DNA from: Streptomyces aurantiacus
GTDB lineage: Bacteria > Actinomycetota > Actinomycetes > Streptomycetales > Streptomycetaceae
Length of the DNA stretch: 64,000 nt
Assembly: GCF_027107535.1 (NCBI RefSeq)
Contig: NZ_CP114283.1
Span: 1,178,001 to 1,242,000, forward strand
Direction: 5' to 3'
Below the pieces are notes generated by a model. The model was not told the origin of the DNA, did not search any database, and saw nothing but the letters and a program-made list of their open reading frames with translations. Below are positions 1-64,000 of this stretch, piece by piece; the first letter of the stretch is position 1; each line of letters opens with the position of its first letter. The position numbers and the translations under genes are program-made.

Positions 1-1270
1 GGGCCTTGCGGGCGTACAGGTTGGCGCGGTCGATCTCGGCCGGGTCGGTGACGGCGGCCGGTATGTAGCGGAAGACCAGGGTGGAGAGGGACGGCTCGAC
101 CACGACGTCGTACCGCGGGTCGGCCGCGAGCAGCTGCCAGCCCTTCTCGGCCAGCTCGCAGACCTCGTCGAAGAGCTGTCCGATGCCGTCGGCGCCCATC
201 ACCCGCAGTGTCATCCACAGTTTGAGGGCGTCGAAACGGCGGGTGGTCTGCAGGGACTTGTCCACCTGGTTGGGAATGCGCTCCTGCACCGCGCGGCGCG
301 GGTTGAGGTACTCCGCGTGGTAGGTGGCGTGTCCCAGGGTGGCCGCGTCGCGGACCAGGACGGCGGACGAACTCACCGGCTGGAAGAAGGACTTGTGGTA
401 GTCCACGGTCACGGAGTCGGCGCGCTCGATGCCGTCGATGCGGTGCCGGTTCTTCAGGGACGCGAGCAGGCCGCAGCCGTACGCCGCGTCCACGTGCATC
501 CAGGCGCCGAACTGGTCGCACAGCTCGGCGATCTCGGGCAGCGGGTCGATCGAGCCGAAGTCCGTGGTGCCGGCGGTGGCGACGACGGCCATCGGGACCA
601 GGCCCTCGCGCCTGCAGCGCTCCAGCTCGTGGGCGAGTGCGACCGTCTGCATGCGCTTGTCGCTGCCGACGGGGATCGACACGACGGAGTCGGCGCTCAG
701 GCCGAGCAGTTTGGCCGACTTCCTGACACTGAAGTGGCTCACCTCGGAGGCGAAGATCCGCAGTTCGGCGTGCGAGCTGCTCTTGGCCTCCTCGCGGGCC
801 AGCAGCAGCGCCTGGAGGTTGGACTGCGAGCCGCCGGAGGTGAACACGCCGTCGGCGGCGGGGCCGAAGCCGATGCGCTCGTTGGTCCAGTCGATGAGCC
901 TGCGCTCGATGAGGGTGCCGCCGGCCGACTGGTCCCAGGTGTCGAGGGAGGAGTTGACGGCGGACAGGACCGCCTCGCCGAGCACGGCGGGTATGACCAC
1001 CGGGCAGTTGAGGTGGGCGAGGTAGCGGGGGTGGTGGAAGTAGATCGCGTCCCGGAGGTAGACGTCCTCCAGCTCGTCCAGCACCGCGGTGGTGTCGTGC
1101 AGGGGCTTGTCGAGGTCGATGCCCTCGATGCGGGGCGCGAGGGCGTCGACCGTGACACCCGTGAACGGACGGTCGGTGGTGGCGAGTTTGGCCGCCACCC
1201 GCTCGATTCCTTCGGTCACGGAGCGGCGGTACCGCTCCGCGGTCGTGTCATTGAGCAGGTGCGAGCGCAT
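1..1270 (-). CDS. desA: Lysine decarboxylase of desferrioxamine biosynthesis (DesA), 3' end outside window
   Basis: PLP-dependent group II decarboxylase; 423 codons are present and the C-terminus is cut off by the window edge (family members have about 480 residues). The PLP-binding lysine is visible as Lys293 in the motif DYHKSFFQP, preceded by HVDAAYGCG and the ATAGTTDFGSIDP phosphate-binding stretch. In desferrioxamine-producing Streptomyces, DesA decarboxylates lysine to cadaverine, the first step of the pathway. The ATG at 1270 lies just downstream of an iron box, and the siderophore-interacting flavoprotein and receptor genes lie upstream on the same strand, which favours DesA over a diaminobutyrate or aromatic amino acid decarboxylase. 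The assignment is family knowledge plus context; the rest of the des operon should follow beyond base 1. Confidence 0.88.
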   Translation of the reverse strand, partial: MRSHLLNDTTAERYRRSVTEGIERVAAKLATTDRPFTGVTVDALAPRIEGIDLDKPLHDTTAVLDELEDVYLRDAIYFHHPRYLAHLNCPVVIPAVLGEAVLSAVNSSLDTWDQSAGGTLIERRLIDWTNERIGFGPAADGVFTSGGSQSNLQALLLAREEAKSSSHAELRIFASEVSHFSVRKSAKLLGLSADSVVSIPVGSDKRMQTVALAHELERCRREGLVPMAVVATAGTTDFGSIDPLPEIAELCDQFGAWMHVDAAYGCGLLASLKNRHRIDGIERADSVTVDYHKSFFQPVSSSAVLVRDAATLGHATYHAEYLNPRRAVQERIPNQVDKSLQTTRRFDALKLWMTLRVMGADGIGQLFDEVCELAEKGWQLLAADPRYDVVVEPSLSTLVFRYIPAAVTDPAEIDRANLYARKA

Positions 1271-1330
1271 GGGGGAGTCCTCCGGGGGCAGGAGAGAAAC
1301 GGGCGCGGGAAGTGGGGGGAGGGATTCAAC

Positions 1331-1349
1331 TTAGGTTAGCCTAACCTAA
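1331..1349. promoter_or_regulatory. Iron box (DmdR1/IdeR-type operator) upstream of desA
   Basis: TTAGGTTAGCCTAACCTAA is a perfect 9-1-9 palindrome and matches the iron-box consensus of Streptomyces DmdR1 and DtxR-family regulators. It sits 61 bp before the desA start, in the gap after the siderophore-interacting protein gene, so desA can be switched separately from desE and the flavoprotein. Fe2+-bound regulator is expected to repress transcription here. Confidence 0.93.
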
Positions 1350-1402
1350 CTTCCTGTGAGGATCGGCTCCACCCGCCACGCTGCGACGTGGCCTCCCTCA
1401 CG

Positions 1403-2260
1403 TCACTCGCCCTGCTCGCGCAGCTGCTCCTCGCTGAGCCCGCGCCGCCAGTAGCCGACGAACGTGACCCGCCTGCGGTCGATCTCCCGCTCCCGTACGA
1501 GATGACGCCGCAGCTCCTTCACACAGCCGGACTCGCCCGCGATCCAGGCGTACGGAGCCTGCGAGGCGGGGAGCCGGGCGGCGCGGATCGCCTCGAGTGC
1601 CGTGGGGGAACCCTCGTCGCGCACGAGCCAGGTGATCTCCGCGTCGGCGGCCGTGAGGGGCGGCACGCGGTCGCCGGCGTGCGGGACCTCCAGCCAGACG
1701 CGGGCTTTCGTCCCGGCCGGCAGCGATTCCAGGATGGCCGAGGCGGCGGGCAGGGCCGTTTCGTCGGCCCAGACGACGACCAGGTCGGCGTCGGCGGGCG
1801 GACGGAAACGTATCGCCCCGTTGTCGGCGACGGACGGGCCGAGCAGCGCGACCCGGTCACCGGCCCCGGCTCCTGCGGCCCAGCGCGAGGCCGGGCCCGC
1901 GGGGGTGGCGGCGCCGGGTTCCGTGCCGTGCAGGACGAAGTCGATGTCGATCTCGCTCGTGGCCCCGTCGGCGTCCCGGCGCAGGGCGCGCAGCGTGTAC
2001 GAGCGCATGAAGGCCCGTACGTCCTCGGGGGTGTCGATCCAGGCCTGACGCCAGCCCTCGCCGTACTCCATCGGCAGGACGGGCTCGTGCTGTCCCGGGC
2101 GGGGGAGGAAGAGCGAGAGGCTCTGGTCCAGGCCGTCGGACGCGAAGGCGTGCAGATCGGGGCCGGTGAAGGTCACCCGGACCAGGGACGGGCTCAGCCG
2201 CCTCGTCCGTGTGACCTGAAGGGTGAAGAAACGGAACGGGGCGGCTGTGGCCGTCGGCAT
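1403..2260 (-). CDS. Siderophore-interacting protein, FAD/NAD(P)H-type ferric-siderophore reductase family (ViuB-like)
   Basis: 285 residues with the layout of the SIP family: an N-terminal FAD-binding beta-barrel (TRRLSPSLVRVTFTGPDL, then a YTLRALRRDADG segment) and a C-terminal SIP domain (VVVWADETALPAASAILESLP, and WIAGESGCVKELRRHL near residue 240). These proteins reduce or release iron from imported ferric siderophores in the cytoplasm. It lies 50 bp downstream of the receptor gene desE and upstream of desA, in the same order as I recall for S. coelicolor SCO2780-2782. The ATG at 2260 gives a full-length protein; the alternative upstream codons add nothing conserved. Confidence 0.88.
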   Translation of the reverse strand: MPTATAAPFRFFTLQVTRTRRLSPSLVRVTFTGPDLHAFASDGLDQSLSLFLPRPGQHEPVLPMEYGEGWRQAWIDTPEDVRAFMRSYTLRALRRDADGATSEIDIDFVLHGTEPGAATPAGPASRWAAGAGAGDRVALLGPSVADNGAIRFRPPADADLVVVWADETALPAASAILESLPAGTKARVWLEVPHAGDRVPPLTAADAEITWLVRDEGSPTALEAIRAARLPASQAPYAWIAGESGCVKELRRHLVREREIDRRRVTFVGYWRRGLSEEQLREQGE

Positions 2261-2310
2261 GCTTGCTCCTGATTTTCGTCAGGGGGTGGGTTGTGGGGCA
2301 AACCCGGCCG

Positions 2311-3360
2311 TCAGGCGACCTTCTTGGCCTTCTCGATGGCCTCGGCGAGGTTGTCGAGCACCGGGGCGCACTTGTCGTAGGAGAGGATCGGCTCGGGCGT
2401 GCGCCCGATGACCTGGCCCGCCTTCACGGCGGGCAGCTTCTTCCAGGTCGCCTTGGTGATGTCGGCGGGCTGGATGGTCGAGGTGCGGTCGTCCATGATG
2501 ATGACGTCCGCCGCGTACTTGTCGACGTTCTCCCAGCTCAGGTTCTCGAACCAACCACCGCTGGCCTTCAGGGCCTTGGCGGACGGCTCGACGAGGTTCA
2601 CGCCGAGGGCCTTGAAGTACTCCAGGTCGACGGAGAAGTTCGAGCCGGAGACGTAGAAGATGTCCTGGCTCGCGGAACCGGCGAGGACCTTGATCTCCGG
2701 GCGGGCCTTGGCGGCCTTGCGCAGCCGCTCGGCGGCCGTCTCGAACTTCTTCTTCGCCTCGACCGTCCTGGCCGCCTTGACGTCCGCGCCGAGCGACTCG
2801 GCGAGGGCGAGCATGCGCTCCAGCGACTTGGGCAGCTGGCGGTCGAAGACGGAGATGCCGACGCTCGGAGCGAGCTTGAGGATCTTGTCCGCGGACTCCT
2901 CCGGCACGTACCAGAGGGTGCCGGCGTCGTCGAACATCGTGGAGAGCAGCACGTCCGGGGCCAGGGCCGCGTACTTCTCGATGTTGAACTCGCCCCACAC
3001 GTTGCCGAGGATCGTCAGCTTGCTGATGTCCATGTCGCCGGCCTGGACGTCGGCCTTGCCGTCCTTGGTCTTCGTCGGGCCGAAGACGCCCTTGACCTCG
3101 ATGCCGTAGTCGTGGAGGGCGGCGGCGACACCGGTGAACGCGACGATGTTCGCCGGGATCGTGTCGAGCTTCACCGTCTTGCCGCGGTCGTCCTCGAAGC
3201 TCCAGGGTCCGGATGCGGCGGCGCTCTTCGTCGCGTCCGCCGAGCCACCGCTCTTCGAGTCTTCGTCACCGCAGGCGGCGAGAGCGGCACCGAGACCGAG
3301 GGCGCCGCCCGCGGCGAGGATGCCGCGTCGGGTGAGGTGGGAGGCACGGGCGTTGGACAT
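2311..3360 (-). CDS. desE: Ferric-siderophore (desferrioxamine) binding lipoprotein DesE
   Basis: 349 residues. The start chosen is the ATG at 3360 rather than the one at 3402, because it gives a normal export signal: LTRRGIL (twin arginine-like), a hydrophobic stretch and a lipobox ending at Cys30 (ALAAC). The mature part begins with WSFEDDRGKTVKLDTIPANIVAF and has the architecture of iron-siderophore periplasmic binding proteins (FhuD/FepB class). It should capture ferrioxamine outside the membrane and hand it to an ABC permease encoded elsewhere. An iron box lies about 50 bp upstream. The ligand is inferred from the neighbouring desA. Confidence 0.9.
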   Translation of the reverse strand: MSNARASHLTRRGILAAGGALGLGAALAACGDEDSKSGGSADATKSAAASGPWSFEDDRGKTVKLDTIPANIVAFTGVAAALHDYGIEVKGVFGPTKTKDGKADVQAGDMDISKLTILGNVWGEFNIEKYAALAPDVLLSTMFDDAGTLWYVPEESADKILKLAPSVGISVFDRQLPKSLERMLALAESLGADVKAARTVEAKKKFETAAERLRKAAKARPEIKVLAGSASQDIFYVSGSNFSVDLEYFKALGVNLVEPSAKALKASGGWFENLSWENVDKYAADVIIMDDRTSTIQPADITKATWKKLPAVKAGQVIGRTPEPILSYDKCAPVLDNLAEAIEKAKKVA

Positions 3361-3410
3361 GGCGTGGCTGCTTTCGAACAGGGTGGTCGACCCACCGGAC
3401 AAGTGCCAAG

Positions 3411-3429
3411 GTAGGTTAGCCTAACCTCA
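3411..3429. promoter_or_regulatory. Iron box upstream of desE
   Basis: GTAGGTTAGCCTAACCTCA matches the iron box at 1331-1349 in 17 of 19 positions and keeps the GGTTAGCCTAACC core. It lies 51 bp before the desE start, so DmdR-type repression under high iron would cover desE and the downstream siderophore-interacting protein. Confidence 0.9.
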
Positions 3430-3826
3430 CTATGTGTCCAGTAGGTGGGCCTGACCTGCGGGAATGTCCGGGGCGGCCTGGAATCGGTCCTGTGGGGGGT
3501 CTGTGAACGGCATGACCCGGCGATACGGGGCCGTTGGCGGCGTGACCTTTTCGGTCGACGAGTACCGGCGCGGCCGGGCCGCTGCCCGTCAACCCCGGTC
3601 CCGCCCCCGCTCCCGGCCGAGCGGAAAGACCCGCGTCGGCCGGTAGAGCCGGTACGGCCGACCGGCGGGCCCGAGTCCGTCCGCCTCGGTGACACCTGCT
3701 GTCACGACGGCCGGCCGGGCCCATCCGGCACGTCAATCACCGCCGTGGGCAAGGGATTTGATCGCGGATCCGGGGGCACGCGGAATTCCACGACCACGTC
3801 AGAGACAGCACGGGGGAGGCGGATTC
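3430..3826. other. Intergenic stretch with no recognised gene
   Basis: About 400 bp between the desE iron box and a small membrane protein gene. Open frames here show no family motifs and no convincing ribosome binding site. I see nothing in it apart from the presumed promoter of the small downstream gene. Confidence 0.5.
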
Positions 3827-4039
3827 GTGCCTGACCGGCGCACCGGGCTCGACGGCGGGGACCGCCGACGAGCGTGGCGGAACCTCGTCCTCGCGTTTCT
3901 CGCTCTCTACTTCCTGGTGGGCGTGAGCCTGATGGTCACGGGCACCTCCACGGGGGACGCCTGGATCCGCCCCCTCGGGCTGGTCGCCCCCGCGCTGGGA
4001 ATGGCGCTCGTGATCCGCAACAGGCGCCCGAGGGCCTGA
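3827..4039 (+). CDS. Small two-helix membrane protein, function unknown
   Basis: 70 residues starting at a GTG that has a GGGGGAGG ribosome binding site 7 bases upstream; the longer frame from 3689 has no such site. The protein has a basic, charged N-terminus (about 20 residues, DRRTGLDGGDRRRAWR), a first membrane helix (LVLAFLALYFLVGVSLMVTG), a short outside loop and a second helix (PLGLVAPALGMALVI), ending with RNRRPRA. It ends 3 bp before the stop codon of the convergent acyl-CoA dehydrogenase gene. I do not recognise a family; such small hydrophobic proteins are frequent in Streptomyces. Confidence 0.6.
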   Translation: MPDRRTGLDGGDRRRAWRNLVLAFLALYFLVGVSLMVTGTSTGDAWIRPLGLVAPALGMALVIRNRRPRA

Positions 4040-4042
4040 AGC

Positions 4043-5209
4043 TCAGCCCGTCAGCCCCAACTCCCTAGCGATCAGCATCCGCTGGACCTCGCTCGTGCCC
4101 TCGCCGATCTCCAGGATCTTGGAGTCGCGCCACATGCGGGCCACCGGGTACTCGTTCATGAAGCCGTAGCCGCCGTGGATCTGGGTGGCGTCCCGGGCGT
4201 TGTCGACGGCGATGGTGGAGGAGTGGAGCTTCGCCAGGGCCGCCTCCTTCTTGAAGGGCTCGCCCGCGACGAGCCGGGAGGCCGCGTCGCGCCAGGCCAG
4301 GCGGGCCGTGTGGGCCCTCATCTCCATGTCCGCGATCTTGAACTGGATCGCCTGGTTCGTGCCGATCGCGCGGCCGAAGGCGTGGCGCTCCTTCGCGTAC
4401 TTCAGTGATTCGTCCACGCAGCCCTGGGCGAGACCCGTTGCCAGGGCCGCGATCGCGATGCGGCCCTCGTCGAGGATGCGGAGGAACTGGGCGTAACCGC
4501 GGCCCTCTTCGCCGAGCAGGTTCGCGGCGGGGACGCGGACGTCGGCGAAGGACAGCTCGCGGGTGTCCGAGGCGTTCCAGCCGACCTTCGAGTAGGGGGC
4601 GGCGACGGTGAAGCCGGGGGTGCCGGACGGCACGATGATCGAGGAGATCAGCGGCTTTCCGTCGGGCTTGCGGCCCGTGACCGCCGTGACGGTGACCAGG
4701 CCCGTGATGTCCGTCCCCGAGTTGGTGATGAAGCACTTGCTTCCGTTGATCACCCACTCGTCCGTGGCCTCGTCCAGGCGGGCGGTCGTACGGGTCGCGC
4801 CCGCGTCCGAACCGCCGTCCGGCTCGGTCAGACCGAAGGCGCCGAGGATCTCGCCGGAGCAGAGCCGGGGAAGCCACTCGGCCTTCTGCTCAGGGGTTCC
4901 GAAGAGGTGGATCGGCATGGCGCCGAGGGAGACGCCCGCCTCCAGGGTGATGGCCACCGAGGAGTCCACCCGGGCGAGTTCCTCCAGGACGATGCCGAGC
5001 GCCAGGTAGTCGCCGCCCATGCCGCCGTACTCCTCCGGGAACGGCAGCCCGAACAGGCCCATACGGCCCATCTCGCGGACGATCTCGTACGGGAACTCGT
5101 GACGCTCGTAGAAGTCGCCGATCTTCGGCGCCACGACGTCACGGGCGAACTCGGCGACCGTCCGCCGCAGTTCGTCGAGCTCGGGGGAGAGGCGGTGGTC
5201 CAGGGACAT
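4043..5209 (-). CDS. acdH: Acyl-CoA dehydrogenase of branched-chain amino acid catabolism (AcdH type)
   Basis: 388 residues, FAD flavoprotein. Visible motifs are the first acyl-CoA dehydrogenase signature (GAFGLTEPDGGSDAG) and the C-terminal IHGGYGFMNEYPVARMWRDS...EIGEGTSEVQ, where Glu of EGTSE is the canonical catalytic base of short/medium-chain enzymes. The start is the ATG at 5209, 5 bp after the HMG-CoA lyase stop. It is the last gene of the operon carboxylase beta, carboxylase alpha, HMG-CoA lyase, acdH. In S. coelicolor and S. avermitilis, acdH is known to be needed for valine, isoleucine and leucine breakdown; the gene order here fits that assignment. Confidence 0.87.
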   Translation of the reverse strand: MSLDHRLSPELDELRRTVAEFARDVVAPKIGDFYERHEFPYEIVREMGRMGLFGLPFPEEYGGMGGDYLALGIVLEELARVDSSVAITLEAGVSLGAMPIHLFGTPEQKAEWLPRLCSGEILGAFGLTEPDGGSDAGATRTTARLDEATDEWVINGSKCFITNSGTDITGLVTVTAVTGRKPDGKPLISSIIVPSGTPGFTVAAPYSKVGWNASDTRELSFADVRVPAANLLGEEGRGYAQFLRILDEGRIAIAALATGLAQGCVDESLKYAKERHAFGRAIGTNQAIQFKIADMEMRAHTARLAWRDAASRLVAGEPFKKEAALAKLHSSTIAVDNARDATQIHGGYGFMNEYPVARMWRDSKILEIGEGTSEVQRMLIARELGLTG

Positions 5210-5214
5210 GGAGG

Positions 5215-6171
5215 TCACTCCTTGTGGGAGAGGGCGCGGACGGTGCGGGACGGGCTGGGTCGGCCCAGTCGTTCGGCCATCCACACGCTCGTGGCGGTGA
5301 GGAGGTCGAGGTCGACTCCGGTGTCGATGCCGAGGCCCGTCAGCATCCACACGAGGTCTTCGGTGGCGAGGTTGCCGGTGGCGCTCTTCGCGTACGGGCA
5401 GCCGCCGAGGCCGCCCGCGGAGGCGTCCACGGTCGTGACGCCGTGCTGGAGCGCGGCGAGCGTGTTGGACAGGGCCTGGCCGTACGTGTCGTGGAAGTGC
5501 ACGCCGAGGGCGGCGGTCGGAACGCCCGCCTCGCCGAGTTCGACGAGGAGCCGGCGCACGTGCCCCGGGGTCGCCACGCCGATCGTGTCGCCCAGGCTCA
5601 GCTCGTCGCAGCCCATGTCGAGCAGCGCCCGGCAGACGCGGACGACCTGCGGGACGGGCACCGGGCCCTCCCACGGGTCCCCGAAGGACATCGACAGATA
5701 GCCGCGCACGTGGGCGCCTTGGGCCCTGGCCCGCTCGACCACCGGCTCGAACATCGCCAGGGCCTCGTCCACGGTCCGGTTGAGGTTGGCCTTCGCGAAG
5801 GACTCCGTGGCACTGGCGAAGACCGCGATACGGGTCGCGCCGAGCGCGAGGGCCCGGTCCAGGCCCCGCTCGTTCGGTACGAGGACGGGGAGGGCTGTCC
5901 CGGAGAGGTCGCCCAGATCCTGCACGAGGGGGAACAGCTGCTCCGCGTCGGCCAGTTGGGGCACCCACTTGGGGTGCACGAAGCTGGTCGCCTCGATGGT
6001 GGTGAGGCCCGCGTCGGCCAGCCGGCGGATGAACTCGGCCTTCGTCTCCGTCGGGACGGTCGCCTTCTCGTTCTGCAGTCCGTCGCGGGCGCCGACCTCG
6101 TGGATACGGACGCGGGCCGGGAGCCCCTCGGCCGGTACGGTCATGGGCAGCCCGAGTTCGGGGGTGGTCAT
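5215..6171 (-). CDS. Hydroxymethylglutaryl-CoA lyase
   Basis: 318 residues, HMGL-like TIM barrel. The N-terminal [18 protein letters not shown] substrate/metal region and the C-terminal signature [23 protein letters not shown] with the active-site Cys are both intact, as is [11 protein letters not shown] with metal-binding His. It cleaves HMG-CoA to acetyl-CoA and acetoacetate, the last step of leucine degradation, downstream of methylcrotonyl-CoA carboxylase. Its ATG overlaps the stop codon of the carboxylase alpha gene by 4 bp (6168-6171), suggesting translational coupling. Confidence 0.93.
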
Positions 6172-8162
6172 GCCTTCTCCTCCCCGGACGCCTTCCGCGA
6201 CGCTTCTGGCGGTGTCTCCTGTGAGGCCCCCCGCGGTTCCTCCAGTGGGGCGACCACGGCCAGGATCTGGTCCATGGCGACGGTCGTGCCCGGGGTGACG
6301 TCCAGCTCGGTGACGGTGCCCGCGTGCGGGGCGGAGACGACGTGCTCCATCTTCATCGCCTCCACCACCAGCAGGCTCTGCCCGGCGGCCACCTCGTCGC
6401 CCACGGCGACCTTCACGACGGTCACCGTGCCGGGCATGGGCGCGGTGAGGGAGTCCGCGCCCGCGTGCGCCGCACCGGTGAGGGAGGCGGCGACGGGGTC
6501 GTGGTCCAGCACGTGCCAGGCGTCGCCGTCCCGGCCGAGCCAGTCGCCGGCCCGGTGGAAGGTGTGGCGCACGCCGTCGACAGTGACGGAGACACGGTCG
6601 GGGGTGACCTCGGTGCCGGGCCGGGCGCGGTGCGCGACCGGTTCGAGGCCGGGTACGCGCAGGTCGAAGGACAGGGGAGCCGGTTCACCGCCGAGCCGCC
6701 AGCCGCTCGGCACGGAGAACGGGTCGGTCCAGCCGCCGCCGGCGGGGGCCAGCGCGTCCAGGCGGACGCCCGCCGCGGCCTCGTACACCTCGTCCGGCAC
6801 CTCGTCCGGGACCAGCCCCTCGACCTCCCGCTCCACGAGTCCCGTGTCCAGCTCGCCCGCGACGACCGCCGGATGGGCCAGCAGTCTCCGCAGGAACCCG
6901 GCGTTCGTCTGCACCCCCAGCGTCACCGTCTCTGCCAGCGCGCCCCGGAGCCTGCGCAGAGCCGTCGCCCGGTCCGGCCCGTACGCGATGACCTTGGACA
7001 GCATCGGGTCGTACAGCGACCCGACCTCCGTGCCCTCGGACAGCCCCGAGTCCGTGCGGATACCGTCGCCCCGGGGCTCGGACAGCCGCAGGACCGTGCC
7101 GCCGGACGGCAGGAACCCCCGGGAAGGGTCCTCCGCGCAGATACGGGCCTCGACGGCGTGTCCGGTGAGCGTGACGTCGTCCTGGGCGAAGCCGAGGCGC
7201 TCGCCCGCGGCCACCCGCAGCTGCCACTCCACCAGGTCCAGGCCGGTGATCAGCTCGGTCACCGGGTGCTCGACCTGGAGGCGGGTGTTCATCTCCATGA
7301 AGTAGTACGAGGCCGGGTCGTCGCCCGGCACGATGAACTCGACCGTGCCCGCCCCCGCGTAGCCGCAGGAGCGGGCCGCCTGGACGGCGGCCTCACCCAT
7401 CGAGGCACGGGTCCGCTCGTCGAGGAACACACTCGGCGCCTCCTCGATGATCTTCTGGTGGCGGCGCTGGAGCGAGCACTCGCGTTCGCCGAGGTGCACC
7501 ACGTTCCCGTGGGTGTCCGCCAGGACCTGGATCTCGATGTGCCGCGGCCTGTCGACCCACCGCTCGACGAGCAGTGTGTCGTCCCCGAAGGAGGCCCGGG
7601 CCTCCCGTCGTGCGGCGGCGATCTCGTCCGGCAGCAGGGCCGCGTCCCGCACCAGCCGCATGCCCTTGCCGCCGCCGCCCGCAGACGGCTTCAGCAGTAC
7701 CGGCATCCCGATCTCCCGGGCGGCGTCGGCCAGTTCGGTGTCCGTGAGGCCGCTGCCGGACGAACCCGGCACCACCGGGACCCCGGCCGCCCTCACCGTC
7801 TCCTTGGCGCGGATCTTGTCGCCCATGAGCGAGATGGCGTCCGCCGGGGGCCCGATGAAGACGAGTCCCGCGTCCGCGCACGCGCGGGCGAAGCCGGCGT
7901 TCTCCGCGAGGAAGCCGTAGCCGGGGTGCACCGCCTGTGCGCCCGTCCGTGCCGCGGCCTCCAGCAGCCGCTCCACCGACAGATAGCTCTCGCCGGCCGG
8001 GGCGGGGCCGATCCGGACCGCCGTGTCGGCCTCGCGCACGTGCCGGGCGTCGGCGTCCGCGTCCGAGAAGACGGCCACCGAGCGCACGCCCAGCGACCGC
8101 AGCGTCCGGACGACCCGGACGGCGATCTCACCGCGGTTGGCCACAAGTACCGTGTCGAACAT
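6168..8162 (-). CDS. Methylcrotonyl-/acyl-CoA carboxylase alpha subunit (biotin carboxylase + BCCP)
   Basis: 664 residues from the ATG at 8162 ([17 protein letters not shown]). Order: biotin carboxylase N-domain, ATP-grasp ([39 protein letters not shown]), C-domain ending near 450, a linker, then a biotinyl carrier domain with AMKM and the biotinylated Lys604. It makes carboxybiotin for the beta subunit encoded 43 bp upstream. Together with HMG-CoA lyase and acdH this points to 3-methylcrotonyl-CoA as substrate. A wider propionyl/acetyl specificity cannot be excluded from sequence alone. Confidence 0.9.
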
Positions 8163-8205
8163 CGTCGTCCGTTCCCTCGCAGTCCGTCCCCTCACAGCCG
8201 TCCCC

Positions 8206-9822
8206 TCACATCCGGAAGACGCCGAACTGGGGGTCTCCCAGGGGCGCGTTGGCACAGGCGGTCAGGGCCAGACCCAGCACCTGCCGGGTCTCCATCGGGT
8301 CGATCACACCGTCGTCCCAGAGCCGGGCCGTCGCGTAGTAGGCGTTGCCCTGGGTCTCGTACTGGGCGCGGATCGGGTCCTTGAAGGCCTCTTCCTCCTC
8401 CGCCGGCCAGGACTCGCCGCGACCCTCCAGCTGGTCGCGCTTGACGGTCGCGAGGACCGACGCGGCCTGCTCGCCGCCCATCACGGAGATCTTGGCGTTG
8501 GGCCACATCCACAGGAAGCGCGGGGAGTACGCCCGGCCGCACATCGAGTAGTTGCCCGCGCCGTACGACCCGCCGACCACCACCGTCAGCTTCGGTACGC
8601 GGGTGCAGGCCACCGCCGTGACCATCTTGGCGCCGTGCTTGGCGATGCCGCCCGCCTCGTACTGACGGCCCACCATGAAGCCCGAGATGTTCTGCAGGAA
8701 CACCAGCGGGATGCCGCGCTGGTCGCACAGCTCGATGAAGTGGGCGCCCTTCTGGGCGGACTCGGAGAACAGGATGCCGTTGTTGGCGACGATCCCGACC
8801 GGGTGCCCGTGGATCCGGGCGAAGCCGGTGACGAGGGTCTGCCCGAACTCGGACTTGAACTCCGCGAAGCGTGAGCCGTCCACGACGCGTGCGATGACCT
8901 CGCGCACGTCGTAGGGGGTGCGGGAGTCGACCGGTACGGCGCCGTACAGCCCCGCGGGGTCGACCTTCGGCTCGACGCCCTGCGTGACCGACCAGGGCAG
9001 GGGGCCGCGGCCGGGGAGCGTGGAGACGATCGTCCGGACGATCCGCAGCGCGTGCGCGTCGTCCTCCGCGAGGTGGTCGGTCACCCCGGAGACCCGGGAG
9101 TGGACCTCGCCGCCGCCCAGCTCCTCCGCCGTGACGACCTCGCCGGTCGCGGCCTTCACGAGCGGCGGGCCGCCCAGGAAGATCGTGCCCTGCCCGCGCA
9201 CGATGACGGCCTCGTCGCTCATCGCCGGGACGTACGCCCCGCCGGCCGTGCACGAGCCGAGGACGGCCGCGATCTGGGGGATCCCCGCCCCCGACATCCG
9301 GGCCTGGTTGTAGAAGATGCGGCCGAAGTGCTCGCGGTCGGGGAAGACCTCGTCCTGCATGGGGAGGAAGGCGCCGCCCGAGTCGACCAGGTACACGCAC
9401 GGCAGCCGGTTCTCCAGGGCCACCTCCTGGGCGCGCAGGTGCTTCTTCACCGTCATCGGGTAGTACGTGCCGCCCTTGACCGTGGCGTCGTTGGCGACGA
9501 CCACGCACTCGCGCCCGGCGACCCGGCCGATGCCGGCGATGACGCCCGCCGCCGGGGCCTGGCCCTCGTACAGCCCGTCGGCCGCCAGTGGGGCCAGCTC
9601 CAGGAACGGGGAGCCGGGATCGAGCAGTGCGTCCACGCGGTCGCGCGGCAGCAGCTTGCCGCGGGCGGTGTGCCGGGCGCGGGCCCGCTCGCCGCCGCCG
9701 AGGCGGGCCGCGGCCAGCTTCCGGCGCAGCTCGTCGACGAGCGCCCGATGTGCCCTCTCGTTGCCCCGCCAGGCCTCCGACGCGGGGTCGGCCGCGCTGT
9801 GGAGCTCCGGTGCCTCGTGCAT
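8206..9822 (-). CDS. Methylcrotonyl-/acyl-CoA carboxylase beta subunit (carboxyltransferase)
   Basis: 538 residues with both crotonase-like carboxyltransferase halves. Conserved runs include [34 protein letters not shown] (oxyanion hole) and, in the second half, [24 protein letters not shown] and [40 protein letters not shown]. These are typical of MCC beta rather than PccB/AccD. It transfers carboxyl from biotin to 3-methylcrotonyl-CoA. It is the first gene of the leftward leucine operon; its start lies 56 bp from the first of two palindromic operators shared with the divergent TetR gene. Confidence 0.92.
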
Positions 9823-9877
9823 CCTGCGGTCCCCTCACCCGGTGGTCACCGGTCACTGAACCAAGTCGCCGAATCAA

Positions 9878-9922
9878 GTTAATGAGCGTTAACGCGTTTC
9901 CATCAGGTTAACGAGCGCTAAC
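9878..9922. promoter_or_regulatory. Paired palindromic operators for the divergent TetR regulator
   Basis: GTTAATGAGCGTTAAC (9878-9893) and GTTAACGAGCGCTAAC (9907-9922) are two related 16-bp imperfect palindromes with centres 29 bp apart, between the carboxylase beta gene and the TetR gene. The second overlaps a likely -35 (TTAACG, 9908-9913) that is 18 bp from a -10 TAGAAT (9932-9937). This is the classic layout for repression of both directions by the TetR protein, probably released by an acyl-CoA intermediate (inference). Confidence 0.75.
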
Positions 9923-9944
9923 CTCCCTGTCTAGAATTGCTTCC

Positions 9945-10535
9945 ATGGCCATGAGAACCGACGCCCTCACCCGCCGCGAGCAGATCCTCAAGGAGGCCGC
10001 GCGGCTCTTCGCCGAGCGCGGCTTCCACGGGGTGGGGGTCGACGAGATAGGTGCGGCGGTCGGCATCAGCGGGCCGGGCCTGTACCGGCACTTCGCGGGC
10101 AAGGACGCGATGCTCGCCGAGCTGCTGGTGGGGATCAGCGAGCAGTTGCTGACCGGCGGAAAGCGCCGCGTGGCGGAGTCCGACGGCAATGCGGAGGCGC
10201 TCCTCGACTCGCTCATCGAGGGGCACATCGACTTCGCGCTGGACGACCGCCCGCTGATCACCCTGCACGACAGGGAGCTGGACCGCCTCCGGGACAGCGA
10301 CCGCAAGCTCGTCCGCCAGCTCCAGCGCCAGTACGTCGAGCTGTGGGTGGAGGTCGTGCGCGAGATCCACCCGGCCCTGGCCGAGCCGAGCGCCCGCTCG
10401 GCCGTGCACTCGGTCTTCGGGCTCCTGAACTCGACGCCCCATCTGGGCCGTCCCGGCTCGCTCCCGGGGCGCGCGGGCACGGCGGAGCTGCTGCACCGGA
10501 TGGCGAGGGGGGCCTTCGCGGCCGCGGGGGAGTGA
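9945..10535 (+). CDS. TetR-family regulator of the leucine/acyl-CoA catabolic operons
   Basis: 196 residues. An N-terminal TetR helix-turn-helix is clear (RREQILKEAARLFAERGFHGVGVDEIGAAVGISGPGLYRHFAGKDAML, residues about 9-55), followed by a helical ligand domain. It is divergent from the carboxylase operon and precedes a second acyl-CoA dehydrogenase gene. No Shine-Dalgarno sequence precedes the ATG at 9945, and a -10 TAGAAT ends 7 bases before it, so the mRNA may be leaderless; a second in-frame ATG at 9951 is an alternative start. The ligand is not readable from the sequence. Confidence 0.85.
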   Translation: MAMRTDALTRREQILKEAARLFAERGFHGVGVDEIGAAVGISGPGLYRHFAGKDAMLAELLVGISEQLLTGGKRRVAESDGNAEALLDSLIEGHIDFALDDRPLITLHDRELDRLRDSDRKLVRQLQRQYVELWVEVVREIHPALAEPSARSAVHSVFGLLNSTPHLGRPGSLPGRAGTAELLHRMARGAFAAAGE

Positions 10536-10596
10536 CGAGCGTTACGGGGGTGCTGGTCTGGACGCTGCCGCCTACTCGCCGGTACGGTGAATGAGC

Positions 10597-10604
10597 AAGC
10601 GCTT
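10597..10604. promoter_or_regulatory. Short palindrome AAGCGCTT before acyl-CoA dehydrogenase gene
   Basis: GAGCAAGCGCTTAGC around 10593-10607 contains a perfect 8-bp palindrome in the 198-bp gap between the TetR gene and the second acyl-CoA dehydrogenase. It could be an operator, but it is short and does not match the two TetR operators upstream. Low confidence. Confidence 0.3.
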
Positions 10605-10733
10605 AGCCGTGAGGGGGGCGGGGCGCGGTCACTGCTCGCAGTCACCGACAGCAACCATCAATCGAGCAACCCCCACGGCGAGCAACCACATCCGCGAGAG
10701 CGGCGCCGGCTTAGGCGCAGAGAGGGGCCGGCG

Positions 10734-11891
10734 GTGCGCCGTACGGTGTTCAACGAGGACCACGAGGCGTTCCGGGAGACCCTGCGGGCCTTCATCGAGG
10801 CCGAGGTCGTCCCGGTCTACGACGAGTGGTTCGCGGCGGGCCAGGCGCCGCGCGACTTCTACTACAAGCTCGCCGAGCTGGGCGTCTTCGGCATCCGCGT
10901 GGACGAGGAGTTCGGCGGCGCCGGCATCGACTCGTACAAGTTCGAGGCCGTCATGTACGAGGAGACCGCGCGCGCCGGTGTCCAGTTCGGCGGCTCGGGC
11001 GTGCACGTGCTGCTCGGCCTGCCCTACATCAAGTCGCTCGCCACCGACGAGCAGAAGAAGCGCTTCCTGCCGAAGTTCGTCTCCGGTGAGGAGATGTGGG
11101 CCCTCGCGATGACCGAGCCGGGCACCGGCTCCGACCTCGCGGGCATGAAGACCACCGCGAAGCTCTCCGAGGACGGCTCGCACTACGTCCTCAACGGCGC
11201 CAAGACCTTCATCACCGGTGGCGTGCACGCCGACCGTGTGATCGTCTGCGCCCGGACCTCCGCGCCCACGGCCGAGGACCGCCGCTTCGGCATCTCCCTG
11301 TTCGCCGTGGACACCAAGGCCGAGGGCTACTCGGTGGGCCGCAAGCTCGACAAGCTCGGCCTGAAGACCTCCGACACCGCCGAGCTGGCGTTCGTCGACG
11401 TGAAGGTGCCGGTCGAGGACCTCCTCGGCGAGGAGAACAAGGGCTTCTACTACCTCGGCCACAACCTCGCCTCCGAGCGCTGGGGCATCGCCTTCGGCGC
11501 CTACGCGCAGGCCAAGGCCGCCGTGCGGTTCGCCAAGGAGTACGTCCAGGACCGCACCGTCTTCGGCAAGACCGTCGCGTCCTTCCAGAACACCAAGTTC
11601 GAGCTGGCCGCCTGCCAGGCCGAGGTCGACGCGGCCGAGGCCGTCGCCGACCGCGCCCTGGAGGCCCTCGACGCGGGTGAGCTGACGCCGGCCGAGGCCG
11701 CCAGCGCCAAGCTGTTCTGCACCGAGGTCGCGCACCGCGTCATCGACCGCTGCCTCCAGCTGCACGGCGGCTACGGCTTCATGAACGAGTACCCGATCGC
11801 CCGCCTGTACGCGGACAACCGCGTCAACCGCATCTACGGCGGCACCAGCGAGATCATGAAGTCGATCATCGCCAAGAACATGGGCCTGTAA
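10734..11891 (+). CDS. Acyl-CoA dehydrogenase, long-chain/isovaleryl-type active site
   Basis: 385 residues from a GTG with AGAGGGG upstream (10721-10727); the longer frame from 10587 lacks conservation in its extension. Signatures: ALAMTEPGTGSDLAGMKT and LHGGYGFMNEYPIARLYADNRVNRIYGGTSEIMKSIIAKNMGL. At the usual catalytic-base position the residue is Gly (YGGTSE), as in long-chain and isovaleryl-CoA dehydrogenases, whose base is a Glu in another helix; the candidate here is Glu in LASERWGIAFGA. It therefore differs mechanistically from the acdH product at 4043-5209. It is followed 45 bp later by a thioesterase gene. The exact substrate is unknown. Confidence 0.85.
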   Translation: MRRTVFNEDHEAFRETLRAFIEAEVVPVYDEWFAAGQAPRDFYYKLAELGVFGIRVDEEFGGAGIDSYKFEAVMYEETARAGVQFGGSGVHVLLGLPYIKSLATDEQKKRFLPKFVSGEEMWALAMTEPGTGSDLAGMKTTAKLSEDGSHYVLNGAKTFITGGVHADRVIVCARTSAPTAEDRRFGISLFAVDTKAEGYSVGRKLDKLGLKTSDTAELAFVDVKVPVEDLLGEENKGFYYLGHNLASERWGIAFGAYAQAKAAVRFAKEYVQDRTVFGKTVASFQNTKFELAACQAEVDAAEAVADRALEALDAGELTPAEAASAKLFCTEVAHRVIDRCLQLHGGYGFMNEYPIARLYADNRVNRIYGGTSEIMKSIIAKNMGL

Positions 11892-11936
11892 GGCCCGGGA
11901 AACCACCCGAGAATCACTGCACGGTACAACTGACAC

Positions 11937-12818
11937 ATGAGTCAGGCACTTGAGGACCTGCTCGATCTGCTCGACCTCGAGCGGATCGAGCAGGACATCT
12001 TCCGCGGTCAGTCACGCTTCGCCGTCGTCCCGCGCGTCTTCGGCGGGCAGGTCGCGGCGCAGGCGCTGGTCGCCGCGGGGCGTACGGTCCCCGCGGACCG
12101 GCCCGCCCACTCCCTGCACGCGTACTTCCTGCGCGCCGGGGACCCGGGCGCGCCCATCGTCTACACAGTCGACCGGATCCGCGACGGGCGCTCCTTCACC
12201 ACGCGCCGTGTGGTCGCCGTCCAGCACGGGCAGCCGATCTTCCATCTCTCCGCGTCGTTCCAGACGTACGAGGAGGGCTTGGAGCACCAGGCCGAGATGC
12301 CGGCCGCGCCCGACCCGGAGACCCTCCGGACGACCGCCGAGATGCTGCCGCTGTACCTGGACGCGTGCGGCGACGAGAGCGTCGCCCGGCGGATGCTGGA
12401 GGCCCGGGCCGCCGTCGACCTGCGCTATGCCGACGCGCCGCCGTACGCCAGTGTCGGGGAGGCGCGCGAGCCCCGCTCCCAGGTGTGGTTCCGCACCAAC
12501 GGCAAGCTCGACGGCGTCATCGACGAGCCGCTGCTGCACGTCTGCCTCGCCACGTACGTCTCCGACATGACGCTCCTCGACTCGGTGCTGCTCGCCCACG
12601 GGCGCGGCGGCTGGGTCACCGGGGACGTCGTGGGGGCCTCCCTGGACCACGCGATGTGGTTCCACCGGCCGTTCCGCGCCGACGAATGGCTGCTGTACGA
12701 CCAGGAGTCGCCGTCCGCGTCCGGCGGGCGGGGCCTGGGCCAGGCCCGTATCTACACGCAGGACGGGCGGCTGGCGATCACGGTGATCCAGGAGGGCGTC
12801 GTACGCGTCCCTCGGTGA
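11937..12818 (+). CDS. Acyl-CoA thioesterase II (TesB family)
   Basis: 293 residues forming the double hotdog fold of TesB: N-terminal FRGQSRFAVVPRVFGGQVAAQALVAA, HSLHAYFLRAGDP, IVYTVDRIRDGRSFTTRRVVAVQ, and C-terminal SLDHAMWFHRPFRADEWLLYDQESPSASGGRGLGQARIY with the catalytic Asp in SLDHAMWFH. It hydrolyses acyl-CoAs to free acid and CoA. Placement directly after an acyl-CoA dehydrogenase suggests relief of CoA trapping during acid or branched-chain catabolism. No strong ribosome binding site is visible before the ATG. Confidence 0.9.
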   Translation: MSQALEDLLDLLDLERIEQDIFRGQSRFAVVPRVFGGQVAAQALVAAGRTVPADRPAHSLHAYFLRAGDPGAPIVYTVDRIRDGRSFTTRRVVAVQHGQPIFHLSASFQTYEEGLEHQAEMPAAPDPETLRTTAEMLPLYLDACGDESVARRMLEARAAVDLRYADAPPYASVGEAREPRSQVWFRTNGKLDGVIDEPLLHVCLATYVSDMTLLDSVLLAHGRGGWVTGDVVGASLDHAMWFHRPFRADEWLLYDQESPSASGGRGLGQARIYTQDGRLAITVIQEGVVRVPR

Positions 12819-12861
12819 CGAGGCCGCCCCGCAGGCGCAGACACGGGGTGGGGCGGAGAGG

Positions 12862-12883
12862 CAGGGGCCGGTTCCGGCCCCTG
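12862..12883. terminator. Stem-loop between convergent genes
   Basis: CAGGGGCCGG and CCGGCCCCTG form a nearly uninterrupted stem of about 9-10 bp with a tiny loop, between the thioesterase stop (12818) and the convergent stop at 12888. Probably a bidirectional terminator without a T tract, as is common in Streptomyces. Confidence 0.65.
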
Positions 12884-12887
12884 GGAC

Positions 12888-13685
12888 CTACTCCTTGTCC
12901 GTGAGGCCCGCCGCGTCCAGCAGGTACGCCGTCATCGGGTCGTAGTGCCGGGGGCTCGTGACGTGGTCGTCCATGGGGACGGCCACCTGGACCGTGCCCT
13001 CGGACTCGGCGAGGAACAGGGCCGGGTCGTTGCAGTCCGCGTAGCCCACGGAGTCCACGCCCAGCTGGCCCGCGCAGCCCGCCCAGCCGTGGTCCGCGAC
13101 GACCAGGTCGGGCAGCGGGCGGCCCTCGCCCTCCAGGGCCTTCAGGATCGCCCGCATCGGCTCGCCCGAGTGGGTGTGCCACAGCGTCGCGCCGTGCTCC
13201 AGCACCGCGACGTCGGCGAACTGGAAGACGTACCCCTCGTCCGTGGCCAGCCCGTCCGGGATCACCACGATCTCGCAGCCGGCCGCGCGCAGTGCGGCGG
13301 CCGTGGCGCGGTGCACGTCGAGGAGCCCGCCCGGATGGCCCGTCGCGAACAGCACCCGCTGCCCGCCGGCCGCCGCCTTGCGCAGCCTGCCCGCCATCCG
13401 CTCCAGGGCGTCGACCGTCAGCTCCGGGTCGATGGTGTCCTGGCCGAACCGGTACTCCGGGTCGTCGTTCACCCCGCACCGCTCGGCCATCACCGCGAGG
13501 ACGTCCTGCTCGTCGGTCCAGCGGTCGCCGAGCTCCAGGCCGAGCCAGTAGTTGCGGTCGCCGTTGGCCAGCTTGCGGTAGTGGGAGAGGTTGTTCTCGC
13601 GGGGGGTGGCCACGTCGCCCGCGATACGCGTCCGGACGAGGTGGTCGAGGAGGTCGGCGCGGCTGGGAGGTGCGGGTATCGGCAT
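12888..13685 (-). CDS. Conserved actinobacterial protein, possible phosphatase, function uncertain
   Basis: 265 residues, soluble, no signal peptide. Visible features are DRNYWLGLELGDRWTDEQDVLAVMAERCG near the N-terminus, RVLFATGHPGGLLDVHRATAAALRAAGCEIVVIPDGL (a Rossmann-like beta-alpha-beta with conserved GHPGG), ATLWHTHSGEPMRAIL and VVADHGWAGCAGQLGVDSVGYADCNDPALFLAE. Relatives in Streptomyces are, as I recall, annotated as phosphatases without experimental proof; I cannot confirm it from a catalytic motif. The gene is transcribed alone and is convergent with the thioesterase. Confidence 0.6.
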   Translation of the reverse strand: MPIPAPPSRADLLDHLVRTRIAGDVATPRENNLSHYRKLANGDRNYWLGLELGDRWTDEQDVLAVMAERCGVNDDPEYRFGQDTIDPELTVDALERMAGRLRKAAAGGQRVLFATGHPGGLLDVHRATAAALRAAGCEIVVIPDGLATDEGYVFQFADVAVLEHGATLWHTHSGEPMRAILKALEGEGRPLPDLVVADHGWAGCAGQLGVDSVGYADCNDPALFLAESEGTVQVAVPMDDHVTSPRHYDPMTAYLLDAAGLTDKE

Positions 13686-13806
13686 GCCCCCATTCTGCCG
13701 GTGAGTTCCGCCGGGTGGTGCCGGGTATCGAACCGTGGGATGTGCGTCACGTGGGGGTTTGGGGCGGATGGTTCGGTTGTCGGCCGGGTGCGGGTGGTGT
13801 GTGGCC

Positions 13807-13830
13807 GGTCGCGCAGTTCCCCGCGCCCTT
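13807..13830. repeat. Solo copy of the short Streptomyces intergenic motif
   Basis: GGTCGCGCAGTTCCCCGCGC followed by CCTT; the same sequence as the terminal repeat of the 270-bp elements elsewhere in the window. It lies in the gap between the gene at 12888-13685 and the PucR-type regulator, 77 bp from a second copy in the same orientation. The base composition around it (TTGG, AAGG) allows a weak hairpin. Confidence 0.75.
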
Positions 13831-13883
13831 GGAAGGCGGGGCTGCGTCCTGCCTCGGGCCTGGTTTCGGGTGCGGGTGAGTGG

Positions 13884-13922
13884 GGGCTGGTCGCGCAGTT
13901 CCCCGCGCCCCTGAAAAGCGGG
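13884..13922. repeat. Second solo motif with terminator-like hairpin
   Basis: The 30-base motif (13884-13913, GGGCTGGTCGCGCAGTTCCC onward) is followed by AAAAGCGGGG, so CCCCGC (13901-13906) can pair with GCGGGG (13917-13922). It lies 16 bp beyond the stop codon of the leftward PucR-type gene and probably acts as its terminator. Confidence 0.65.
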
Positions 13923-13937
13923 GCCGGAGCCGGTCCG

Positions 13938-15491
13938 TCACGCGTGGCGCAGGGCGAACCACAGCTCCATGCGGACGTCCGGGTCGTCCAGGTCCGTGTC
14001 CAGGAGGGTCGCGCAGCGGGCGACGCGCTGGCGGACCGTGTTGCGGTGGACCGAGAGGGCCACCGCCGTGCGGTCCCAACTGCCGTGCAGGGACAGCCAG
14101 GCGCGGAGGGTCTCCGTGAGGGCGGGGTTTCCGGCGACGGGGGCGAGGAGCGTGCGGGCGTGGGCGGCGGCGTCGGCCGGCGGTACGAGGCCGTCGAGTC
14201 CGGTGTGCTCGCCGTGCCGGACCAGCCGTGCACGCGTGGCCCGCGCCCGGGACAGGGCACGCGCCGCCTGGGTGTCGCCGGCCCCCCACTCGCGCGGCAC
14301 GACGGGCGCGCTCGCACCGCACGTCCAGCCGGCCTGTGCGACGACCTCGCGGCGGCCCGCGGGGACGAGCACCCGTACGAGGTCACCGGCCACGTCGACC
14401 AGCGGGGAACCGAGCGCCGCCCCGAGCGCCGACGCGGCGACCGCGTCCGCCGCGGGGCCGTCGGGCCGTGCGTGCACGACGACCCACCGCTCACCGCCGT
14501 CCAGCAGGGACGCCACCTCCTCGGGCGCGGCCCCCAGCAGCATGCGTACGAGAGCCGAGGAGCGGGCCGCGCCCGTGCCGCTCCGGTGCTCCCCGGTGAG
14601 GAGTGACAGGAGCACGGCGCCCACGGACGCGATGGTGTGGTCGCCCGGGTCGCGGCGCGGAGCCGCCACACCCAGGACGAAACCCTGGCCCGTGCCGAGG
14701 GCGTACGCGGCGAGGTGGACACCGGCGGCGGTGTCACTGGCGGAGGAGGGAGCGGGACCGGGCGCGGCCCCGCTCCCTCCTCCGCCCCCGGCCGCGGGGT
14801 CGCCCCCGGTGGCCGGCCGCACCACTGCCGCGAGCCGGGCCAGCGCCCCGCTCACCCGCGTGTCCACGTCCGGGTCCGCATCCGGCAGCCGTCCCGCCGC
14901 AGCCACCTCCTTGCCGTCCGGGGCGTACAGCGCGGCCCGGCCGCCGAGTCGCTGGGCGAGCTGCCGCAGGACCGAGGGGACGGGGTCGGGGCGCGCCGCG
15001 GCGGCGGCCAGGCTCTGCTGGGCCTCCGTGACGCGGCGCAGTTCGGTGTGCCGGGCCCGGGCCATGAGCTGCCAGACCGCCCTGGCCACACCCGAGAAGG
15101 TGGTGCGCGGCGGGACCTCCACGAGCGGCAGGCCGTGGTGGTCGCAGGCCTCGACCAGGGCGCGCGGAACGGTGTCGTGCACCGGCGCCACCCCGAAGCC
15201 GAGGACCGCGCCGCCCGCCTCGACGATCCGGGACACGTACGCGTCGAAGTACGTGCCCGAACCGGCGGCCTCCGGGATGTGCACCCCTGCCGTGAGGAGC
15301 ATCTCGCCGCCGAGCAGGTACGGATACGGGTCCGCCATCTCCGAGGTGTGCGCCCAGTGGATCACCGTGGCCGGATCGCGTGGCCCCGCGATCTGCCGCA
15401 GGCCGAGGTCCTCCCGGGCCAGCAGGGCTGCCAGGGGGACCGGCGGGGTGGGCGGGACGGTGGGGACGGCGGGGGCTGCGGTGTCCGGCAT
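13938..15491 (-). CDS. PucR-family transcriptional regulator
   Basis: 517 residues from the ATG at 15491 (an ATG at 15509 is also possible; a GGAAG lies 11 bases before 15491). The N-terminal purine-catabolism-regulator-like domain is seen as LAALLAREDLGLRQIAGPRDPATVIHWAHTSEMADPYPYLLGGEMLLTAGVHI; the middle is a variable GGDEF-like region; the C-terminus has the PucR helix-turn-helix LTETLRAWLSLHGSWDRTAVALSVHRNTVRQRVARCATLL. It is divergent from the symporter-ureohydrolase-ThDP operon and is the obvious candidate regulator of it. The effector is not deducible. Confidence 0.87.
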   Translation of the reverse strand: MPDTAAPAVPTVPPTPPVPLAALLAREDLGLRQIAGPRDPATVIHWAHTSEMADPYPYLLGGEMLLTAGVHIPEAAGSGTYFDAYVSRIVEAGGAVLGFGVAPVHDTVPRALVEACDHHGLPLVEVPPRTTFSGVARAVWQLMARARHTELRRVTEAQQSLAAAAARPDPVPSVLRQLAQRLGGRAALYAPDGKEVAAAGRLPDADPDVDTRVSGALARLAAVVRPATGGDPAAGGGGGSGAAPGPAPSSASDTAAGVHLAAYALGTGQGFVLGVAAPRRDPGDHTIASVGAVLLSLLTGEHRSGTGAARSSALVRMLLGAAPEEVASLLDGGERWVVVHARPDGPAADAVAASALGAALGSPLVDVAGDLVRVLVPAGRREVVAQAGWTCGASAPVVPREWGAGDTQAARALSRARATRARLVRHGEHTGLDGLVPPADAAAHARTLLAPVAGNPALTETLRAWLSLHGSWDRTAVALSVHRNTVRQRVARCATLLDTDLDDPDVRMELWFALRHA

Positions 15492-15509
15492 GGTGGACGT
15501 TTCTTCCAT

Positions 15510-15690
15510 TCGACCGGGTGACTGTGGAGGAAACGTACACTTCAGCGTTGCTTTCCGGCCACCTAGGGTCGTGCCCACCGGAGGCCGCGGGTACGGGCGG
15601 ATGTCCCCGCGCAGCATCGCGAGCGATCAGCCGCCGGCGAACCCCCGTCACCCGCACGACACGCCACCGGACGCGCGAAGAGGAGCCCCC
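15510..15690. promoter_or_regulatory. Divergent promoter region, PucR-type gene and symporter operon
   Basis: 180 bp between two divergent starts. I see no strong palindrome; it must hold both promoters and any PucR-type binding site. The symporter ribosome binding site GAAGAGGAG is at about 15676-15684. Confidence 0.5.
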
Positions 15691-17154
15691 ATGGCCGTCG
15701 ACTACGCAGTGATCGTCGTCTATCTCGCCGGGATGCTGGCCATGGGCTGGTGGGGCATGCGACGTGCCAAGTCCAAGAGCGAGTTCCTGGTCGCAGGCCG
15801 GCGGCTCGGCCCGACGATGTACTCCGGCACGATGGCCGCGATCGTCCTCGGCGGCGCGTCCACCATCGGCGGCGTCGGCCTCGGCTACCAGTACGGCCTC
15901 TCCGGCGCCTGGATGGTCTTCACCATCGGCCTCGGGCTGCTCGCCCTGTCCGTCTTCTTCTCGGCCCGCATCGCCCGGCTGAAGGTCTACACGGTTTCCG
16001 AGATGCTCGACCTGCGGTACGGCGGCCGGGCCGGGGTGATCTCGGGCGTCGTCATGTGGGCGTACACCCTGATGCTCGCGGTGACGTCGACCATCGCGTA
16101 CGCCACGATCTTCGACGTCCTCTTCGACATGAACCGCACGGTCGCGATCGTGCTCGGCGGCTCGATCGTCGTCGCCTACTCGACGCTCGGCGGCATGTGG
16201 TCGATCACCCTCACCGACATGGTGCAGTTCGTCGTGAAGACCGTCGGTGTGCTGCTTCTGCTGCTGCCCATCGCCGTGGTCAAGGCGGGCGGCTTCGGCG
16301 AGATGAAGGCCGAGCTGCCGACCGAGTACTTCGACCCGCTGGGCATCGGCGGCGAGACGATCTTCACGTACGTGCTGATCTACACGTTCGGCATGCTCAT
16401 CGGGCAGGACATCTGGCAGCGCGTCTTCACCGCCCGCAGCGACACGACGGCCAGGTGGGGCGGCACGGTCGCCGGTACGTACTGCCTGGTGTACGCGCTC
16501 GCCGGCGCCGTCATCGGTACGGCGGCCAAGGTGCTCTACCCGAAGCTGGCCAGCCCGGACGACGCCTTCGCGACCATAGTGAAAGACGAACTGCCCATCG
16601 GGGTGAGGGGGTTGGTGCTCGCCGCCGCCCTCGCCGCCGTGATGTCCACCTCCTCCGGAGCCCTCATCGCCTGCGCGACCGTCGCCAACAACGACATCTG
16701 GTCCCGGCTGCGGGGAGCCGTCACCGACCGGCCCGGCGAGGAGCGCGACGAGGTCAGGGGCAACCGCCTCTTCATCCTCGTCATGGGCATCGCGGTGATC
16801 TGCACGGCCATCGCGCTCAACAACGTCGTCGAGGCACTGACCGTCGCCTACAACCTGCTCGTCGGCGGCCTCCTCGTGCCCATCCTCGGCGGCCTGCTCT
16901 GGAGGCGTGGCACCGCCCAGGGAGCCCTCGCCGCGGTCGTGGTCGGCGGCCTCGCGGTCGTCGCCCTGATGGCGACCCGCGGAATCCTCGCGAACGAACC
17001 CGTCTACTACGGGCTCCTCTCCTCCCTGGCCGTGTACGTGATCGTCTCGCTCGCCACTCCCGCGACCGACGCGGCCGTCCTCGCCGCCTGGCGCGAGCGC
17101 CTCGCGGGCCGCGGCTCCGAACCCGTGTCCGAACCCGCCCCCGCTCCCCAGTAG
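15691..17154 (+). CDS. Sodium:solute symporter (SSS family)
   Basis: 487 residues, about 13 membrane helices. It begins MAVDYAVIVVYLAGMLAMGWWGMRRAKSKSEFLVAGRRLGPTMYSGTMAAIVLGGASTIGGVGLGYQYG, the typical SSS start with the small-residue-rich helix 2 that carries the Na+ site, and continues with YGGRAGVISGVVMWAYTLMLAVTSTIAYATIFDVLF and GVRGLVLAAALAAVMSTSSGALIACATVANNDIW (the conserved TM8 Na+ ligand region). It leads an operon with a ureohydrolase and a ThDP enzyme, so the solute is probably a guanidino compound or related amine. The ATG has a good ribosome binding site; upstream codons in the same frame are not conserved. Confidence 0.88.
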   Translation: MAVDYAVIVVYLAGMLAMGWWGMRRAKSKSEFLVAGRRLGPTMYSGTMAAIVLGGASTIGGVGLGYQYGLSGAWMVFTIGLGLLALSVFFSARIARLKVYTVSEMLDLRYGGRAGVISGVVMWAYTLMLAVTSTIAYATIFDVLFDMNRTVAIVLGGSIVVAYSTLGGMWSITLTDMVQFVVKTVGVLLLLLPIAVVKAGGFGEMKAELPTEYFDPLGIGGETIFTYVLIYTFGMLIGQDIWQRVFTARSDTTARWGGTVAGTYCLVYALAGAVIGTAAKVLYPKLASPDDAFATIVKDELPIGVRGLVLAAALAAVMSTSSGALIACATVANNDIWSRLRGAVTDRPGEERDEVRGNRLFILVMGIAVICTAIALNNVVEALTVAYNLLVGGLLVPILGGLLWRRGTAQGALAAVVVGGLAVVALMATRGILANEPVYYGLLSSLAVYVIVSLATPATDAAVLAAWRERLAGRGSEPVSEPAPAPQ

Positions 17155-17208
17155 AGTCGAAGCCAGTCGTACATACGCGACGAAGCGTAGGAAAGAAGGC
17201 AGAACCGC

Positions 17209-18210
17209 ATGAGCAGCAACGAGACGTTCCGCGGCCCCGTCGACTCGTCCCGGGTCCCGCGGTACGCGGGTCCGGCGACCTTCGCCCGGCTGCCCCGGCT
17301 CGACGAGGTCGGCACCACCGACGTCGCCGTGGTCGGAGTGCCGTTCGACGCGGGCGTCTCGTACCGGCCGGGCGCCCGCTTCGGCGGGAACGCCATCCGG
17401 GAGGCGAGCCGTCTCCTGCGGCCGTACAACCCGGCGCAGGACGCCTCGCCGTTCGCCCTCGCGCAGGTCGCGGACGCCGGTGACATCGCCGCGAACCCGT
17501 TCGACATCAACGAGGCCGTGGAGACCATCGAGGGCGCCGCCGACGAACTCCTCGGCACCGGCGCCCGGTTGATGACCCTCGGCGGCGACCACACCATCGC
17601 GCTGCCCCTGCTGCGCTCGGTCGCGAAGAAGCACGGGCCGGTCGCGCTGCTGCACTTCGACGCGCACCTCGACACCTGGGACACGTACTTCGGCGCCGAG
17701 TACACGCACGGCACGCCGTTCCGCCGGGCCGTCGAGGAGGGCATCCTCGACACCGAGGCCCTCTCCCATGTCGGCACGCGCGGCCCCCTGTACGGCAGGC
17801 AGGACCTCACCGACGACGAGAAGATGGGCTTCGGCATCGTCACCTCGGCCGACATCTACCGCCGGGGCGCCGACGAGGTGGCCGACCAGCTGCGCCAGCG
17901 CATCGGCGACCGTCCCCTCTACATCTCCATCGACATCGACTGCCTCGACCCGGCCCACGCGCCGGGCACGGGCACACCCGAGGCGGGCGGCATGACCTCC
18001 CGCGAGCTGCTGGAGATCCTGCGCGGGCTCGCCTCCTGCCACCTCGTCTCGGCCGACGTCGTCGAGGTCGCCCCCGCGTACGATCACGCCGAGATCACCT
18101 CCGTCGCCGCGTCCCACACGGCGTACGAACTCACCACCATCATGTCCCGCCAGATCGCGCAGGCGCGTGAGAAGAGCGCGCGGGCGCCCGAGGAGACCGA
18201 CGCCAAGTGA
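17209..18210 (+). CDS. Agmatinase-family ureohydrolase (substrate uncertain)
   Basis: 333 residues. All metal-binding motifs of the arginase/agmatinase family are present: GGDHTI (His128), HFDAHLDTW (Asp151, His153, Asp155) and [22 protein letters not shown] with the two late Asp ligands. These bind a dimanganese centre that hydrolyses a guanidinium group to urea plus an amine. The family includes agmatinase, guanidinobutyrase, guanidinopropionase and proclavaminate amidinohydrolase, which cannot be told apart here. The start follows the symporter by 54 bp with AAAGAAGG upstream; the stop overlaps the next start (ATGA, 18207-18210). Confidence 0.85.
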
Positions 18211-19892
18211 CCCACGACCACGACCTGGTGCTCCGCCCGACCGCCGCGCAGACGGAGGCCGCACTCAACCCGCCGCCCGGACGCAACGGCGGAGACCTGG
18301 TCGTGGAGACCCTCGCCGGCCTCGGCGCGACCACCGTCTTCGGCCTGCCCGGCCAGCACGCGCTCGGCATGTTCGACGCGCTGCGCCGCTCCGACCTCGC
18401 GTACATCGGCCTGCGGGTCGAGAACAACGCAGGGTTCGCGGCGGACGCGTACGGCCGGATCACCGGCGAGGCGGCCCCCCTGCTGCTGTCGACCGGCCCG
18501 GGTGCGCTGACCTCGCTGGCCGCCCTCCAGGAAGCGGCAGCCGCGAGCGCCCCCGTCCTCGCCATCAGCAGCCAGGTCCCGGGCGCGGGCCTCGGTGGCG
18601 GCCGCCACGGGTATCTGCACGAACTCACCGACCAGCAGGCCTCGTTCAGGGGCGTGGTCAAGTCGGTCCACACGGTCCGTACGCAGTCGCAGATCCCGTC
18701 CGCCATCGCCGAGGCCTGGGAGTCGGCGCTCACCGCCCCGCACGGACCGGTGTGGGTGGAGATCCCGCAGGACGTGCTGCTCGCCGAGACGGCCCTGCCC
18801 GTCGTCACGGCCGTGGACGCCGCGCCCCACGACCTGCCCCCGCGCCCCGAACTGACCGTCGTGGCCGCCGACCTGCTCTCGAACGCGGTCCGCCCGGCGA
18901 TCGTCGCGGGCGGCGGTGTCGTACGCGCCGACGCGTCGGGCAAGCTGCGGCAGCTCGCCGAGCGGCTGAACGCGCCCGTCGTCACCACCTTCGGCGGCAA
19001 GGGCGCCTTCCCCTGGAACCACCCGCTCTCGCTCCAGTCCTGGCTGGAGGACCGGCACACCACCGACTTCCTGGAGGACGCCGACGTCCTGCTCGTCGTC
19101 GGCTCCGGACTGGGCGAACTCTCCTCGAACTACTACACGTTCAAGCCCCGCGGCCGGGTCGTCCAGATCGAGGCCGACCTCGGCAAGCTGGAGTCCAACC
19201 ACCCGGCCCTCGGCATCCACGCGGACGCCCGCCTCGCCCTGTCGGCGCTCCTGGAAACCGTGCCCGCACGGCAGGACACGACGGCGGCCGACCGCGTACG
19301 GACCGTGCTCGACCTCGTCCGCGAGCGCATCGACTCCCAGGAACTCGCCCTGGAACAGCGGGTGCTGGCCGCGGTCCGGCAGGCTCTGCCGGACCGGTCG
19401 CCCAGCTTCTGGGACATGACGATCCTCGCCTACTGGGCCTGGTCCGCCTTCGACGCCCGCCGCCCCAACACCATGCACTCCGCCCAGGGCGCGGGCGGCC
19501 TCGGCTACGCCTTCCCGGCGGCGCTCGGCGGCGCGGTCGCCGACCCCACCCACCCGGTCCTCGCGGTCTCCGGCGACGGCGGCGCGCTGTACTCCATCGC
19601 CGAACTGGCCACCGCCAGGCAGCACAACCTCGACGTCACCTGGCTCATCGTCGACGACGGCGGTTACGGCATCCTGCGCGAGTACATGACGGACGCCTTC
19701 GGCCGGTCCACGGCGACCGAGCTGTCCCGCCCGGACTTCGTGGCGCTCGCGGAGTCCTTCGGCGTCCCCGGCGTACGGACCACCCCGGACTCCCTGGCCG
19801 ACGACCTCGCCAAGTCCCTCGCCACGCCCGGCCCTTCGGTGGTCGTGCTGCCGGCGGTGCTGCGGATGTTCGCGCCGACGCACCTGGCCTGA
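18207..19892 (+). CDS. Thiamine diphosphate-dependent enzyme, acetolactate synthase-like
   Basis: 561 residues with the three-domain layout of the POX/ALS family. The PYR domain has the catalytic Glu72 in [20 protein letters not shown]; the middle domain runs from about 200 to 345; the PP domain has [34 protein letters not shown], the ThDP-Mg2+ motif, with Asp-Asp where many family members have Asn-Asn. It is translationally coupled to the ureohydrolase. Plausible activities are decarboxylation or carboligation of a 2-oxo acid produced from the guanidino substrate after transamination. The real substrate is unknown. Confidence 0.82.
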
Positions 19893-19942
19893 GACGGCCC
19901 GCGCCCCTTGGCCGAAGCCGGCTCGCCCCGGCCGGACATGAC

Positions 19943-19969
19943 GGTGGGGCGGCACCCGGCCGCCCCACC
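19943..19969. terminator. Bidirectional terminator hairpin
   Basis: GGTGGGGCGG (19943-19952) and CCGCCCCACC (19960-19969) form a perfect 10-bp stem with a 7-base loop, between the convergent ThDP gene (ends 19892) and FG-GAP gene (ends 19996). Confidence 0.8.
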
Positions 19970-19995
19970 GAACCCCCGTTGTCCGATCGGCTCGC

Positions 19996-21486
19996 TCAGC
20001 GCAGGAGCGCGCCGAAGCGGGCGCCCGTGGCGGGCGCCGAGAGGTCGCCGGCGCCGAACGCGACGGACGACGTGGCCGTGAGACCGGTCGCCGTGCCGCG
20101 CAGCACCCAGACCGCGCCGTTCCAGCTGTTCTCGGCCAAGGAACCGGCCGCGAGGTCGGCGTGGCCGTCACCGTCGACGTCCAGCAGGGCGCTGCTCGCG
20201 CCGAACTGGTCGTCCTCCTCGGCGACTCCGGGCACCCCGGCGGTGTCCTGGTGGAAGGTCTGCGTGCCGGCGCCCGTGACGCCGGTGGCGCTGCCGGGGA
20301 CCAGGGCCACGGACCCGGCGTCGGTGATGTCGCCGATGTCCTCGCCCGGGATGCCGAGCGCGATGTCGCCGAAGCCGTCACCGTTGACGTCCGCCACCGA
20401 GACCGTGGAGCCGATCCCGTCGCCCTCCTCCTCCACGCCTGGGAAGCCGGGCAGGTCCTGGTCGAAGACCTGTACGCGCTCCTCGGACAGGCCGGAGGCC
20501 GCCCCGAACGCGATCTGGACCTTGCCGCCGTTCCAGTAGTTGCCCACCACGACGTCGTCGAACCCGTCGTTGTTCACGTCCCCGATGCCGGTGCCCGTGC
20601 CGGTCGCCGTGCCGTCCGAGGGGGTCCAGCCGGTGGTGAAGCCCGTGCTGCCGCCGCCGAGGAGAAGATGGTTGCCCCACTGGCCGTCGCCCGCGTACTT
20701 CCAGGCGACGATGTCGTCCTTGCCGTCGCCGTTGACGTCGCCGGTCCGGGTGGAGCGGATGGGACCGGTGATCGAGTCGCCGTCCTCCTGGCAGCCGATG
20801 CCGTTGGTGGCGCAGGACGCGTCGGGAGTGTCGTAGCCCCACCAGTCGGCCTTGTCCAGCAGGGGCAGGGTGGCGGTGGGCTGTCCGGCACGGGAGACCG
20901 GGCCCTTCCACACGGTGGCGTTGCCGCTCGACGGGTCGTCGCCCGCGCCGGACAGGTAGGAGAACAGGGCGAGGTCCGTCTTGCCGTCGCCGTCGAAGTC
21001 ACCGGTCGTGGGGGACTGCCCGTACCCGGGTATGGCCGTGCCGCCGGTGAGTCCGGAGGCGGAGCCCCAGAGGATGACGGAGCCGGGAACGCCGCCCGAG
21101 ATGACCAGGTCGCTGAAGCCGTCGCCGTCCAGGTCGCCCTTGGTGAAGTTGGTCCCGAAGCGCTGGTTGGCGGTGGCGGAGCCGGGAACGCCGCTGGTGG
21201 AGCGGCTGATGAGCTTCTTGTTGCCGGCGGAGACCCCACTGGCGGAGCCGTACGTGACGGCCACGTAGCCCGCCTTGGCCTGGCTGGAGATCGTGGCGTC
21301 GGGTGCCGACACGACCAGGTCGGCGTATCCGTCGCCGTTGAAGTCGTCCTGCGCGTCCGTGGACGCGGTGGCCGCCAGCGCCGGGGCTGAGGTGAGAGCC
21401 ATGGCGCCGAATCCTCCGGCGACCAGCACCGCGGCTGCCAGGGGTGCGGTGAGCGCGGTACGAGTTCGGCGGTGTGCTCGGGACAT
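19996..21486 (-). CDS. Secreted FG-GAP (integrin alpha-type beta-propeller) repeat protein
   Basis: 496 residues. A Sec signal peptide (RRTRTALTAPLAAAVLVAGGFGAMALTSAPALA, cleavage after ALA near 38) is followed by about seven FG-GAP repeats, each with a calcium loop of the form DxNGDGxxDL, such as DFNGDGYADLVVSAPDA, DLDGDGFSDLVISG, DVNGDGKDDIVAWKY and DVNGDGFGDIALGIPGED. The whole mature protein is therefore one beta-propeller. Such proteins are secreted and bind calcium; their role in Streptomyces is unknown. A CAAC-N18-GTC promoter-like motif is present about 57 bp upstream (see findings). Confidence 0.88.
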   Translation of the reverse strand: MSRAHRRTRTALTAPLAAAVLVAGGFGAMALTSAPALAATASTDAQDDFNGDGYADLVVSAPDATISSQAKAGYVAVTYGSASGVSAGNKKLISRSTSGVPGSATANQRFGTNFTKGDLDGDGFSDLVISGGVPGSVILWGSASGLTGGTAIPGYGQSPTTGDFDGDGKTDLALFSYLSGAGDDPSSGNATVWKGPVSRAGQPTATLPLLDKADWWGYDTPDASCATNGIGCQEDGDSITGPIRSTRTGDVNGDGKDDIVAWKYAGDGQWGNHLLLGGGSTGFTTGWTPSDGTATGTGTGIGDVNNDGFDDVVVGNYWNGGKVQIAFGAASGLSEERVQVFDQDLPGFPGVEEEGDGIGSTVSVADVNGDGFGDIALGIPGEDIGDITDAGSVALVPGSATGVTGAGTQTFHQDTAGVPGVAEEDDQFGASSALLDVDGDGHADLAAGSLAENSWNGAVWVLRGTATGLTATSSVAFGAGDLSAPATGARFGALLR

Positions 21487-21543
21487 ACATGAGCCTTTCG
21501 AGTCGGTCGGTTCTGCCCGCGGAGTGCCGCGTTCAGTGAGTAC

Positions 21544-21568
21544 GACTCGGTCCGGGCGGCCCCAGTTG
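21544..21568 (-). promoter_or_regulatory. CAAC-N18-GTC promoter-like motif before the FG-GAP gene
   Basis: On the minus strand CAAC (21568-21565) is followed 18 bases later by GTC (21546-21544), 57 bp before the ATG. The same spacing is found before the serine hydrolase at 25297. The pattern resembles ECF sigma factor promoters; this is inference. Confidence 0.35.
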
Positions 21569-21611
21569 TACGCCCCAATGTCATGGATTCGTAACCGAGG
21601 AGACGGGTGTG

Positions 21612-21648
21612 GCGCTGAACTCCCTTTCTGTCACAGGGAGTTCAGCGC
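21612..21648. terminator. Terminator hairpin downstream of endonuclease gene
   Basis: GCGCTGAACTCCCT (21612-21625) and AGGGAGTTCAGCGC (21635-21648) form a perfect 14-bp stem with a 9-base loop, starting 15 bp beyond the stop of the leftward endonuclease gene. Confidence 0.88.
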
Positions 21649-21662
21649 GTGTCACCGTCGGT

Positions 21663-22466
21663 CTACCAGATCGCCTCGACCCACTCGGGGTGGTCGATGA
21701 ACGGGTTCCGGTTGCCCTGGTAGTTGTTGTAGATCAGTTCGTTGCGGCGCTCCTCGAAGGCGCTCGGCGGGTCCTGCTCGTTCCACTTCTTTAGCACCGA
21801 GAGGCGGCCGTGGTACGGGACGCTGCCGTTGGTGACGGCGTCGTTGGGCTCCAGGTCCTCCCAGGCGTCGTCACCCTCGTAACGGACGGCCATGTAGAGG
21901 ATCATGCGGGCCACGTCGCCCTTGACGGCGGCGCGGGGCTCGAAGGAGTTCGAGTCGGTGAGGCTGCCGCCGCTGTTGGTGAAGCTGCTGCCGCCGGTGT
22001 CGAAGTCCTTGTTGCCGCGGATGCTGTTGACCTGGACGTCCTCGGGGCGCAGGTGGTGCAGGTCCGTGCCGGGACCGGCCGAGGTGCCGAAGTCGCCGTG
22101 GGACTGGGCCCACACGTGCTCGCGGTTCCAGTTGCCGGTGGCGCCGCCGTTGAGCGTCTTGCTGCGGGAGAGGCCCGAGTACAGCAGGACGACGTTGCTG
22201 CTGTTGTTCGGGTCCTGGTCGGTGACCTTGAGCGCGTTCCAGACCGCCGAGTACGAGATCGTGGTCTGGTCGTCGATGATCGAGTGCAGTGAGCTCTTCA
22301 GAGCCGTGCCGGTCTTGCCGATCGCGCCCGCGTAGTACGTGTCGTCGTACGCGGTGGTCGTGGCCGCGGCGGGGGTCGCGGCGACCGTCGGGAGGGTGAG
22401 GCCGACGAGGACGGCGGAAACGCCTACCGCCAGCGCCTTCCAACTGCCTATCTGCGCAACGGACAT
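21663..22466 (-). CDS. Secreted endonuclease I family nuclease (EndA/NucM type)
   Basis: 267 residues from the ATG at 22466. A signal peptide (WKALAVGVSAVLVGLTLPTVAATPAAA) precedes the endonuclease I domain, recognised by NREHVWAQSHGDFG (catalytic His in a beta-beta-alpha-metal fold), DLHHLRPEDVQVNSIRGNKDFD and ARMILYMAVRYEGDD. It should be an extracellular, Mg2+-dependent non-specific DNase/RNase for nutrient scavenging. It is transcribed alone, with a likely sigma70-type promoter upstream and a strong terminator downstream. Confidence 0.9.
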   Translation of the reverse strand: MSVAQIGSWKALAVGVSAVLVGLTLPTVAATPAAATTTAYDDTYYAGAIGKTGTALKSSLHSIIDDQTTISYSAVWNALKVTDQDPNNSSNVVLLYSGLSRSKTLNGGATGNWNREHVWAQSHGDFGTSAGPGTDLHHLRPEDVQVNSIRGNKDFDTGGSSFTNSGGSLTDSNSFEPRAAVKGDVARMILYMAVRYEGDDAWEDLEPNDAVTNGSVPYHGRLSVLKKWNEQDPPSAFEERRNELIYNNYQGNRNPFIDHPEWVEAIW

Positions 22467-22527
22467 GGGGGGTGCCCTTTCCCGGGAACGGAACGCGCCG
22501 TCCGCGGGGCCTCCTCTGCGGGCCCGC

Positions 22528-22555
22528 GTTCTACGCGTGTTGACACTTCGGTCAA
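22528..22555 (-). promoter_or_regulatory. Likely promoter of endonuclease gene
   Basis: On the minus strand TTGACC (22555-22550) and TAGAAC (22533-22528) are separated by 16 bp. TTGAC and GTCAA within it also form a small inverted repeat (TTGACCGAAGTGTCAA) that could be an operator. The remaining leader to the ATG is about 60 bases. Confidence 0.5.
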
Positions 22556-22702
22556 TCGGGAGCGTGGCATGGACATGAGGTCGGCTGTGTAACCAGGAGA
22601 AGGCGTTTGTGTGACGTTCTCGCATACCACGCAACCCCCGGCCGTTTCCGGTCCAGGGGCTGCGCGGCACGAGGGATTTCCCCAACAGCGGGAGGGGAGA
22701 CC

Positions 22703-25039
22703 CTAGTTGACGTCCGAAGCGTCCAGGCGGTAGAGCGCCTGGGAGTTCTGCGAGTCGGAGGACCCCGAGGACTCGGAAGACTCGGAGGACTCCGAGGACT
22801 GGGTCGATCCGGTCGATCCGGCGGACCCCGCGGACGATGTGCCGCCGTACTCGCTCGCCTTCACCGCCGTGCCGTGCTTCTGGACCCAGGCGGTCACCTC
22901 GGGGCTGACGCTGTCGGAGCCGCCGGGGCCGCCCATGGCCCCGCCGAGCACGATGTAGTGCAGCTCGCCCTTCTTCACGAGCTCCTTCAACTTGGCGAGG
23001 GTCATGGCCTTGTCGCTGCCGGACCAGCCCCACATGGAGATGACGGGCTGACCCGTACTGACGATCAACTGGGCCGCGCTCTGCGAACTGGACACCGCCA
23101 CAAGCCACTTGGCGCCGTCCCGGTGCTTCTCCAGATACGTGGTCATGGCGCTGTCCGCGCCGCCGCCGGGACCGCCCATGCCGCCGCCCGTGCCACCCGT
23201 GCCACCCGGCCGGGTACTGCCGGTGCCGCCCTGCTCGCCGGAGCCGGAGCCGGTGCCGCTCGGCGGGGTGCCGGCCTGGCCGCCGCCCTGTTCCGGGCCG
23301 CCCTGTTCCTGGCCGTCCTGTTGTTGGCCCCCGCCGGGCGCTTGGCCGCTGGGGGCGCCGCCGGGCGGCGTACCCGTCTGGCCGCCGGCCGGTGCCTCGC
23401 CGCCGGCTTGGCCGTCCTGCTGCTGCCCGCCCGGCGCCTGACCGCCGTTTCCGCCGGGGAAGCCGGACCGGCCGCCACCGCCACCGGGGCCACCGCCCAT
23501 GCCGCCGCCGGTGGTGGGCCCGGCCGTCGGGTTCGTACCGCTCATGCCGCCGCCCGAACCCGCGGGCACGGAGGCCGCGTAGGCCGCGGGCCCGGCGAGG
23601 GAGGCGACGACGGCCGCGACCACGGCGACGGAGAGCAGTCGCGCCCGCCGCCCGGAGCGGAAGAGGACCAGCCCCGCTATCGCCAGGACCATCACGGCCG
23701 CGACGGTCGGCCACAGCCAGGTGTTCCAGCCGGTGGCCCGCCGCAGCAGGACGACGGCCCAGACGCCGGTCGTGGCGAACGCGACGGGCAGCACCCAGGA
23801 CCAGCGCCTGGCATCGCCCGTGCGGAAGGCGTGCAGGAGCATCGCCCCGCCGCCCCCGCACAGCGCCGCGATGCCGGGCGCGAGCGCGGTCGTGTAGTAC
23901 GGGTGCATGGTGCCCTCGGCGAGGCTGAAGGTCAGGTAGTGCAGCGCCGTCCCGCCGCCCCACAGGAGCAGCGCGGCCCGCGTGAGGTCCGTACGGGGAG
24001 CGCGGCCGCGCAGCACGAGACCACCGGCGAGCGCGATCCCGGCGAAGGGGAGCAGCCAGGAGATCTGGCCGCCGAGCACCTCGTTGAACATCCGGCCGAT
24101 GCCCGCGGTCCCGGAGAACCCGCCGCCACCACCGCCTCCGCCCCCGCCGTTGCCCTCGCCGCCGAGGACGCGGCCCAGGCCGTTGTAGCCCATGATCAGG
24201 TTCCAGGCGGTGCCGTCCGTCGACCCGCCGATGTACGGCCGCTCCGAGGCGGGCACCAGCGACACGGCGGCCGCCCACCAGAAACTGGAGACGGCGAGGG
24301 CGACCCCGGCCAGCGCGAGGTTGCGTATCCGGCGCGGCAGCCCGCCCCTGGCCGCGTACAGGTGGACGGCGAAGACGGCGGGCAGGGCGATGTAGCCCTG
24401 GAGCATCTTGGTGTTGAAGGCGAGGCCGAAGCAGACGGCCGAGCCGACCAGTGGCAGCAGCCTGCCGTTGTGGACGGCTCGCAGGGCCAGTGCGGCGCCC
24501 GCCACCATCAGGAGGACCAGCAGCGTGTCCGGGTTGTTGTCGCGGTTGATGGCGACGGTGATAGGGGTGAGCGCGAGGACGAGCGCGGCGACCGCGGCCG
24601 CGCCGTGCCCCCAGACCCGCTTGACCGACGCGTGCACGATCCAGATCGTGCCGAGGGCGGAGGCGACCAGCGGCAGCATCATCTGCCAGGTGCCGTACCC
24701 GAAGACGCGGCAGGACAGCCCCATCACCATCAGCGCGAGGGGCGGCTTGTCGACGGTCAGGAAGTTCCCGGCGTCCAGTGAGCCGAAGAACCACGCCTTC
24801 CAGCTCTGCGTACCGCTGAGCACGGCTGCGCTGTAGAAGCTGTTCAGGCTGGACGAGGAGAGGTTCCAGGAGTACAGCACGCCGGCCAGAACCATGATCG
24901 CGGCCAGTGCGGGCAGCGACCAGCGGGGCGGCTTCCCGGCAGGTGGCGGACCGCCGGCGGGCGGCGGCTCGGCGGCGGCCCGTCCGGGTGCGGGGGCGGC
25001 CTCGGGGGCGTGGGGGTGCGGATCGGTGGCAGATGTCAC
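22703..25039 (-). CDS. GT39-type membrane glycosyltransferase (ArnT/YkcB-like) with C-terminal extracellular domain
   Basis: 778 residues from a GTG at 25039 (no strong ribosome binding site; upstream residues are low complexity). The N-terminal half has about 10-12 membrane helices with family motifs SFYSAAVLSGTQSWKAWFFGSLDAGNFLTVDKPPLALM (acidic catalytic loop) and INRDNNPDTLLVLLMV. After the last helix (about 540) comes a long Gly/Gln/Pro-rich linker (about 130 residues), then a domain (TYLEKHRDGAKWLVAVSSSQSAAQLIVSTGQPVISMWGW) like the YkcA/YkcB C-terminal domain, and a Ser/Glu-rich tail. It probably transfers a sugar from a polyprenyl-phosphate donor to a cell-surface acceptor. Confidence 0.82.
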   Translation of the reverse strand: MTSATDPHPHAPEAAPAPGRAAAEPPPAGGPPPAGKPPRWSLPALAAIMVLAGVLYSWNLSSSSLNSFYSAAVLSGTQSWKAWFFGSLDAGNFLTVDKPPLALMVMGLSCRVFGYGTWQMMLPLVASALGTIWIVHASVKRVWGHGAAAVAALVLALTPITVAINRDNNPDTLLVLLMVAGAALALRAVHNGRLLPLVGSAVCFGLAFNTKMLQGYIALPAVFAVHLYAARGGLPRRIRNLALAGVALAVSSFWWAAAVSLVPASERPYIGGSTDGTAWNLIMGYNGLGRVLGGEGNGGGGGGGGGGFSGTAGIGRMFNEVLGGQISWLLPFAGIALAGGLVLRGRAPRTDLTRAALLLWGGGTALHYLTFSLAEGTMHPYYTTALAPGIAALCGGGGAMLLHAFRTGDARRWSWVLPVAFATTGVWAVVLLRRATGWNTWLWPTVAAVMVLAIAGLVLFRSGRRARLLSVAVVAAVVASLAGPAAYAASVPAGSGGGMSGTNPTAGPTTGGGMGGGPGGGGGRSGFPGGNGGQAPGGQQQDGQAGGEAPAGGQTGTPPGGAPSGQAPGGGQQQDGQEQGGPEQGGGQAGTPPSGTGSGSGEQGGTGSTRPGGTGGTGGGMGGPGGGADSAMTTYLEKHRDGAKWLVAVSSSQSAAQLIVSTGQPVISMWGWSGSDKAMTLAKLKELVKKGELHYIVLGGAMGGPGGSDSVSPEVTAWVQKHGTAVKASEYGGTSSAGSAGSTGSTQSSESSESSESSGSSDSQNSQALYRLDASDVN

Positions 25040-25130
25040 CAGGGCATCGTGCGAGGGCGGTGTGGGCGCGGGCTGTGGTGAACCTGGGGCCCGGCTGTGA
25101 GTGGGGAACCTCCGCGGGGGCGGGACGCCG

Positions 25131-25162
25131 ACCCGCGGCCGGCCCGACCCGCGGCCGGCCCG
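25131..25162. repeat. Perfect 16-bp tandem duplication
   Basis: ACCCGCGGCCGGCCCG occurs twice back to back in the divergent gap between the glycosyltransferase and the serine hydrolase genes. It is probably replication slippage in GC-rich DNA; no function is apparent. Confidence 0.8.
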
Positions 25163-25210
25163 GCCCGCCGCCCTCGCCCTCGACTCCTCAACTCCACCCG
25201 GGTCCGGGTA

Positions 25211-25235
25211 CAACTTCCGGCCACCTCGGTGAGTC
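25211..25235 (+). promoter_or_regulatory. CAAC-N18-GTC promoter-like motif before the serine hydrolase gene
   Basis: CAAC (25211-25214) and GTC (25233-25235) are 18 bases apart and 61 bp before the ATG at 25297. The context GTACAACT...GAGTC is the same as before the FG-GAP gene. Resembles an ECF sigma promoter; inference only. Confidence 0.35.
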
Positions 25236-25296
25236 AAAGGGGGCGAGTGCGCTGCGAGCGCACGTGCACGAACGCAACGGGGGATGGGAAGACTTC

Positions 25297-26214
25297 ATGA
25301 CACACCGGATATCGCGGTACAGGCGTGTTCTCTGCGCGGGCCTGACCGCCGGCGTACTCATACCGGCGGCCGTGGCGGCGGCACCGGCCGCCGCGGCCGC
25401 GACACCGCAGGTCGCCTGTACATCCAGCAGCGCGGCCCTGGCGACCAAGCTTCAGAAGGACATCACCACGGCCCTCGCGGGCCGCCGGGGGACCGTCGCC
25501 GTCGGCCTCTACGACCGCTCGACGAAGACCACGTGCACGCTGAGATCGACCAGCGCGTACGACTCGGCCAGCATCGTCAAGGTGACCGTCCTCGCCACGC
25601 TGCTCTGGGACGCGAAGAAGCACAACCGCTACCTCACCCAGCGCGAGAGCGACCTCGCCACGGCCATGATCACCAAGTCGGACAACGCGGCCACGACCAA
25701 GCTCTGGCAGCAGCTGGGCGTCGCCAAGGTGAAGGGCTTCCTCGCCGCGGCGGGCATGACCCAGACCAAGCCGGGCGCGAACGGCTACTGGGGCCTCACC
25801 CAGATCACCGTCCGGGACGAGCAGAAACTCCTCGCGCTCCTCACCGCCAAGAACACGGTCCTGAGCGACAACGCCCGCGCGTACACGCTGAAGCTGATGA
25901 ACAAGGTCGTCTCCTCCCAGCGCTGGGGCACCCCGGCCGGAGCCCCGGCCTCGGTCTCCGTGCACGTGAAGAACGGCTGGCTCTCCCGCTCCACCCACGG
26001 CTGGCGCGTCCACAGCGTCGGCGCGTTCAAGGGCGCGGGCCGCGACTACACGATCTCGGTCCTCACCCACGGCAACAGCACGATGAACTACGGCGTCACC
26101 ACGATCCAGGCCGTGGCCCGGGCCATCCACAAGGACCTGGTACCGACCGCCACGCAGCGCTACACGCCGACGAACACCCCGAAGGAAGCCTTCCCGGCGG
26201 TCCCGCCGGCCTGA
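25297..26214 (+). CDS. Secreted beta-lactamase-fold serine hydrolase (class A-like)
   Basis: 305 residues. A signal peptide (VLCAGLTAGVLIPAAVAAAPAAAAA) is followed by a class A beta-lactamase-like domain: SxxK at Ser92-Ile-Val-Lys95, an SDN motif in TKSDNAATTKLW, and KNG in VHVKNGWLSRS in place of the usual KTG. The omega-loop Glu of true class A enzymes is not obvious. It is therefore more likely a peptidoglycan- or peptide-directed serine hydrolase than a resistance enzyme. The ATG at 25297 follows GGGATGGGAAG. Single gene with its own hairpin terminator. Confidence 0.83.
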   Translation: MTHRISRYRRVLCAGLTAGVLIPAAVAAAPAAAAATPQVACTSSSAALATKLQKDITTALAGRRGTVAVGLYDRSTKTTCTLRSTSAYDSASIVKVTVLATLLWDAKKHNRYLTQRESDLATAMITKSDNAATTKLWQQLGVAKVKGFLAAAGMTQTKPGANGYWGLTQITVRDEQKLLALLTAKNTVLSDNARAYTLKLMNKVVSSQRWGTPAGAPASVSVHVKNGWLSRSTHGWRVHSVGAFKGAGRDYTISVLTHGNSTMNYGVTTIQAVARAIHKDLVPTATQRYTPTNTPKEAFPAVPPA

Positions 26215-26230
26215 CCCATCCCGCTCGACC

Positions 26231-26278
26231 CGTCCGGGACGCACACCGCGGCACACACCGCGGCGCGCGTCCCGGACG
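26231..26278. terminator. Terminator hairpin
   Basis: CGTCCGGGACGC (26231-26242) pairs perfectly over 12 bp with GCGTCCCGGACG (26267-26278). The loop itself carries repeated CACACCGCGG. It follows the serine hydrolase stop by 16 bp. Confidence 0.82.
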
Positions 26279-26353
26279 TGCTCGTGGGCCCGGTCCTCCG
26301 GAATTCACGGCCCGTACCCTCCCCCTCAACCCGCGCCCGCCTACCGTGACCCC

Positions 26354-27391
26354 ATGCGTCTGAGATCCGTACTCGCCACCTTCACGGCCGGCCTGGCGGC
26401 AGCCACGTGCGTCACCGCCGCCGGCCCCGCCGACGCCCACGGCGGACCCGCCCACTCCCCGAGCGGCAGAGCCTGTTCGCCCGCCGTCGCCATCGAGAGC
26501 TTCTCCGACGCCCTCGACAAGACGACGTACCGGGACACGTTCGTCGGCAACTTCTCCGCGCTGGCCGTGGACCGGGACGGGGCGATCGTCGCGCTGTCCG
26601 ACCGGTCCTCCCTCTTCACCCTCGACCCGAGGACCCTGCGGCCGCGCTCCGTCGTGCCGCTCGCCGACGAGAACGGCGGCGCCCTGGACTCCGAGGCCCT
26701 CGCCGTCGACAGTGACGGCACCCGGTTCGTCGCCTCCGAGACCGAGCCCGCCCTGCGCCGCCACGCCCGCGACGGCCGCATCCTCGACCGGCTCCCCGTA
26801 CCGGAGGCGCTCAGGGTCGCCCCCGTGGGCCGCGCCACACCGAACCAGACCTTCGAGGGCCTGACCTTCCTGCCCGGCCGCCACACCCTGCTGGCCGGCA
26901 TGGAGGGCTCCCTCGCCGGGGACACCACGGGCATCGTCCGCTTCCAGAGCTGGGAGCGCCATCGCGGTTCCTTCGCCCTCGCCGCCCAGTACGGCTACCG
27001 CACCGACACCGGCCTCAACGTCTCCGAGACCACGGCCACGCCCGACGGCCGTCTCCTCGTCCTGGAACGCGGCTTCACACCGGGTGTCGGCAACACGGTC
27101 CGGCTCTACCTGGCCGACCCGCGCCGCGCCACGGACACCGGCGGCATCGACGCCCTGACTGGGCAGGACGGCGTACGCCTCGTCCGCAAGACCCTCCTCG
27201 CCGACATCGGGGACTGCCCGTCCCTCGGCGCCACCGCCAAGCAGCCCCAGCCCAACCCGCTGCTCGACAACATCGAGGGCATGGCGGTCACCGGCCGCAC
27301 CCACGGTGCCCTGCGCGTCCTCCTGGCCAGCGACGACAACCAGAACGCCGTCCAGACGACCCGCTTCTACTCCCTGCGCGTACGCCTCTGA
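26354..27391 (+). CDS. Secreted esterase-like phytase-family protein
   Basis: 345 residues with a signal peptide (LATFTAGLAAATCVTAAGPADAHG). The mature part is an all-beta, propeller-like domain of the esterase-like phytase family (PF13449 as I recall): NFSALAVDRDGAIVALSDRSSLFTLD, GALDSEALAVDSDGTRFVASETEPAL, NQTFEGLTFLPGRHTLLAGMEGSL, and near the C-terminus LLDNIEGMAVTGRTHGALRVLLASDDNQN. Members are proposed to hydrolyse phosphate or ester bonds outside the cell, with little biochemistry. It is followed by an ABC exporter gene on the same strand, 115 bp away. Confidence 0.82.
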   Translation: MRLRSVLATFTAGLAAATCVTAAGPADAHGGPAHSPSGRACSPAVAIESFSDALDKTTYRDTFVGNFSALAVDRDGAIVALSDRSSLFTLDPRTLRPRSVVPLADENGGALDSEALAVDSDGTRFVASETEPALRRHARDGRILDRLPVPEALRVAPVGRATPNQTFEGLTFLPGRHTLLAGMEGSLAGDTTGIVRFQSWERHRGSFALAAQYGYRTDTGLNVSETTATPDGRLLVLERGFTPGVGNTVRLYLADPRRATDTGGIDALTGQDGVRLVRKTLLADIGDCPSLGATAKQPQPNPLLDNIEGMAVTGRTHGALRVLLASDDNQNAVQTTRFYSLRVRL

Positions 27392-27506
27392 GCAGTGTCC
27401 GCGTACGCCCGCGGGCCGTGCGCGACATTGCGGAGGGATGAAATCCGCTTCGATCCGTGTTGGTGCCTTCCGGACGATCAGGACCGACGGCAGGAAGGCA
27501 CCAGGC

Positions 27507-30500
27507 GTGACAACGCAGCGGGGATGGGCACGGCGGCTGGCCGGGTACGCATGGCGGTACCCGAAGGACGTCCTGCTCGCGCTGGGCGCCTCGCTCGGCG
27601 GCATGGCCGTCATGGCGCTCGTCCCCCTGATCACCAAGGTGATCATCGACGACGTCGTCGGGGACCACACCCGCGACATGGCCCCCTGGGCGGGCGCCCT
27701 CATCGGCGCCGCGGTCGTCGTCTACGTCCTCACCTACATCCGCCGCTACTACGGCGGACGCCTCGCGCTCGACGTCCAGCACGACCTGCGCACGGACATG
27801 TACGGGACGATCACCCGCCTCGACGGCAGGCGCCAGGACGAGCTGTCGACCGGCCAGGTCGTGGGCCGCGCGACCAGCGACCTCCAGCTCATCCAGGGCC
27901 TGCTCTTCATGCTCCCGATGACCATCGGGAACATCCTCCTCTTCGTGATCTCCCTGGTGATCATGGCCTGGCTGTCGCTGCCGCTCACGCTCGTCGCGCT
28001 GGTCATGGCCCCCGCCCTCTGGTTCATCGCCAAACGCAGCCGTACGAAGCTCCACCCGGCCACCTGGTACGCCCAGGCCCAGGCGGCGGCCGTGGCGGGC
28101 GTGGTCGACGGCGCGGTCACCGGCGTCCGCGTGGTGAAGGGCTTCGGCCAGGAGGACCAGGAGACCGGCAAGCTCCGCGAGATCGGCCGCAAGCTCTTCG
28201 CGGGCCGCCTCCGCACGATCCGGCTGAACTCCAAGTACACCCCCGCCCTCCAGGCGGTCCCGGCGCTCGCCCAGGTCGCCATGCTGGCGCTCGGCGGCTG
28301 GCTGGCGGTGAAGGGCGAGGTCACCCTGGGCACCTTCGTGGCGTTCTCCTCCTACCTCGCCCAGCTCGTGGGCCCCGTGCGCATGCTCGCCATGGTCCTC
28401 ACGGTCGGCCAGCAGGCCCGGGCCGGCGCCGAGCGCGTCCTGGAGCTGATCGACACCGAGCCGTCGATCGAGGACGGCACGAAACCGCTGCCCGCCGAGG
28501 CCCCCGCGACCGTCGAGTTCGACGACGTGTCCTTCGCCTACGACGACGACCGCCCGGTCCTGGACGGCCTCAGCTTCGAGATCCGCTCCGGCGAGACCCT
28601 CGCGGTCGTCGGCTCGTCCGGCTCCGGCAAGTCCACGGTCTCCCTCCTCCTGCCCCGCTTCTACGACGTGAGCCGGGGCGCCGTCCTCATCGGCGGCCTC
28701 GACGTGCGCGAGCTGACCCTCGACTCGCTGCGCGCTGCCATCGGCCTCGTCCCCGAGGACTCCTTCCTCTTCTCCGACACCGTCCGCGCCAACATCGCCT
28801 ACGGCCGCCCCGAGGCCACCCAGGAGGAGATCGAGACGGCGGCCCGGGCCGCCCAGGCGGACCGTTTCATCGCCGCCCTGCCCGACGGCTACGACACCAC
28901 GGTCGGCGAGCACGGCCTCACCCTCTCCGGCGGCCAGCGCCAGCGCGTGGCCCTGGCGCGGGCGATCCTCACCGACCCGCGCCTGCTGGTCCTCGACGAC
29001 GCCACCTCGGCGGTCGACGCCCAGGTCGAGCACGAGATCCACGAGGCCCTGCGCGGTGTCATGGCGGGCCGCACGACCCTCCTCATCGCCCACCGCCGCT
29101 CCACCCTCAACCTCGCCGACCGCATCGCCGTCCTCGACGACGGCCGCCTCGCCGACATCGGAACCCACGAGGAACTGACCGAACGCTCACCGCTGTACCG
29201 CCGGCTGCTCACCGACCCGGACGAGCTGGGCGGCGTCTCACCCGGTCACGCCAGGCCGTCCTGCCCGGTGGAGGACACGTCCGTACGGGACGAGCTGGAC
29301 GCCGAGTTCGACGCCGAACGCGGTGTCACCCCACGGCTGTGGACCGGCGACCGCGAGCCCAAGGACACCGCGCTGGCCGGCACGCCCGCGACCCCCGAAC
29401 TCCTCGCCCAGGTCGACGCCCTCCCCCCGGCCACCGACATCCCCGCCATCGACGAGGCACGCGCGGTCACCCCGGAGGACTCGTACGGGCTGCGACGCCT
29501 GCTGCGGGGCTTCGGGCTCCCGCTCCTCGCGAGCCTCGGCCTCGTCGCCGTCGACGCGGGCATGGGTTTGCTGCTGCCGGTCCTGATCCGGCACGGCATC
29601 GACGAGGGCGTCTCCGAGCTCGCGCTCGGGGGAGTGTGGGCGGCCTCGGTGATCGCCCTGGTCAGCGTGCTCGTCCAGTGGTCGGCGCAGATCGGCGAGA
29701 CCCGGATGACCGGACGCACCGGGGAGCGGGTCCTCTACTCGCTCCGGCTGAAGATCTTCTCGCAGCTCCAGCGGCTCGGACTCGACTACTACGAGCGGGA
29801 GCTGACCGGCCGGATCATGACCCGGATGACGACGGACGTGGACGCGCTGTCCACGTTCCTGCAGACCGGCCTGGTCACCGCCTTCGTCTCCGTCGTCACC
29901 TTCTTCGGCATCATGGGCGCCCTGCTCGTGATCGACGTACAGCTGGCACTGGTCGTCTTCCTGACGCTGCCGCCGCTGATCATCGGCACGTTCTTCTTCC
30001 GCAGGGCCAGCGTCAAGGCGTACGAACTCGCCCGCGAGCGCGTGTCCGTCGTCAACGCGGACCTCCAGGAGTCGGTGTCCGGCCTGCGGATCCTCCAGGC
30101 GTTCCGCCGCGAGGGATCGGGCGGCAGGCGCTTCGCCGAGGGCAGCGACAGCTACCGCCAGGCCCGCATCCGCGGACAGTGGCTGATCTCGGTCTACTTC
30201 CCGTTCGTCCAGCTGCTGTCCTCCGTGGCGGCCGCCGCCGTGCTGATCGTGGGCGCCGCACGGGTCGACGCGGGCACCCTCACCACCGGCGCGCTGGTCG
30301 CCTACCTCCTCTACATCGACCTGTTCTTCGCGCCCGTGCAGCAGCTCTCGCAGGTCTTCGACGGCTACCAGCAGGCCACCGTCTCGCTCGGCCGGATTCA
30401 GGAGCTGCTCCAGGAGCCGACCTCGACGAAGGCCGCCGACGAGCCGCTCGAGGTGCTGTCCCTGCGGGGCGAGATCGCCTTCGAGGACGTGGACTTCGCT

Positions 30501-31241
30501 TACGGCCGCCCCGGCGACACGGACGCCGAGGAGGCCCTCAGCGGGGTCGGCCTGACCATTCCGGCCGGGCAGACCGTCGCGTTCGTCGGCGAGACGGGCG
30601 CGGGCAAGTCGACCCTGGTCAAGCTGGTGGCCCGCTTCTACGACCCCACCGGCGGCCGGGTCACGGTCGACGGCACGGACCTGCGCTCGCTCGACCTGAC
30701 CTCGTACCGGCACCGTCTCGGCGTCGTCCCGCAGGAGGCGTACCTCTTCCAGGGCACCGTCAGGGACGCCATCGCGTACGGCCGGCCGGACGCCACGGAC
30801 GCCGAGGTCGAGGCGGCGGCCCGCGCGGTCGGCGCGCACGACATGATCGCCACGCTGGACGGCGGCTACCTCCACGAGGTCGCCGAGCGCGGCCGCAACC
30901 TCTCCGCCGGGCAGCGCCAGCTGATCGCGCTCGCCCGCGCCGAACTGGTCGACCCGGACATCCTGCTCCTCGACGAGGCGACGGCAGCGCTCGACCTCGC
31001 CACCGAGGCCCAGGTCAACCAGGCCACCGACCGCATCGCGGGCCGCCGTACGACGCTGGTCGTCGCGCACCGGCTGACCACGGCCGCCCGGGCGGACCGG
31101 GTCGTGGTGATGGCCGACGGCCGCGTCGCCGAGGACGGCACGCACGACGAACTGCTCGCCCGCGAGGGCCGGTACGCACAGCTGTGGCGGACGTTCGTGG
31201 GGGAGCCGGATCCCGCCAGGACGGTCACCACCACGAAGTGA
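27507..31241 (+). CDS. Full-length ABC exporter: two TMD-NBD halves fused in one polypeptide
   Basis: 1244 residues from a GTG with AGGAAGG 8 bases upstream. First half: six helices, then NBD1 with Walker A GSSGSGKST (from 369), signature LSGGQRQR and Walker B LLVLDDATSAVD, where Asp498 replaces the catalytic Glu. A charged linker (about 570-650) leads to the second half: six helices, Walker A GETGAGKST (from 1028), signature LSAGQRQ and Walker B ILLLDEATAALD with Glu1157. It looks like a fused version of heterodimeric exporters (BmrCD/TM287-288 class), in which one ATP site is degenerate. Substrate unknown; multidrug or lipid export are typical. Confidence 0.9.
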   Translation: MTTQRGWARRLAGYAWRYPKDVLLALGASLGGMAVMALVPLITKVIIDDVVGDHTRDMAPWAGALIGAAVVVYVLTYIRRYYGGRLALDVQHDLRTDMYGTITRLDGRRQDELSTGQVVGRATSDLQLIQGLLFMLPMTIGNILLFVISLVIMAWLSLPLTLVALVMAPALWFIAKRSRTKLHPATWYAQAQAAAVAGVVDGAVTGVRVVKGFGQEDQETGKLREIGRKLFAGRLRTIRLNSKYTPALQAVPALAQVAMLALGGWLAVKGEVTLGTFVAFSSYLAQLVGPVRMLAMVLTVGQQARAGAERVLELIDTEPSIEDGTKPLPAEAPATVEFDDVSFAYDDDRPVLDGLSFEIRSGETLAVVGSSGSGKSTVSLLLPRFYDVSRGAVLIGGLDVRELTLDSLRAAIGLVPEDSFLFSDTVRANIAYGRPEATQEEIETAARAAQADRFIAALPDGYDTTVGEHGLTLSGGQRQRVALARAILTDPRLLVLDDATSAVDAQVEHEIHEALRGVMAGRTTLLIAHRRSTLNLADRIAVLDDGRLADIGTHEELTERSPLYRRLLTDPDELGGVSPGHARPSCPVEDTSVRDELDAEFDAERGVTPRLWTGDREPKDTALAGTPATPELLAQVDALPPATDIPAIDEARAVTPEDSYGLRRLLRGFGLPLLASLGLVAVDAGMGLLLPVLIRHGIDEGVSELALGGVWAASVIALVSVLVQWSAQIGETRMTGRTGERVLYSLRLKIFSQLQRLGLDYYERELTGRIMTRMTTDVDALSTFLQTGLVTAFVSVVTFFGIMGALLVIDVQLALVVFLTLPPLIIGTFFFRRASVKAYELARERVSVVNADLQESVSGLRILQAFRREGSGGRRFAEGSDSYRQARIRGQWLISVYFPFVQLLSSVAAAAVLIVGAARVDAGTLTTGALVAYLLYIDLFFAPVQQLSQVFDGYQQATVSLGRIQELLQEPTSTKAADEPLEVLSLRGEIAFEDVDFAYGRPGDTDAEEALSGVGLTIPAGQTVAFVGETGAGKSTLVKLVARFYDPTGGRVTVDGTDLRSLDLTSYRHRLGVVPQEAYLFQGTVRDAIAYGRPDATDAEVEAAARAVGAHDMIATLDGGYLHEVAERGRNLSAGQRQLIALARAELVDPDILLLDEATAALDLATEAQVNQATDRIAGRRTTLVVAHRLTTAARADRVVVMADGRVAEDGTHDELLAREGRYAQLWRTFVGEPDPARTVTTTK

Positions 31242-31311
31242 CCCCCGCGGCCCGCCCGCCCTCCCGGTCCGGCCGCGTTGCCCGGCCCGCTTCACGGCCG
31301 GGTCCCGGGGC

Positions 31312-31341
31312 GAGGCAACCGTTCGCCGTACGCCACGCGTC
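31312..31341 (+). promoter_or_regulatory. CAACC-type promoter-like motif before small secreted protein
   Basis: GCAACC (CAAC at 31316-31319) is followed 19 bases later by GTC (31339-31341), 44 bp before the GTG start at 31386. Similar to two motifs at 21544 and 25211. Inference only. Confidence 0.28.
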
Positions 31342-31385
31342 CGTACATCAGTACGCCAATTGCCGCGGGCCGTGGAGGGACACCA

Positions 31386-31778
31386 GTGGACATGGGCGCG
31401 ATACGCCGACGCCTGGCGCTCGGAACGGCCGTGCTGACCACCTCCGGGCTGCTGGTGCTCGCCGGCCCGGGCACGGGTGACGCGTCGGCTGCCCCCCTGT
31501 GCTCCGGCCGGAAGGTACGCACCCTGCCCTTCTCCACCGGATTCGTGGACGTCCACAAGAAGCGCGGATACGTGTGCGCGGTGACCTATCCGAAGAAGGT
31601 GGGCGCCCGCCGGTACATGATGGTGAGCGTCCAGGCCAGGGGGAGCGAGCGGGTGCCCAACGCGGGCCGCTTCAAGAAGTACGCGGGCCCGGTGCGGGTG
31701 CACGCGGGCCACCGCTGCGTGCGGATCAAGGGGGCCGTCGGCGCGGGCTCCGTCAGCACGGGCTGGATTCTCTGCTGA
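31386..31778 (+). CDS. Small secreted protein with four cysteines, function unknown
   Basis: 130 residues from a GTG with GGAGGGA 5 bases upstream (an ATG at 31392 is the alternative). A signal peptide (IRRRLALGTAVLTTSGLLVLAGPGTGDASAA) is followed by about 95 residues rich in Lys/Arg and Val, with Cys in LCSGRKV, YVCAVTYPKK, HRCVRIKG and the terminal WILC, likely two disulfides. The mature protein is strongly basic. I do not recognise a family; comparable short basic secreted proteins are common in Streptomyces. Confidence 0.7.
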   Translation: MDMGAIRRRLALGTAVLTTSGLLVLAGPGTGDASAAPLCSGRKVRTLPFSTGFVDVHKKRGYVCAVTYPKKVGARRYMMVSVQARGSERVPNAGRFKKYAGPVRVHAGHRCVRIKGAVGAGSVSTGWILC

Positions 31779-31909
31779 GCCGGTCGATCTTCGAGCGAAG
31801 CCGTGCGATCTTCGTCCCGACCTGTCCGTAATGCCCTCAGCATCCCCTGGTGCGACGGCTGTTGCTCCGCTAGGTTCCGGCGGACATCTGCGTATTCAGG
31901 GGAGAACGC

Positions 31910-33358
31910 ATGCGCAAGACGCTCAGATGGCTGCTGTCTCTCGTGGTGCTCATAGGCACCGTGAGCACGGCCGGGGCGGCCACCGCCGCCCAGCCGGACA
32001 CCACCGGCACCGATCTCGTCTCGAACAAGGCCGCGGACATCAAGGACCGGCTCCTCGCGATACCGGGCATGAGCCTGGTCGAGGAGAAGCCGTACACCGG
32101 CTACCGCTTCTTCGTCCTCAACTACACCCAGCCCGTCGACCACCGGAAGCCGTCCAAGGGCACCTTCCAGCAGCGCATCACCGTGCTGCACAAGGACACG
32201 GCCCGCCCGACGGTCTTCTACACCGGCGGCTACAACGTCTCCACGAACCCGAGTCGCCGCGAGCCGACCCAGATCGTGGACGGCAACCAGATCTCGATGG
32301 AGTACCGCTACTTCACGCCGTCCCGGCCCGCGCCGGCCGACTGGTCGAAGCTCGACATCTGGCAGGCGGCCAGCGACCAGCACCGCATCTTCAAGGCGAT
32401 CAAGCCCGTCTACGACAAGAAGTGGGTCTCCACCGGCGGTTCGAAGGGCGGCATGACCGCCACGTACTTCGAGCGCTTCTACCCGCGTGACATGGACGGC
32501 GTCATCGCGTACGTCGCCCCCAACGACGTGGTGAACAAGGAGGACTCCGCCTACGACCGCTTCTTCGCGAAGGTCGGCACCAAGGAGTGCCGCGCCCGGC
32601 TGAACGCGGTGCAGCGCGAGGCGCTCGTGCGCCGCGCGCCGCTGGAGAAGAAGTACCAGGAACTGGCCGCCGCCGAGGGCTACACCTTCAAGACCATCGG
32701 CAGCCTGGACAAGGCGTACGAGGCGGTCGTCCTCGACTACGTGTGGGGCTTCTGGCAGTACAGCCTGCTCGCCGACTGCGACACGATCCCCGCGGACGCG
32801 AAGAACGCGACGGACGACGAGATCTGGACCTCGATCGACACGATCTCCGGCTTCTCGTTCTACACGGACCAGGGCCTGGAGCCGTACACGCCGTACTACT
32901 ACCAGGCGGGCACGCAGCTCGGTGCCCCGTCGATCGTTTTCCCGCACATCGAGAAGAAGTACATCCGCTACGGCTACCAGCCGCCGCGGAACTTCGTGCC
33001 GCGCGACATCTCCATGAAGTTCCAGCCCGGCGCGATGCGTGACGTCGACACCTGGGTCAAGCACAACGCGAAGCACATGCTCTTCGTGTACGGCCAGAAC
33101 GACCCGTGGGGCGCCGAGCCGTTCCGCCTCGGCAAGGGCGCCCGCGACTCGTACGTCTTCACGGCCCCGGGCCTGAACCACGGCGCCAACGTCGCGGGTC
33201 TCGTCCCCGACCAGAAGGCCCTCGCCACGGCCCGCATCCTCGAATGGGCGGGCGTCGCCTCGGCCGCGGTCCAGGCGGACCCGGAGAAGGCGAAGCCGCT
33301 GGCCAAGTACGACTCCAAGCTGGACAAGCGCAAGGTGGAGCGCCAGCTCCGGCCGTAA
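31910..33358 (+). CDS. Secreted S37-family serine peptidase (tripeptidyl aminopeptidase-like)
   Basis: 482 residues. A signal peptide (TLRWLLSLVVLIGTVSTAGAATAA) is followed by an alpha/beta-hydrolase of the PS-10/S37 peptidase family. The nucleophile is Ser178 in STGGSKGGMTATYFERFYP; FFVLNYTQPVDHRKP and the late GQNDPWGAEPF (acid) and APGLNHGANVAGL (His) complete the likely triad. Enzymes of this family in Streptomyces remove tripeptides from N-termini or Pro-containing peptides outside the cell. It is a single gene. Confidence 0.87.
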   Translation: MRKTLRWLLSLVVLIGTVSTAGAATAAQPDTTGTDLVSNKAADIKDRLLAIPGMSLVEEKPYTGYRFFVLNYTQPVDHRKPSKGTFQQRITVLHKDTARPTVFYTGGYNVSTNPSRREPTQIVDGNQISMEYRYFTPSRPAPADWSKLDIWQAASDQHRIFKAIKPVYDKKWVSTGGSKGGMTATYFERFYPRDMDGVIAYVAPNDVVNKEDSAYDRFFAKVGTKECRARLNAVQREALVRRAPLEKKYQELAAAEGYTFKTIGSLDKAYEAVVLDYVWGFWQYSLLADCDTIPADAKNATDDEIWTSIDTISGFSFYTDQGLEPYTPYYYQAGTQLGAPSIVFPHIEKKYIRYGYQPPRNFVPRDISMKFQPGAMRDVDTWVKHNAKHMLFVYGQNDPWGAEPFRLGKGARDSYVFTAPGLNHGANVAGLVPDQKALATARILEWAGVASAAVQADPEKAKPLAKYDSKLDKRKVERQLRP

Positions 33359-33423
33359 CCGCACAGCAGCACCCGCGGCGGTGACCGACCGCCGTGCCGC
33401 GCCCGCCCGTTGGAGCCAGTCGG

Positions 33424-34086
33424 CTACAGCGGGCGGGCGCAGCCCACCGGCTCGGCCCCGCCCAGCTGGACGTACAGCGCCGTCGACGCGGGGCACTCGC
33501 CCCGCTTCTCCACGGCCGCCGTCACCTCGTACTCCGGGCTCTTCTCGCCGCTGCCGTCGCACGCCGTCTCGCGGACCTCGCCCGCACCCGCGCTGTGGAC
33601 ACAGTCGCCGACGATGGTGCGCGGCCCCCCGCCGCCGCCCGGATCGCCGGGGTGCGGGGCCTCCAGGCTGCGCATACAGGCGTAGCCCTGCGGGACCGCG
33701 CCGTCGCCGTCCTCGTCGGCGGACGGCCGCTGCTCACTGATGTGCAGCACGAAGTCCGTGGTCGCGGGACAGGGCGGCCCCTCGCCCGCCTTGCCGTCGT
33801 GCCGCGCGACGACCCGCGCCGCCGCCTTCTCACTGGTGCACGGCACCTCGGTGAACGACTCGCGCCCGAACGAACTGCACTCGTCGATCCCGAGGAACAG
33901 CACCCCGTACCCCGAGGCCGGGGTGGGAGCCGCGACCGAGACCGCGGCGGTCTCCCGCGGCCCGCCGTCCTCGGACCCGGACGACCGCAGACATCCCGTG
34001 AGGGCCGCCGCCACCAGCGCCAGCAGCGCGCACGCCACCGACGCGAACCCCGCGCGGCGTGCGCCCGCGCCCCGTGCATCGCGCAT
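33424..34086 (-). CDS. Cysteine-rich lipoprotein, function unknown
   Basis: 220 residues. A basic N-terminus and hydrophobic stretch end in a lipobox LTGC (Cys about 32), so the protein is anchored to the outer face of the membrane. The exported part contains about eight further cysteines and short glycine/proline-rich loops (HPGDPGGGGGPR), without a recognised domain. It is convergent with the S37 peptidase gene (65 bp gap) and follows 111 bp upstream of nothing on its own strand that would suggest an operon. Function not assignable. Confidence 0.68.
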   Translation of the reverse strand: MRDARGAGARRAGFASVACALLALVAAALTGCLRSSGSEDGGPRETAAVSVAAPTPASGYGVLFLGIDECSSFGRESFTEVPCTSEKAAARVVARHDGKAGEGPPCPATTDFVLHISEQRPSADEDGDGAVPQGYACMRSLEAPHPGDPGGGGGPRTIVGDCVHSAGAGEVRETACDGSGEKSPEYEVTAAVEKRGECPASTALYVQLGGAEPVGCARPL

Positions 34087-34197
34087 GACACGTCCCCCGA
34101 TCCCCCGCCCAGCGTGGCCCGTCGCAGCGGGCCCCGCCAGGCGTACGGGGTGCTTTGCGTCACTTGGGGGTGGAGCGGCGGGTGTGCGGCGTAGGCC

Positions 34198-36012
34198 CTA
34201 GTACGTCAGGCCGTGCCCCACGGGGTACAGCACCCGCGCCGGATCGTCCGCGCGCTGCACCGGCACCGGCAGCTTCCCCACCGGATCGGCCCTCCCCGCG
34301 ATCACCCGCACCGCGGCGCGCAGCTCGACGTCCGTCCAGGAGTATGCCGCCAAGTAGGCCTTGACGTCAGGGAGTTGGGCCACGTCGTACGGATTGCGGA
34401 TGGCGAGCGCGAGCACCGGGCGGCCCGTCGCGAGCAGTTGTGCCACGAGCGTCCGCTGACTGGAGGCGGCGGTGACGTTGTACGTCCCCACGAGCACGGC
34501 GTCCGCGTCCTGAGCCGCAGCGACGGCCTTCGCGACGGTCGCGGCGGAGGGCGCCGTGCCCGTCGACAGCGCCGTCGCCGTGAACCCCAGCTCGGTGAGC
34601 GCGGCCGCCAGCACGGCCGTGGGCGGGCCGGTCGTCCCGGACGGCGACGCCGGATCCGCGCCGACGACAAGCACCTTCGGGTGCGTACGGCGTGAAAGCG
34701 GCAGCAGACCGCCGGAGTTGACGAGCAGGGTCGTCGTCCGCTCGGCGATCCGGTCGGCGGCCTTGAGGTGCGGAGGGACCCCGACCGTACGGTCCACCCC
34801 CCGCCGGGTGACGTACGGGTCCTTGAGCAGCCCGAGCTTCGCCTTCAGCCGCAGAACGCGCAGGATCGACTCGTCGAGGCGGGCCTCCGTCAGCTCGCCT
34901 TCGCGGACGGCCCGCAGGACCGCGTTCCAGGCGACGTCGAGCTTCGGCGGGTTGAGGAGCTGATCGACTCCGGCCTTCAGGGCGAGCACGGGCACCCTGT
35001 CGTCGCCGTACTTCGTGCGGACGCCCTCCATGCCGAGCGAGTCCGTCACCACGACCCCGTCGTAGCCGAGCCGCTCCCGCAGGATGCCGGTGAGGATGGG
35101 GCGGGAAAGCGTGGCGGGGTCGCCGGACGGGTCGAGTGCCGGAACCATGATGTGCGCGGTCATGATCGAGTCGATGCCGGCGGCGACGGCCGCCTCGAAC
35201 GGCGGCGCGTCGAGCTCGGCCCACTGCGCCTCGGTGTGCTCGATGACCGGGAAGCCGTAGTGGCTGTCGGTCTCCGTGTCGCCGTGCCCCGGGAAGTGCT
35301 TGGCGGTGGCCGCGACACCGGCACCCTGGTAGCCCTTGACCTGCGCGGCGACCAGCCGGGCCACGGCCCGCGGGTCGGCGCCGAAGGAGCGGACGCCGAT
35401 GACCGGGTTGGCCGGGTTCACGTTCACGTCGGCGACCGGCGCGTAGTCCTGCCGGATGCCCATCGCCCGCAGCTCGGCGCCGCCGATCCGCCCCGCCGTG
35501 CGGGCGTCGGCGCGGGAGGCGCCCGCACCGAGGGCCATCGCGCCCGGGAAGAGCGTCGCGGGCCTGCCCACACGGGCCACGATGCCGTGCTCCTGGTCGG
35601 TGGAGACGAGCACGGGGAGCCCGCGGGGCTGTTCCAGCGAGGCCCGCTGGATCCCGTTGCTGAGCTCCGCGATCTGGTGCGGGTCACGGGTGTTGTGCGC
35701 CCACCCGAAGTAGATGATCCCGCCGACCCGGTACTTGGCGATCAGCTCCGCCGCCGTCCGTACGCCGATCTCCGCGAGGTTGGCGTCGATGTCGGCCTGG
35801 TCGGGTTCGGTCGCCGAGTGTCCGTACACCCGCATCACGAAGAGCTGCCCGACCTTCTCCTCGAGCGTCATGCGGGAGACGAGGGCCCTGAGTCTGCTGT
35901 CCCCGTGCTTCGCGGTGTCGTCGTCCTCTGCCTGCGCCGGGGTGCCGCCGACGGCGACGGCCGCCGCCGCGCCCGCGGTCGCCGTGAGCAGCGTGCGTCT
36001 GGAGGTGTGCAC
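34198..36012 (-). CDS. Secreted GH3 beta-N-acetylglucosaminidase (NagZ-type)
   Basis: 604 residues from a GTG with AAGGAG just upstream; the longer frame to 36084 has no signal. The N-terminus (TSRRTLLTATAGAAAAVAVGGTPAQA) is a twin-arginine-like signal. The GH3 domain has the NagZ-specific KHFPGHGDTETDSH with His243 and Asp245 as acid/base dyad, and the nucleophile Asp324 in VVVTDSLGMEGV. A C-terminal GH3 domain follows from about 410. It should release GlcNAc (or GlcNAc from muropeptides/chitin oligomers) outside the cell. An imperfect palindrome GGAAACTTCC lies about 55 bp upstream of the start. Confidence 0.88.
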   Translation of the reverse strand: MHTSRRTLLTATAGAAAAVAVGGTPAQAEDDDTAKHGDSRLRALVSRMTLEEKVGQLFVMRVYGHSATEPDQADIDANLAEIGVRTAAELIAKYRVGGIIYFGWAHNTRDPHQIAELSNGIQRASLEQPRGLPVLVSTDQEHGIVARVGRPATLFPGAMALGAGASRADARTAGRIGGAELRAMGIRQDYAPVADVNVNPANPVIGVRSFGADPRAVARLVAAQVKGYQGAGVAATAKHFPGHGDTETDSHYGFPVIEHTEAQWAELDAPPFEAAVAAGIDSIMTAHIMVPALDPSGDPATLSRPILTGILRERLGYDGVVVTDSLGMEGVRTKYGDDRVPVLALKAGVDQLLNPPKLDVAWNAVLRAVREGELTEARLDESILRVLRLKAKLGLLKDPYVTRRGVDRTVGVPPHLKAADRIAERTTTLLVNSGGLLPLSRRTHPKVLVVGADPASPSGTTGPPTAVLAAALTELGFTATALSTGTAPSAATVAKAVAAAQDADAVLVGTYNVTAASSQRTLVAQLLATGRPVLALAIRNPYDVAQLPDVKAYLAAYSWTDVELRAAVRVIAGRADPVGKLPVPVQRADDPARVLYPVGHGLTY

Positions 36013-36467
36013 GTGCGCTCCTTCCGGAGAGGGCCCGGAGGACCCGTGGAGGGGCGAGTATGAAGGAAACTTCCAAGGAGTCACGGATATCCGGGAAATT
36101 TCTGCCAGTCAATAGCACGGACAGACGACACCGTCGGCGCGGCACGGGATGAACCGGATGAGGGGCCGTCACCGGCGCTGTTGGAGGGGGGCGCGCCGGT
36201 GACGGCGTGCTGCCGGCCGCAGGCGGCGGAGAGGGTGGGTCAGCGTTCGCAGCCAGCAGCGAGGCCGACACCGCTCTGCGGAGACTCATCCGGCAGCATG
36301 CGGATTGGACGGGGGTTGGCGCGGACGGGTTCCCCGGATTGCCCGGATTCCCGGAAGTCGGTACGAGGGGACACGGGTGTTCATGACGGGGCCCGAGGGG
36401 TGTCGTTTCGGGCCGATTCCGGCCAGGCCGTATCCGCGGATCCGCGGCGGTCCGGCGGGAGTGGCCC
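36013..36467. other. 455-bp gap with a strong hairpin, no gene
   Basis: Holds the promoter of the GH3 gene on its left side and a perfect 14-bp stem at 36165-36206 (GCCGTCACCGGCGC with GCGCCGGTGACGGC, 14-base loop), plus a 14-bp palindrome CCGCGGATCCGCGG at 36434-36447 close to the end of the next gene. Open frames across it lack motifs or good start signals. The hairpins probably terminate transcription of the leftward isomerase gene. Confidence 0.6.
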
Positions 36468-37268
36468 CTACGCCGACTCGTTCAGCAGCCGGGCAAGGTG
36501 CTCCCGGCCCGCCTCCAGCAGGTCCTCGAGCGGCGCGGCCGACTCGTACCAGCGCTTCTCGTACTCCCAGCACAGCCAGCCGTCCCAGCCCTCGCGGGAG
36601 AGCAGCTCGACGCACTCGGTGAGGGGCAGGACGCCCGCGCCGAGCGGCAGCGGAGTGGTGTCGTCGGCGGAGGCGATGTCCTTGACCTGGACGTAGCCGA
36701 GGAACGGGGACAGCGCGGCGTGACTGGCCGAGGGCTGCTCCCCGCCGAGCCAGGTGTGCATGACGTCCCAGAGGGAGCCCACCTGGCGGTGGCCGACGAG
36801 CCCGAGGACGCGGATCGCGTCGGCGCCCGTGCGGTGCGAGTCGTGGGTCTCCAGCAGGATCCGCACCCCCAGGTCCGCGGCGTACTCGGCCGCCGTGCCC
36901 AGGCGGCGCGCGGCCGTCGCGTCCGCCTCCTCGGGGCTCTGGTCGGGGTCGGCGCCGGGGAACACCCGGACGAAGGGGGCGCCCAGGTCCCGGGCCAGCT
37001 CGAGGAGTTCACGGATCTCGGCGATCACGGGTCCGTCGTCGCCCGGCGCCGCCACGCGGGTGTACCCGGCCAGGCCCAGGACCTCGACGCCCGCCGCCTT
37101 GAACTCGGCGGCCACGTCGGTCCGTGCGGTCAGGTCGAGGCCGGGGTGCACGGGCTCTTCGGGATGCGCGCGCAACTCGACACCGTGATAGCCGTGCGTG
37201 GCGGCGAGCCGCACCACGTCGCTGATCGGGAGTCCGGGTACACCGAGGGTGGAGAAGGCCAGTTTCAC
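36468..37268 (-). CDS. Sugar phosphate isomerase/epimerase (xylose isomerase-like TIM barrel)
   Basis: 266 residues from a GTG preceded by GAAGGTG. TIM barrel of the AP endonuclease 2 type: VKLAFSTLGVPGLPISDVVRLAATHGYHGVELRAHP, GVRILLETHDSHRTGADA (metal Glu and His), VGSLWDVMHTWLGGE (Asp/His) and WLCWEYEKRWY near the C-terminus (late Glu). Such proteins isomerise or epimerise sugars or act on 3-keto sugars with Gfo/Idh/MocA dehydrogenases. It is transcribed alone, toward the GH3 gene, and is separated by a repeat element from the LacI regulator. Substrate unknown. Confidence 0.82.
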   Translation of the reverse strand: MKLAFSTLGVPGLPISDVVRLAATHGYHGVELRAHPEEPVHPGLDLTARTDVAAEFKAAGVEVLGLAGYTRVAAPGDDGPVIAEIRELLELARDLGAPFVRVFPGADPDQSPEEADATAARRLGTAAEYAADLGVRILLETHDSHRTGADAIRVLGLVGHRQVGSLWDVMHTWLGGEQPSASHAALSPFLGYVQVKDIASADDTTPLPLGAGVLPLTECVELLSREGWDGWLCWEYEKRWYESAAPLEDLLEAGREHLARLLNESA

Positions 37269-37399
37269 GAAATCGCACCTTCGCTTTCGAGTTCCGGGCG
37301 CGGGTATTTCCGGCCGGGGGTCCCGGGGGTTCCCCCGGGACAGCACAGCATGAAACGGACCCTACCCGCCGCTCGTCGTCTGTCACTCCTGTGTGCCGT

Positions 37400-37693
37400 G
37401 GGGGTTCGGCTGCGGGTCTGTTTGGGCTGGTCGCGCTGTTCCTCGCGCCCCTGGGGTGTGTCTGTTGTTGTGGGTGGGGCGGGGCCGTGCCGGGGCATCC
37501 GATCGCAGCTGTGTCGTCCGGGGTTGTTCGGTTGCTCTGGAGAGGTCGTGCTGCGATCGGACGCCCCGGCCCGTCCCCTCGCGCCGGAGGGCGACCGACG
37601 GGAGAGGGGGGTGGCTGACGGAGGGGTGCCGCTGGGGACGCCCCTGGAGGGGGGCGGCCCTTTCAGGGGCGCGGGGAACTGCGCGACCAGCCC
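37400..37693 (+). repeat. 270-bp element, copy A (terminal inverted repeats plus internal hairpin)
   Basis: Terminal repeats of 30 bp lie at 37424-37453 and 37664-37693; they match in 28 of 30 positions after reverse complementing. Inside, 37490-37509 pairs with 37550-37569 (20 bp, one mismatch) around a 40-base loop. The 238-bp stretch 37400-37637 aligns without gaps with 55316-55553 (copy B) and with the reverse complement of 58190-58427 (copy C). The last 50 bp before the right terminal repeat differ from B and C. No credible gene; the apparent 75-100 aa frames arise from the shared DNA. Confidence 0.88.
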
Positions 37694-37743
37694 TCACGGC
37701 GGTGCACATATGAACTGGCCCCAGGCCGATCCCACCTTCAAGC

Positions 37744-37773
37744 AAGGGGCGCGGGGAACTGCGCGACCGGCCC
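37744..37773 (-). repeat. Solo copy of the terminal-repeat motif
   Basis: AAGGGGCGCGGGGAACTGCG followed by CGACCGGCCC lies 50 bp to the right of copy A, in the same orientation as its right end and 86 bp beyond the stop of the leftward LacI gene. Another degenerate version may follow near 37815. Confidence 0.75.
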
Positions 37774-37858
37774 CACGGCCGGTAGCCGACAAACGACCGC
37801 AAGCCCATCCCCTGGGGGCGCGGGCGGCTGAGCGACCGCGGCCCACAGGGGGCGGCGC

Positions 37859-38911
37859 TCAAGAAACCTTGGGCGCCCCGGTGGAGCCCCGAACCATCAG
37901 CTCCCCCCGAATCGTGGCGATCCCCCCGGGCGGAACCTCCTCCCGCCCCATGGCGATCCGCCCGGCCCGGGCCCCCGCGTCCGCCAACGGCAACCGCACG
38001 GTCGTCAGAGCGGGCACAGCGTCGATGCTGAAGGGCAGGTCGTCGAAGCCGACGACGGAGACGTCGTCCGGAATCCGCAGACCGGAGTCCCGCAGCGCGG
38101 CGCACGCGCCGAGAGCGACCGTGTCGTTGGCGGCCACGACAGCCGTCAGACCCGGTTCGCGGCGCAGGAGTTCGATCGTGGCCTCGTACCCCGCCCGGCG
38201 GTCGTAGCGGCCGTGGACCGTCAGGGCCGGGTCGTCCGGGATGCCGTGCGCGGCGAGCGCGTCCCGGTGGCCCTCCAGGCGGTGGCGGGTCGTGGTGCGC
38301 TCCTCCGGTCCCGCGATGTATCCCATGCGCCGATGGCCGAGGCCGATCAGGTGCTCGGTGAGCTGCTGTCCGCCGCCCCGGTTGTCGAAGGTGAGGGCCA
38401 CCGCGTCGGTGTCCGCCGGTGCGGGCGGCCGTCCGCACAGGACCACGCGCGTCCCCGCCTCCACGAGCTTGCGCAGCTTCGTCGCCACGGCCGTCGCGTG
38501 CGCGGTGTTCTCCACGGCCCCGCCCGTCAGCACCACCGCCGCGGCGCGCTGGCGCTGGAGGAGCGTGAGGTAGGTGAGTTCGCGCTCCGCGGAGCCGCCG
38601 GTGTTGCACACGACGGCGAGGCGCTCCCCGCCCGCACGGCCGCCCGGCCCTCCGATCTCGGACTGGATCGCCCCGGCCATGATCCCGAAGAACGGGTCGG
38701 CGATGTCGTTGACCAGGATGCCGACCAGGTCGGAGGTGGCGGCCGCGAGCGCGCTCGCGGGGCCGTTCAGTACGTAGTCCAGTTCGTCCACGGCCCGCAG
38801 CACCCGCTCGCGGGTGGAAGCCGCCACGGGGTAGTTCCCGTTCAGCACGCGCGACACCGTCGCGGGCGAGACCTGTGCGCGGGCCGCCACGTCCGCCAGG
38901 GTCACCGTCAT
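37859..38911 (-). CDS. LacI-family transcriptional regulator
   Basis: 350 residues. The N-terminal HTH is standard (VTLADVAARAQVSPATVSRVLNGNYPVAASTRERVLRAVDELDYV, residues 3-47), with the hinge at about 50-60 and a periplasmic-binding-protein-like effector domain (LVGILVNDIADPFFGIMAGAI, GLGHRRMGYIAGP, AVVAANDTVALGA, DVSVVGFDDLPFS). It is divergent from the oxidoreductase/DUF993/isomerase operon starting at 39329 and probably represses it. The sugar effector is unknown. Confidence 0.88.
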   Translation of the reverse strand: MTVTLADVAARAQVSPATVSRVLNGNYPVAASTRERVLRAVDELDYVLNGPASALAAATSDLVGILVNDIADPFFGIMAGAIQSEIGGPGGRAGGERLAVVCNTGGSAERELTYLTLLQRQRAAAVVLTGGAVENTAHATAVATKLRKLVEAGTRVVLCGRPPAPADTDAVALTFDNRGGGQQLTEHLIGLGHRRMGYIAGPEERTTTRHRLEGHRDALAAHGIPDDPALTVHGRYDRRAGYEATIELLRREPGLTAVVAANDTVALGACAALRDSGLRIPDDVSVVGFDDLPFSIDAVPALTTVRLPLADAGARAGRIAMGREEVPPGGIATIRGELMVRGSTGAPKVS

Positions 38912-39328
38912 CTCGTCGTCCTCCGGTCGCGCATCTCGTCGTCGTCCTCAGAGCCGTACTACTCCGGAGCCGGCCCGTGTCGCTGCCCGGCGTCGAAACC
39001 AGGTCGAAGCCGGGCGAAGCCGAGCCCGGACCACTGCTCACACCGGTGTCGCGTCCCCACCCGACTGGTGCAGACCTTACGGTCAGAGGGTGGCGCGGCC
39101 CACACGGCCCCGGGCTCGTGCAGACCCTACGGCCGCAAGCCCGCGCTGTTCGCCCCCTCGAACAACTCGTAACCCCCGCGGTCTTGTCCGATCCGCTGCA
39201 CAGAGGCTAGCTTCTCCTCGTATAGAAAGCGCTTGCTGTCACGCTCACCAGTTCATCGGGGTTCACCGGGCTCGCCGGAGTCCACCCGCGGGGCGTCTGC
39301 GGCGCAGGATGCGTACGAAGGGAATGAC
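38912..39328. promoter_or_regulatory. Divergent control region between LacI gene and sugar operon
   Basis: 417 bp without a gene. A LacI-type operator GAAAGCGCTTGC (39225-39236) has an AAGC/GCTT core and lies 93 bp before the operon start. Two direct repeats GTGCAGACC(T/C)TACGG occur at 39069-39083 and 39119-39133, 50 bp apart, and could be additional regulator sites. Confidence 0.55.
39225..39236. promoter_or_regulatory. Candidate LacI operator
   Basis: GAAAGCGCTTGC is symmetric in five of six base pairs around the central CG, typical of LacI-family operators. It lies next to TATAG, which may be part of a -10 element. It probably binds the product of the divergent gene at 37859-38911. Confidence 0.55.
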
Positions 39329-40480
39329 GTGACACGCAAGACGGTGCGTATCGCCATGAACGGTGTGACGGGGCGCATGGGGTACCGCCAGCACCTCGTC
39401 CGCTCGATCCTCGCCCTGCGCGAGCAGGGTGGCCTCGACCTCGGCGACGGCACCGTGCTGTGGCCCGAACCGGTCCTCGTCGGCCGCCGCGAGCACGCCC
39501 TGAAGGCGCTCGCTGACCAGCACGGCATCGAGCACTGGTCCACGGACCTCGACGCCGTGCTCGCCGACCCGACGATCGACATCTACTTCGACGCCCAGGT
39601 CACCTCGGCGCGCGAGGAGGCGATCGGCAAGGCGATCGCGGCGGGCAAGCACATCTACACCGAGAAGCCGACCGCGACCGGCCTCGACGGGGCGCTGGAG
39701 CTGGCCCGGCTGGCGCAGGCTGCCGGTATCAAGCACGGCGTCGTCCAGGACAAGCTCTTCCTGCCCGGACTGCTCAAGCTGAAGCGGCTCATCGACGGCG
39801 GCTTCTTCGGCCGGATCCTCTCGATCCGGGGCGAGTTCGGCTACTGGGTCTTCGAGGGCGACTGGCAGTCCGCCCAGCGCCCGTCGTGGAACTACCGGTC
39901 CGAGGACGGCGGTGGCATCGTTGTCGACATGTTCCCGCACTGGGAGTACGTCCTGCACGAGCTGTTCGGCCGCGTGAAGTCCGTGCAGGCCCTGACCGCC
40001 ACCCACATCCCGCAGCGCTGGGACGAGAACGACAAGCCCTACGACGCCACCGCCGACGACGCCGCCTACGGCGTCTTCGAGCTGGAGGGCGGCGCGATCG
40101 CCCAGATCAACTCGTCCTGGGCCGTCCGCGTCAACCGCGACGAGCTCGTCGAGTTCCAGGTCGACGGGACCGAGGGCTCGGCCGTCGCCGGACTGCGCAA
40201 CTGCCGTGTCCAGCACCGCAGTTCCACGCCAAAGCCGGTCTGGAACCCCGACATCCCGGCCACCTACTCCTTCCGTGACCAGTGGCAGGAGATCCCCGAC
40301 AACGCCGAGTTCGACAACGGCTTCAAGGCCCAGTGGGAGCTCTTCCTCAAGCACGTCTACGCCGACGCGCCCTACCACTGGGACCTCCTGGCCGGTGCCC
40401 GCGGCGTCCAGCTCGCCGAGCTGGGTCTGAAGTCCTCGGCCGAGGGCCGCCGCTTCGACGTTCCGGAGATCTCGCTGTGA
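39329..40480 (+). CDS. Gfo/Idh/MocA-family NAD(P)-dependent sugar oxidoreductase
   Basis: 383 residues from a GTG with GAAGGGA upstream. N-terminal Rossmann fold (KTVRIAMNGVTGRMGYRQHLVRSILAL), then DIYFDAQVTSAREEAIGKAIAAGKHIYTEKPTATGLDGALELARLAQ with the hallmark EKP Lys, and a C-terminal beta-sheet domain (DGGGIVVDMFPHWEYVLHELFGRVKSV with catalytic Asp/His region). It should oxidise a sugar, cyclitol or their derivatives. It is the first gene of a three-gene operon; its stop overlaps the next start by 4 bp (40477-40480). Confidence 0.88.
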   Translation: MTRKTVRIAMNGVTGRMGYRQHLVRSILALREQGGLDLGDGTVLWPEPVLVGRREHALKALADQHGIEHWSTDLDAVLADPTIDIYFDAQVTSAREEAIGKAIAAGKHIYTEKPTATGLDGALELARLAQAAGIKHGVVQDKLFLPGLLKLKRLIDGGFFGRILSIRGEFGYWVFEGDWQSAQRPSWNYRSEDGGGIVVDMFPHWEYVLHELFGRVKSVQALTATHIPQRWDENDKPYDATADDAAYGVFELEGGAIAQINSSWAVRVNRDELVEFQVDGTEGSAVAGLRNCRVQHRSSTPKPVWNPDIPATYSFRDQWQEIPDNAEFDNGFKAQWELFLKHVYADAPYHWDLLAGARGVQLAELGLKSSAEGRRFDVPEISL

Positions 40481-41646
40481 CCATTCAACTTCCCGGTGAG
40501 GGTGGGGTGTTGCGGGTCTATTCGCCGCGCGTCGAGCCGCTCGCGGTCACCGCCGGTGCGCCCTTCTCCTCCCGTACGGTCTACTCGGCCGCCCATGTCG
40601 TCGCCGACCCGTACGCCGACGTCTCGCCGGACTCCCCGGCCGCCGTCGACTGGGACGCCACCCTCGCCTTCCGCCGCCATCTGTGGTCCCACGGACTCGG
40701 CGTCGCGGAGGCCATGGACACGGCCCAGCGGGGGATGGGGCTCGACTGGGCGGGGGCGGCCGAGCTGATCCGCCGTTCGTCGGCCGAGGCCAAGGCGGTC
40801 GGCGGTCTGATCGCCTGTGGCGTCGGCACCGACCAGCTGCCGGTCACGGAGGTCGGTTACCCGTACAGCCTGGACGAGGTGCGGGCCGCGTACGAGGAGC
40901 AGCTCGCCCTCGTCGAGGAGTCCGGCTCGCGGGCCATCCTCATGGCCTCCCGGGCGCTGGCCGCCATCGCCAAGGGCCCCGAGGACTACCTGGAGGTCTA
41001 CGGCCACCTGCTGCGCCAGGCCGCCGAGCCCGTGGTCCTGCACTGGCTGGGCCCGATGTTCGACCCGGCGCTCGAAGGCTACTGGGGCAGCACCGACCTG
41101 GACGCCGCCACCAGCACCTTCCTGGAGGTCATCGCCGCCCACCCCGACAAGGTCGACGGCATCAAGGTCTCCCTGCTGGACGCCCAGCGCGAGATCGACC
41201 TGCGCCGCAAGCTCCCCGAGGGAGTGCGCTGCTACACCGGCGACGACTTCAACTACCCCGAGCTGATCGCCGGCGACGACCAGGGCTTCAGTCACGCCCT
41301 GCTCGGCATCTTCGACCCGCTGGGGCCCCTCGCCGCCGAGGCCGTACGCGTACTGGACACCGGTGACACCGCCGGATTCCGTGAACTGCTCGACCCCACC
41401 GTCGAGTTGTCCCGCCACCTCTTCCAGCGGCCGACCCGCTTCTACAAGACGGGCGTGGTCTTCCTCGCCTGGCTCGCGGGCCACCAGGAGCACTTCACGA
41501 TGGTCGGCGGCCTCCAGTCGTCCCGCTCGCTCCCGCACTTCGCCCGCGCGTACGAACTCGCCGACGGGCTGGGTCTGTTCCCCGACCCGGCGCTCGCCGA
41601 GGCCCGTATGAAGAACCTGCTCTCCCTGTACGGAGTGAACCAGTGA
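40477..41646 (+). CDS. DUF993 family protein (dihydrodipicolinate synthase-like TIM barrel)
   Basis: 389 residues from a GTG overlapping the previous stop. Visible: WDATLAFRRHLWSHGLGVAEAMDTAQRGMGLDWAGAAELIRRS, GGLIACGVGTDQL, GSRAILMASRALAAIAKGPEDYLEVYGHLLRQAAEPVVLHWLGPMFDPALEGYWG, KVDGIKVSLLDAQREIDLR (Lys at the position of the DapA Schiff-base lysine) and CYTGDDFNYPELIAGDDQGFSHALLGIFD. The family is related to DapA aldolases but uncharacterised; an aldol cleavage or dehydration of a keto sugar is a reasonable guess. It is translationally coupled to both neighbours. Confidence 0.8.
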   Translation: MTIQLPGEGGVLRVYSPRVEPLAVTAGAPFSSRTVYSAAHVVADPYADVSPDSPAAVDWDATLAFRRHLWSHGLGVAEAMDTAQRGMGLDWAGAAELIRRSSAEAKAVGGLIACGVGTDQLPVTEVGYPYSLDEVRAAYEEQLALVEESGSRAILMASRALAAIAKGPEDYLEVYGHLLRQAAEPVVLHWLGPMFDPALEGYWGSTDLDAATSTFLEVIAAHPDKVDGIKVSLLDAQREIDLRRKLPEGVRCYTGDDFNYPELIAGDDQGFSHALLGIFDPLGPLAAEAVRVLDTGDTAGFRELLDPTVELSRHLFQRPTRFYKTGVVFLAWLAGHQEHFTMVGGLQSSRSLPHFARAYELADGLGLFPDPALAEARMKNLLSLYGVNQ

Positions 41647-42488
41647 GCACGATCCCCCTCGGCGACCTCTCCCGTTTCAGCATCAACCAGATGACGGTCA
41701 AGCAGCTGTCGATGCCCGAACTGGTGCACAGCTGCCTGGAGTTGGGCGTCCCCGGGGTCGGCCTGTGGCGGGCGCCGGTCGAGACGTACGGCCTGGAGCG
41801 GACGGCCAAGCTGGTCCGCGACGCCGGGCTCGCCGTCACCACCCTGTGCCGGGGCGGCTTCTTCACGGCCATCGACCCCGCCGAGCGCGCCGAGGCCCTC
41901 GCCGACAACCGCCGTGCCATCGACGAGGCGGCCACCCTAGGCACGGACACGCTCGTGCTCGTGTCGGGCGGCCTTCCGGCGGGCTCGAAGGACCTCCACG
42001 GGGCGAGGGAGCGCATCGCCGACGCCCTGGGGGAGTTGGGCCCGTACGCGGCCGCCAACGGTGTCCGGCTGGCCATCGAGCCGCTCCACCCGATGTACGC
42101 CTCCGACCGCTGTGTGGTCTCCACCCTGACCCAGGCACTCGACCTCGCGGAACGCTTCCCCGCGAACCAGGTCGGCGTCGCGGTCGACACGTACCACATC
42201 TGGTGGGACGACCAGGCGCCCGCGCAGATCGCCCGCGCGGGTGCCCAGGGCCGCATCCACACCTTCCAACTCGCCGACTGGACCACGCCGTTGCCCGAAG
42301 GCGTCCTGAACGGCCGCGGGCAGATCGGCGACGGCTCGATCGACATGCGCGAGTGGAAGGCGTACGTCGAGGCGGCCGGCTACACCGGGCCCGTCGAAGT
42401 CGAGCTGTTCAACGACGGGTTGTGGGCGCGGGACGGGCGAGAGGTGCTCGCGGAGACGGCGGCGCGGTTCGTGGAGCACGCCGCCTGA
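41643..42488 (+). CDS. Sugar phosphate isomerase/epimerase, third gene of the operon
   Basis: 281 residues from a GTG overlapping the DUF993 stop (41643-41646). TIM barrel with FSINQMTVKQLSMPELVHSCLELGVPGVGLWRAPVETYG, VRLAIEPLHPMYASDRCVVST (metal Glu), GVAVDTYHIWWDDQAPAQI (Asp/His), HTFQLADWTTPLP (His) and a late VEVELFNDGLWARDG (Glu). It resembles inosose/3-keto sugar isomerases that work with Gfo/Idh/MocA dehydrogenases. A strong terminator follows at 42524. Confidence 0.83.
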   Translation: MSTIPLGDLSRFSINQMTVKQLSMPELVHSCLELGVPGVGLWRAPVETYGLERTAKLVRDAGLAVTTLCRGGFFTAIDPAERAEALADNRRAIDEAATLGTDTLVLVSGGLPAGSKDLHGARERIADALGELGPYAAANGVRLAIEPLHPMYASDRCVVSTLTQALDLAERFPANQVGVAVDTYHIWWDDQAPAQIARAGAQGRIHTFQLADWTTPLPEGVLNGRGQIGDGSIDMREWKAYVEAAGYTGPVEVELFNDGLWARDGREVLAETAARFVEHAA

Positions 42489-42523
42489 GATACGAACGCC
42501 GCTCGCAGAGCGGCCCGGAGAAG

Positions 42524-42557
42524 GGAACGCCGACGGGAATTCGCCCGTCGGCGTTCC
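42524..42557. terminator. Terminator of the sugar operon
   Basis: GGAACGCCGACGGG (42524-42537) and CCCGTCGGCGTTCC (42544-42557) form a perfect 14-bp stem with a 6-base loop, 35 bp after the last stop codon. Confidence 0.88.
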
Positions 42558-42699
42558 GCTGTGCCCGATGAACAATGTCACCCGCCCCATATGTGACCGA
42601 ACATGGTGAATCCGGCCGTCGGTCGGCATGTGCCGCTCTGCCCTCCTCCTAGGCTCTGTCGTCGCATTGCCCGATATTGACCGAAGGCCGAACACACAC

Positions 42700-45600
42700 A
42701 TGCACATAGCCATACGCCGCGCGGCGGGCCTGACAGGGCTGGTCATCACGGCCACCCTGCTGCCGGCCGCCCCGGGGTCCGCGGCCCCGACGCCCGCAGA
42801 GGCGTCGACTCCCGCCGCCCGCCAGGCCGTCGACATGCCGTCGGCGCTCGCCGAGGCCCGAAGAACCGGCGCCCGCGTGGAGGCCCTGTCCGAGCGGACC
42901 GGAACCACCACCACGTGGGTGCACGACGACGGCTCACTCACCACCGAACTCACCGCAGGGCCCGTCCGGTTCGAGCGCGACGGCAGATGGGTCGCCGTCG
43001 ACACCGACCTCGCACGCCGCGCCGACGGCTCCGTGGCCGCCAAGGCCCACCCCGCCGACCTGACCCTCGCGGGCCGGGGCGGCGAGCCGGCCGGCTCCCT
43101 CGCCGAGTCCCGCGCCGCCGAGCCCCGCGACCTCGTCACGCTCGGCGAGGGCGACCGCCGCGTCACCCTGCAGTGGAAAGGCGGACTGCCGCAGCCCCGG
43201 CTCGACGGCAACCGCGCCGAGTACCAGGAGGCCGTCCCCGGCGCCGACGTGATCGTCGAGGCGACGAGGACCGGCTTCGAGCAGTACGTCGAGATCAACA
43301 AGCGCCCCCGCGAGGGCGCCTACCGCTACACCCTCCCGCTGCGCGCCAAGGGCCTGCGCGCGAAGCAACAGGCCGACGGCAGCGTGCGGTTCACCGACCG
43401 CAGGACCGGAGAGCGGCGGGCCGTGATGCCCGCGCCCGTGATGTGGGACTCGACCGTCGACGAGCGGTCCGGCGAGCACACCCGCCGGGTCCCGGTCGCC
43501 ATGAAGGTCGTCCAGAAGGGCTCCTCGCTCGACCTGGTGGTGACCCCGGACGCCCGCTTCCTCGCCGACCCGAAGACGCGCTACCCGGTCACCGTGGACC
43601 CCTCCACCTCCGCGCTGGGCAACCTCTTCGACACGTACGTCCAGCAGGGCGAGACCCGCGACTGGTCCACCGACACCGAACTGGACCTCGGCAACCCGGG
43701 CACGACGAACGCCGACGGGACGCCGCGCACCGCCCGGTCGTACATCACCTGGGGCACCGCCCCGATCGCGGACGCCCTGGTGAGCAGCGCCGAGCTGAGC
43801 CTGTGGAACTTCCACTCGGCGAACACCGACTGCAAACCGGCCGCGTGGGAGGTGTGGTCGGCCGACGAGGCCACCGCCGCCAGCCGCTGGACCAACCGGC
43901 CCGCGATGCGGACCAGATACGCCACGTCCACCGAGACCAAGGGCCGCGAGGGCTGCGGCGACGACGGCTGGATCAACGCCGACGTGACCGGCCTCGCGCA
44001 GGCCTGGGCCTCCGAGAAGGCACCGCGCGCCACCCTGGGCCTGCGGGCCGCCGACGAGTCCGCCGTCTCCCAGTGGAAGCGCGTCAACTCGGCCGACGCC
44101 ACCGCCAACCCGCCCAAGCTGACCGTGAGGTACAACTTCCGTCCCCGGTCCGGGAACAACCGGCAGGCGGGCCCGCCGTTCACCGCCGACGCCTCGGGCA
44201 CCTGGCAGGTCAACACGACCACGCCGACCCTGCGCGACACGTTCTCCGACAAGGACGGCGACCGGATCAACGGCACGTTCGAGATCGTCGAGGCGGTCTC
44301 CGGCAAGCGGGTGGGCGACCTCCTCGTCTCGCCGTTCGTCGAGTCCGGGCGGGCCGCCGCGGTGACCCTGCCGGACGGACTGCTGAAGGACGGCACGACC
44401 TACCGCTTCCGCACGAGCCCCTACGACGGCACGCACTTCAACACCGCCTGGTCGCAGTGGAGCACGTTCACCGTCTCCACCACCGGCCGCCCCAGTGGCC
44501 CCCCGGACATGCCGCAGGCCCTGGAGTCCGGCGCCACCAGGACGCTCACCCCGCTCCTGTCCGGGCTTGTCACGAGCCCCGCACAGGGCCGCGTACGGGC
44601 CGAGTTCGTCCTGCGCGACGAGGACGGCGGACCACTGCCCGGCGTGACGGTCCCCGAGGCGTGGGTGGACAGCGGACAGCGCGCCGCGGCCCAGGTCGCC
44701 GGCGGCGCGCTGAAGGACGGCACGACGTACCGATGGGCGATGCGCGCCTGCACCGACCTCGGCTGCTCCGCCTGGTCCTACGAGCAGGAGTTCACCGCAC
44801 GGGCCGCCGCGGACCCGGCGGCGCCGCAGACCCGTTCGCTGGTCCTGACCGGCGCCGCGCTCGACGACGCCACCGTGCCCGTCGGCGGCAAGGCGTGCCC
44901 CGAGGGCGGCGCCTGCCCGGCCGTCCGTGACACGAAGCTGACGCTCGGCGGGGCCGACGGCGAGCGGGTCGCCTGGCTCAGGCCGGACCTCACCAAGCTG
45001 CCTGCGGGTGCGCGGATCGCCAAGGCGCGGCTCGTCCTCAGCCCCGCGCAGCCCGGGCCACAGCGGCCGGTCGAGGTGTACGAACTCCTCGACCCCTGGA
45101 CGACCGCGCAGAAGGGCGGCGAACTGCTCACCGCGCTCGACGAGGCGCCCTTCGCCGACGCGGCGCCCCTGGCCGACCAGGATCTCGCCCCGGTCGTCCA
45201 GTCCTGGCTGGAGCAGGAGTCCGGCGAGGGGCTGGCCGTGCGCCTGCCCGCCGCCGAGCGCACCACCGGCGCCGCGTACCACTCGGCCCGGGCGGCGGAC
45301 ACCGCGCTGCGCCCGAAGCTGGAGATCGAGTACGTGGCGCCGACCGCGCCCGCCGCGCCCCAGAACGTACGGGTCACGCCCGGCGACGCCGGTCTGCTGG
45401 CCACCTGGAACGCGCCGAAGGACAACGGCTCGGCCGGTGACGGACCGCAGTACACGGCCGTCGTGACGAAGGCCGACGGTACCGAGGCGGCCCGGACGAC
45501 CGGCGCCGAACCGCGCGCCGTCGTGAGCGGCCTGGCCAACGGGACCGCCTACCGCGTCACCGTGACGGCCCGTACGGCACACGGCACGAGCCCGGCCGTC

Positions 45601-46701
45601 GGCGCCGAGCCGGTGACGACCGCCGCGGTTCCGGCCGGATCCGCCGCGTACCGGGAGATCGTGCGCCAGTACCTCGACGCGCGCGCCGGTCTCGTCACGG
45701 GCAGGCACACCACCGTCGCGGCCGCCCTCGCCGCGAGCCCCCACGCCGCGTCCTTCCAGGATCTGCTGCGGGCTCAGGCCCCCGGCCTGATCGAGAGCCG
45801 CGCGGCGCTGGCCCGGCACGGGAGCACCTACACGGACGCCACCGCGACACTCTCCGACGTGCTCGTCGGCACGGACGACAGCGGCACCGTGTTCCTGCGG
45901 GCGGCGGTCGACGAAAAGGCCGTCCTCAGGCAGGGCCCGGACGACACGACGGGCGAGACCGACGAGGGGAGCCAGGAACAGCGCTTCACCTTCAGCACCA
46001 ACGGCGGCGCCCCGATCCTCCACCTGGAGGCCGACGCCCCCGCCGCCGAGACGGTCCTCACGGAGTCGGCGTCCACCTGGCAGGGCCTCGACGTGGCCCC
46101 GCCCGAGGGACAGGACGCCGACGAGGTCCCCGACGAGCCGATCGCGCTCGACGCGGACGGCTTCCCCGTGGAGGAGCCCACCACGGTCCGGCAGGCGTCC
46201 GCCCTGCGCGCCAATGTCTCCGGGTCCGGTACGGCCAAGTGGGCCTCGAAGAACATCAAGACCAAGTGGGAGTACGGCCTGGACTGCACCAACTTCGTGT
46301 CCAAGGCCCTCTACTACGGCGGAAAGATGAAGACCCGGATGGGCGGCCGCAAGCACGACCGTGCCTGGTGGCAGCAGTACTACCTGTTCGGTTCGATCAA
46401 GAACAAGAGCTACACCTGGTCGGGCGCCGAGAACTTCCGGCGCCACATGACCAAGTACCGCAAGGCGCCGTCGGTGTCGAAGCGGAACGCCCGGGCCGGC
46501 GACATCGTCGTGTTCAAGTGGAAGAAGGAGAAGGTGTACAACCACGCGGCGGTCGTCGTCGGGAACAACGGCCGTGACCTCCAGCTCCGCCAGCACGGCG
46601 GCGTCAGCAAGACGACACTGAGCGCCGCCATCGCCCGCTACCGCCACAAGGCCAACTACATCGAGCGCGTGGTCATCCTCCGCCCGAAGTCGAGGAGCTG
46701 A
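42700..46701 (+). CDS. Large secreted DNRLRE/fibronectin-type protein with C-terminal amidase domain
   Basis: 1333 residues from the ATG at 42700 (GAAGG upstream). A signal peptide (RRAAGLTGLVITATLLPAAPGSAAP) is followed by beta-rich domains like those of teneurin/wall-associated proteins, two DNRLRE-type modules (about 290-480 and 720-870, each with a WSAD/LDPW-like strand and a C-terminal LTVRYN/LEIEYV end), Ig-like segments, an FN3 domain (APQNVRVTPGDAGLLATW, about 885-965) and a C-terminal papain-like amidase domain (Amidase_6): catalytic Cys1196 in YGLDCTNFVSKALYYGG, His1282 in YNHAAVVVGN. The C-terminal enzyme probably cuts an amide in peptidoglycan or protein. The lipoprotein gene begins 2 bp after its stop. 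Confidence 0.85.
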   Translation: MHIAIRRAAGLTGLVITATLLPAAPGSAAPTPAEASTPAARQAVDMPSALAEARRTGARVEALSERTGTTTTWVHDDGSLTTELTAGPVRFERDGRWVAVDTDLARRADGSVAAKAHPADLTLAGRGGEPAGSLAESRAAEPRDLVTLGEGDRRVTLQWKGGLPQPRLDGNRAEYQEAVPGADVIVEATRTGFEQYVEINKRPREGAYRYTLPLRAKGLRAKQQADGSVRFTDRRTGERRAVMPAPVMWDSTVDERSGEHTRRVPVAMKVVQKGSSLDLVVTPDARFLADPKTRYPVTVDPSTSALGNLFDTYVQQGETRDWSTDTELDLGNPGTTNADGTPRTARSYITWGTAPIADALVSSAELSLWNFHSANTDCKPAAWEVWSADEATAASRWTNRPAMRTRYATSTETKGREGCGDDGWINADVTGLAQAWASEKAPRATLGLRAADESAVSQWKRVNSADATANPPKLTVRYNFRPRSGNNRQAGPPFTADASGTWQVNTTTPTLRDTFSDKDGDRINGTFEIVEAVSGKRVGDLLVSPFVESGRAAAVTLPDGLLKDGTTYRFRTSPYDGTHFNTAWSQWSTFTVSTTGRPSGPPDMPQALESGATRTLTPLLSGLVTSPAQGRVRAEFVLRDEDGGPLPGVTVPEAWVDSGQRAAAQVAGGALKDGTTYRWAMRACTDLGCSAWSYEQEFTARAAADPAAPQTRSLVLTGAALDDATVPVGGKACPEGGACPAVRDTKLTLGGADGERVAWLRPDLTKLPAGARIAKARLVLSPAQPGPQRPVEVYELLDPWTTAQKGGELLTALDEAPFADAAPLADQDLAPVVQSWLEQESGEGLAVRLPAAERTTGAAYHSARAADTALRPKLEIEYVAPTAPAAPQNVRVTPGDAGLLATWNAPKDNGSAGDGPQYTAVVTKADGTEAARTTGAEPRAVVSGLANGTAYRVTVTARTAHGTSPAVGAEPVTTAAVPAGSAAYREIVRQYLDARAGLVTGRHTTVAAALAASPHAASFQDLLRAQAPGLIESRAALARHGSTYTDATATLSDVLVGTDDSGTVFLRAAVDEKAVLRQGPDDTTGETDEGSQEQRFTFSTNGGAPILHLEADAPAAETVLTESASTWQGLDVAPPEGQDADEVPDEPIALDADGFPVEEPTTVRQASALRANVSGSGTAKWASKNIKTKWEYGLDCTNFVSKALYYGGKMKTRMGGRKHDRAWWQQYYLFGSIKNKSYTWSGAENFRRHMTKYRKAPSVSKRNARAGDIVVFKWKKEKVYNHAAVVVGNNGRDLQLRQHGGVSKTTLSAAIARYRHKANYIERVVILRPKSRS

Positions 46702-46703
46702 TC

Positions 46704-47210
46704 ATGAGGCGAATGCTGCTGGGGTGCGCGCTGGCCACCGGGGCCCTGCTGACCGTCACGGCCTGTTCGTCCGACGACACCCTGTCGGCCTACCAGAGCG
46801 ACTACACGGGGCACGAGCCGCTGCACGTCGTCGGCTATCCGTCCACGGGCAGCCTGGGCGTCGTCCAGAAGGCCGTCTGGCTGCTCGCCGACGGTGACAC
46901 CGACGCGCTCGCGGACCTGGCCGCGGAGGACGGGTCCGCCGAGGAGACCGCCCGCAACTGGGTCAAGACCTTCGGCAAGGGCGCGGAGGGCGAGGTCACC
47001 GCGGACTTCTACGACGAGGGCTCGACCCGCCAGACCGTGGTCCTCTACTTCGCGACGTCCCGGCAGACCAAGGAGATCACCGCACGGCTGGGCGAGGACG
47101 ACGCCTGGCGGATCGTCCTGGACGAGCCGGACCCGAAGGACGCCTCCGCGAAGCCGGACTGGGCCCCCGCCGAACCGGGTGGCACGGGATCCAAAAGCAC
47201 GGGCGGCTAG
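46704..47210 (+). CDS. Lipoprotein encoded with the amidase protein (possible immunity or partner)
   Basis: 168 residues. Signal with lipobox VTAC (Cys21), then a single alpha/beta domain: YPSTGSLGVVQKAVWLLADGDTDALADLAAEDGSAEETARNWVKTFG, VTADFYDEGSTRQTVVLYFATSRQTKEITARLGEDDAWRIVLDEPDP, an arrangement like NTF2/DUF4878-type lipoproteins, and a disordered tail. The start lies 2 bp beyond the amidase gene stop, with the ribosome binding site inside it (GAGGAG), so the two are co-translated. A role as anchor, chaperone or immunity protein for the amidase is inference. Confidence 0.75.
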   Translation: MRRMLLGCALATGALLTVTACSSDDTLSAYQSDYTGHEPLHVVGYPSTGSLGVVQKAVWLLADGDTDALADLAAEDGSAEETARNWVKTFGKGAEGEVTADFYDEGSTRQTVVLYFATSRQTKEITARLGEDDAWRIVLDEPDPKDASAKPDWAPAEPGGTGSKSTGG

Positions 47211-47241
47211 CCCGTACACCCGGAGAGCCCCTGGTGCGCCG

Positions 47242-47279
47242 CGTCCGTCCGCCTGCGAAGCCTCACAGGCGGACGGACG
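47242..47279. terminator. Terminator hairpin overlapping the end of the XRE gene
   Basis: CGTCCGTCCGCCTG (47242-47255) pairs perfectly over 14 bp with CAGGCGGACGGACG (47266-47279), loop 10 bases. The right arm lies inside the last codons of the leftward XRE gene (stop at 47263), so the same DNA terminates the lipoprotein transcript and, in the other direction, the XRE transcript. Confidence 0.85.
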
Positions 47280-47766
47280 TCCGCGTCACCCCCACCTCTT
47301 CGTCGTCGGTGAGGGCACCGGACGCCGTCGCCCCGGCGAGCAGCGCGGTGACGAGCGCCGCCGCACCGGCGAGCGCCCACCGTGTCCGCAACGGCCTGAC
47401 GCGCGCGGGCGCGGCGACCGCGGGTACGGCAACCGCGGGTACGGCGACCACGGATGGGGCCGCCGCGGGCGGGGCGACCGCCGGGGCGGGCCCGCACGCG
47501 ATGCCGGTACGGGCGTCCAGCCATGCCTGGGCCATGTCGCCCCGGACCCCGCACGCCGCGACGAACGCGGCGACCAGTTCCCCGCGGGGCAGCCGGTCCC
47601 GGCCGAGCATGGTCGCCGCCGTGGAGTACGGAAGGCAGTGGCCCGCGTCCGCCGCGCGGCGTTCCAGCTGGCGATAGCTCAGGCCCGACCAGGCCTTGAG
47701 GCGCCGCAACGCCGCCACGAAGGCGGCCGCGTCGGAGTCCGGCGGAGTGGGTGGTGCGGTGGTCAT
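47263..47766 (-). CDS. Membrane-anchored XRE-like helix-turn-helix protein
   Basis: 167 residues. The N-terminal third is an HTH of the XRE type (AAAFVAALRRLKAWSGLSYRQLERRAADAGHCLPYSTAATMLGRDRLPRGELVAAFVAACGV), followed by an Ala/Val/Pro-rich linker (about 90-125) and one membrane helix (RWALAGAAALVTALLAGATASGAL), leaving about 17 residues outside. Such proteins are frequent in Streptomyces and may act as membrane-tethered regulators; the target is unknown. It is divergent from the serine hydrolase gene at 47898 and convergent with the lipoprotein gene. Confidence 0.78.
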   Translation of the reverse strand: MTTAPPTPPDSDAAAFVAALRRLKAWSGLSYRQLERRAADAGHCLPYSTAATMLGRDRLPRGELVAAFVAACGVRGDMAQAWLDARTGIACGPAPAVAPPAAAPSVVAVPAVAVPAVAAPARVRPLRTRWALAGAAALVTALLAGATASGALTDDEEVGVTRTSVRL

Positions 47767-47897
47767 GACGGTGATCCCCCCTGTTGAGCTGGACGTACAC
47801 GGGTTCGCACAAGCTCGAACACCCTGACAGCTTGAGGAACGGCGACAGCGGCGGTCAACCTCATGGCGGATTCCCGACGTTGGAGGTCAAAGGTCCC

Positions 47898-49085
47898 ATG
47901 GCTCTGCCCCACTGCCGCCGTACCGGTGCCGCCGTCACCGCCCTCGCGGCCCTGCTGACGCTGGGCGCGTGCGCCGACGAGCGCAATGCCGGCCGGCCGG
48001 ACACCAGACCGGCCGCACGGCCCGGCACCGGATCCGCCGGGGCCGCGCCGAAGGCACGCGCCGCCGAGTCGGTCGGCGACTTCCTCCACCGGACGCTCCC
48101 CGCCGGACCCGGCGGCACCGTCGTCGCAGCACGCGGCGACGAACTCGTGCACTGCGCGGGCTTCGGAGCCTCGGACCGGGCCGCCGGCACCCCCGCGAGC
48201 TGCCGGACCGTGTACGACGTCATGTCGATCACGAAGCAGTTCACCGCGGCCGCGATCCTGAAACTGGAGGTGATGGGGAAGCTGCGGGTCGGCGACCGGA
48301 TCAGCCGGTTCCTCGGCCCGGTGCCCGAGGACAAGCGCGACATCACCGTCGAGCAGCTGCTCACGCACACGTCCGGCCTGGTCGAGGGGCTCGGTGAGGA
48401 CTACGACCCCGTCTCGCGCGACGACATGGTGGACAAGGCCCTGGCCTCGAAGCCGGAGTCGGCACCGGGGAGGAAGTTCCTCTATTCCAACGCCGGGTAC
48501 AGCCTGCTCGCCGCGATCGTCGAGAAGGCGTCCGGGGAGGGCTACGAGCCGTTCCTGGCCCGGCACCTGTTCGCCCCCGCCGGGATGGAACGGACCGGCT
48601 ATGTACTGCCCCGGTGGCCGCGACACCGGATCGCCGTGGAGTACGACAGCAAGGGCCGGAGCCAGGGCAGGCCTGTCGACCAGCCATGGGCGGCCGACGG
48701 ACCGTACTGGAACCTGCGCGGCAACGGCGGGATGCTCTCCACCGCCGAGGACATGTTCCGCTGGCACCGCGCGCTCTTGGGCGACGACGTGCTGCCGGAG
48801 CAGGCCCGGAAGAAGCTGTTCGAGCCCCGCGTGCGGGTGCCCGACTCCGACGACGGCTGGTACGGCTACGGCTGGGCCGTCCGCGAGAGCGCCGAAGGCC
48901 GGACCGTCTGGCACGACGGCGGCAACGACTGGTCGCTGGCGGTCCTCACGAGGTCGCTGCGCGACGACGTCCTCGTCTACTGGGTGAGCAACCACGCCTA
49001 CCGCGACGGCAAGTGGAACCTGGAGGACCAGGCGGAGAAGCTGACCCTGGGCATCGCCGACCGGGTACGCGCCGAGGGCCGCTGA
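47898..49085 (+). CDS. Lipoprotein serine hydrolase of the beta-lactamase class C/DD-peptidase family
   Basis: 395 residues from the ATG at 47898 with GGAGG upstream. Signal peptide with lipobox LGAC (Cys25), then a spacer rich in Pro/Ala, then the beta-lactamase-like domain: SxxK at Ser110-Ile-Thr-Lys113 (DVMSITKQFTAAAILKL), LLTHTSGLVEGLG, YSNAGYSLLAAIVEKASG (Tyr-x-Asn) and HDGGNDWS at the third motif. These proteins are DD-peptidases or esterases; a resistance role is not implied. It is divergent from the XRE-like gene, which may regulate it. Confidence 0.83.
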   Translation: MALPHCRRTGAAVTALAALLTLGACADERNAGRPDTRPAARPGTGSAGAAPKARAAESVGDFLHRTLPAGPGGTVVAARGDELVHCAGFGASDRAAGTPASCRTVYDVMSITKQFTAAAILKLEVMGKLRVGDRISRFLGPVPEDKRDITVEQLLTHTSGLVEGLGEDYDPVSRDDMVDKALASKPESAPGRKFLYSNAGYSLLAAIVEKASGEGYEPFLARHLFAPAGMERTGYVLPRWPRHRIAVEYDSKGRSQGRPVDQPWAADGPYWNLRGNGGMLSTAEDMFRWHRALLGDDVLPEQARKKLFEPRVRVPDSDDGWYGYGWAVRESAEGRTVWHDGGNDWSLAVLTRSLRDDVLVYWVSNHAYRDGKWNLEDQAEKLTLGIADRVRAEGR

Positions 49086-49220
49086 CGCCCCGCCCCGAAC
49101 CTCAAAAAAATCTCAGAACGCCGTGCAACCCTCCCCCCACCTTGTGGGTCGTACTTGGCATCAGGACTTCTGGAGGGGGATCCGGGGGGATCGCGGGGGT
49201 TCTGATCTGGGGGAGGGGAC

Positions 49221-49254
49221 CGAAGGGGCCCGGTCGACGGACCGGGCCCCTTCG
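49221..49254. terminator. Strong bidirectional terminator
   Basis: CGAAGGGGCCCGGTC (49221-49235) and GACCGGGCCCCTTCG (49240-49254) form a perfect 15-bp stem with a 4-base loop between the convergent serine hydrolase and rbsD genes. Confidence 0.92.
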
Positions 49255-49323
49255 AAGATTTCCGGACGCCGCGAGAAGCCGCTCCGAAGAGTTCACCCGA
49301 AGAGCCTCACCATCCGAAGAGCC

Positions 49324-49716
49324 TCAGAAGAAGACCCCGCACCGCAGCAGCACGTTCGCGTACGGCCGGGCCTCGCCGGTCCGCACGATCAGCCGGGCGT
49401 CCGCCGACAGAGCCTTCAGGTCGTCGTGGGAGACGTGGGTGAGAGCGGCAGGGAACCGGCCGGCCAGCAGGGCCGCCGCCTCCGGGTTGGCCTCCCGTAC
49501 CTCCTCCGCCGCCGTGGCGCTCTCCACGACCAGTTCCTCCAGCAGGCCCTCCAGGACCTCCTCGAAGGACGGCACGCCCGCCCGGAAGGCGAGGTCCACG
49601 ACCCGCGGCCCGACCGGGATGGGCATGCCCACGTCGCACACCAGTACGCCGTCGCCGTGGCCGAGTTCGGCTATCGCACCGGCGAGGTGACGGTTCAGTA
49701 TTCCGGCCTTCTTCAC
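49324..49716 (-). CDS. rbsD: D-ribose pyranase RbsD
   Basis: 130 residues with the RbsD signature MKKAGILNRHLAGAIAELGHGDGVLVCDVGMPIP (catalytic His of LGHGD) and the C-terminal TGEARPYANVLLRCGVFF. It interconverts pyranose and furanose forms of ribose so that the kinase can act. It is the last gene of the operon and overlaps the ribokinase stop by 4 bp (49713-49716). A strong terminator follows beyond its stop. Confidence 0.92.
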   Translation of the reverse strand: MKKAGILNRHLAGAIAELGHGDGVLVCDVGMPIPVGPRVVDLAFRAGVPSFEEVLEGLLEELVVESATAAEEVREANPEAAALLAGRFPAALTHVSHDDLKALSADARLIVRTGEARPYANVLLRCGVFF

Positions 49717-50612
49717 AGCGCTGCGACCTCTTCGGCGGTGGGGAAGGAGGCCTGGGCGCCCTCCCGGGTGACGGCCACGGCGCCCACGCGGGCCGCGTAC
49801 GCCGCCGCCTCCGCCAGCGACTCACCGGCGCCCAGACGCCAGGCCAGCGCGGCGGTGAAGGAGTCACCCGCACCGGTCGTGTCCACGGCGGCCACCCGCA
49901 CGGACGGCACACGGGCCGTTCCCGAGGCGTCGGCGACCAGCGCGCCCTCCTCGCCCAGGGTGACGACCACCGAGCGCGGACCGAGGGCGAGGAGCGCCTC
50001 GGCCCACTGCTCGGGCGTCCCGCCCGCGTCCGCACCGAGCACGACCCGCGCCTCGTGCTCGTTGACGATCAACGGGTCGCAGGCCGCGAGGACCTTCTCG
50101 GGCAACTCCCGCGGCGGCGAGGGGTTCAGTACGAACCGGGTGCCGGGCGGCAGGCCCTGTACGACCTCCCCGACCGTCTCCAGGGGAATCTCCAACTGGG
50201 CCGAGACGACCCGGGAGGCGGCCAGGAGGGGCGCGGCCGTGCGGACGTCCTCGGGGGTCAGGCGGCCGTTCGCGCCGGGCGACACGACGATGCTGTTGTC
50301 CCCGGACGGATCCACCGTGATGAGCGCGACCCCGGTGGGCGCGCCGCCGACGAGGACACCGGACGTGTCGACCCCGGCCGCCCGCTGCGAGTCGAGCAGC
50401 AGCCGGCCGTGCGCGTCGTCCCCGACCCGGGCCAGCAACGCCGTACGCGCTCCGAGACGGGCGGCGGCGACCGCCTGGTTGGCGCCCTTGCCGCCCGGGT
50501 GGAGCGCCAGGTCGGAGCCGAGCACGGTCTCCCCGGCACCCGGCCGGCGCTCGACACCGATGACCAGGTCGGCGTTGGCCGACCCCACGACCAGCAGGTC
50601 GTAGTCGAACAT
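49713..50612 (-). CDS. rbsK: Ribokinase RbsK (PfkB family)
   Basis: 299 residues. PfkB-type motifs: N-terminal LVVGSANADLVIGVERRPGAGETVLGSDLALHPGGKGANQAVAAARLGA and C-terminal AAVDTTGAGDSFTAALAWRLG with the catalytic Asp in GAGD. It phosphorylates ribose to ribose 5-phosphate. An inverted repeat in the 79-bp gap separates it from the upstream fused transport gene, so its dosage may be tuned relative to transport. Confidence 0.92.
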   Translation of the reverse strand: MFDYDLLVVGSANADLVIGVERRPGAGETVLGSDLALHPGGKGANQAVAAARLGARTALLARVGDDAHGRLLLDSQRAAGVDTSGVLVGGAPTGVALITVDPSGDNSIVVSPGANGRLTPEDVRTAAPLLAASRVVSAQLEIPLETVGEVVQGLPPGTRFVLNPSPPRELPEKVLAACDPLIVNEHEARVVLGADAGGTPEQWAEALLALGPRSVVVTLGEEGALVADASGTARVPSVRVAAVDTTGAGDSFTAALAWRLGAGESLAEAAAYAARVGAVAVTREGAQASFPTAEEVAAL

Positions 50613-50643
50613 GAACTGTCTCCCTGTAAAGGTGAGTTGAGGA

Positions 50644-50671
50644 CGGGTGGACGGCGGCTGCCGTCCACCCG
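50644..50671. terminator. Intercistronic hairpin between rbsCB and rbsK
   Basis: CGGGTGGACGGC (50644-50655) and GCCGTCCACCCG (50660-50671) make a perfect 12-bp stem with a 4-base loop inside the operon. It could be an attenuator or protect the 3' end of the upstream transport mRNA; there is no T tract. Confidence 0.7.
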
Positions 50672-50691
50672 CCCCGCGACGTCGGTCGGGG

Positions 50692-52647
50692 TCAGCCGGT
50701 GAACCCGGCCACGTTCTTCGCCGTGACCACCTTCACCGGGACCTTCACCGTCTGCTCGACCTCCTTGCCGTCGGCGGCCCGCAGCGCGTTCTCCACCGCG
50801 ATCCTCCCGAGCTCCTTCGGCTGTTGTGCCACGGAGGCGTACATCGTGCCCTCCTTGACGGCCTTCAGCCCGTCGGGCGTGCCGTCGAAACCGATGACCT
50901 GCACCGACTTACCGGCCTTGGAGCCCAGCGCCTTGATCGCGCCGAGCGCCATCTCGTCGTTCTCGGCGAAGACGCCCTGGACGTCCGGGTGGGCCTGGAG
51001 CAGGTTCGTCATCACGTCCAGCCCCTTCGTGCGGTCGAAGTCGGCGGGCTGCTCGGCGACCACGTCGATCCCCGGGTAGGCCTTCAGGCCCTCCTCGAAG
51101 CCCGCGCCCCGCTCACGGCTCGCGGACGTGCCCGCCAGACCCTGCAAGATCACGATCTTGCCCTTGCCGCCCAGCTTCTCCGCCAGCGCCTTGGCACCCA
51201 GCCTGCCGCCCTCGACGTTGTCGGAGGCCACGAGCGCGGCGGTCTTCGCCTTGTTGACGCCCCGGTCGACGCCGACCACGGGAATGTCGGCCTTGTTCGC
51301 GGACCGCACCGACGGGCCCGCCGCGTCCGAGTCCACCGGGTTGACGACGATCGAGTCGACGCCCTCGCTGGTGAAGTTCTGCAACTGGTTGGCCTGCTGC
51401 GAGGCATCGTTCTGCGCGTCCGTGACGGTCAGGTCGGCGCCGAGCCTCTTCGCCTCGGCCTGCGCGCCCTCCTTGATCTGTACGAAGAAGGGGTTGTTCA
51501 GGGTGGACAGGGACAGGCCCACCTTCGGCGTCGTGGAGGACGAGCCGTTGTTGAAGAGCGACAGACCGCCCACGATCGCCGCCACGAGGACCACGGCGAG
51601 ACCGTACTTGAGCGCCTGTGGACCCTTCAGGCCCGCCGCGCCCCCGGCACCCGCCGTGACCGGGGTCGCCCCCGCCTTGCGCCGCACGGTGTCGAGCAGC
51701 ACCGCGAGCGCGATGACCACACCGATGACGACCTGCTGCCAGAACGCCGACACGGAAAGGAGGTTGAGGCCGTTGCGCAGCACCGCGAGGATCAGCGCGC
51801 CGATCAGCGTGCCGGACGCCTTGCCCGTACCGCCGGCGAGGGAGGCGCCGCCGATGACCACCGCGGCGATCGCGTCCAGCTCGTAACCCTGCGCGGCCTG
51901 CGGCTGCGCCGAGGACAGGCGGGAGGCGAGCACGATGCCCGCGGCGGCCGCGAAGAGACCCGACAGCGCGTAGATCGCGAGCTTCTGCCGCTTCACCCGG
52001 AGCCCGGAGAGGCGGGCCGCCTCCTCGTTGCCGCCGATCGCGTACATGGAGCGCCCGATGTACGTACGGCCCAGGATCAGAGCGGTGATGAGCCCCATGA
52101 CGATCATCACGAGGACCGGCACGGGCAGCCAGCCGCCGAGCGTGTCACCGAGATGCGAGACGGAGTCGGGGAAGGCGATCGGGCTGCCCTGCGATATCAC
52201 CAGCGACAGACCGCGGCCCACCGACAGCATGGCGAGCGTGGCGATGAACGGCGGCAGCTTCCCGTACGAGATCAGGACGCCGTTGACCAGGCCGCACACG
52301 ATGCCGGTGGCGACCGCGAGGATCACCGCGATCCAGACCGGTACGCCTTCCGACGTGGCCGTCCAGGCGAGGACGGTGGCGGACAGCGCGGCGACGGAAC
52401 CGACCGACAGGTCGATGCCCGCCGAGACGATCACGAAGGTCACACCGAAGGCGAGGATGGCGGTCACGGCCGCCTGGACGCCGATGTTGAGCAGGTTGTC
52501 CGTCGTCAGGAAGTCGCCGGACAGGGCCGACATCGCGATGACGAGGATGATCAGCGCGGTGAGCGCGCCGTTGTCGAGCAGGAGACGGCGTACGCCTCCC
52601 GAGGCGCCACTCGCGCCCGTCGTGCTCTTGAGCGTGTCAGTGGCCAC
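50692..52647 (-). CDS. Fused ribose ABC permease and substrate-binding protein (RbsC-RbsB)
   Basis: 651 residues from a GTG at 52647, which overlaps the end of rbsA by 11 bp. Residues about 20-335 are an RbsC-type permease ([61 protein letters not shown]). A further helix at about 345-365 crosses the membrane, and the rest (about 372-651) is a ribose-type binding protein ([70 protein letters not shown]). It is recalled that an S. coelicolor homologue is called bifunctional. The binding domain is thus tethered outside to its own permease. Confidence 0.9.
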
Positions 52648-54172
52648 GGGAGCCCTCCACAGCGGTAACGGAGTCGGTAGAAGTGGGTGTGCTGACGGCG
52701 AGTGCCATCACGGAGTCCTGCGTCGCCTCGGCGGCGGAGAGCTCGCCGGCGATCCGGCCCTGGGCCATGACCAGCACGCGGTCGCTCATGCCGAGCACCT
52801 CGGGCAGGTCACTGGAGATCATCAGGACGGCGTGGCCGGCGGCCGTCAGTTCGTTGATCAGCTGGTAGATCTCGACCTTGGCGCCCACGTCGATGCCGCG
52901 GGTCGGCTCGTCGAGGATCAGCACCTTGGTGTCGGCGAGCAGCCACTTGCCGATGACGACCTTCTGCTGGTTGCCGCCGGACAGGGTGCGCACGTGCTGG
53001 CCGAGCCCGGCCATCCGCACGCCGAGCTGCTCGGCGATCCTCGCGGCGGCCGTCCGCTGCCCCTTGAGGTCGACGAGCCCGCCGTGGGTCGCCGCCCGCA
53101 GGGTGACGAGTCCGAGGTTCTCCTCGACGGAGGCGTCCAGGAGGAGCCCCTGGCCCTTGCGGTCCTCGGGCACGAGCCCGATGCCGGCGGTCATCGCCGC
53201 GCCGACGTCGTGCCGCGGCAGCCGGGTGCCCGCGACGGCCACGGACCCCCGGTCGTACGGGTCGGCCCCGAAGACCGCCCGGACGACCTCGGTACGGCCC
53301 GCCCCGACGAGCCCCGCGATGCCGACGACCTCACCGGCCCGCACCTCGAAACTCACGTCGTGGAACACACCGTTCCGGGTGAGCCCGTCCACGGTGAGCA
53401 ACGCGGTCCCGGTGTCGGCCCGTTCACGCGGGTACTGCAGCTCGATGGAGCGGCCCACCATGAGGCGTACGAGGTCGTCCTCGGGCGTGGACGCGGGCAC
53501 CTGGCCGATGCTCCTGCCGTCCCGGAGGACCGTGACCCGGTCTCCCAGGGCGGCGATCTCCTCCAGGTGATGCGTGATGAAGACGACGCCGACGCCGTCC
53601 TCGCGCAACTGCCGCACGATCCGGAAGAGCTTCTCGACCTCTTCGGAGGTGAGCACCGCGGTCGGCTCGTCCATGATCAGGACGCGCGCGTCCAGGCTGA
53701 GCGCCTTCGCGATCTCGACCATCTGGAGTCGGGCGATGCCGAGTTCACGTACCCGCGCGCGGGGGGACACGTTGACCCCGACCCGCTCCAGGAGCACGGC
53801 GGCGTCGGCCTCCATCGTCTTGCGGTCGATCATTCCGAAGCGGCGCGGCTGGCGGCCCAGGAAGATGTTCTCGGCGACCGTCAGATCGGGCACCAGGTTG
53901 AACTCCTGGTAGATGGTCGCGATCCCGAGGCGCTCCGCGTCCTGCGCGCCGTGGATGCGGACCTTCTTGCCGTCGACCAGGATCTTCCCGGCGTCGGGCC
54001 GGTAGGCGCCGGACAGCATCTTGATCAGGGTGCTCTTGCCGGCGCCGTTCTCACCGAGCAGGACGTGCACCTCGCCGCGGCGCAGATCGAAGTCGACACT
54101 GTCGAGCGCGATCACGCCGGGGAAGGTCTTGCGTATGCCTTCGATACGCAGCAACTCGTCGGGACTGCTCAC
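52637..54172 (-). CDS. rbsA: Ribose ABC transporter ATPase RbsA (two nucleotide-binding domains)
   Basis: 511 residues from a GTG at 54172 with AAAGGAG upstream; the GTG overlaps the stop of the rbsR gene. NBD1: [16 protein letters not shown] (Walker A), [39 protein letters not shown]2: [21 protein letters not shown] (degenerate Walker A as is usual for sugar ABC ATPases of this type) and [32 protein letters not shown]. It powers ribose import by the fused permease. Confidence 0.92.
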
Positions 54173-55185
54173 GTGTTGCTCCTTTGCGGGGACGGGGGCT
54201 CGCCGCAGGAGCGGCGGACGACGAGACGGGCGGGGAGGGTGACGGACTGCGGGGGCCGCCCCTCGATGCGGTCGACGAGGGCCCGTACGGCGGCCCGGCC
54301 CAGCTCGGGGGTCGGCTGGGCGATGGCCGTGATGGGGGGATCGGTGTGCACGAACCACGGGATGTCGTCGAACGCCGCGAGCGCGATGTCGTCGGGGACC
54401 CGCAGTCCGCGCGCGCGGACCGCGTCCAGGGCGCCGAGCGCCATCAGGTTGTCGGCCGCGAAGACGACCTCGGGCGGCTCGGGAAGACTCAGGAACTCCT
54501 CGGTGACCCGACGGCCGCTGGCCGCCTGGAAGTCGCCCTGCCCCGTGTACGCCTCGGGCAGCGGGAGCCCGTACTCGCGCAGGGCGTCCCGGAAGGCGGC
54601 CACGCGCTCGCTGCCGGTGGTGGTGGCCGCCGGGCCCGCGATGATGGCGAGCCTGCGGTGACCGAGGCCGTACAGATGCGCGACCAGGTCCCGCACGGCG
54701 GCGCGTCCGTCCGCCCGGACCACGGGCACCTCCACGCCCGGGATCCAGCGGTCCACGAAGACCATCGGGGTTCCCGCGCGCGCGGCGTCCAGGATCAGCG
54801 GGGAGCCGCCGTCCGTGGGGGAGACCAGGAGGCCGTCGATGCGTCGGTCGAGGAGCGTGCGGACGTGGTGGTCCTGGAGCTCGGGGCGCTCGTCGGCGTT
54901 TCCGATGATGACGCTGTAGCCGTGGGCGCGGGCCTCCTCCTCGACGGAGCGGGCCAGTTCGGTGAAGTACGGGTTGAGTACGTCGCTGATGACCAGGCCG
55001 AGGGTGTGGGTCTGGTCGGTGCGCAGGGAGCGGGCGACGGCGTTCGGGCGGTAGCCCAGCGTCTCGACGGCGGCCAGCACGCGGGTGCGTGCCGTCGGGC
55101 TGACCGAGGGGTGGTCGTTCAGGACGCGCGAGACCGTGGCGACGGATACGCCCGCCTCGGCGGCGACGTCCTTGATGCTCGCCAT
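54169..55185 (-). CDS. rbsR: LacI-family repressor of the ribose operon (RbsR)
   Basis: 338 residues, with the HTH SIKDVAAEAGVSVATVSRVLNDHPSVSPTARTRVLAAVETLGYRPNAVARSLRT and a ligand domain (LVISDVLNPYFTELARSVEEEA, GLGHRRLAIIAGPAA, VVFAADNLMALGAL). It is the first gene of its own operon and overlaps rbsA by 4 bp. Two LacI-type operators upstream suggest autoregulation of the whole operon. Ribose is inferred from rbsD/rbsK. Confidence 0.9.
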   Translation of the reverse strand: MASIKDVAAEAGVSVATVSRVLNDHPSVSPTARTRVLAAVETLGYRPNAVARSLRTDQTHTLGLVISDVLNPYFTELARSVEEEARAHGYSVIIGNADERPELQDHHVRTLLDRRIDGLLVSPTDGGSPLILDAARAGTPMVFVDRWIPGVEVPVVRADGRAAVRDLVAHLYGLGHRRLAIIAGPAATTTGSERVAAFRDALREYGLPLPEAYTGQGDFQAASGRRVTEEFLSLPEPPEVVFAADNLMALGALDAVRARGLRVPDDIALAAFDDIPWFVHTDPPITAIAQPTPELGRAAVRALVDRIEGRPPQSVTLPARLVVRRSCGEPPSPQRSNT

Positions 55186-55203
55186 CGTCGCTCCACCTCC
55201 TTG

Positions 55204-55249
55204 TGGAATCGATTACATGCGTCTACGGAGAGGATTGGAATCGATTACA
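55204..55249. promoter_or_regulatory. Two LacI-type operators upstream of the ribose operon
   Basis: TGGAATCGATTACA occurs at 55204-55217 and again, identical, at 55236-55249; each is symmetric in six of seven base pairs around CG, the LacI/PurR-type centre. The centres are 32 bp apart, about three helical turns, so two dimers would bind the same face of DNA. They lie 19-64 bp before the rbsR start and thus cover its promoter. Confidence 0.85.
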
Positions 55250-55315
55250 TGGAGGTTGACAAGACCCTGAGACCGGATCGTGATGAAGGGGGGTGGGGGT
55301 CGGGTGGGGTTCGGT

Positions 55316-55612
55316 GGGGGTTCGGCTGCGGGGTTGTTTGGGCTGGTCGCGCTGTTCCTCGCGCCCCTGGGGTGTGTCTGTTGTTGTGGGTGGGGCGGGG
55401 CCGTGCCGGGGCATCCGATCGCAGCTGTGTCGTCCGGGGTTGTTCGGTTGCTCTGGAGAGGTCGTGCTGCGATCGGACGCCCCGGCCCGTCCCCTCGCGC
55501 CGGAGGGCGACCGACGGGAGAGGGGGGTGGCTGACGGAGGGGTGCCGCTGGGGGGCGATCCCCGCCGAGGGGGCGGCCCTTGAAGGGGCGCGGGGAACTG
55601 CCCGACCAGCCC
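55316..55612 (+). repeat. 270-bp element, copy B
   Basis: Terminal repeats at 55340-55369 and 55583-55612; internal arms 55406-55425 and 55466-55485. It has the same core as copy A, and over about 320 bp differs from the reverse complement of copy C in only about four substitutions and one 4-bp indel near the outer end. It shares with C the variant CTGCCCGACC (instead of CTGCGCGACC) in the right terminal repeat, so B and C are the closest pair. It lies between the rbs operators and the helicase gene. Confidence 0.9.
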
Positions 55613-55650
55613 CCACCCGCCCGCAGCCGACAAACGATCTAAGCGCCCCC

Positions 55651-55702
55651 GCTACCGAGGGACGAGGTCACCCGCCCCGCTACCGAGGGACGAGGTCACC
55701 CG
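55651..55702. repeat. 24-bp direct repeat, period 28
   Basis: GCTACCGAGGGACGAGGTCA plus CCCG occurs at 55651-55674 and 55679-55702 just upstream of the helicase gene. It may be slippage; it is absent from copies A and C. Confidence 0.75.
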
Positions 55703-55767
55703 TCCTCGTCCTCACCCTCGCCCTCGTCCCCGTTCTCGCTGTCGGACGTGGGCGGTAGCGTCGGATC

Positions 55768-58032
55768 ATGTCCAATCACGGGGCGGGGAACGGGGCGGAC
55801 CGGAACCTGGCGGTTCTGGAGGGCGTGCTGGAGCGGATCACGTACGCCAACGAGGAGAACGGATACACGGTCGCCCGGGTCGACACCGGGCGGGGCGGCG
55901 GTGATCTCCTCACGGTGGTCGGCGCGTTGCTCGGTGCCCAGGTGGGGGAGTCCCTGCGCATGGAGGGCCGCTGGGGCTCCCACTCGCAGTACGGCAAGCA
56001 GTTCACGGTGGAGAACTACACGACGGTCCTCCCGGCCACCGTGCAGGGCATCCGCCGTTATCTCGGTTCCGGTCTGGTCAAGGGCATCGGGCCGGTCTTC
56101 GCGGACCGCATCACGCAGCACTTCGGCCTGGACACCCTCCAGATCATCGAGGAAGAGCCGAAGCGGCTCATCGAGGTGCCCGGCCTCGGCCCCAAGCGCA
56201 CCAAGAAGATCGCCGACGCCTGGGAGGAACAGAAGGCGATCAAGGAGGTCATGCTCTTCCTCCAGACCGTCGAGGTGTCCACCTCCATCGCGGTCCGCAT
56301 CTACAAGAAGTACGGCGACGCGTCGATCTCGGTCGTGAAGAACCAGCCGTACCGCCTCGCGTCGGACGTCTGGGGCATCGGCTTCCTCACCGCCGACAAG
56401 ATCGCCCAGTCGGTGGGCATTCCGCACGACAGCCCGGAGCGCGTCAAGGCCGGTCTCCAGTACGCCCTTTCGCAGTCCACCGACCAGGGCCACTGTTTCC
56501 TCCCGGAGGAGCGGCTGATCGCGGACGCGGTGAAGCTGCTCCAGGTGGACACGGGCCTGGTCATCGAGTGCCTCGCGCAACTGGCGGCTCCTCCGGAGGA
56601 GGGCGAGGACCCGGGAGTCGTACGAGAACGGGTGCCGGGCCTCGACGGCGGCGAGCCGGTGACGGCCATCTACCTCGTCCCCTTCCACCGGGCCGAACTG
56701 TCCTTGTCCGCGCAGCTGTTGAGGCTGCTGCGCACCGAAGAGGACCGGATGCCCGGGTTCCGGGACGTGACCTGGGACAAGGCACTGGCATGGCTCAGGG
56801 GGCGTACGGGGACGGAGCTGGCCCCCGAGCAGGAGGCGGCCGTCCGGCTCGCCCTCACCGAGAAGGTCGCGGTGCTGACGGGCGGGCCCGGCTGCGGCAA
56901 GTCGTTCACGGTCCGCTCGATCGTGGAGCTGGCCCGGGCGAAGAAGGCGAAGGTCGTACTGGCCGCCCCGACCGGCCGCGCGGCCAAGCGACTCGCCGAA
57001 CTGACCGGGGCGGAGGCGTCGACCGTGCACCGGCTCCTGGAGCTGAAGCCGGGCGGCGACGCGGCCTACGACAAGGACCGGCCGCTGGACGCCGACCTGG
57101 TCGTCGTGGACGAGGCGTCGATGCTGGACCTGCTCCTCGCCAACAAGCTGGTGAAGGCGGTGCCGCCGGGCGCGCACCTGCTCTTCGTCGGAGACGTCGA
57201 CCAGCTTCCGAGTGTCGGCGCCGGCGAGGTGCTGCGCGACCTGCTCGACGAGTGCGGCCCGGTCCCGGCGGTCCGGCTCACCCGGGTGTTCCGTCAGGCC
57301 CAGCAGTCGGGCGTGGTGACGAACGCCCACAGGATCAACGCCGGGCAGCAACCGGTCACGGACAGGCTCAAGGACTTCTTCCTCTTCGTCGAGGACGACA
57401 CGGAGGAGGCGGGCAGGCTCACGGTGGACGTGGCGGCGCGGCGTATTCCGGCCAAGTTCGGCCTGGATCCCCGCCGTGACGTCCAGGTCCTGGCCCCCAT
57501 GCACCGAGGCCCGGCAGGCGCGGGCACGCTCAACGGCCTGCTCCAGCAGGCCATCACCCCGGCCCGCCCCGACCTCCCCGAGAAGCGCTTCGGCGGCCGG
57601 GTCTTCCGCGTCGGCGACAAGGTCACCCAGATCCGCAACAACTACGACAAGGGTGAGAACGGCGTCTTCAACGGCACGGTGGGAGTGGTGACTTCACTCA
57701 ACCTCGACGACCAGCGCCTCACGGTCCTCACGGACGAGGACGAGGAGGTCCCGTACGAGTTCGACGAACTCGACGAGCTGGCGCACGCGTACGCGGTCAC
57801 GATCCACCGCTCCCAGGGCAGTGAGTACCCGGCCGTCGTCATCCCGGTCACCACGGGCGCCTGGATGATGCTGCAGCGCAACCTCCTCTACACGGCGGTG
57901 ACCCGGGCCAAGCAGCTCGTGGTCCTGGTCGGCTCCCGCAAGGCCCTGGGCCAGGCGGTCCGCACGGTGTCCGCCGGGAGGCGGTCCACGGCGCTGGACT
58001 TCCGGCTGTCCGGAGCCCGACTCCCGGCCTGA
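55768..58032 (+). CDS. RecD2-type SF1B DNA helicase
   Basis: 754 residues. The N-terminus (AVLEGVLERITYANEENGYTVARV) is the RecD2 OB-like domain, followed by helix-hairpin-helix units (LGSGLVKGIGPVFADRITQHFG, LIEVPGLGPKRTKKIADAW, PYRLASDVWGIGFLTADKIAQSVGI). The helicase core has Walker A GGPGCGKS (372-379), DEAS (from 448), VGDVDQLPSVGAGEVLRDLL and the C-terminal VTIHRSQGSEYPAVVIPV and LLYTAVTRAKQLVVLVG. RecD2 proteins without RecBC unwind 5'-3' and act in repair or replication. Two inverted copies of the 270-bp element flank the gene. Confidence 0.9.
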   Translation: MSNHGAGNGADRNLAVLEGVLERITYANEENGYTVARVDTGRGGGDLLTVVGALLGAQVGESLRMEGRWGSHSQYGKQFTVENYTTVLPATVQGIRRYLGSGLVKGIGPVFADRITQHFGLDTLQIIEEEPKRLIEVPGLGPKRTKKIADAWEEQKAIKEVMLFLQTVEVSTSIAVRIYKKYGDASISVVKNQPYRLASDVWGIGFLTADKIAQSVGIPHDSPERVKAGLQYALSQSTDQGHCFLPEERLIADAVKLLQVDTGLVIECLAQLAAPPEEGEDPGVVRERVPGLDGGEPVTAIYLVPFHRAELSLSAQLLRLLRTEEDRMPGFRDVTWDKALAWLRGRTGTELAPEQEAAVRLALTEKVAVLTGGPGCGKSFTVRSIVELARAKKAKVVLAAPTGRAAKRLAELTGAEASTVHRLLELKPGGDAAYDKDRPLDADLVVVDEASMLDLLLANKLVKAVPPGAHLLFVGDVDQLPSVGAGEVLRDLLDECGPVPAVRLTRVFRQAQQSGVVTNAHRINAGQQPVTDRLKDFFLFVEDDTEEAGRLTVDVAARRIPAKFGLDPRRDVQVLAPMHRGPAGAGTLNGLLQQAITPARPDLPEKRFGGRVFRVGDKVTQIRNNYDKGENGVFNGTVGVVTSLNLDDQRLTVLTDEDEEVPYEFDELDELAHAYAVTIHRSQGSEYPAVVIPVTTGAWMMLQRNLLYTAVTRAKQLVVLVGSRKALGQAVRTVSAGRRSTALDFRLSGARLPA

Positions 58033-58130
58033 CCCGCGCCCTCGGGCCCTGCCGGGCCCCGCCGGGCCCCGGCAGGGGCGTGCCCCCGGGCCCCACAGGC
58101 CGCGTGCGTCGGCTGCGGGCGGGCGGGTGG

Positions 58131-58427
58131 GGGCTGGTCGGGCAGTTCCCCGCGCCCCTGAAAGGGCCGCCCCCTCGGCGGGGATCGCCCCCCAGCGGCA
58201 CCCCTCCGTCAGCCACCCCCCTCTCCCGTCGGTCGCCCTCCGGCGCGAGGGGACGGGCCGGGGCGTCCGATCGCAGCACGACCTCTCCAGAGCAACCGAA
58301 CAACCCCGGACGACACAGCTGCGATCGGATGCCCCGGCACGGCCCCGCCCCACCCACAACAACAGACACACCCCAGGGGCGCGAGGAACAGCGCGACCAG
58401 CCCAAACAGACCCGCAGCCGAACCCCC
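58131..58427 (-). repeat. 270-bp element, copy C (inverted relative to A and B)
   Basis: Terminal repeats at 58131-58160 and 58374-58403; internal arms 58258-58277 and 58318-58337 by correspondence with copy B. The core 58190-58427 is the reverse complement of A's 37400-37637 with no gap. It lies between the helicase stop and the citrate synthase leader. The similarity to B extends beyond both terminal repeats. Confidence 0.88.
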
Positions 58428-58547
58428 ACCGAACCCCACCCGACCCCACGACGCGACCCCCACCCCAGCCCGCAGCCCAAAAATGATCGATCAAACGAGT
58501 CGGAAAGGTCACACAGCGCTTTCCGAAGGAGGGGTGAAGGGGGCAGG

Positions 58548-58634
58548 ATGAACAGGCTGGCGGCACTGAGTGCCGCCAATAGGCCCAATGGTCGACCCCG
58601 AGTGCACTCTCCTGCGCCAAATGGGGGATGGTAG
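58548..58634 (+). CDS. Possible 28-residue upstream ORF in the citrate synthase leader
   Basis: ATG at 58548, stop at 58632-58634, 51 bp before the citA start. The peptide is rich in Asn, Arg and Pro (starts MNRLAALSAANRP). GGAGGGGTGAAGGGGGC upstream offers a ribosome binding site, but spacing is imperfect. It contains the palindrome 58559-58577. It could be a leader peptide or chance; conservation in other Streptomyces would decide. Confidence 0.35.
   Translation: MNRLAALSAANRPNGRPRVHSPAPNGGW
58559..58577. promoter_or_regulatory. 19-bp palindrome upstream of citrate synthase
   Basis: GGCGGCACTGAGTGCCGCC, a perfect 9-1-9 palindrome, 108 bp before the citA start. It may be an operator or form a hairpin in the leader RNA. 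I know of no regulator with this consensus. Confidence 0.5.
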
Positions 58635-58684
58635 AGACAGTCAGGGCACCTCGAAGAAGAGGCACAACGTCGGTGAGGGATGAC

Positions 58685-59974
58685 GTGAGCGACAACTCTG
58701 TAGTACTGCGGTACGGCGACGGCGAGTACACCTACCCGGTGATCGACAGCACCGTCGGCGACAAGGGCTTCGACATCGGGAAGCTCCGCGCCCAGACCGG
58801 TCTGGTGACGCTGGACAGCGGTTACGGGAACACCGCCGCCTATAAATCCGCCATCACCTATCTCGACGGTGAGCAGGGCATCCTCCGCTACCGCGGCTAC
58901 CCGATCGAGCAGCTGGCCGAGCGCTCCACCTTCCTCGAGGTGGCCTCCCTGCTGATCAACGGCGAGCTGCCCACGGTCGACGAGCTCTCCACCTTCCAGA
59001 ACGAGATCACGCAGCACACCCTGCTGCACGAGGACGTCAAGCGGTTCTTCCAGGGCTTCCCGCGCGACGCCCACCCGATGGCCATGCTGTCGTCGGTGGT
59101 CTCCGCGCTGTCGACGTTCTACCAGGACAGCCACAACCCGTTCGACGAGAAGCAGCGCCACCTCTCGACGATCCGGCTTCTCGCCAAGCTTCCGACGATC
59201 GCCGCGTACGCGTACAAGAAGTCGATCGGCCACCCCTTCGTCTACCCGCGCAACGACCTGGGCTACGTCGAGAACTTCCTGCGGATGACCTTCTCGGTCC
59301 CGGCGCAGGAGTACGAGCTCGACCCGGTCGTCGTCTCCGCGCTCGACAAGCTGCTCATCCTGCACGCGGACCACGAGCAGAACTGTTCGACCTCCACCGT
59401 GCGCCTGGTGGGCTCGTCGCAGGCGAACATGTTCGCCTCGATCTCCGCCGGCATCAGCGCCCTGTGGGGCCCGCTCCACGGCGGCGCCAACCAGTCCGTC
59501 CTGGAGATGCTGGAAGGCATCAAGGCCAACGGCGGCGACGTCGACTCCTTCATCCGCAAGGTGAAGAACAAGGAGGACGGCGTCCGCCTGATGGGCTTCG
59601 GCCACCGGGTGTACAAGTCCTTCGACCCGCGCGCCAAGATCATCAAGGCTGCGGCGCACGACGTCCTCTCGGCCCTCGGCAAGTCCGACGAGCTGCTGGA
59701 CATCGCGCTGAAGCTGGAGGAGCACGCGCTCTCCGACGAGTACTTCGTCTCGCGCAACCTCTACCCGAACGTCGACTTCTACACGGGTCTGATCTACCGG
59801 GCCATGGGCTTCCCGACCGAGATGTTCACGGTCCTGTTCGCCCTCGGCCGTCTGCCGGGGTGGATCGCCCAGTGGCACGAGATGATCAAGGAGCCCGGTT
59901 CGCGCATCGGCCGTCCGCGCCAGATCTACACGGGCGTCGTCGAGCGGGACTTCGTCCCGGTCGAGGAGCGCTAG
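58685..59974 (+). CDS. citA: Citrate synthase (type II, hexameric family)
   Basis: 429 residues from a GTG (GTGAGGGA upstream). The catalytic triad is intact: His265 in WGPLHGGAN, His307 in GFGHRVYKSFDPRAK and Asp364 in NVDFYTG. The long N-terminal domain (VVLRYGDGEYTYPVIDSTVGDKGFDIGKLRAQTGLVTLDSGYGNTAAYKSAITYLDGEQGILRYRGYPIEQL) is that of Gram-negative-type enzymes of about 430 residues. It condenses oxaloacetate and acetyl-CoA to citrate at the entry of the TCA cycle. It is transcribed alone, with three terminator-like hairpins following. Confidence 0.93.
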   Translation: MSDNSVVLRYGDGEYTYPVIDSTVGDKGFDIGKLRAQTGLVTLDSGYGNTAAYKSAITYLDGEQGILRYRGYPIEQLAERSTFLEVASLLINGELPTVDELSTFQNEITQHTLLHEDVKRFFQGFPRDAHPMAMLSSVVSALSTFYQDSHNPFDEKQRHLSTIRLLAKLPTIAAYAYKKSIGHPFVYPRNDLGYVENFLRMTFSVPAQEYELDPVVVSALDKLLILHADHEQNCSTSTVRLVGSSQANMFASISAGISALWGPLHGGANQSVLEMLEGIKANGGDVDSFIRKVKNKEDGVRLMGFGHRVYKSFDPRAKIIKAAAHDVLSALGKSDELLDIALKLEEHALSDEYFVSRNLYPNVDFYTGLIYRAMGFPTEMFTVLFALGRLPGWIAQWHEMIKEPGSRIGRPRQIYTGVVERDFVPVEER

Positions 59975-60017
59975 GCGCTCCGCGCGGAGGGCGACTTCCT
60001 CGTCCGCGGGTGCGTGG

Positions 60018-60060
60018 GGGCTGGTCGCGCAGTTCCCCGCGCCCCTTACGGGGCGGGTTT
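60018..60060. terminator. Solo motif acting as terminator after citA
   Basis: GGGCTGGTCGCGCAGTTCCC...CCTT (60018-60047) runs into TACGGGGCGGGTTT, so CGCCCC can pair with GGGGCG around TTAC, followed by GGTTT. It is the same motif as the ends of the 270-bp elements and is 44 bp beyond the citA stop. Confidence 0.75.
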
Positions 60061-60091
60061 CCGCCCACCGTCCCGAAGGCGCACCGGAGTC

Positions 60092-60130
60092 TCCGCGAGC
60101 CCGAACTCTTCACGGGTTCGGGCTCGCGGA
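60092..60130. terminator. Second hairpin after citA
   Basis: TCCGCGAGCCCGAAC (60092-60106) and GTTCGGGCTCGCGGA (60116-60130) form a perfect 15-bp stem with a 9-base loop. Confidence 0.85.
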
Positions 60131-60170
60131 CACTCCGGGCACTCCGCGAGATCGGGCTCTCAAGAAAATA

Positions 60171-60222
60171 GGAAGGCGCCCCGCTGCCGGTCCCCCCACG
60201 GGCCGGAGTCGGGGCGCCTTCC
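60171..60222. terminator. Third hairpin after citA
   Basis: GGAAGGCGCCCCG (60171-60183) and CGGGGCGCCTTCC (60210-60222) form a perfect 13-bp stem; the loop holds a smaller CCGG/CCGG stem. It could terminate either citA or read-through from the leftward copA direction. Confidence 0.82.
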
Positions 60223-60664
60223 CGTGTCCCGGTGCGGATTCCCCCCACGGGATCCGGCCGGGCGTCTGAAGGCAGCGCCTGAATCGCTGCGAGCAAAACG
60301 AGCAAAAACGACGATAGCTCTACGTACTGCTGTGCGGTCTGCCGGGACCCGTACGTACGGGAGGGCCGCTCAAAGCTCCCCGCCGTACGTGCCCCGGCAA
60401 CGCAATTCCGAGAACGTCCCCCAAGACGTCCTCAGATGCCAGAAACGCCCCCCAAGACGCCTCTGACATCGTCAATCTAGACTCACGAACCCCTTCAATG
60501 GTTACGTTCGCATCACTGTGATCTGCGTCTCTTGTGTATGTCCTGAAGATGCACAAGAGACCCGATATGACTATCGGAGCCCTAGCGTAAGGAAGATGCG
60601 CGAGCCTTGTGAAGAGCTTATGTGAAGGCGTGTGCCGGACTCTAGGGGGACTCCTGCCTCTTCG
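60223..60664. other. Intergenic region of lower GC with direct repeats; one possible small ORF
   Basis: About 440 bp between the third hairpin and the end of copA. An imperfect direct repeat AACG(T/C)CCCCCAAGACG lies at 60413-60429 and 60444-60460 (period 31). A minus-strand frame of 49 codons (ATG 60469, stop 60320) covers it; its start lacks a ribosome binding site but follows TAGATT, so a leaderless gene is conceivable. I do not recognise the peptide and give it low weight. Confidence 0.3.
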
Positions 60665-62956
60665 TCATGAAAATGACCTGAGCCGGAGGCTGTTCGTCAC
60701 CACGAACACGGAGGAGAACGCCATGGCGGCGCCCGCGATCATCGGGTTGAGCAACCCCGCCGCGGCGAGCGGCAGCGCCGCCACGTTGTAGCCGAACGCC
60801 CATACGAGATTTCCCCGGATCGTGGAAAGAGTCTTCCGCGACAGTCGGATCGCGTCGGCGGCCACCCGCAGGTCCCCCCGTACGAGCGTCAGGTCGCTCG
60901 CCTCGATCGCCGCGTCCGTCCCGGTGCCCATCGCGAGGCCGAGGTCGGCGGTGGCGAGCGCGGCCGCGTCGTTGACGCCGTCGCCGACCATCGCCACGGC
61001 CCGTCCCTCGGCCTGGAGCCGCCCGATCACGTCGGCCTTGTCCTCGGGCAGCACCTCGGCGATCACCTCGGCGGGATCGATGCCGACGGAGCGGGCCACG
61101 GATTCGGCGACGGTCCGGTTGTCCCCCGTCAGCAGCATCGGTGTGAGCCCGAGGGCGCGCAGCGCGCGGACCGCCTCGGCGCTCGTCTTCTTGGCCGCGT
61201 CGGCGACGGTGACGACGCCGCGTGCCGCTCCGTCCCAGGCGACGGTCACGGCGGTCCGCCCGGCCTCCTCGGCCCGGGTCCTGGACGCGAGCAGTTCGGC
61301 GGGCAGCGCGATCCCGGCCTCTTCGAGGAGGCGGGCCCGCCCCACGAGCACCGCGTGGCCCTCGACCGTGCCGCGGACGCCGAGCCCGGGGACGTTCTCG
61401 AAGCCGTCCACGGCCGGCAGGGGCCCGGTCCGTTCCTCCGCGCCCGCCGCGACGGCCCGGGCGATCGGATGCTCGGAGGCGTGCTCCAGGGCGCCCGCGA
61501 GCCGCAGTACCCGCTCCTCGTCGGTGCCGTCGGCCGCGTACACCTCCTGGAGGGTCATGCGGCCGGTGGTGACGGTGCCGGTCTTGTCCAGGACGACGGT
61601 GTCGACGCGGCGGGTGGACTCCAGGACCTCGGGGCCCTTGATGAGGATGCCGAGCTGGGCGCCGCGGCCGGTGCCGACCATGAGGGCGGTGGGGGTGGCG
61701 AGTCCCAGGGCGCAGGGGCAGGCGATGATCAGCACGGCGACGGCCGCGGTGAACGCGGCGGCCGTGTCGCCGGTGACCCCGAGCCAGCCGCCGAAGGTGC
61801 CGGCCGCGATCAGCAGCACGGCGGGTACGAAGATCCCGGAGATCCGGTCGGCGAGGCGCTGCACCTCCGCCTTGCCGTTCTGGGCGTCCTCGACGAGCCG
61901 CGCCATCCGGGCGAGCTGCGTGTCGGCGCCGACCCGGGTCGCCTCGACGACGAGCCGCCCTCCGGCGTTCACGGTCGCCCCCGTGACGGACGAACCCACC
62001 GTCACGTCCACCGGCACCGACTCGCCCGTCAGCATCGACGCGTCGACCGCGGAGGTCCCCTCGACGACGGTGCCGTCGGTGGCGACCTTCTCGCCCGGCC
62101 GTACGACGAAACGGTCGCCCACGGCCAGCGAGGCCACCGGAACGCGGACCTCACGGCCGCCGCGCATGACGGAGACGTCCTTCGCGCCCAGTTCCATGAG
62201 GGCGCGCAGGGCGGCGCCCGCCTGTCGCTTGGAGCGGGCCTCCAGGTAGCGGCCGAGGAGGATGAGGGTCACGACCCCGGCGGCGACTTCGAGGTAGATC
62301 GCCGAGGAGCCCTGCGCCCGGGAGACGGTGAGCGAGAAGCCCTCGTCCCGCATGCCCTCCATTCCCGCCTCGCCCCAGAACAGCGCCCACAGGGACCAGC
62401 CGAACGCGGCCAGCGTGCCGATCGAGACGAGGGTGTCCATGGTGGCGGCGCCGTGCCGGGCGTTCGTGAACGCGGCCCGGTGGAAGGGCAGTCCGCCCCA
62501 GACGACGGCCGGTGCGGCGAGGGTCAGCGCGAGCCACTGCCAGTTGTCGAACTGGAACGCCGGAACCATCGACAGCAGGACGACGGGAGTGGCGAGGAGT
62601 GCGCAGACGACGAGGCGTTCGCGCAGCGAGGCCAGTTCGGGGTCGTGCTTCCCGGTCCCGTCCGTGTCGGCGGCGACCTCGCCGGAGGTGGCGGCCGGGG
62701 GCGGTGGCGGCGGGGGCTCCTCGGCCGTGTAGCCCGTCCTGACCACGGTGGCGATCAGGTCGGCGACCCGCACCCCGTCCGCGTAGGAGACCCGCGCCTT
62801 CTCCGTCGCGTAGTTCACCGTGGCGGTGACACCGTCCATGCGGTTGAGCTTCTTCTCCACCCGGGCCGCGCAGGAGGCGCAGGTCATCCCGCCGATGGTC
62901 AGCTCGATCCGCGACGGGGTGCCGGTCCCGGGGGTCGCTGCGGTGGTGCTGGTCAT
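60665..62956 (-). CDS. copA: Copper-exporting P1B-type ATPase (CopA)
   Basis: 763 residues. N-terminal heavy-metal-associated domain with GMTCASC (Cys26, Cys29), Pro-rich linker, then eight helices. The Cu(I) site CPC is in [19 protein letters not shown]; the phosphorylation site DKTGT in [14 protein letters not shown]; the HP of P1B-ATPases in [12 protein letters not shown]; and the hinge [10 protein letters not shown]. It pumps Cu(I) out of the cytoplasm. It is the second gene after copZ (87 bp gap with a hairpin), under a CsoR-type operator. Confidence 0.93.
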
Positions 62957-62976
62957 GTCCGTGCTCCAGGGAACGA

Positions 62977-63021
62977 ACCGGGCCGTACGGAGCCAGTGTC
63001 AGCTGGTCGATACGGCCCGGT
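62977..63021. terminator. Hairpin between copZ and copA
   Basis: ACCGGGCCGTA (62977-62987) pairs with TACGGCCCGGT (63011-63021) over 11 bp, with an inner CCAG/CTGG stem. It may act as an attenuator or mRNA stabiliser, giving more copZ than copA. Confidence 0.65.
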
Positions 63022-63043
63022 GCGGTGAGAGGAAAGGCGTGCG

Positions 63044-63283
63044 TCAGGCCTTGCCGGCGAGCTCGAAGCCCGCCTCGTCGACGGCGGCGCGCACGGCCTC
63101 CTCGTCGAGCGGGGCGGTGGAGACCACGGTCACCTCTCCGGTGGAGGCGACGGCCTTCACGGAGGTGACGCCGGCGATCTCGGAGATCTCACTGGAGACC
63201 GAGCCTTCGCAGTGTCCGCAGCTCATCCCGCTCACCTGGTAGACGCTGGTGACGGAGCCCGGGGTGTCGGTCTGGGCGGTCAT
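63044..63283 (-). CDS. copZ: Copper chaperone CopZ
   Basis: 79 residues: a single heavy-metal-associated domain with the metal-binding motif GMSCGHC (VYQVSGMSCGHCEGSVSSEISEI) and C-terminal VTSVKAVASTGEVTVVSTAPLDEEAVRAAVDEAGFE. The ATG at 63283 is preferred over 63346, which would add a non-conserved basic extension. CopZ binds Cu(I) in the cytoplasm and passes it to CopA or to the repressor. Confidence 0.92.
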   Translation of the reverse strand: MTAQTDTPGSVTSVYQVSGMSCGHCEGSVSSEISEIAGVTSVKAVASTGEVTVVSTAPLDEEAVRAAVDEAGFELAGKA

Positions 63284-63346
63284 GTCGTTGCTCCTCGTCG
63301 AGATGTGTGGGGTGTGCGTGGCCCACCGGGGCCTCACCCTACTCAC

Positions 63347-63374
63347 ACTATACCCCTAGGGGGTATTTCTCCAA
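63347..63374 (-). promoter_or_regulatory. copZA promoter with CsoR-type operator
   Basis: ATACCCCTAGGGGGTAT (63350-63366) is a 7-3-7 palindrome that matches the CsoR operator of S. lividans and relatives. It fills the spacer of a promoter read leftward: -35 TTGGAG (63374-63369), 16-bp spacer, -10 TATAGT (63352-63347). Apo-CsoR would block it and copper would release it. Confidence 0.88.
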
Positions 63375-64000
63375 GAGGGGTCGCGATGCGCCAGTGAGCG
63401 GACCCAGGCGATGCCGGCGAGCGACACCGCGACCAGGCCGCCCGCCGACAGCAGTGTGAAGAGGTGCTGCTGCTCGTCCGTCGCGGCCGGCAGGTAGGCC
63501 TGTCCGAAGAGCGCCCTGTCCAGTCCGGTACCCGCCAGCCGCGCCACCATCCAGAGCGCGATGCCGTGGGTCGAGTCCCACAGGGTGTGCAGGAGCGAGA
63601 CGCCGAGGTAGGCGCCGACGACCGGCCCGGTGAGGCGGAAGCGCCCGTCCGGGCGGCGCCGCGAGAGCAGGACGGCACCCGTGATCGCCGTCCACAGGCC
63701 GTGCCCGAAGGGAGTGAGCACGCCCCGCAGGATCTCGGTCTCCAGCAGCGCCCGCAGATCGATGCCCCGCGTCGAGACGGCGGCGTCGAAGGCGTACCCG
63801 GCGCTCTCCAGGGCGGCGAAGCCGAAGCCGACCGACGCGCCGAGCACCAGCCCCGCCCGCACACCACGGATACGGGTCTGCCGGCGCAGCACGAACATCA
63901 GCGCGGCCAGTTTCGCCGCCTCCTCGACGAGCCCGACCCCGACGAACATCCCGAGGGAGGGGCGCAGCAGGTAGTACTCCATCACCGAGGCGCCCAGCAC
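63356..64000 (-). CDS. PrsW-like intramembrane metalloprotease, N-terminus outside window
   Basis: 214 residues are present; the 5' end lies beyond the window. Motifs of the PrsW/CAAX-type family: VEEAAKLAALMFVLRR (EE), FAALESAGYAF (E), ILRGVLTPFGHGLWTAITGAVL (His) and VSLLHTLWDSTHGIALW (His/Asp), in a protein with about seven or more membrane helices. In other bacteria PrsW cleaves anti-sigma factors. Its stop codon (63358-63356) lies inside the copZA operator. Confidence 0.78.
   Translation of the reverse strand: MLGASVMEYYLLRPSLGMFVGVGLVEEAAKLAALMFVLRRQTRIRGVRAGLVLGASVGFGFAALESAGYAFDAAVSTRGIDLRALLETEILRGVLTPFGHGLWTAITGAVLLSRRRPDGRFRLTGPVVGAYLGVSLLHTLWDSTHGIALWMVARLAGTGLDRALFGQAYLPAATDEQQHLFTLLSAGGLVAVSLAGIAWVRSLAHRDPSWRNTP

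Follow-up and report, generated by a model that had tools for sequence, protein, structure and literature searches.

Three near-identical intergenic elements lie in the window analysed here, a stretch of 64,000 nt from Streptomyces aurantiacus, and on balance each is best read as a REPIN-like palindrome in which two inverted REP-like repeats enclose, in the loop, a cassette of about 210 bp that bears a nested inverted repeat of its own. The elements are called copies A, B and C, the cassette is also called the core, and the S. aurantiacus genome is designated G000. The parts of copy A and the positions of the other copies in the window are as follows.

37400-37693, plus strand: copy A, the whole element
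37424..37453, minus (the strand that reads as the REP consensus): left arm of copy A, a REP-like repeat unit, recognised as an inverted repeat and by repeat family
37454..37663, plus: cassette (core) of copy A between the REP arms, delimited by the inverted repeats and by comparison of copies
37481..37509, plus: 5′ arm of the nested hairpin of copy A (inverted repeat)
37499..37560, plus: 62-bp motif of copy A, constant in length, with invariant 12-bp arms and a 40-nt loop with a variable centre (copy alignment)
37550..37578, plus: 3′ arm of the nested hairpin of copy A (inverted repeat)
37664..37693, plus: right arm of copy A, a REP-like repeat unit, recognised by repeat family and as an inverted repeat
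37745..37773, plus: extra REP unit in the same orientation as the right arm, between copy A and the lacI-type gene
37398..37637, plus: ungapped 240-bp tract common to the three copies
55316..55612, plus: copy C, with its 62-bp motif at 55415-55476
58131..58427, minus: copy B, with its 62-bp motif at 58267-58328

The original prediction of three near-identical copies at 37.4, 55.3 and 58.1 kb was borne out: over the 240-bp tract copies A and B have 0 differences, and copies A and C have 2, which are adjacent to each other. Outer inverted repeats of about 30 bp had also been described correctly, the arms of copy A being 30 nt long, 93% complementary and spaced 210 nt apart. The 40-base loop of the inner inverted repeat was likewise found, but the repeat itself was larger than the 20 bp claimed, with arms of 29 nt that are 90% complementary and of which the loop-proximal 12 bp are perfect. 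As DNA, this inner hairpin was 5.45 sd under 200 dinucleotide shuffles, with 0/200 equally good. Exact matches to the half-site formed by the 12-bp arms numbered 6 in the window, all within the three elements, and single half-sites with up to 2 mismatches gave 11 matches there against 14.6 expected. In the copies with a recognised arm, the hairpin is 46-50 bp from the left arm and 61-107 bp from the right arm. A fourth copy, D, was found in the same genome (G000:C2:9007042-9007233, 81% identity over query positions 8-196); its right arm was not recognised in the arm search around copies.

The outer arms belong to a repeat that is far more widespread than the element. With up to 3 mismatches, the 27-mer consensus of the arm matched 217 places in G000 and its reversed control none, and a 20-mer with up to 1 mismatch was present in 35 of 61 genomes of the genus (1 to 867 places) and absent from the other 26, the reversed control giving a single match in each of two genomes. 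Compact inverted pairs of the repeat, with no more than 30 nt between the units, were found in 6/6 genomes searched (54 in G128, 40 in G109, 29 in S. phaeochromogenes, 22 in G032 and 4 each in G000 and Streptomyces sp. BV286; reversed controls 0). The 30-nt unit folds at -13.3 kcal/mol around CGCG/CGCG, a single value without a shuffle control. The arms are thus a short, high-copy intergenic repeat and by anatomy a REP/REPIN-like family; the elements in the window are by orientation inverted REP pairs, with a spacer of 210 nt or longer, unlike the short spacer of a REPIN. REP copy number is very uneven across the genus. Only 5 of the best 100 of the 217 places in G000 lie between 3.0 and 6.1 Mb, and judged from these best 100 the repeat seems to be concentrated in the chromosome arms. 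In G032 and G393, a number of the compact REP palindromes enclose a loop that is itself palindromic, for instance around AGGTACCT, and nesting may be a general feature of the repeat.

Sites without the core show the relation between arms and core. Loci D and B were aligned in 30 genomes each, and the core was present in two in each case (G000 and G128). At each of these loci G109 has REPs paired in inverted orientation but no core, the loop being 3 nt at B and about 24 nt at D; therefore, the core is a cassette in the loop of a REP palindrome. It lies between CGCGCCCCT and AGGGGCGCG, exactly at the loop position of the core-free palindromes. The palindromes of G109 fit an insertion after CGCGCCCCT, and the CCCCT repeat at both junctions is indistinguishable from the REP palindrome, so that no clean target-site duplication could be read at the junctions. 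In G032 neither REP nor core is present at B or D. In a tree of a single gene, the one upstream of D, G032 and G109 group as sisters with G000 and BV286, and G128 and S. phaeochromogenes fall outside; therefore, the core was either lost in the line of G032 and G109 or entered D more than once. A further locus of G128, E, corresponds to a single REP without the core in G000. At locus C of G128 the element is replaced by a segment that carries a Y1 transposase, and the locus therefore offers no clean empty site; in this segment (L111:2465-5169) the Y1 transposase and a gene that is TnpB-like by eye stand in place of the ABC gene, the lacI-type gene and the element. Separately, BV286 and G128 both lack, at the corresponding place, the segment at 42540-47229 of the window, which contains an ORF of 1357 aa (42628-46701); this lineage has probably gained it recently by insertion.

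As far as searched, the cassette of about 210 bp is confined to four genomes. The exact hairpin pattern was found in 2/295 genomes of the genus (4 sites in G000 and 6 in G128), and a covariance model matched the same two of 392; these samples were drawn from a larger group, and the model search applies stricter filters to sets of over 40 genomes. In GTDB 220, an exact pattern of 18 bases, which misses diverged copies, hit Streptomyces sp. BV286 and S. phaeochromogenes NRRL B-1248 three times each, and it also occurred in two unrelated genomes without the second arm, which are chance matches. Run on the four genomes, the covariance model gave 4 copies in G000, 6 in G128 and 3 each in BV286 and S. 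phaeochromogenes, that is, 16 copies, of which two are cut by contig ends. The search of these genomes for diverged copies of the hairpin gave only two extra weak matches (E 0.21 and 0.45).

Hairpin-centred slices of 122 bases from the 16 copies align without gaps and have 46 variable columns. The 12-bp inner arms are invariant in 16/16 copies, and within the loop the variable columns are concentrated at the centre (1/10 at columns 42-51, 10/12 at 52-63, 6/10 at 64-73 and 0/8 at 74-81). The inner arms do not vary whereas the loop centre and flanks do, which argues for selection on the sequence. In line with this, differences between G000 and G128 were fewer in the conserved blocks than in the rest at D (4/56 versus 18/66, p 0.004), B (2/56 versus 26/66, p 1e-6) and A (3/56 versus 28/66, p 2e-6), p-values that are optimistic because the blocks were delimited after viewing the alignment.

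The same alignment bears on the structured RNA raised in the original prediction, taken here as a non-coding regulatory RNA or sRNA transcribed through the nested hairpin, a possibility that we consider unlikely. The whole element does fold very stably as RNA (z -7.14), segments of the loop are conserved, extra loop-adjacent U-G pairs form on the plus strand, and the covariation score was reached by only 7/500 shuffles and the count of paired cells by 12/500. Against this, 28/46 pairs never vary, and a two-sided change was found in 4/46 pairs, a number matched by 266/500 shuffles and by a slide of +2; RNAalifold found such a change in 0/32 pairs. The reverse strand folds better in 11/16 copies. 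No Rfam family covers the element at its gathering score, and a relaxed threshold brought up two microRNA families that were far below theirs. No sigma-70-like promoter was found in 37200-37900 by a scan that covers few Streptomyces promoters. The stem is thus almost without covariation, which favours a sequence-specific constraint on the DNA over RNA structure. Elsewhere in the window, 60202-60264 (minus strand) matches the Streptomyces sRNA Scr2736 in Rfam with 80.2 bits (gathering score 43).

The positions of the copies are not new. Locus D is occupied in all four genomes, locus B is common to G000 and G128 with the same orientation, and loci A and C are common to G000 and BV286. At A, the element of G128 adjoins the same lacI-type gene in the opposite orientation, and judging from gene order S. 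phaeochromogenes probably also has the inverted A element, although the contig ends there. In G128, an IS110-family transposase gene (L110:7766-9013, minus strand) is found at a distance of about 1 kb from this inverted element. Within G000, copies A, B and C differ at 0/122 columns. Within BV286, A and C also differ at 0/122, an identity that could be an assembly effect in that the two copies are at opposite ends of a single short-read contig, and the A and C orthologues of G000 and BV286 differ at 7/122. The copies of S. phaeochromogenes have 5-7 differences within the genome versus 9-13 from the G128 orthologues, which fits concerted evolution. Copy A of G128 shows no clear clustering by genome, with 11-16 differences from its own paralogues and 13 from copy A of S. 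phaeochromogenes. Copy D clusters by locus in G000 and BV286, with 8 differences between the species versus 22 to copy A within G000.

Because the loci are found across species and yet the copies are most alike within each genome, the likeness of A, B and C points to concerted evolution, which would act through gene conversion and in which copy D of G000 and BV286 does not join. The likeness thus looks to have come from copies overwriting one another rather than from recent jumping. Of the causes put forward in the original prediction, gene conversion or selection fits the homogenised copies and the invariant arms, whereas recent movement does not agree with the presence of A, B, C and D at loci common to other species.

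The same observations weigh on a further view, quite unlikely in our judgement, that the element is a recently transposed MITE whose terminal inverted repeats are the outer arms. It is short and non-coding, with inverted ends and several loci; locus E of G128 without its core counterpart in G000, and the opposite orientations at A in two lineages, would also suit a mobile element. However, the presumed terminal repeats are not proper to the element, the arms being a genome-wide repeat that occurs 217 times on its own in G000, and the homogenised copies within a genome are not nested by age. No target-site duplication is distinguishable from the palindrome, and no linked transposase was found. 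Whole genomes were searched for the core, the arms and Y1_Tnp, and a parent transposon was sought in phages, plasmids and viral contigs. The core gave 0 matches in phages and 0 in viral contigs, with one arm match and two short weak matches in plasmids, and no parent element was found in the three collections; as far as these show, an origin from a phage, plasmid or virus was rejected.

That the element is retained at each locus as a transcription terminator, or as a hairpin protecting mRNA, is in our judgement very unlikely. The hairpins are very stable, copies B and D follow the 3′ ends of genes, and 3 terminator-like sites were found in 37200-37900 compared with 0.4 expected; therefore, the REP arms may have a role in termination. 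However, copy C is located upstream of two divergent genes, between their starts, the elements are rich in G+C and lack long T runs, and a terminator needs neither an invariant arm sequence nor a conserved loop of fixed length.

It is highly improbable that a REP-associated tyrosine (Y1) transposase moves the element as an active REPIN. REPs paired in inverted orientation are common, as the compact pairs described above show, and Y1 matches were found in G128 (6) and S. phaeochromogenes (5), but there was no match to Y1_Tnp (PF01797) in G000 or BV286. Among 30 further genomes, Y1 was present in 5/15 REP-rich and 2/15 REP-free ones (p 0.39), the latter 15 being taken from the 26 found and G109 being counted as REP-rich from its palindromes; G059, with 867 REP places, has no Y1 match. 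With neither a Y1_Tnp match nor an association of REP with Y1, RAYT-driven movement in G000 was rejected.

The chance that the copies reflect a segmental duplication or a conserved coding sequence, the two circumstances that would have undone the original prediction, is negligible: although A, B and C lie within 21 kb, and none of the three plus frames has a stop within the 122-bp core in any of the 16 copies (the three minus frames have stops in 7, 8 and 9), there is a fourth copy, the flanks of A, B and C are unrelated outside the common tract except for a short stretch common to B and C upstream, the neighbouring genes differ, the hairpin-arm spacers vary by non-multiples of three, and the 46 variable columns are spread evenly over codon positions (17/17/12), so that both duplication and coding were rejected and the statement that the element is not a gene was upheld, mainly by this even spread. 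Copy A is flanked by genes for a xylose-isomerase-like protein and a LacI-type regulator, C by LacI-type and RecD2 genes, B by RecD2 and citrate synthase, and D by a CoA ligase and an enoyl-CoA hydratase; three of the G128 loci have as neighbours a VWA protein, a Ser/Thr kinase with PQQ repeats, and glutaminase/fumarase. A common regulon was rejected, since the neighbours that were scanned and matched are unlike.

For the reading that we favour, a cassette in the loop of a REP palindrome, the following course of events may be proposed. The invariant half-sites TCCGATCGCAGC, inverted and at a fixed outer spacing of 62 bp, would be read as DNA by a sequence-specific protein, and the motif would most likely mark the end of a non-autonomous element or serve as its recombination site. 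This element would have entered REP loops before the lineages split, and it would no longer move in G000. The inverted REP arms could let homologous recombination copy the core between loci and flip it, and the identity of A, B and C would then be maintained by gene conversion. At locus A, the core may have been flipped by recombination between the inverted arms, or it may have been inserted there twice. A broader proposal, which is tentative and on the whole rather unlikely, is that these elements represent a type of bacterial repeat able to spread and to remain uniform with no transposase of its own, in which the REP palindrome would serve as a recombination dock and the cassette, with its protein-read inverted site, would be copied from dock to dock and flipped by homologous recombination of the host.

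The closest known kinds of element are REPINs and the insertion sequences that target REPs. REP sequences were reportedly described by Higgins in 1988 as evolving by gene conversion; there too, dispersed palindromic repeats would be kept alike in one genome, but the homogenisation seen here extends over a 240-bp composite and not over one REP. MITEs share with the present element a short, non-coding form with inverted ends at several loci and differ in that its ends are an independent genome-wide repeat, its loci are old and a parent transposon was not found. The insertion sequence IS1397 enters the loop of the REP palindrome, and IS110-family elements such as IS621 target REPs. Similar to the cassette, the REP-targeting insertion sequences IS1397, ISKpn1 and IS621 (as given in part of PMC1525189) are separate DNA segments inside a REP palindrome; in contrast to them, the cassette has no transposase gene and no duplication distinguishable from the palindrome. 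A REPIN, in passages of Bertels and Rainey (2011, PMC3116915), consists of two inverted REPs, and the agreement with these passages lies in two short, high-copy, extragenic inverted repeats with a less conserved spacer in intergenic DNA. The present element differs in that its spacer is about 210 bp, not short, and holds a second, better conserved inverted repeat, and in that no Y1 transposase was detectable in G000 and REP abundance was not linked to Y1 in 30 Streptomyces genomes. Other papers on REPs, in the portions consulted, do not name Streptomyces in the main text (PMC3733652 and PMC12306157), name it only in a reference (PMC1590033) or treat the REPs of E. coli (PMC4681348). In the literature covered, a text search with the REP and core strings gave no match; the topic listings took in some of the matching papers, and a paper on this REP-like repeat may exist.

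Taken together, these results point in Streptomyces to a large REP/REPIN family, with 0 to 867 copies per genome among 61 genomes, that is unexplained by Y1 transposases. Identity among dispersed intergenic elements need not signal recent transposition. The rare invariant 62-bp motif carries a prediction of DNA binding that can be tested, and the combination of old loci with sameness within a genome offers a small natural system in which to measure gene conversion in the Streptomyces chromosome.
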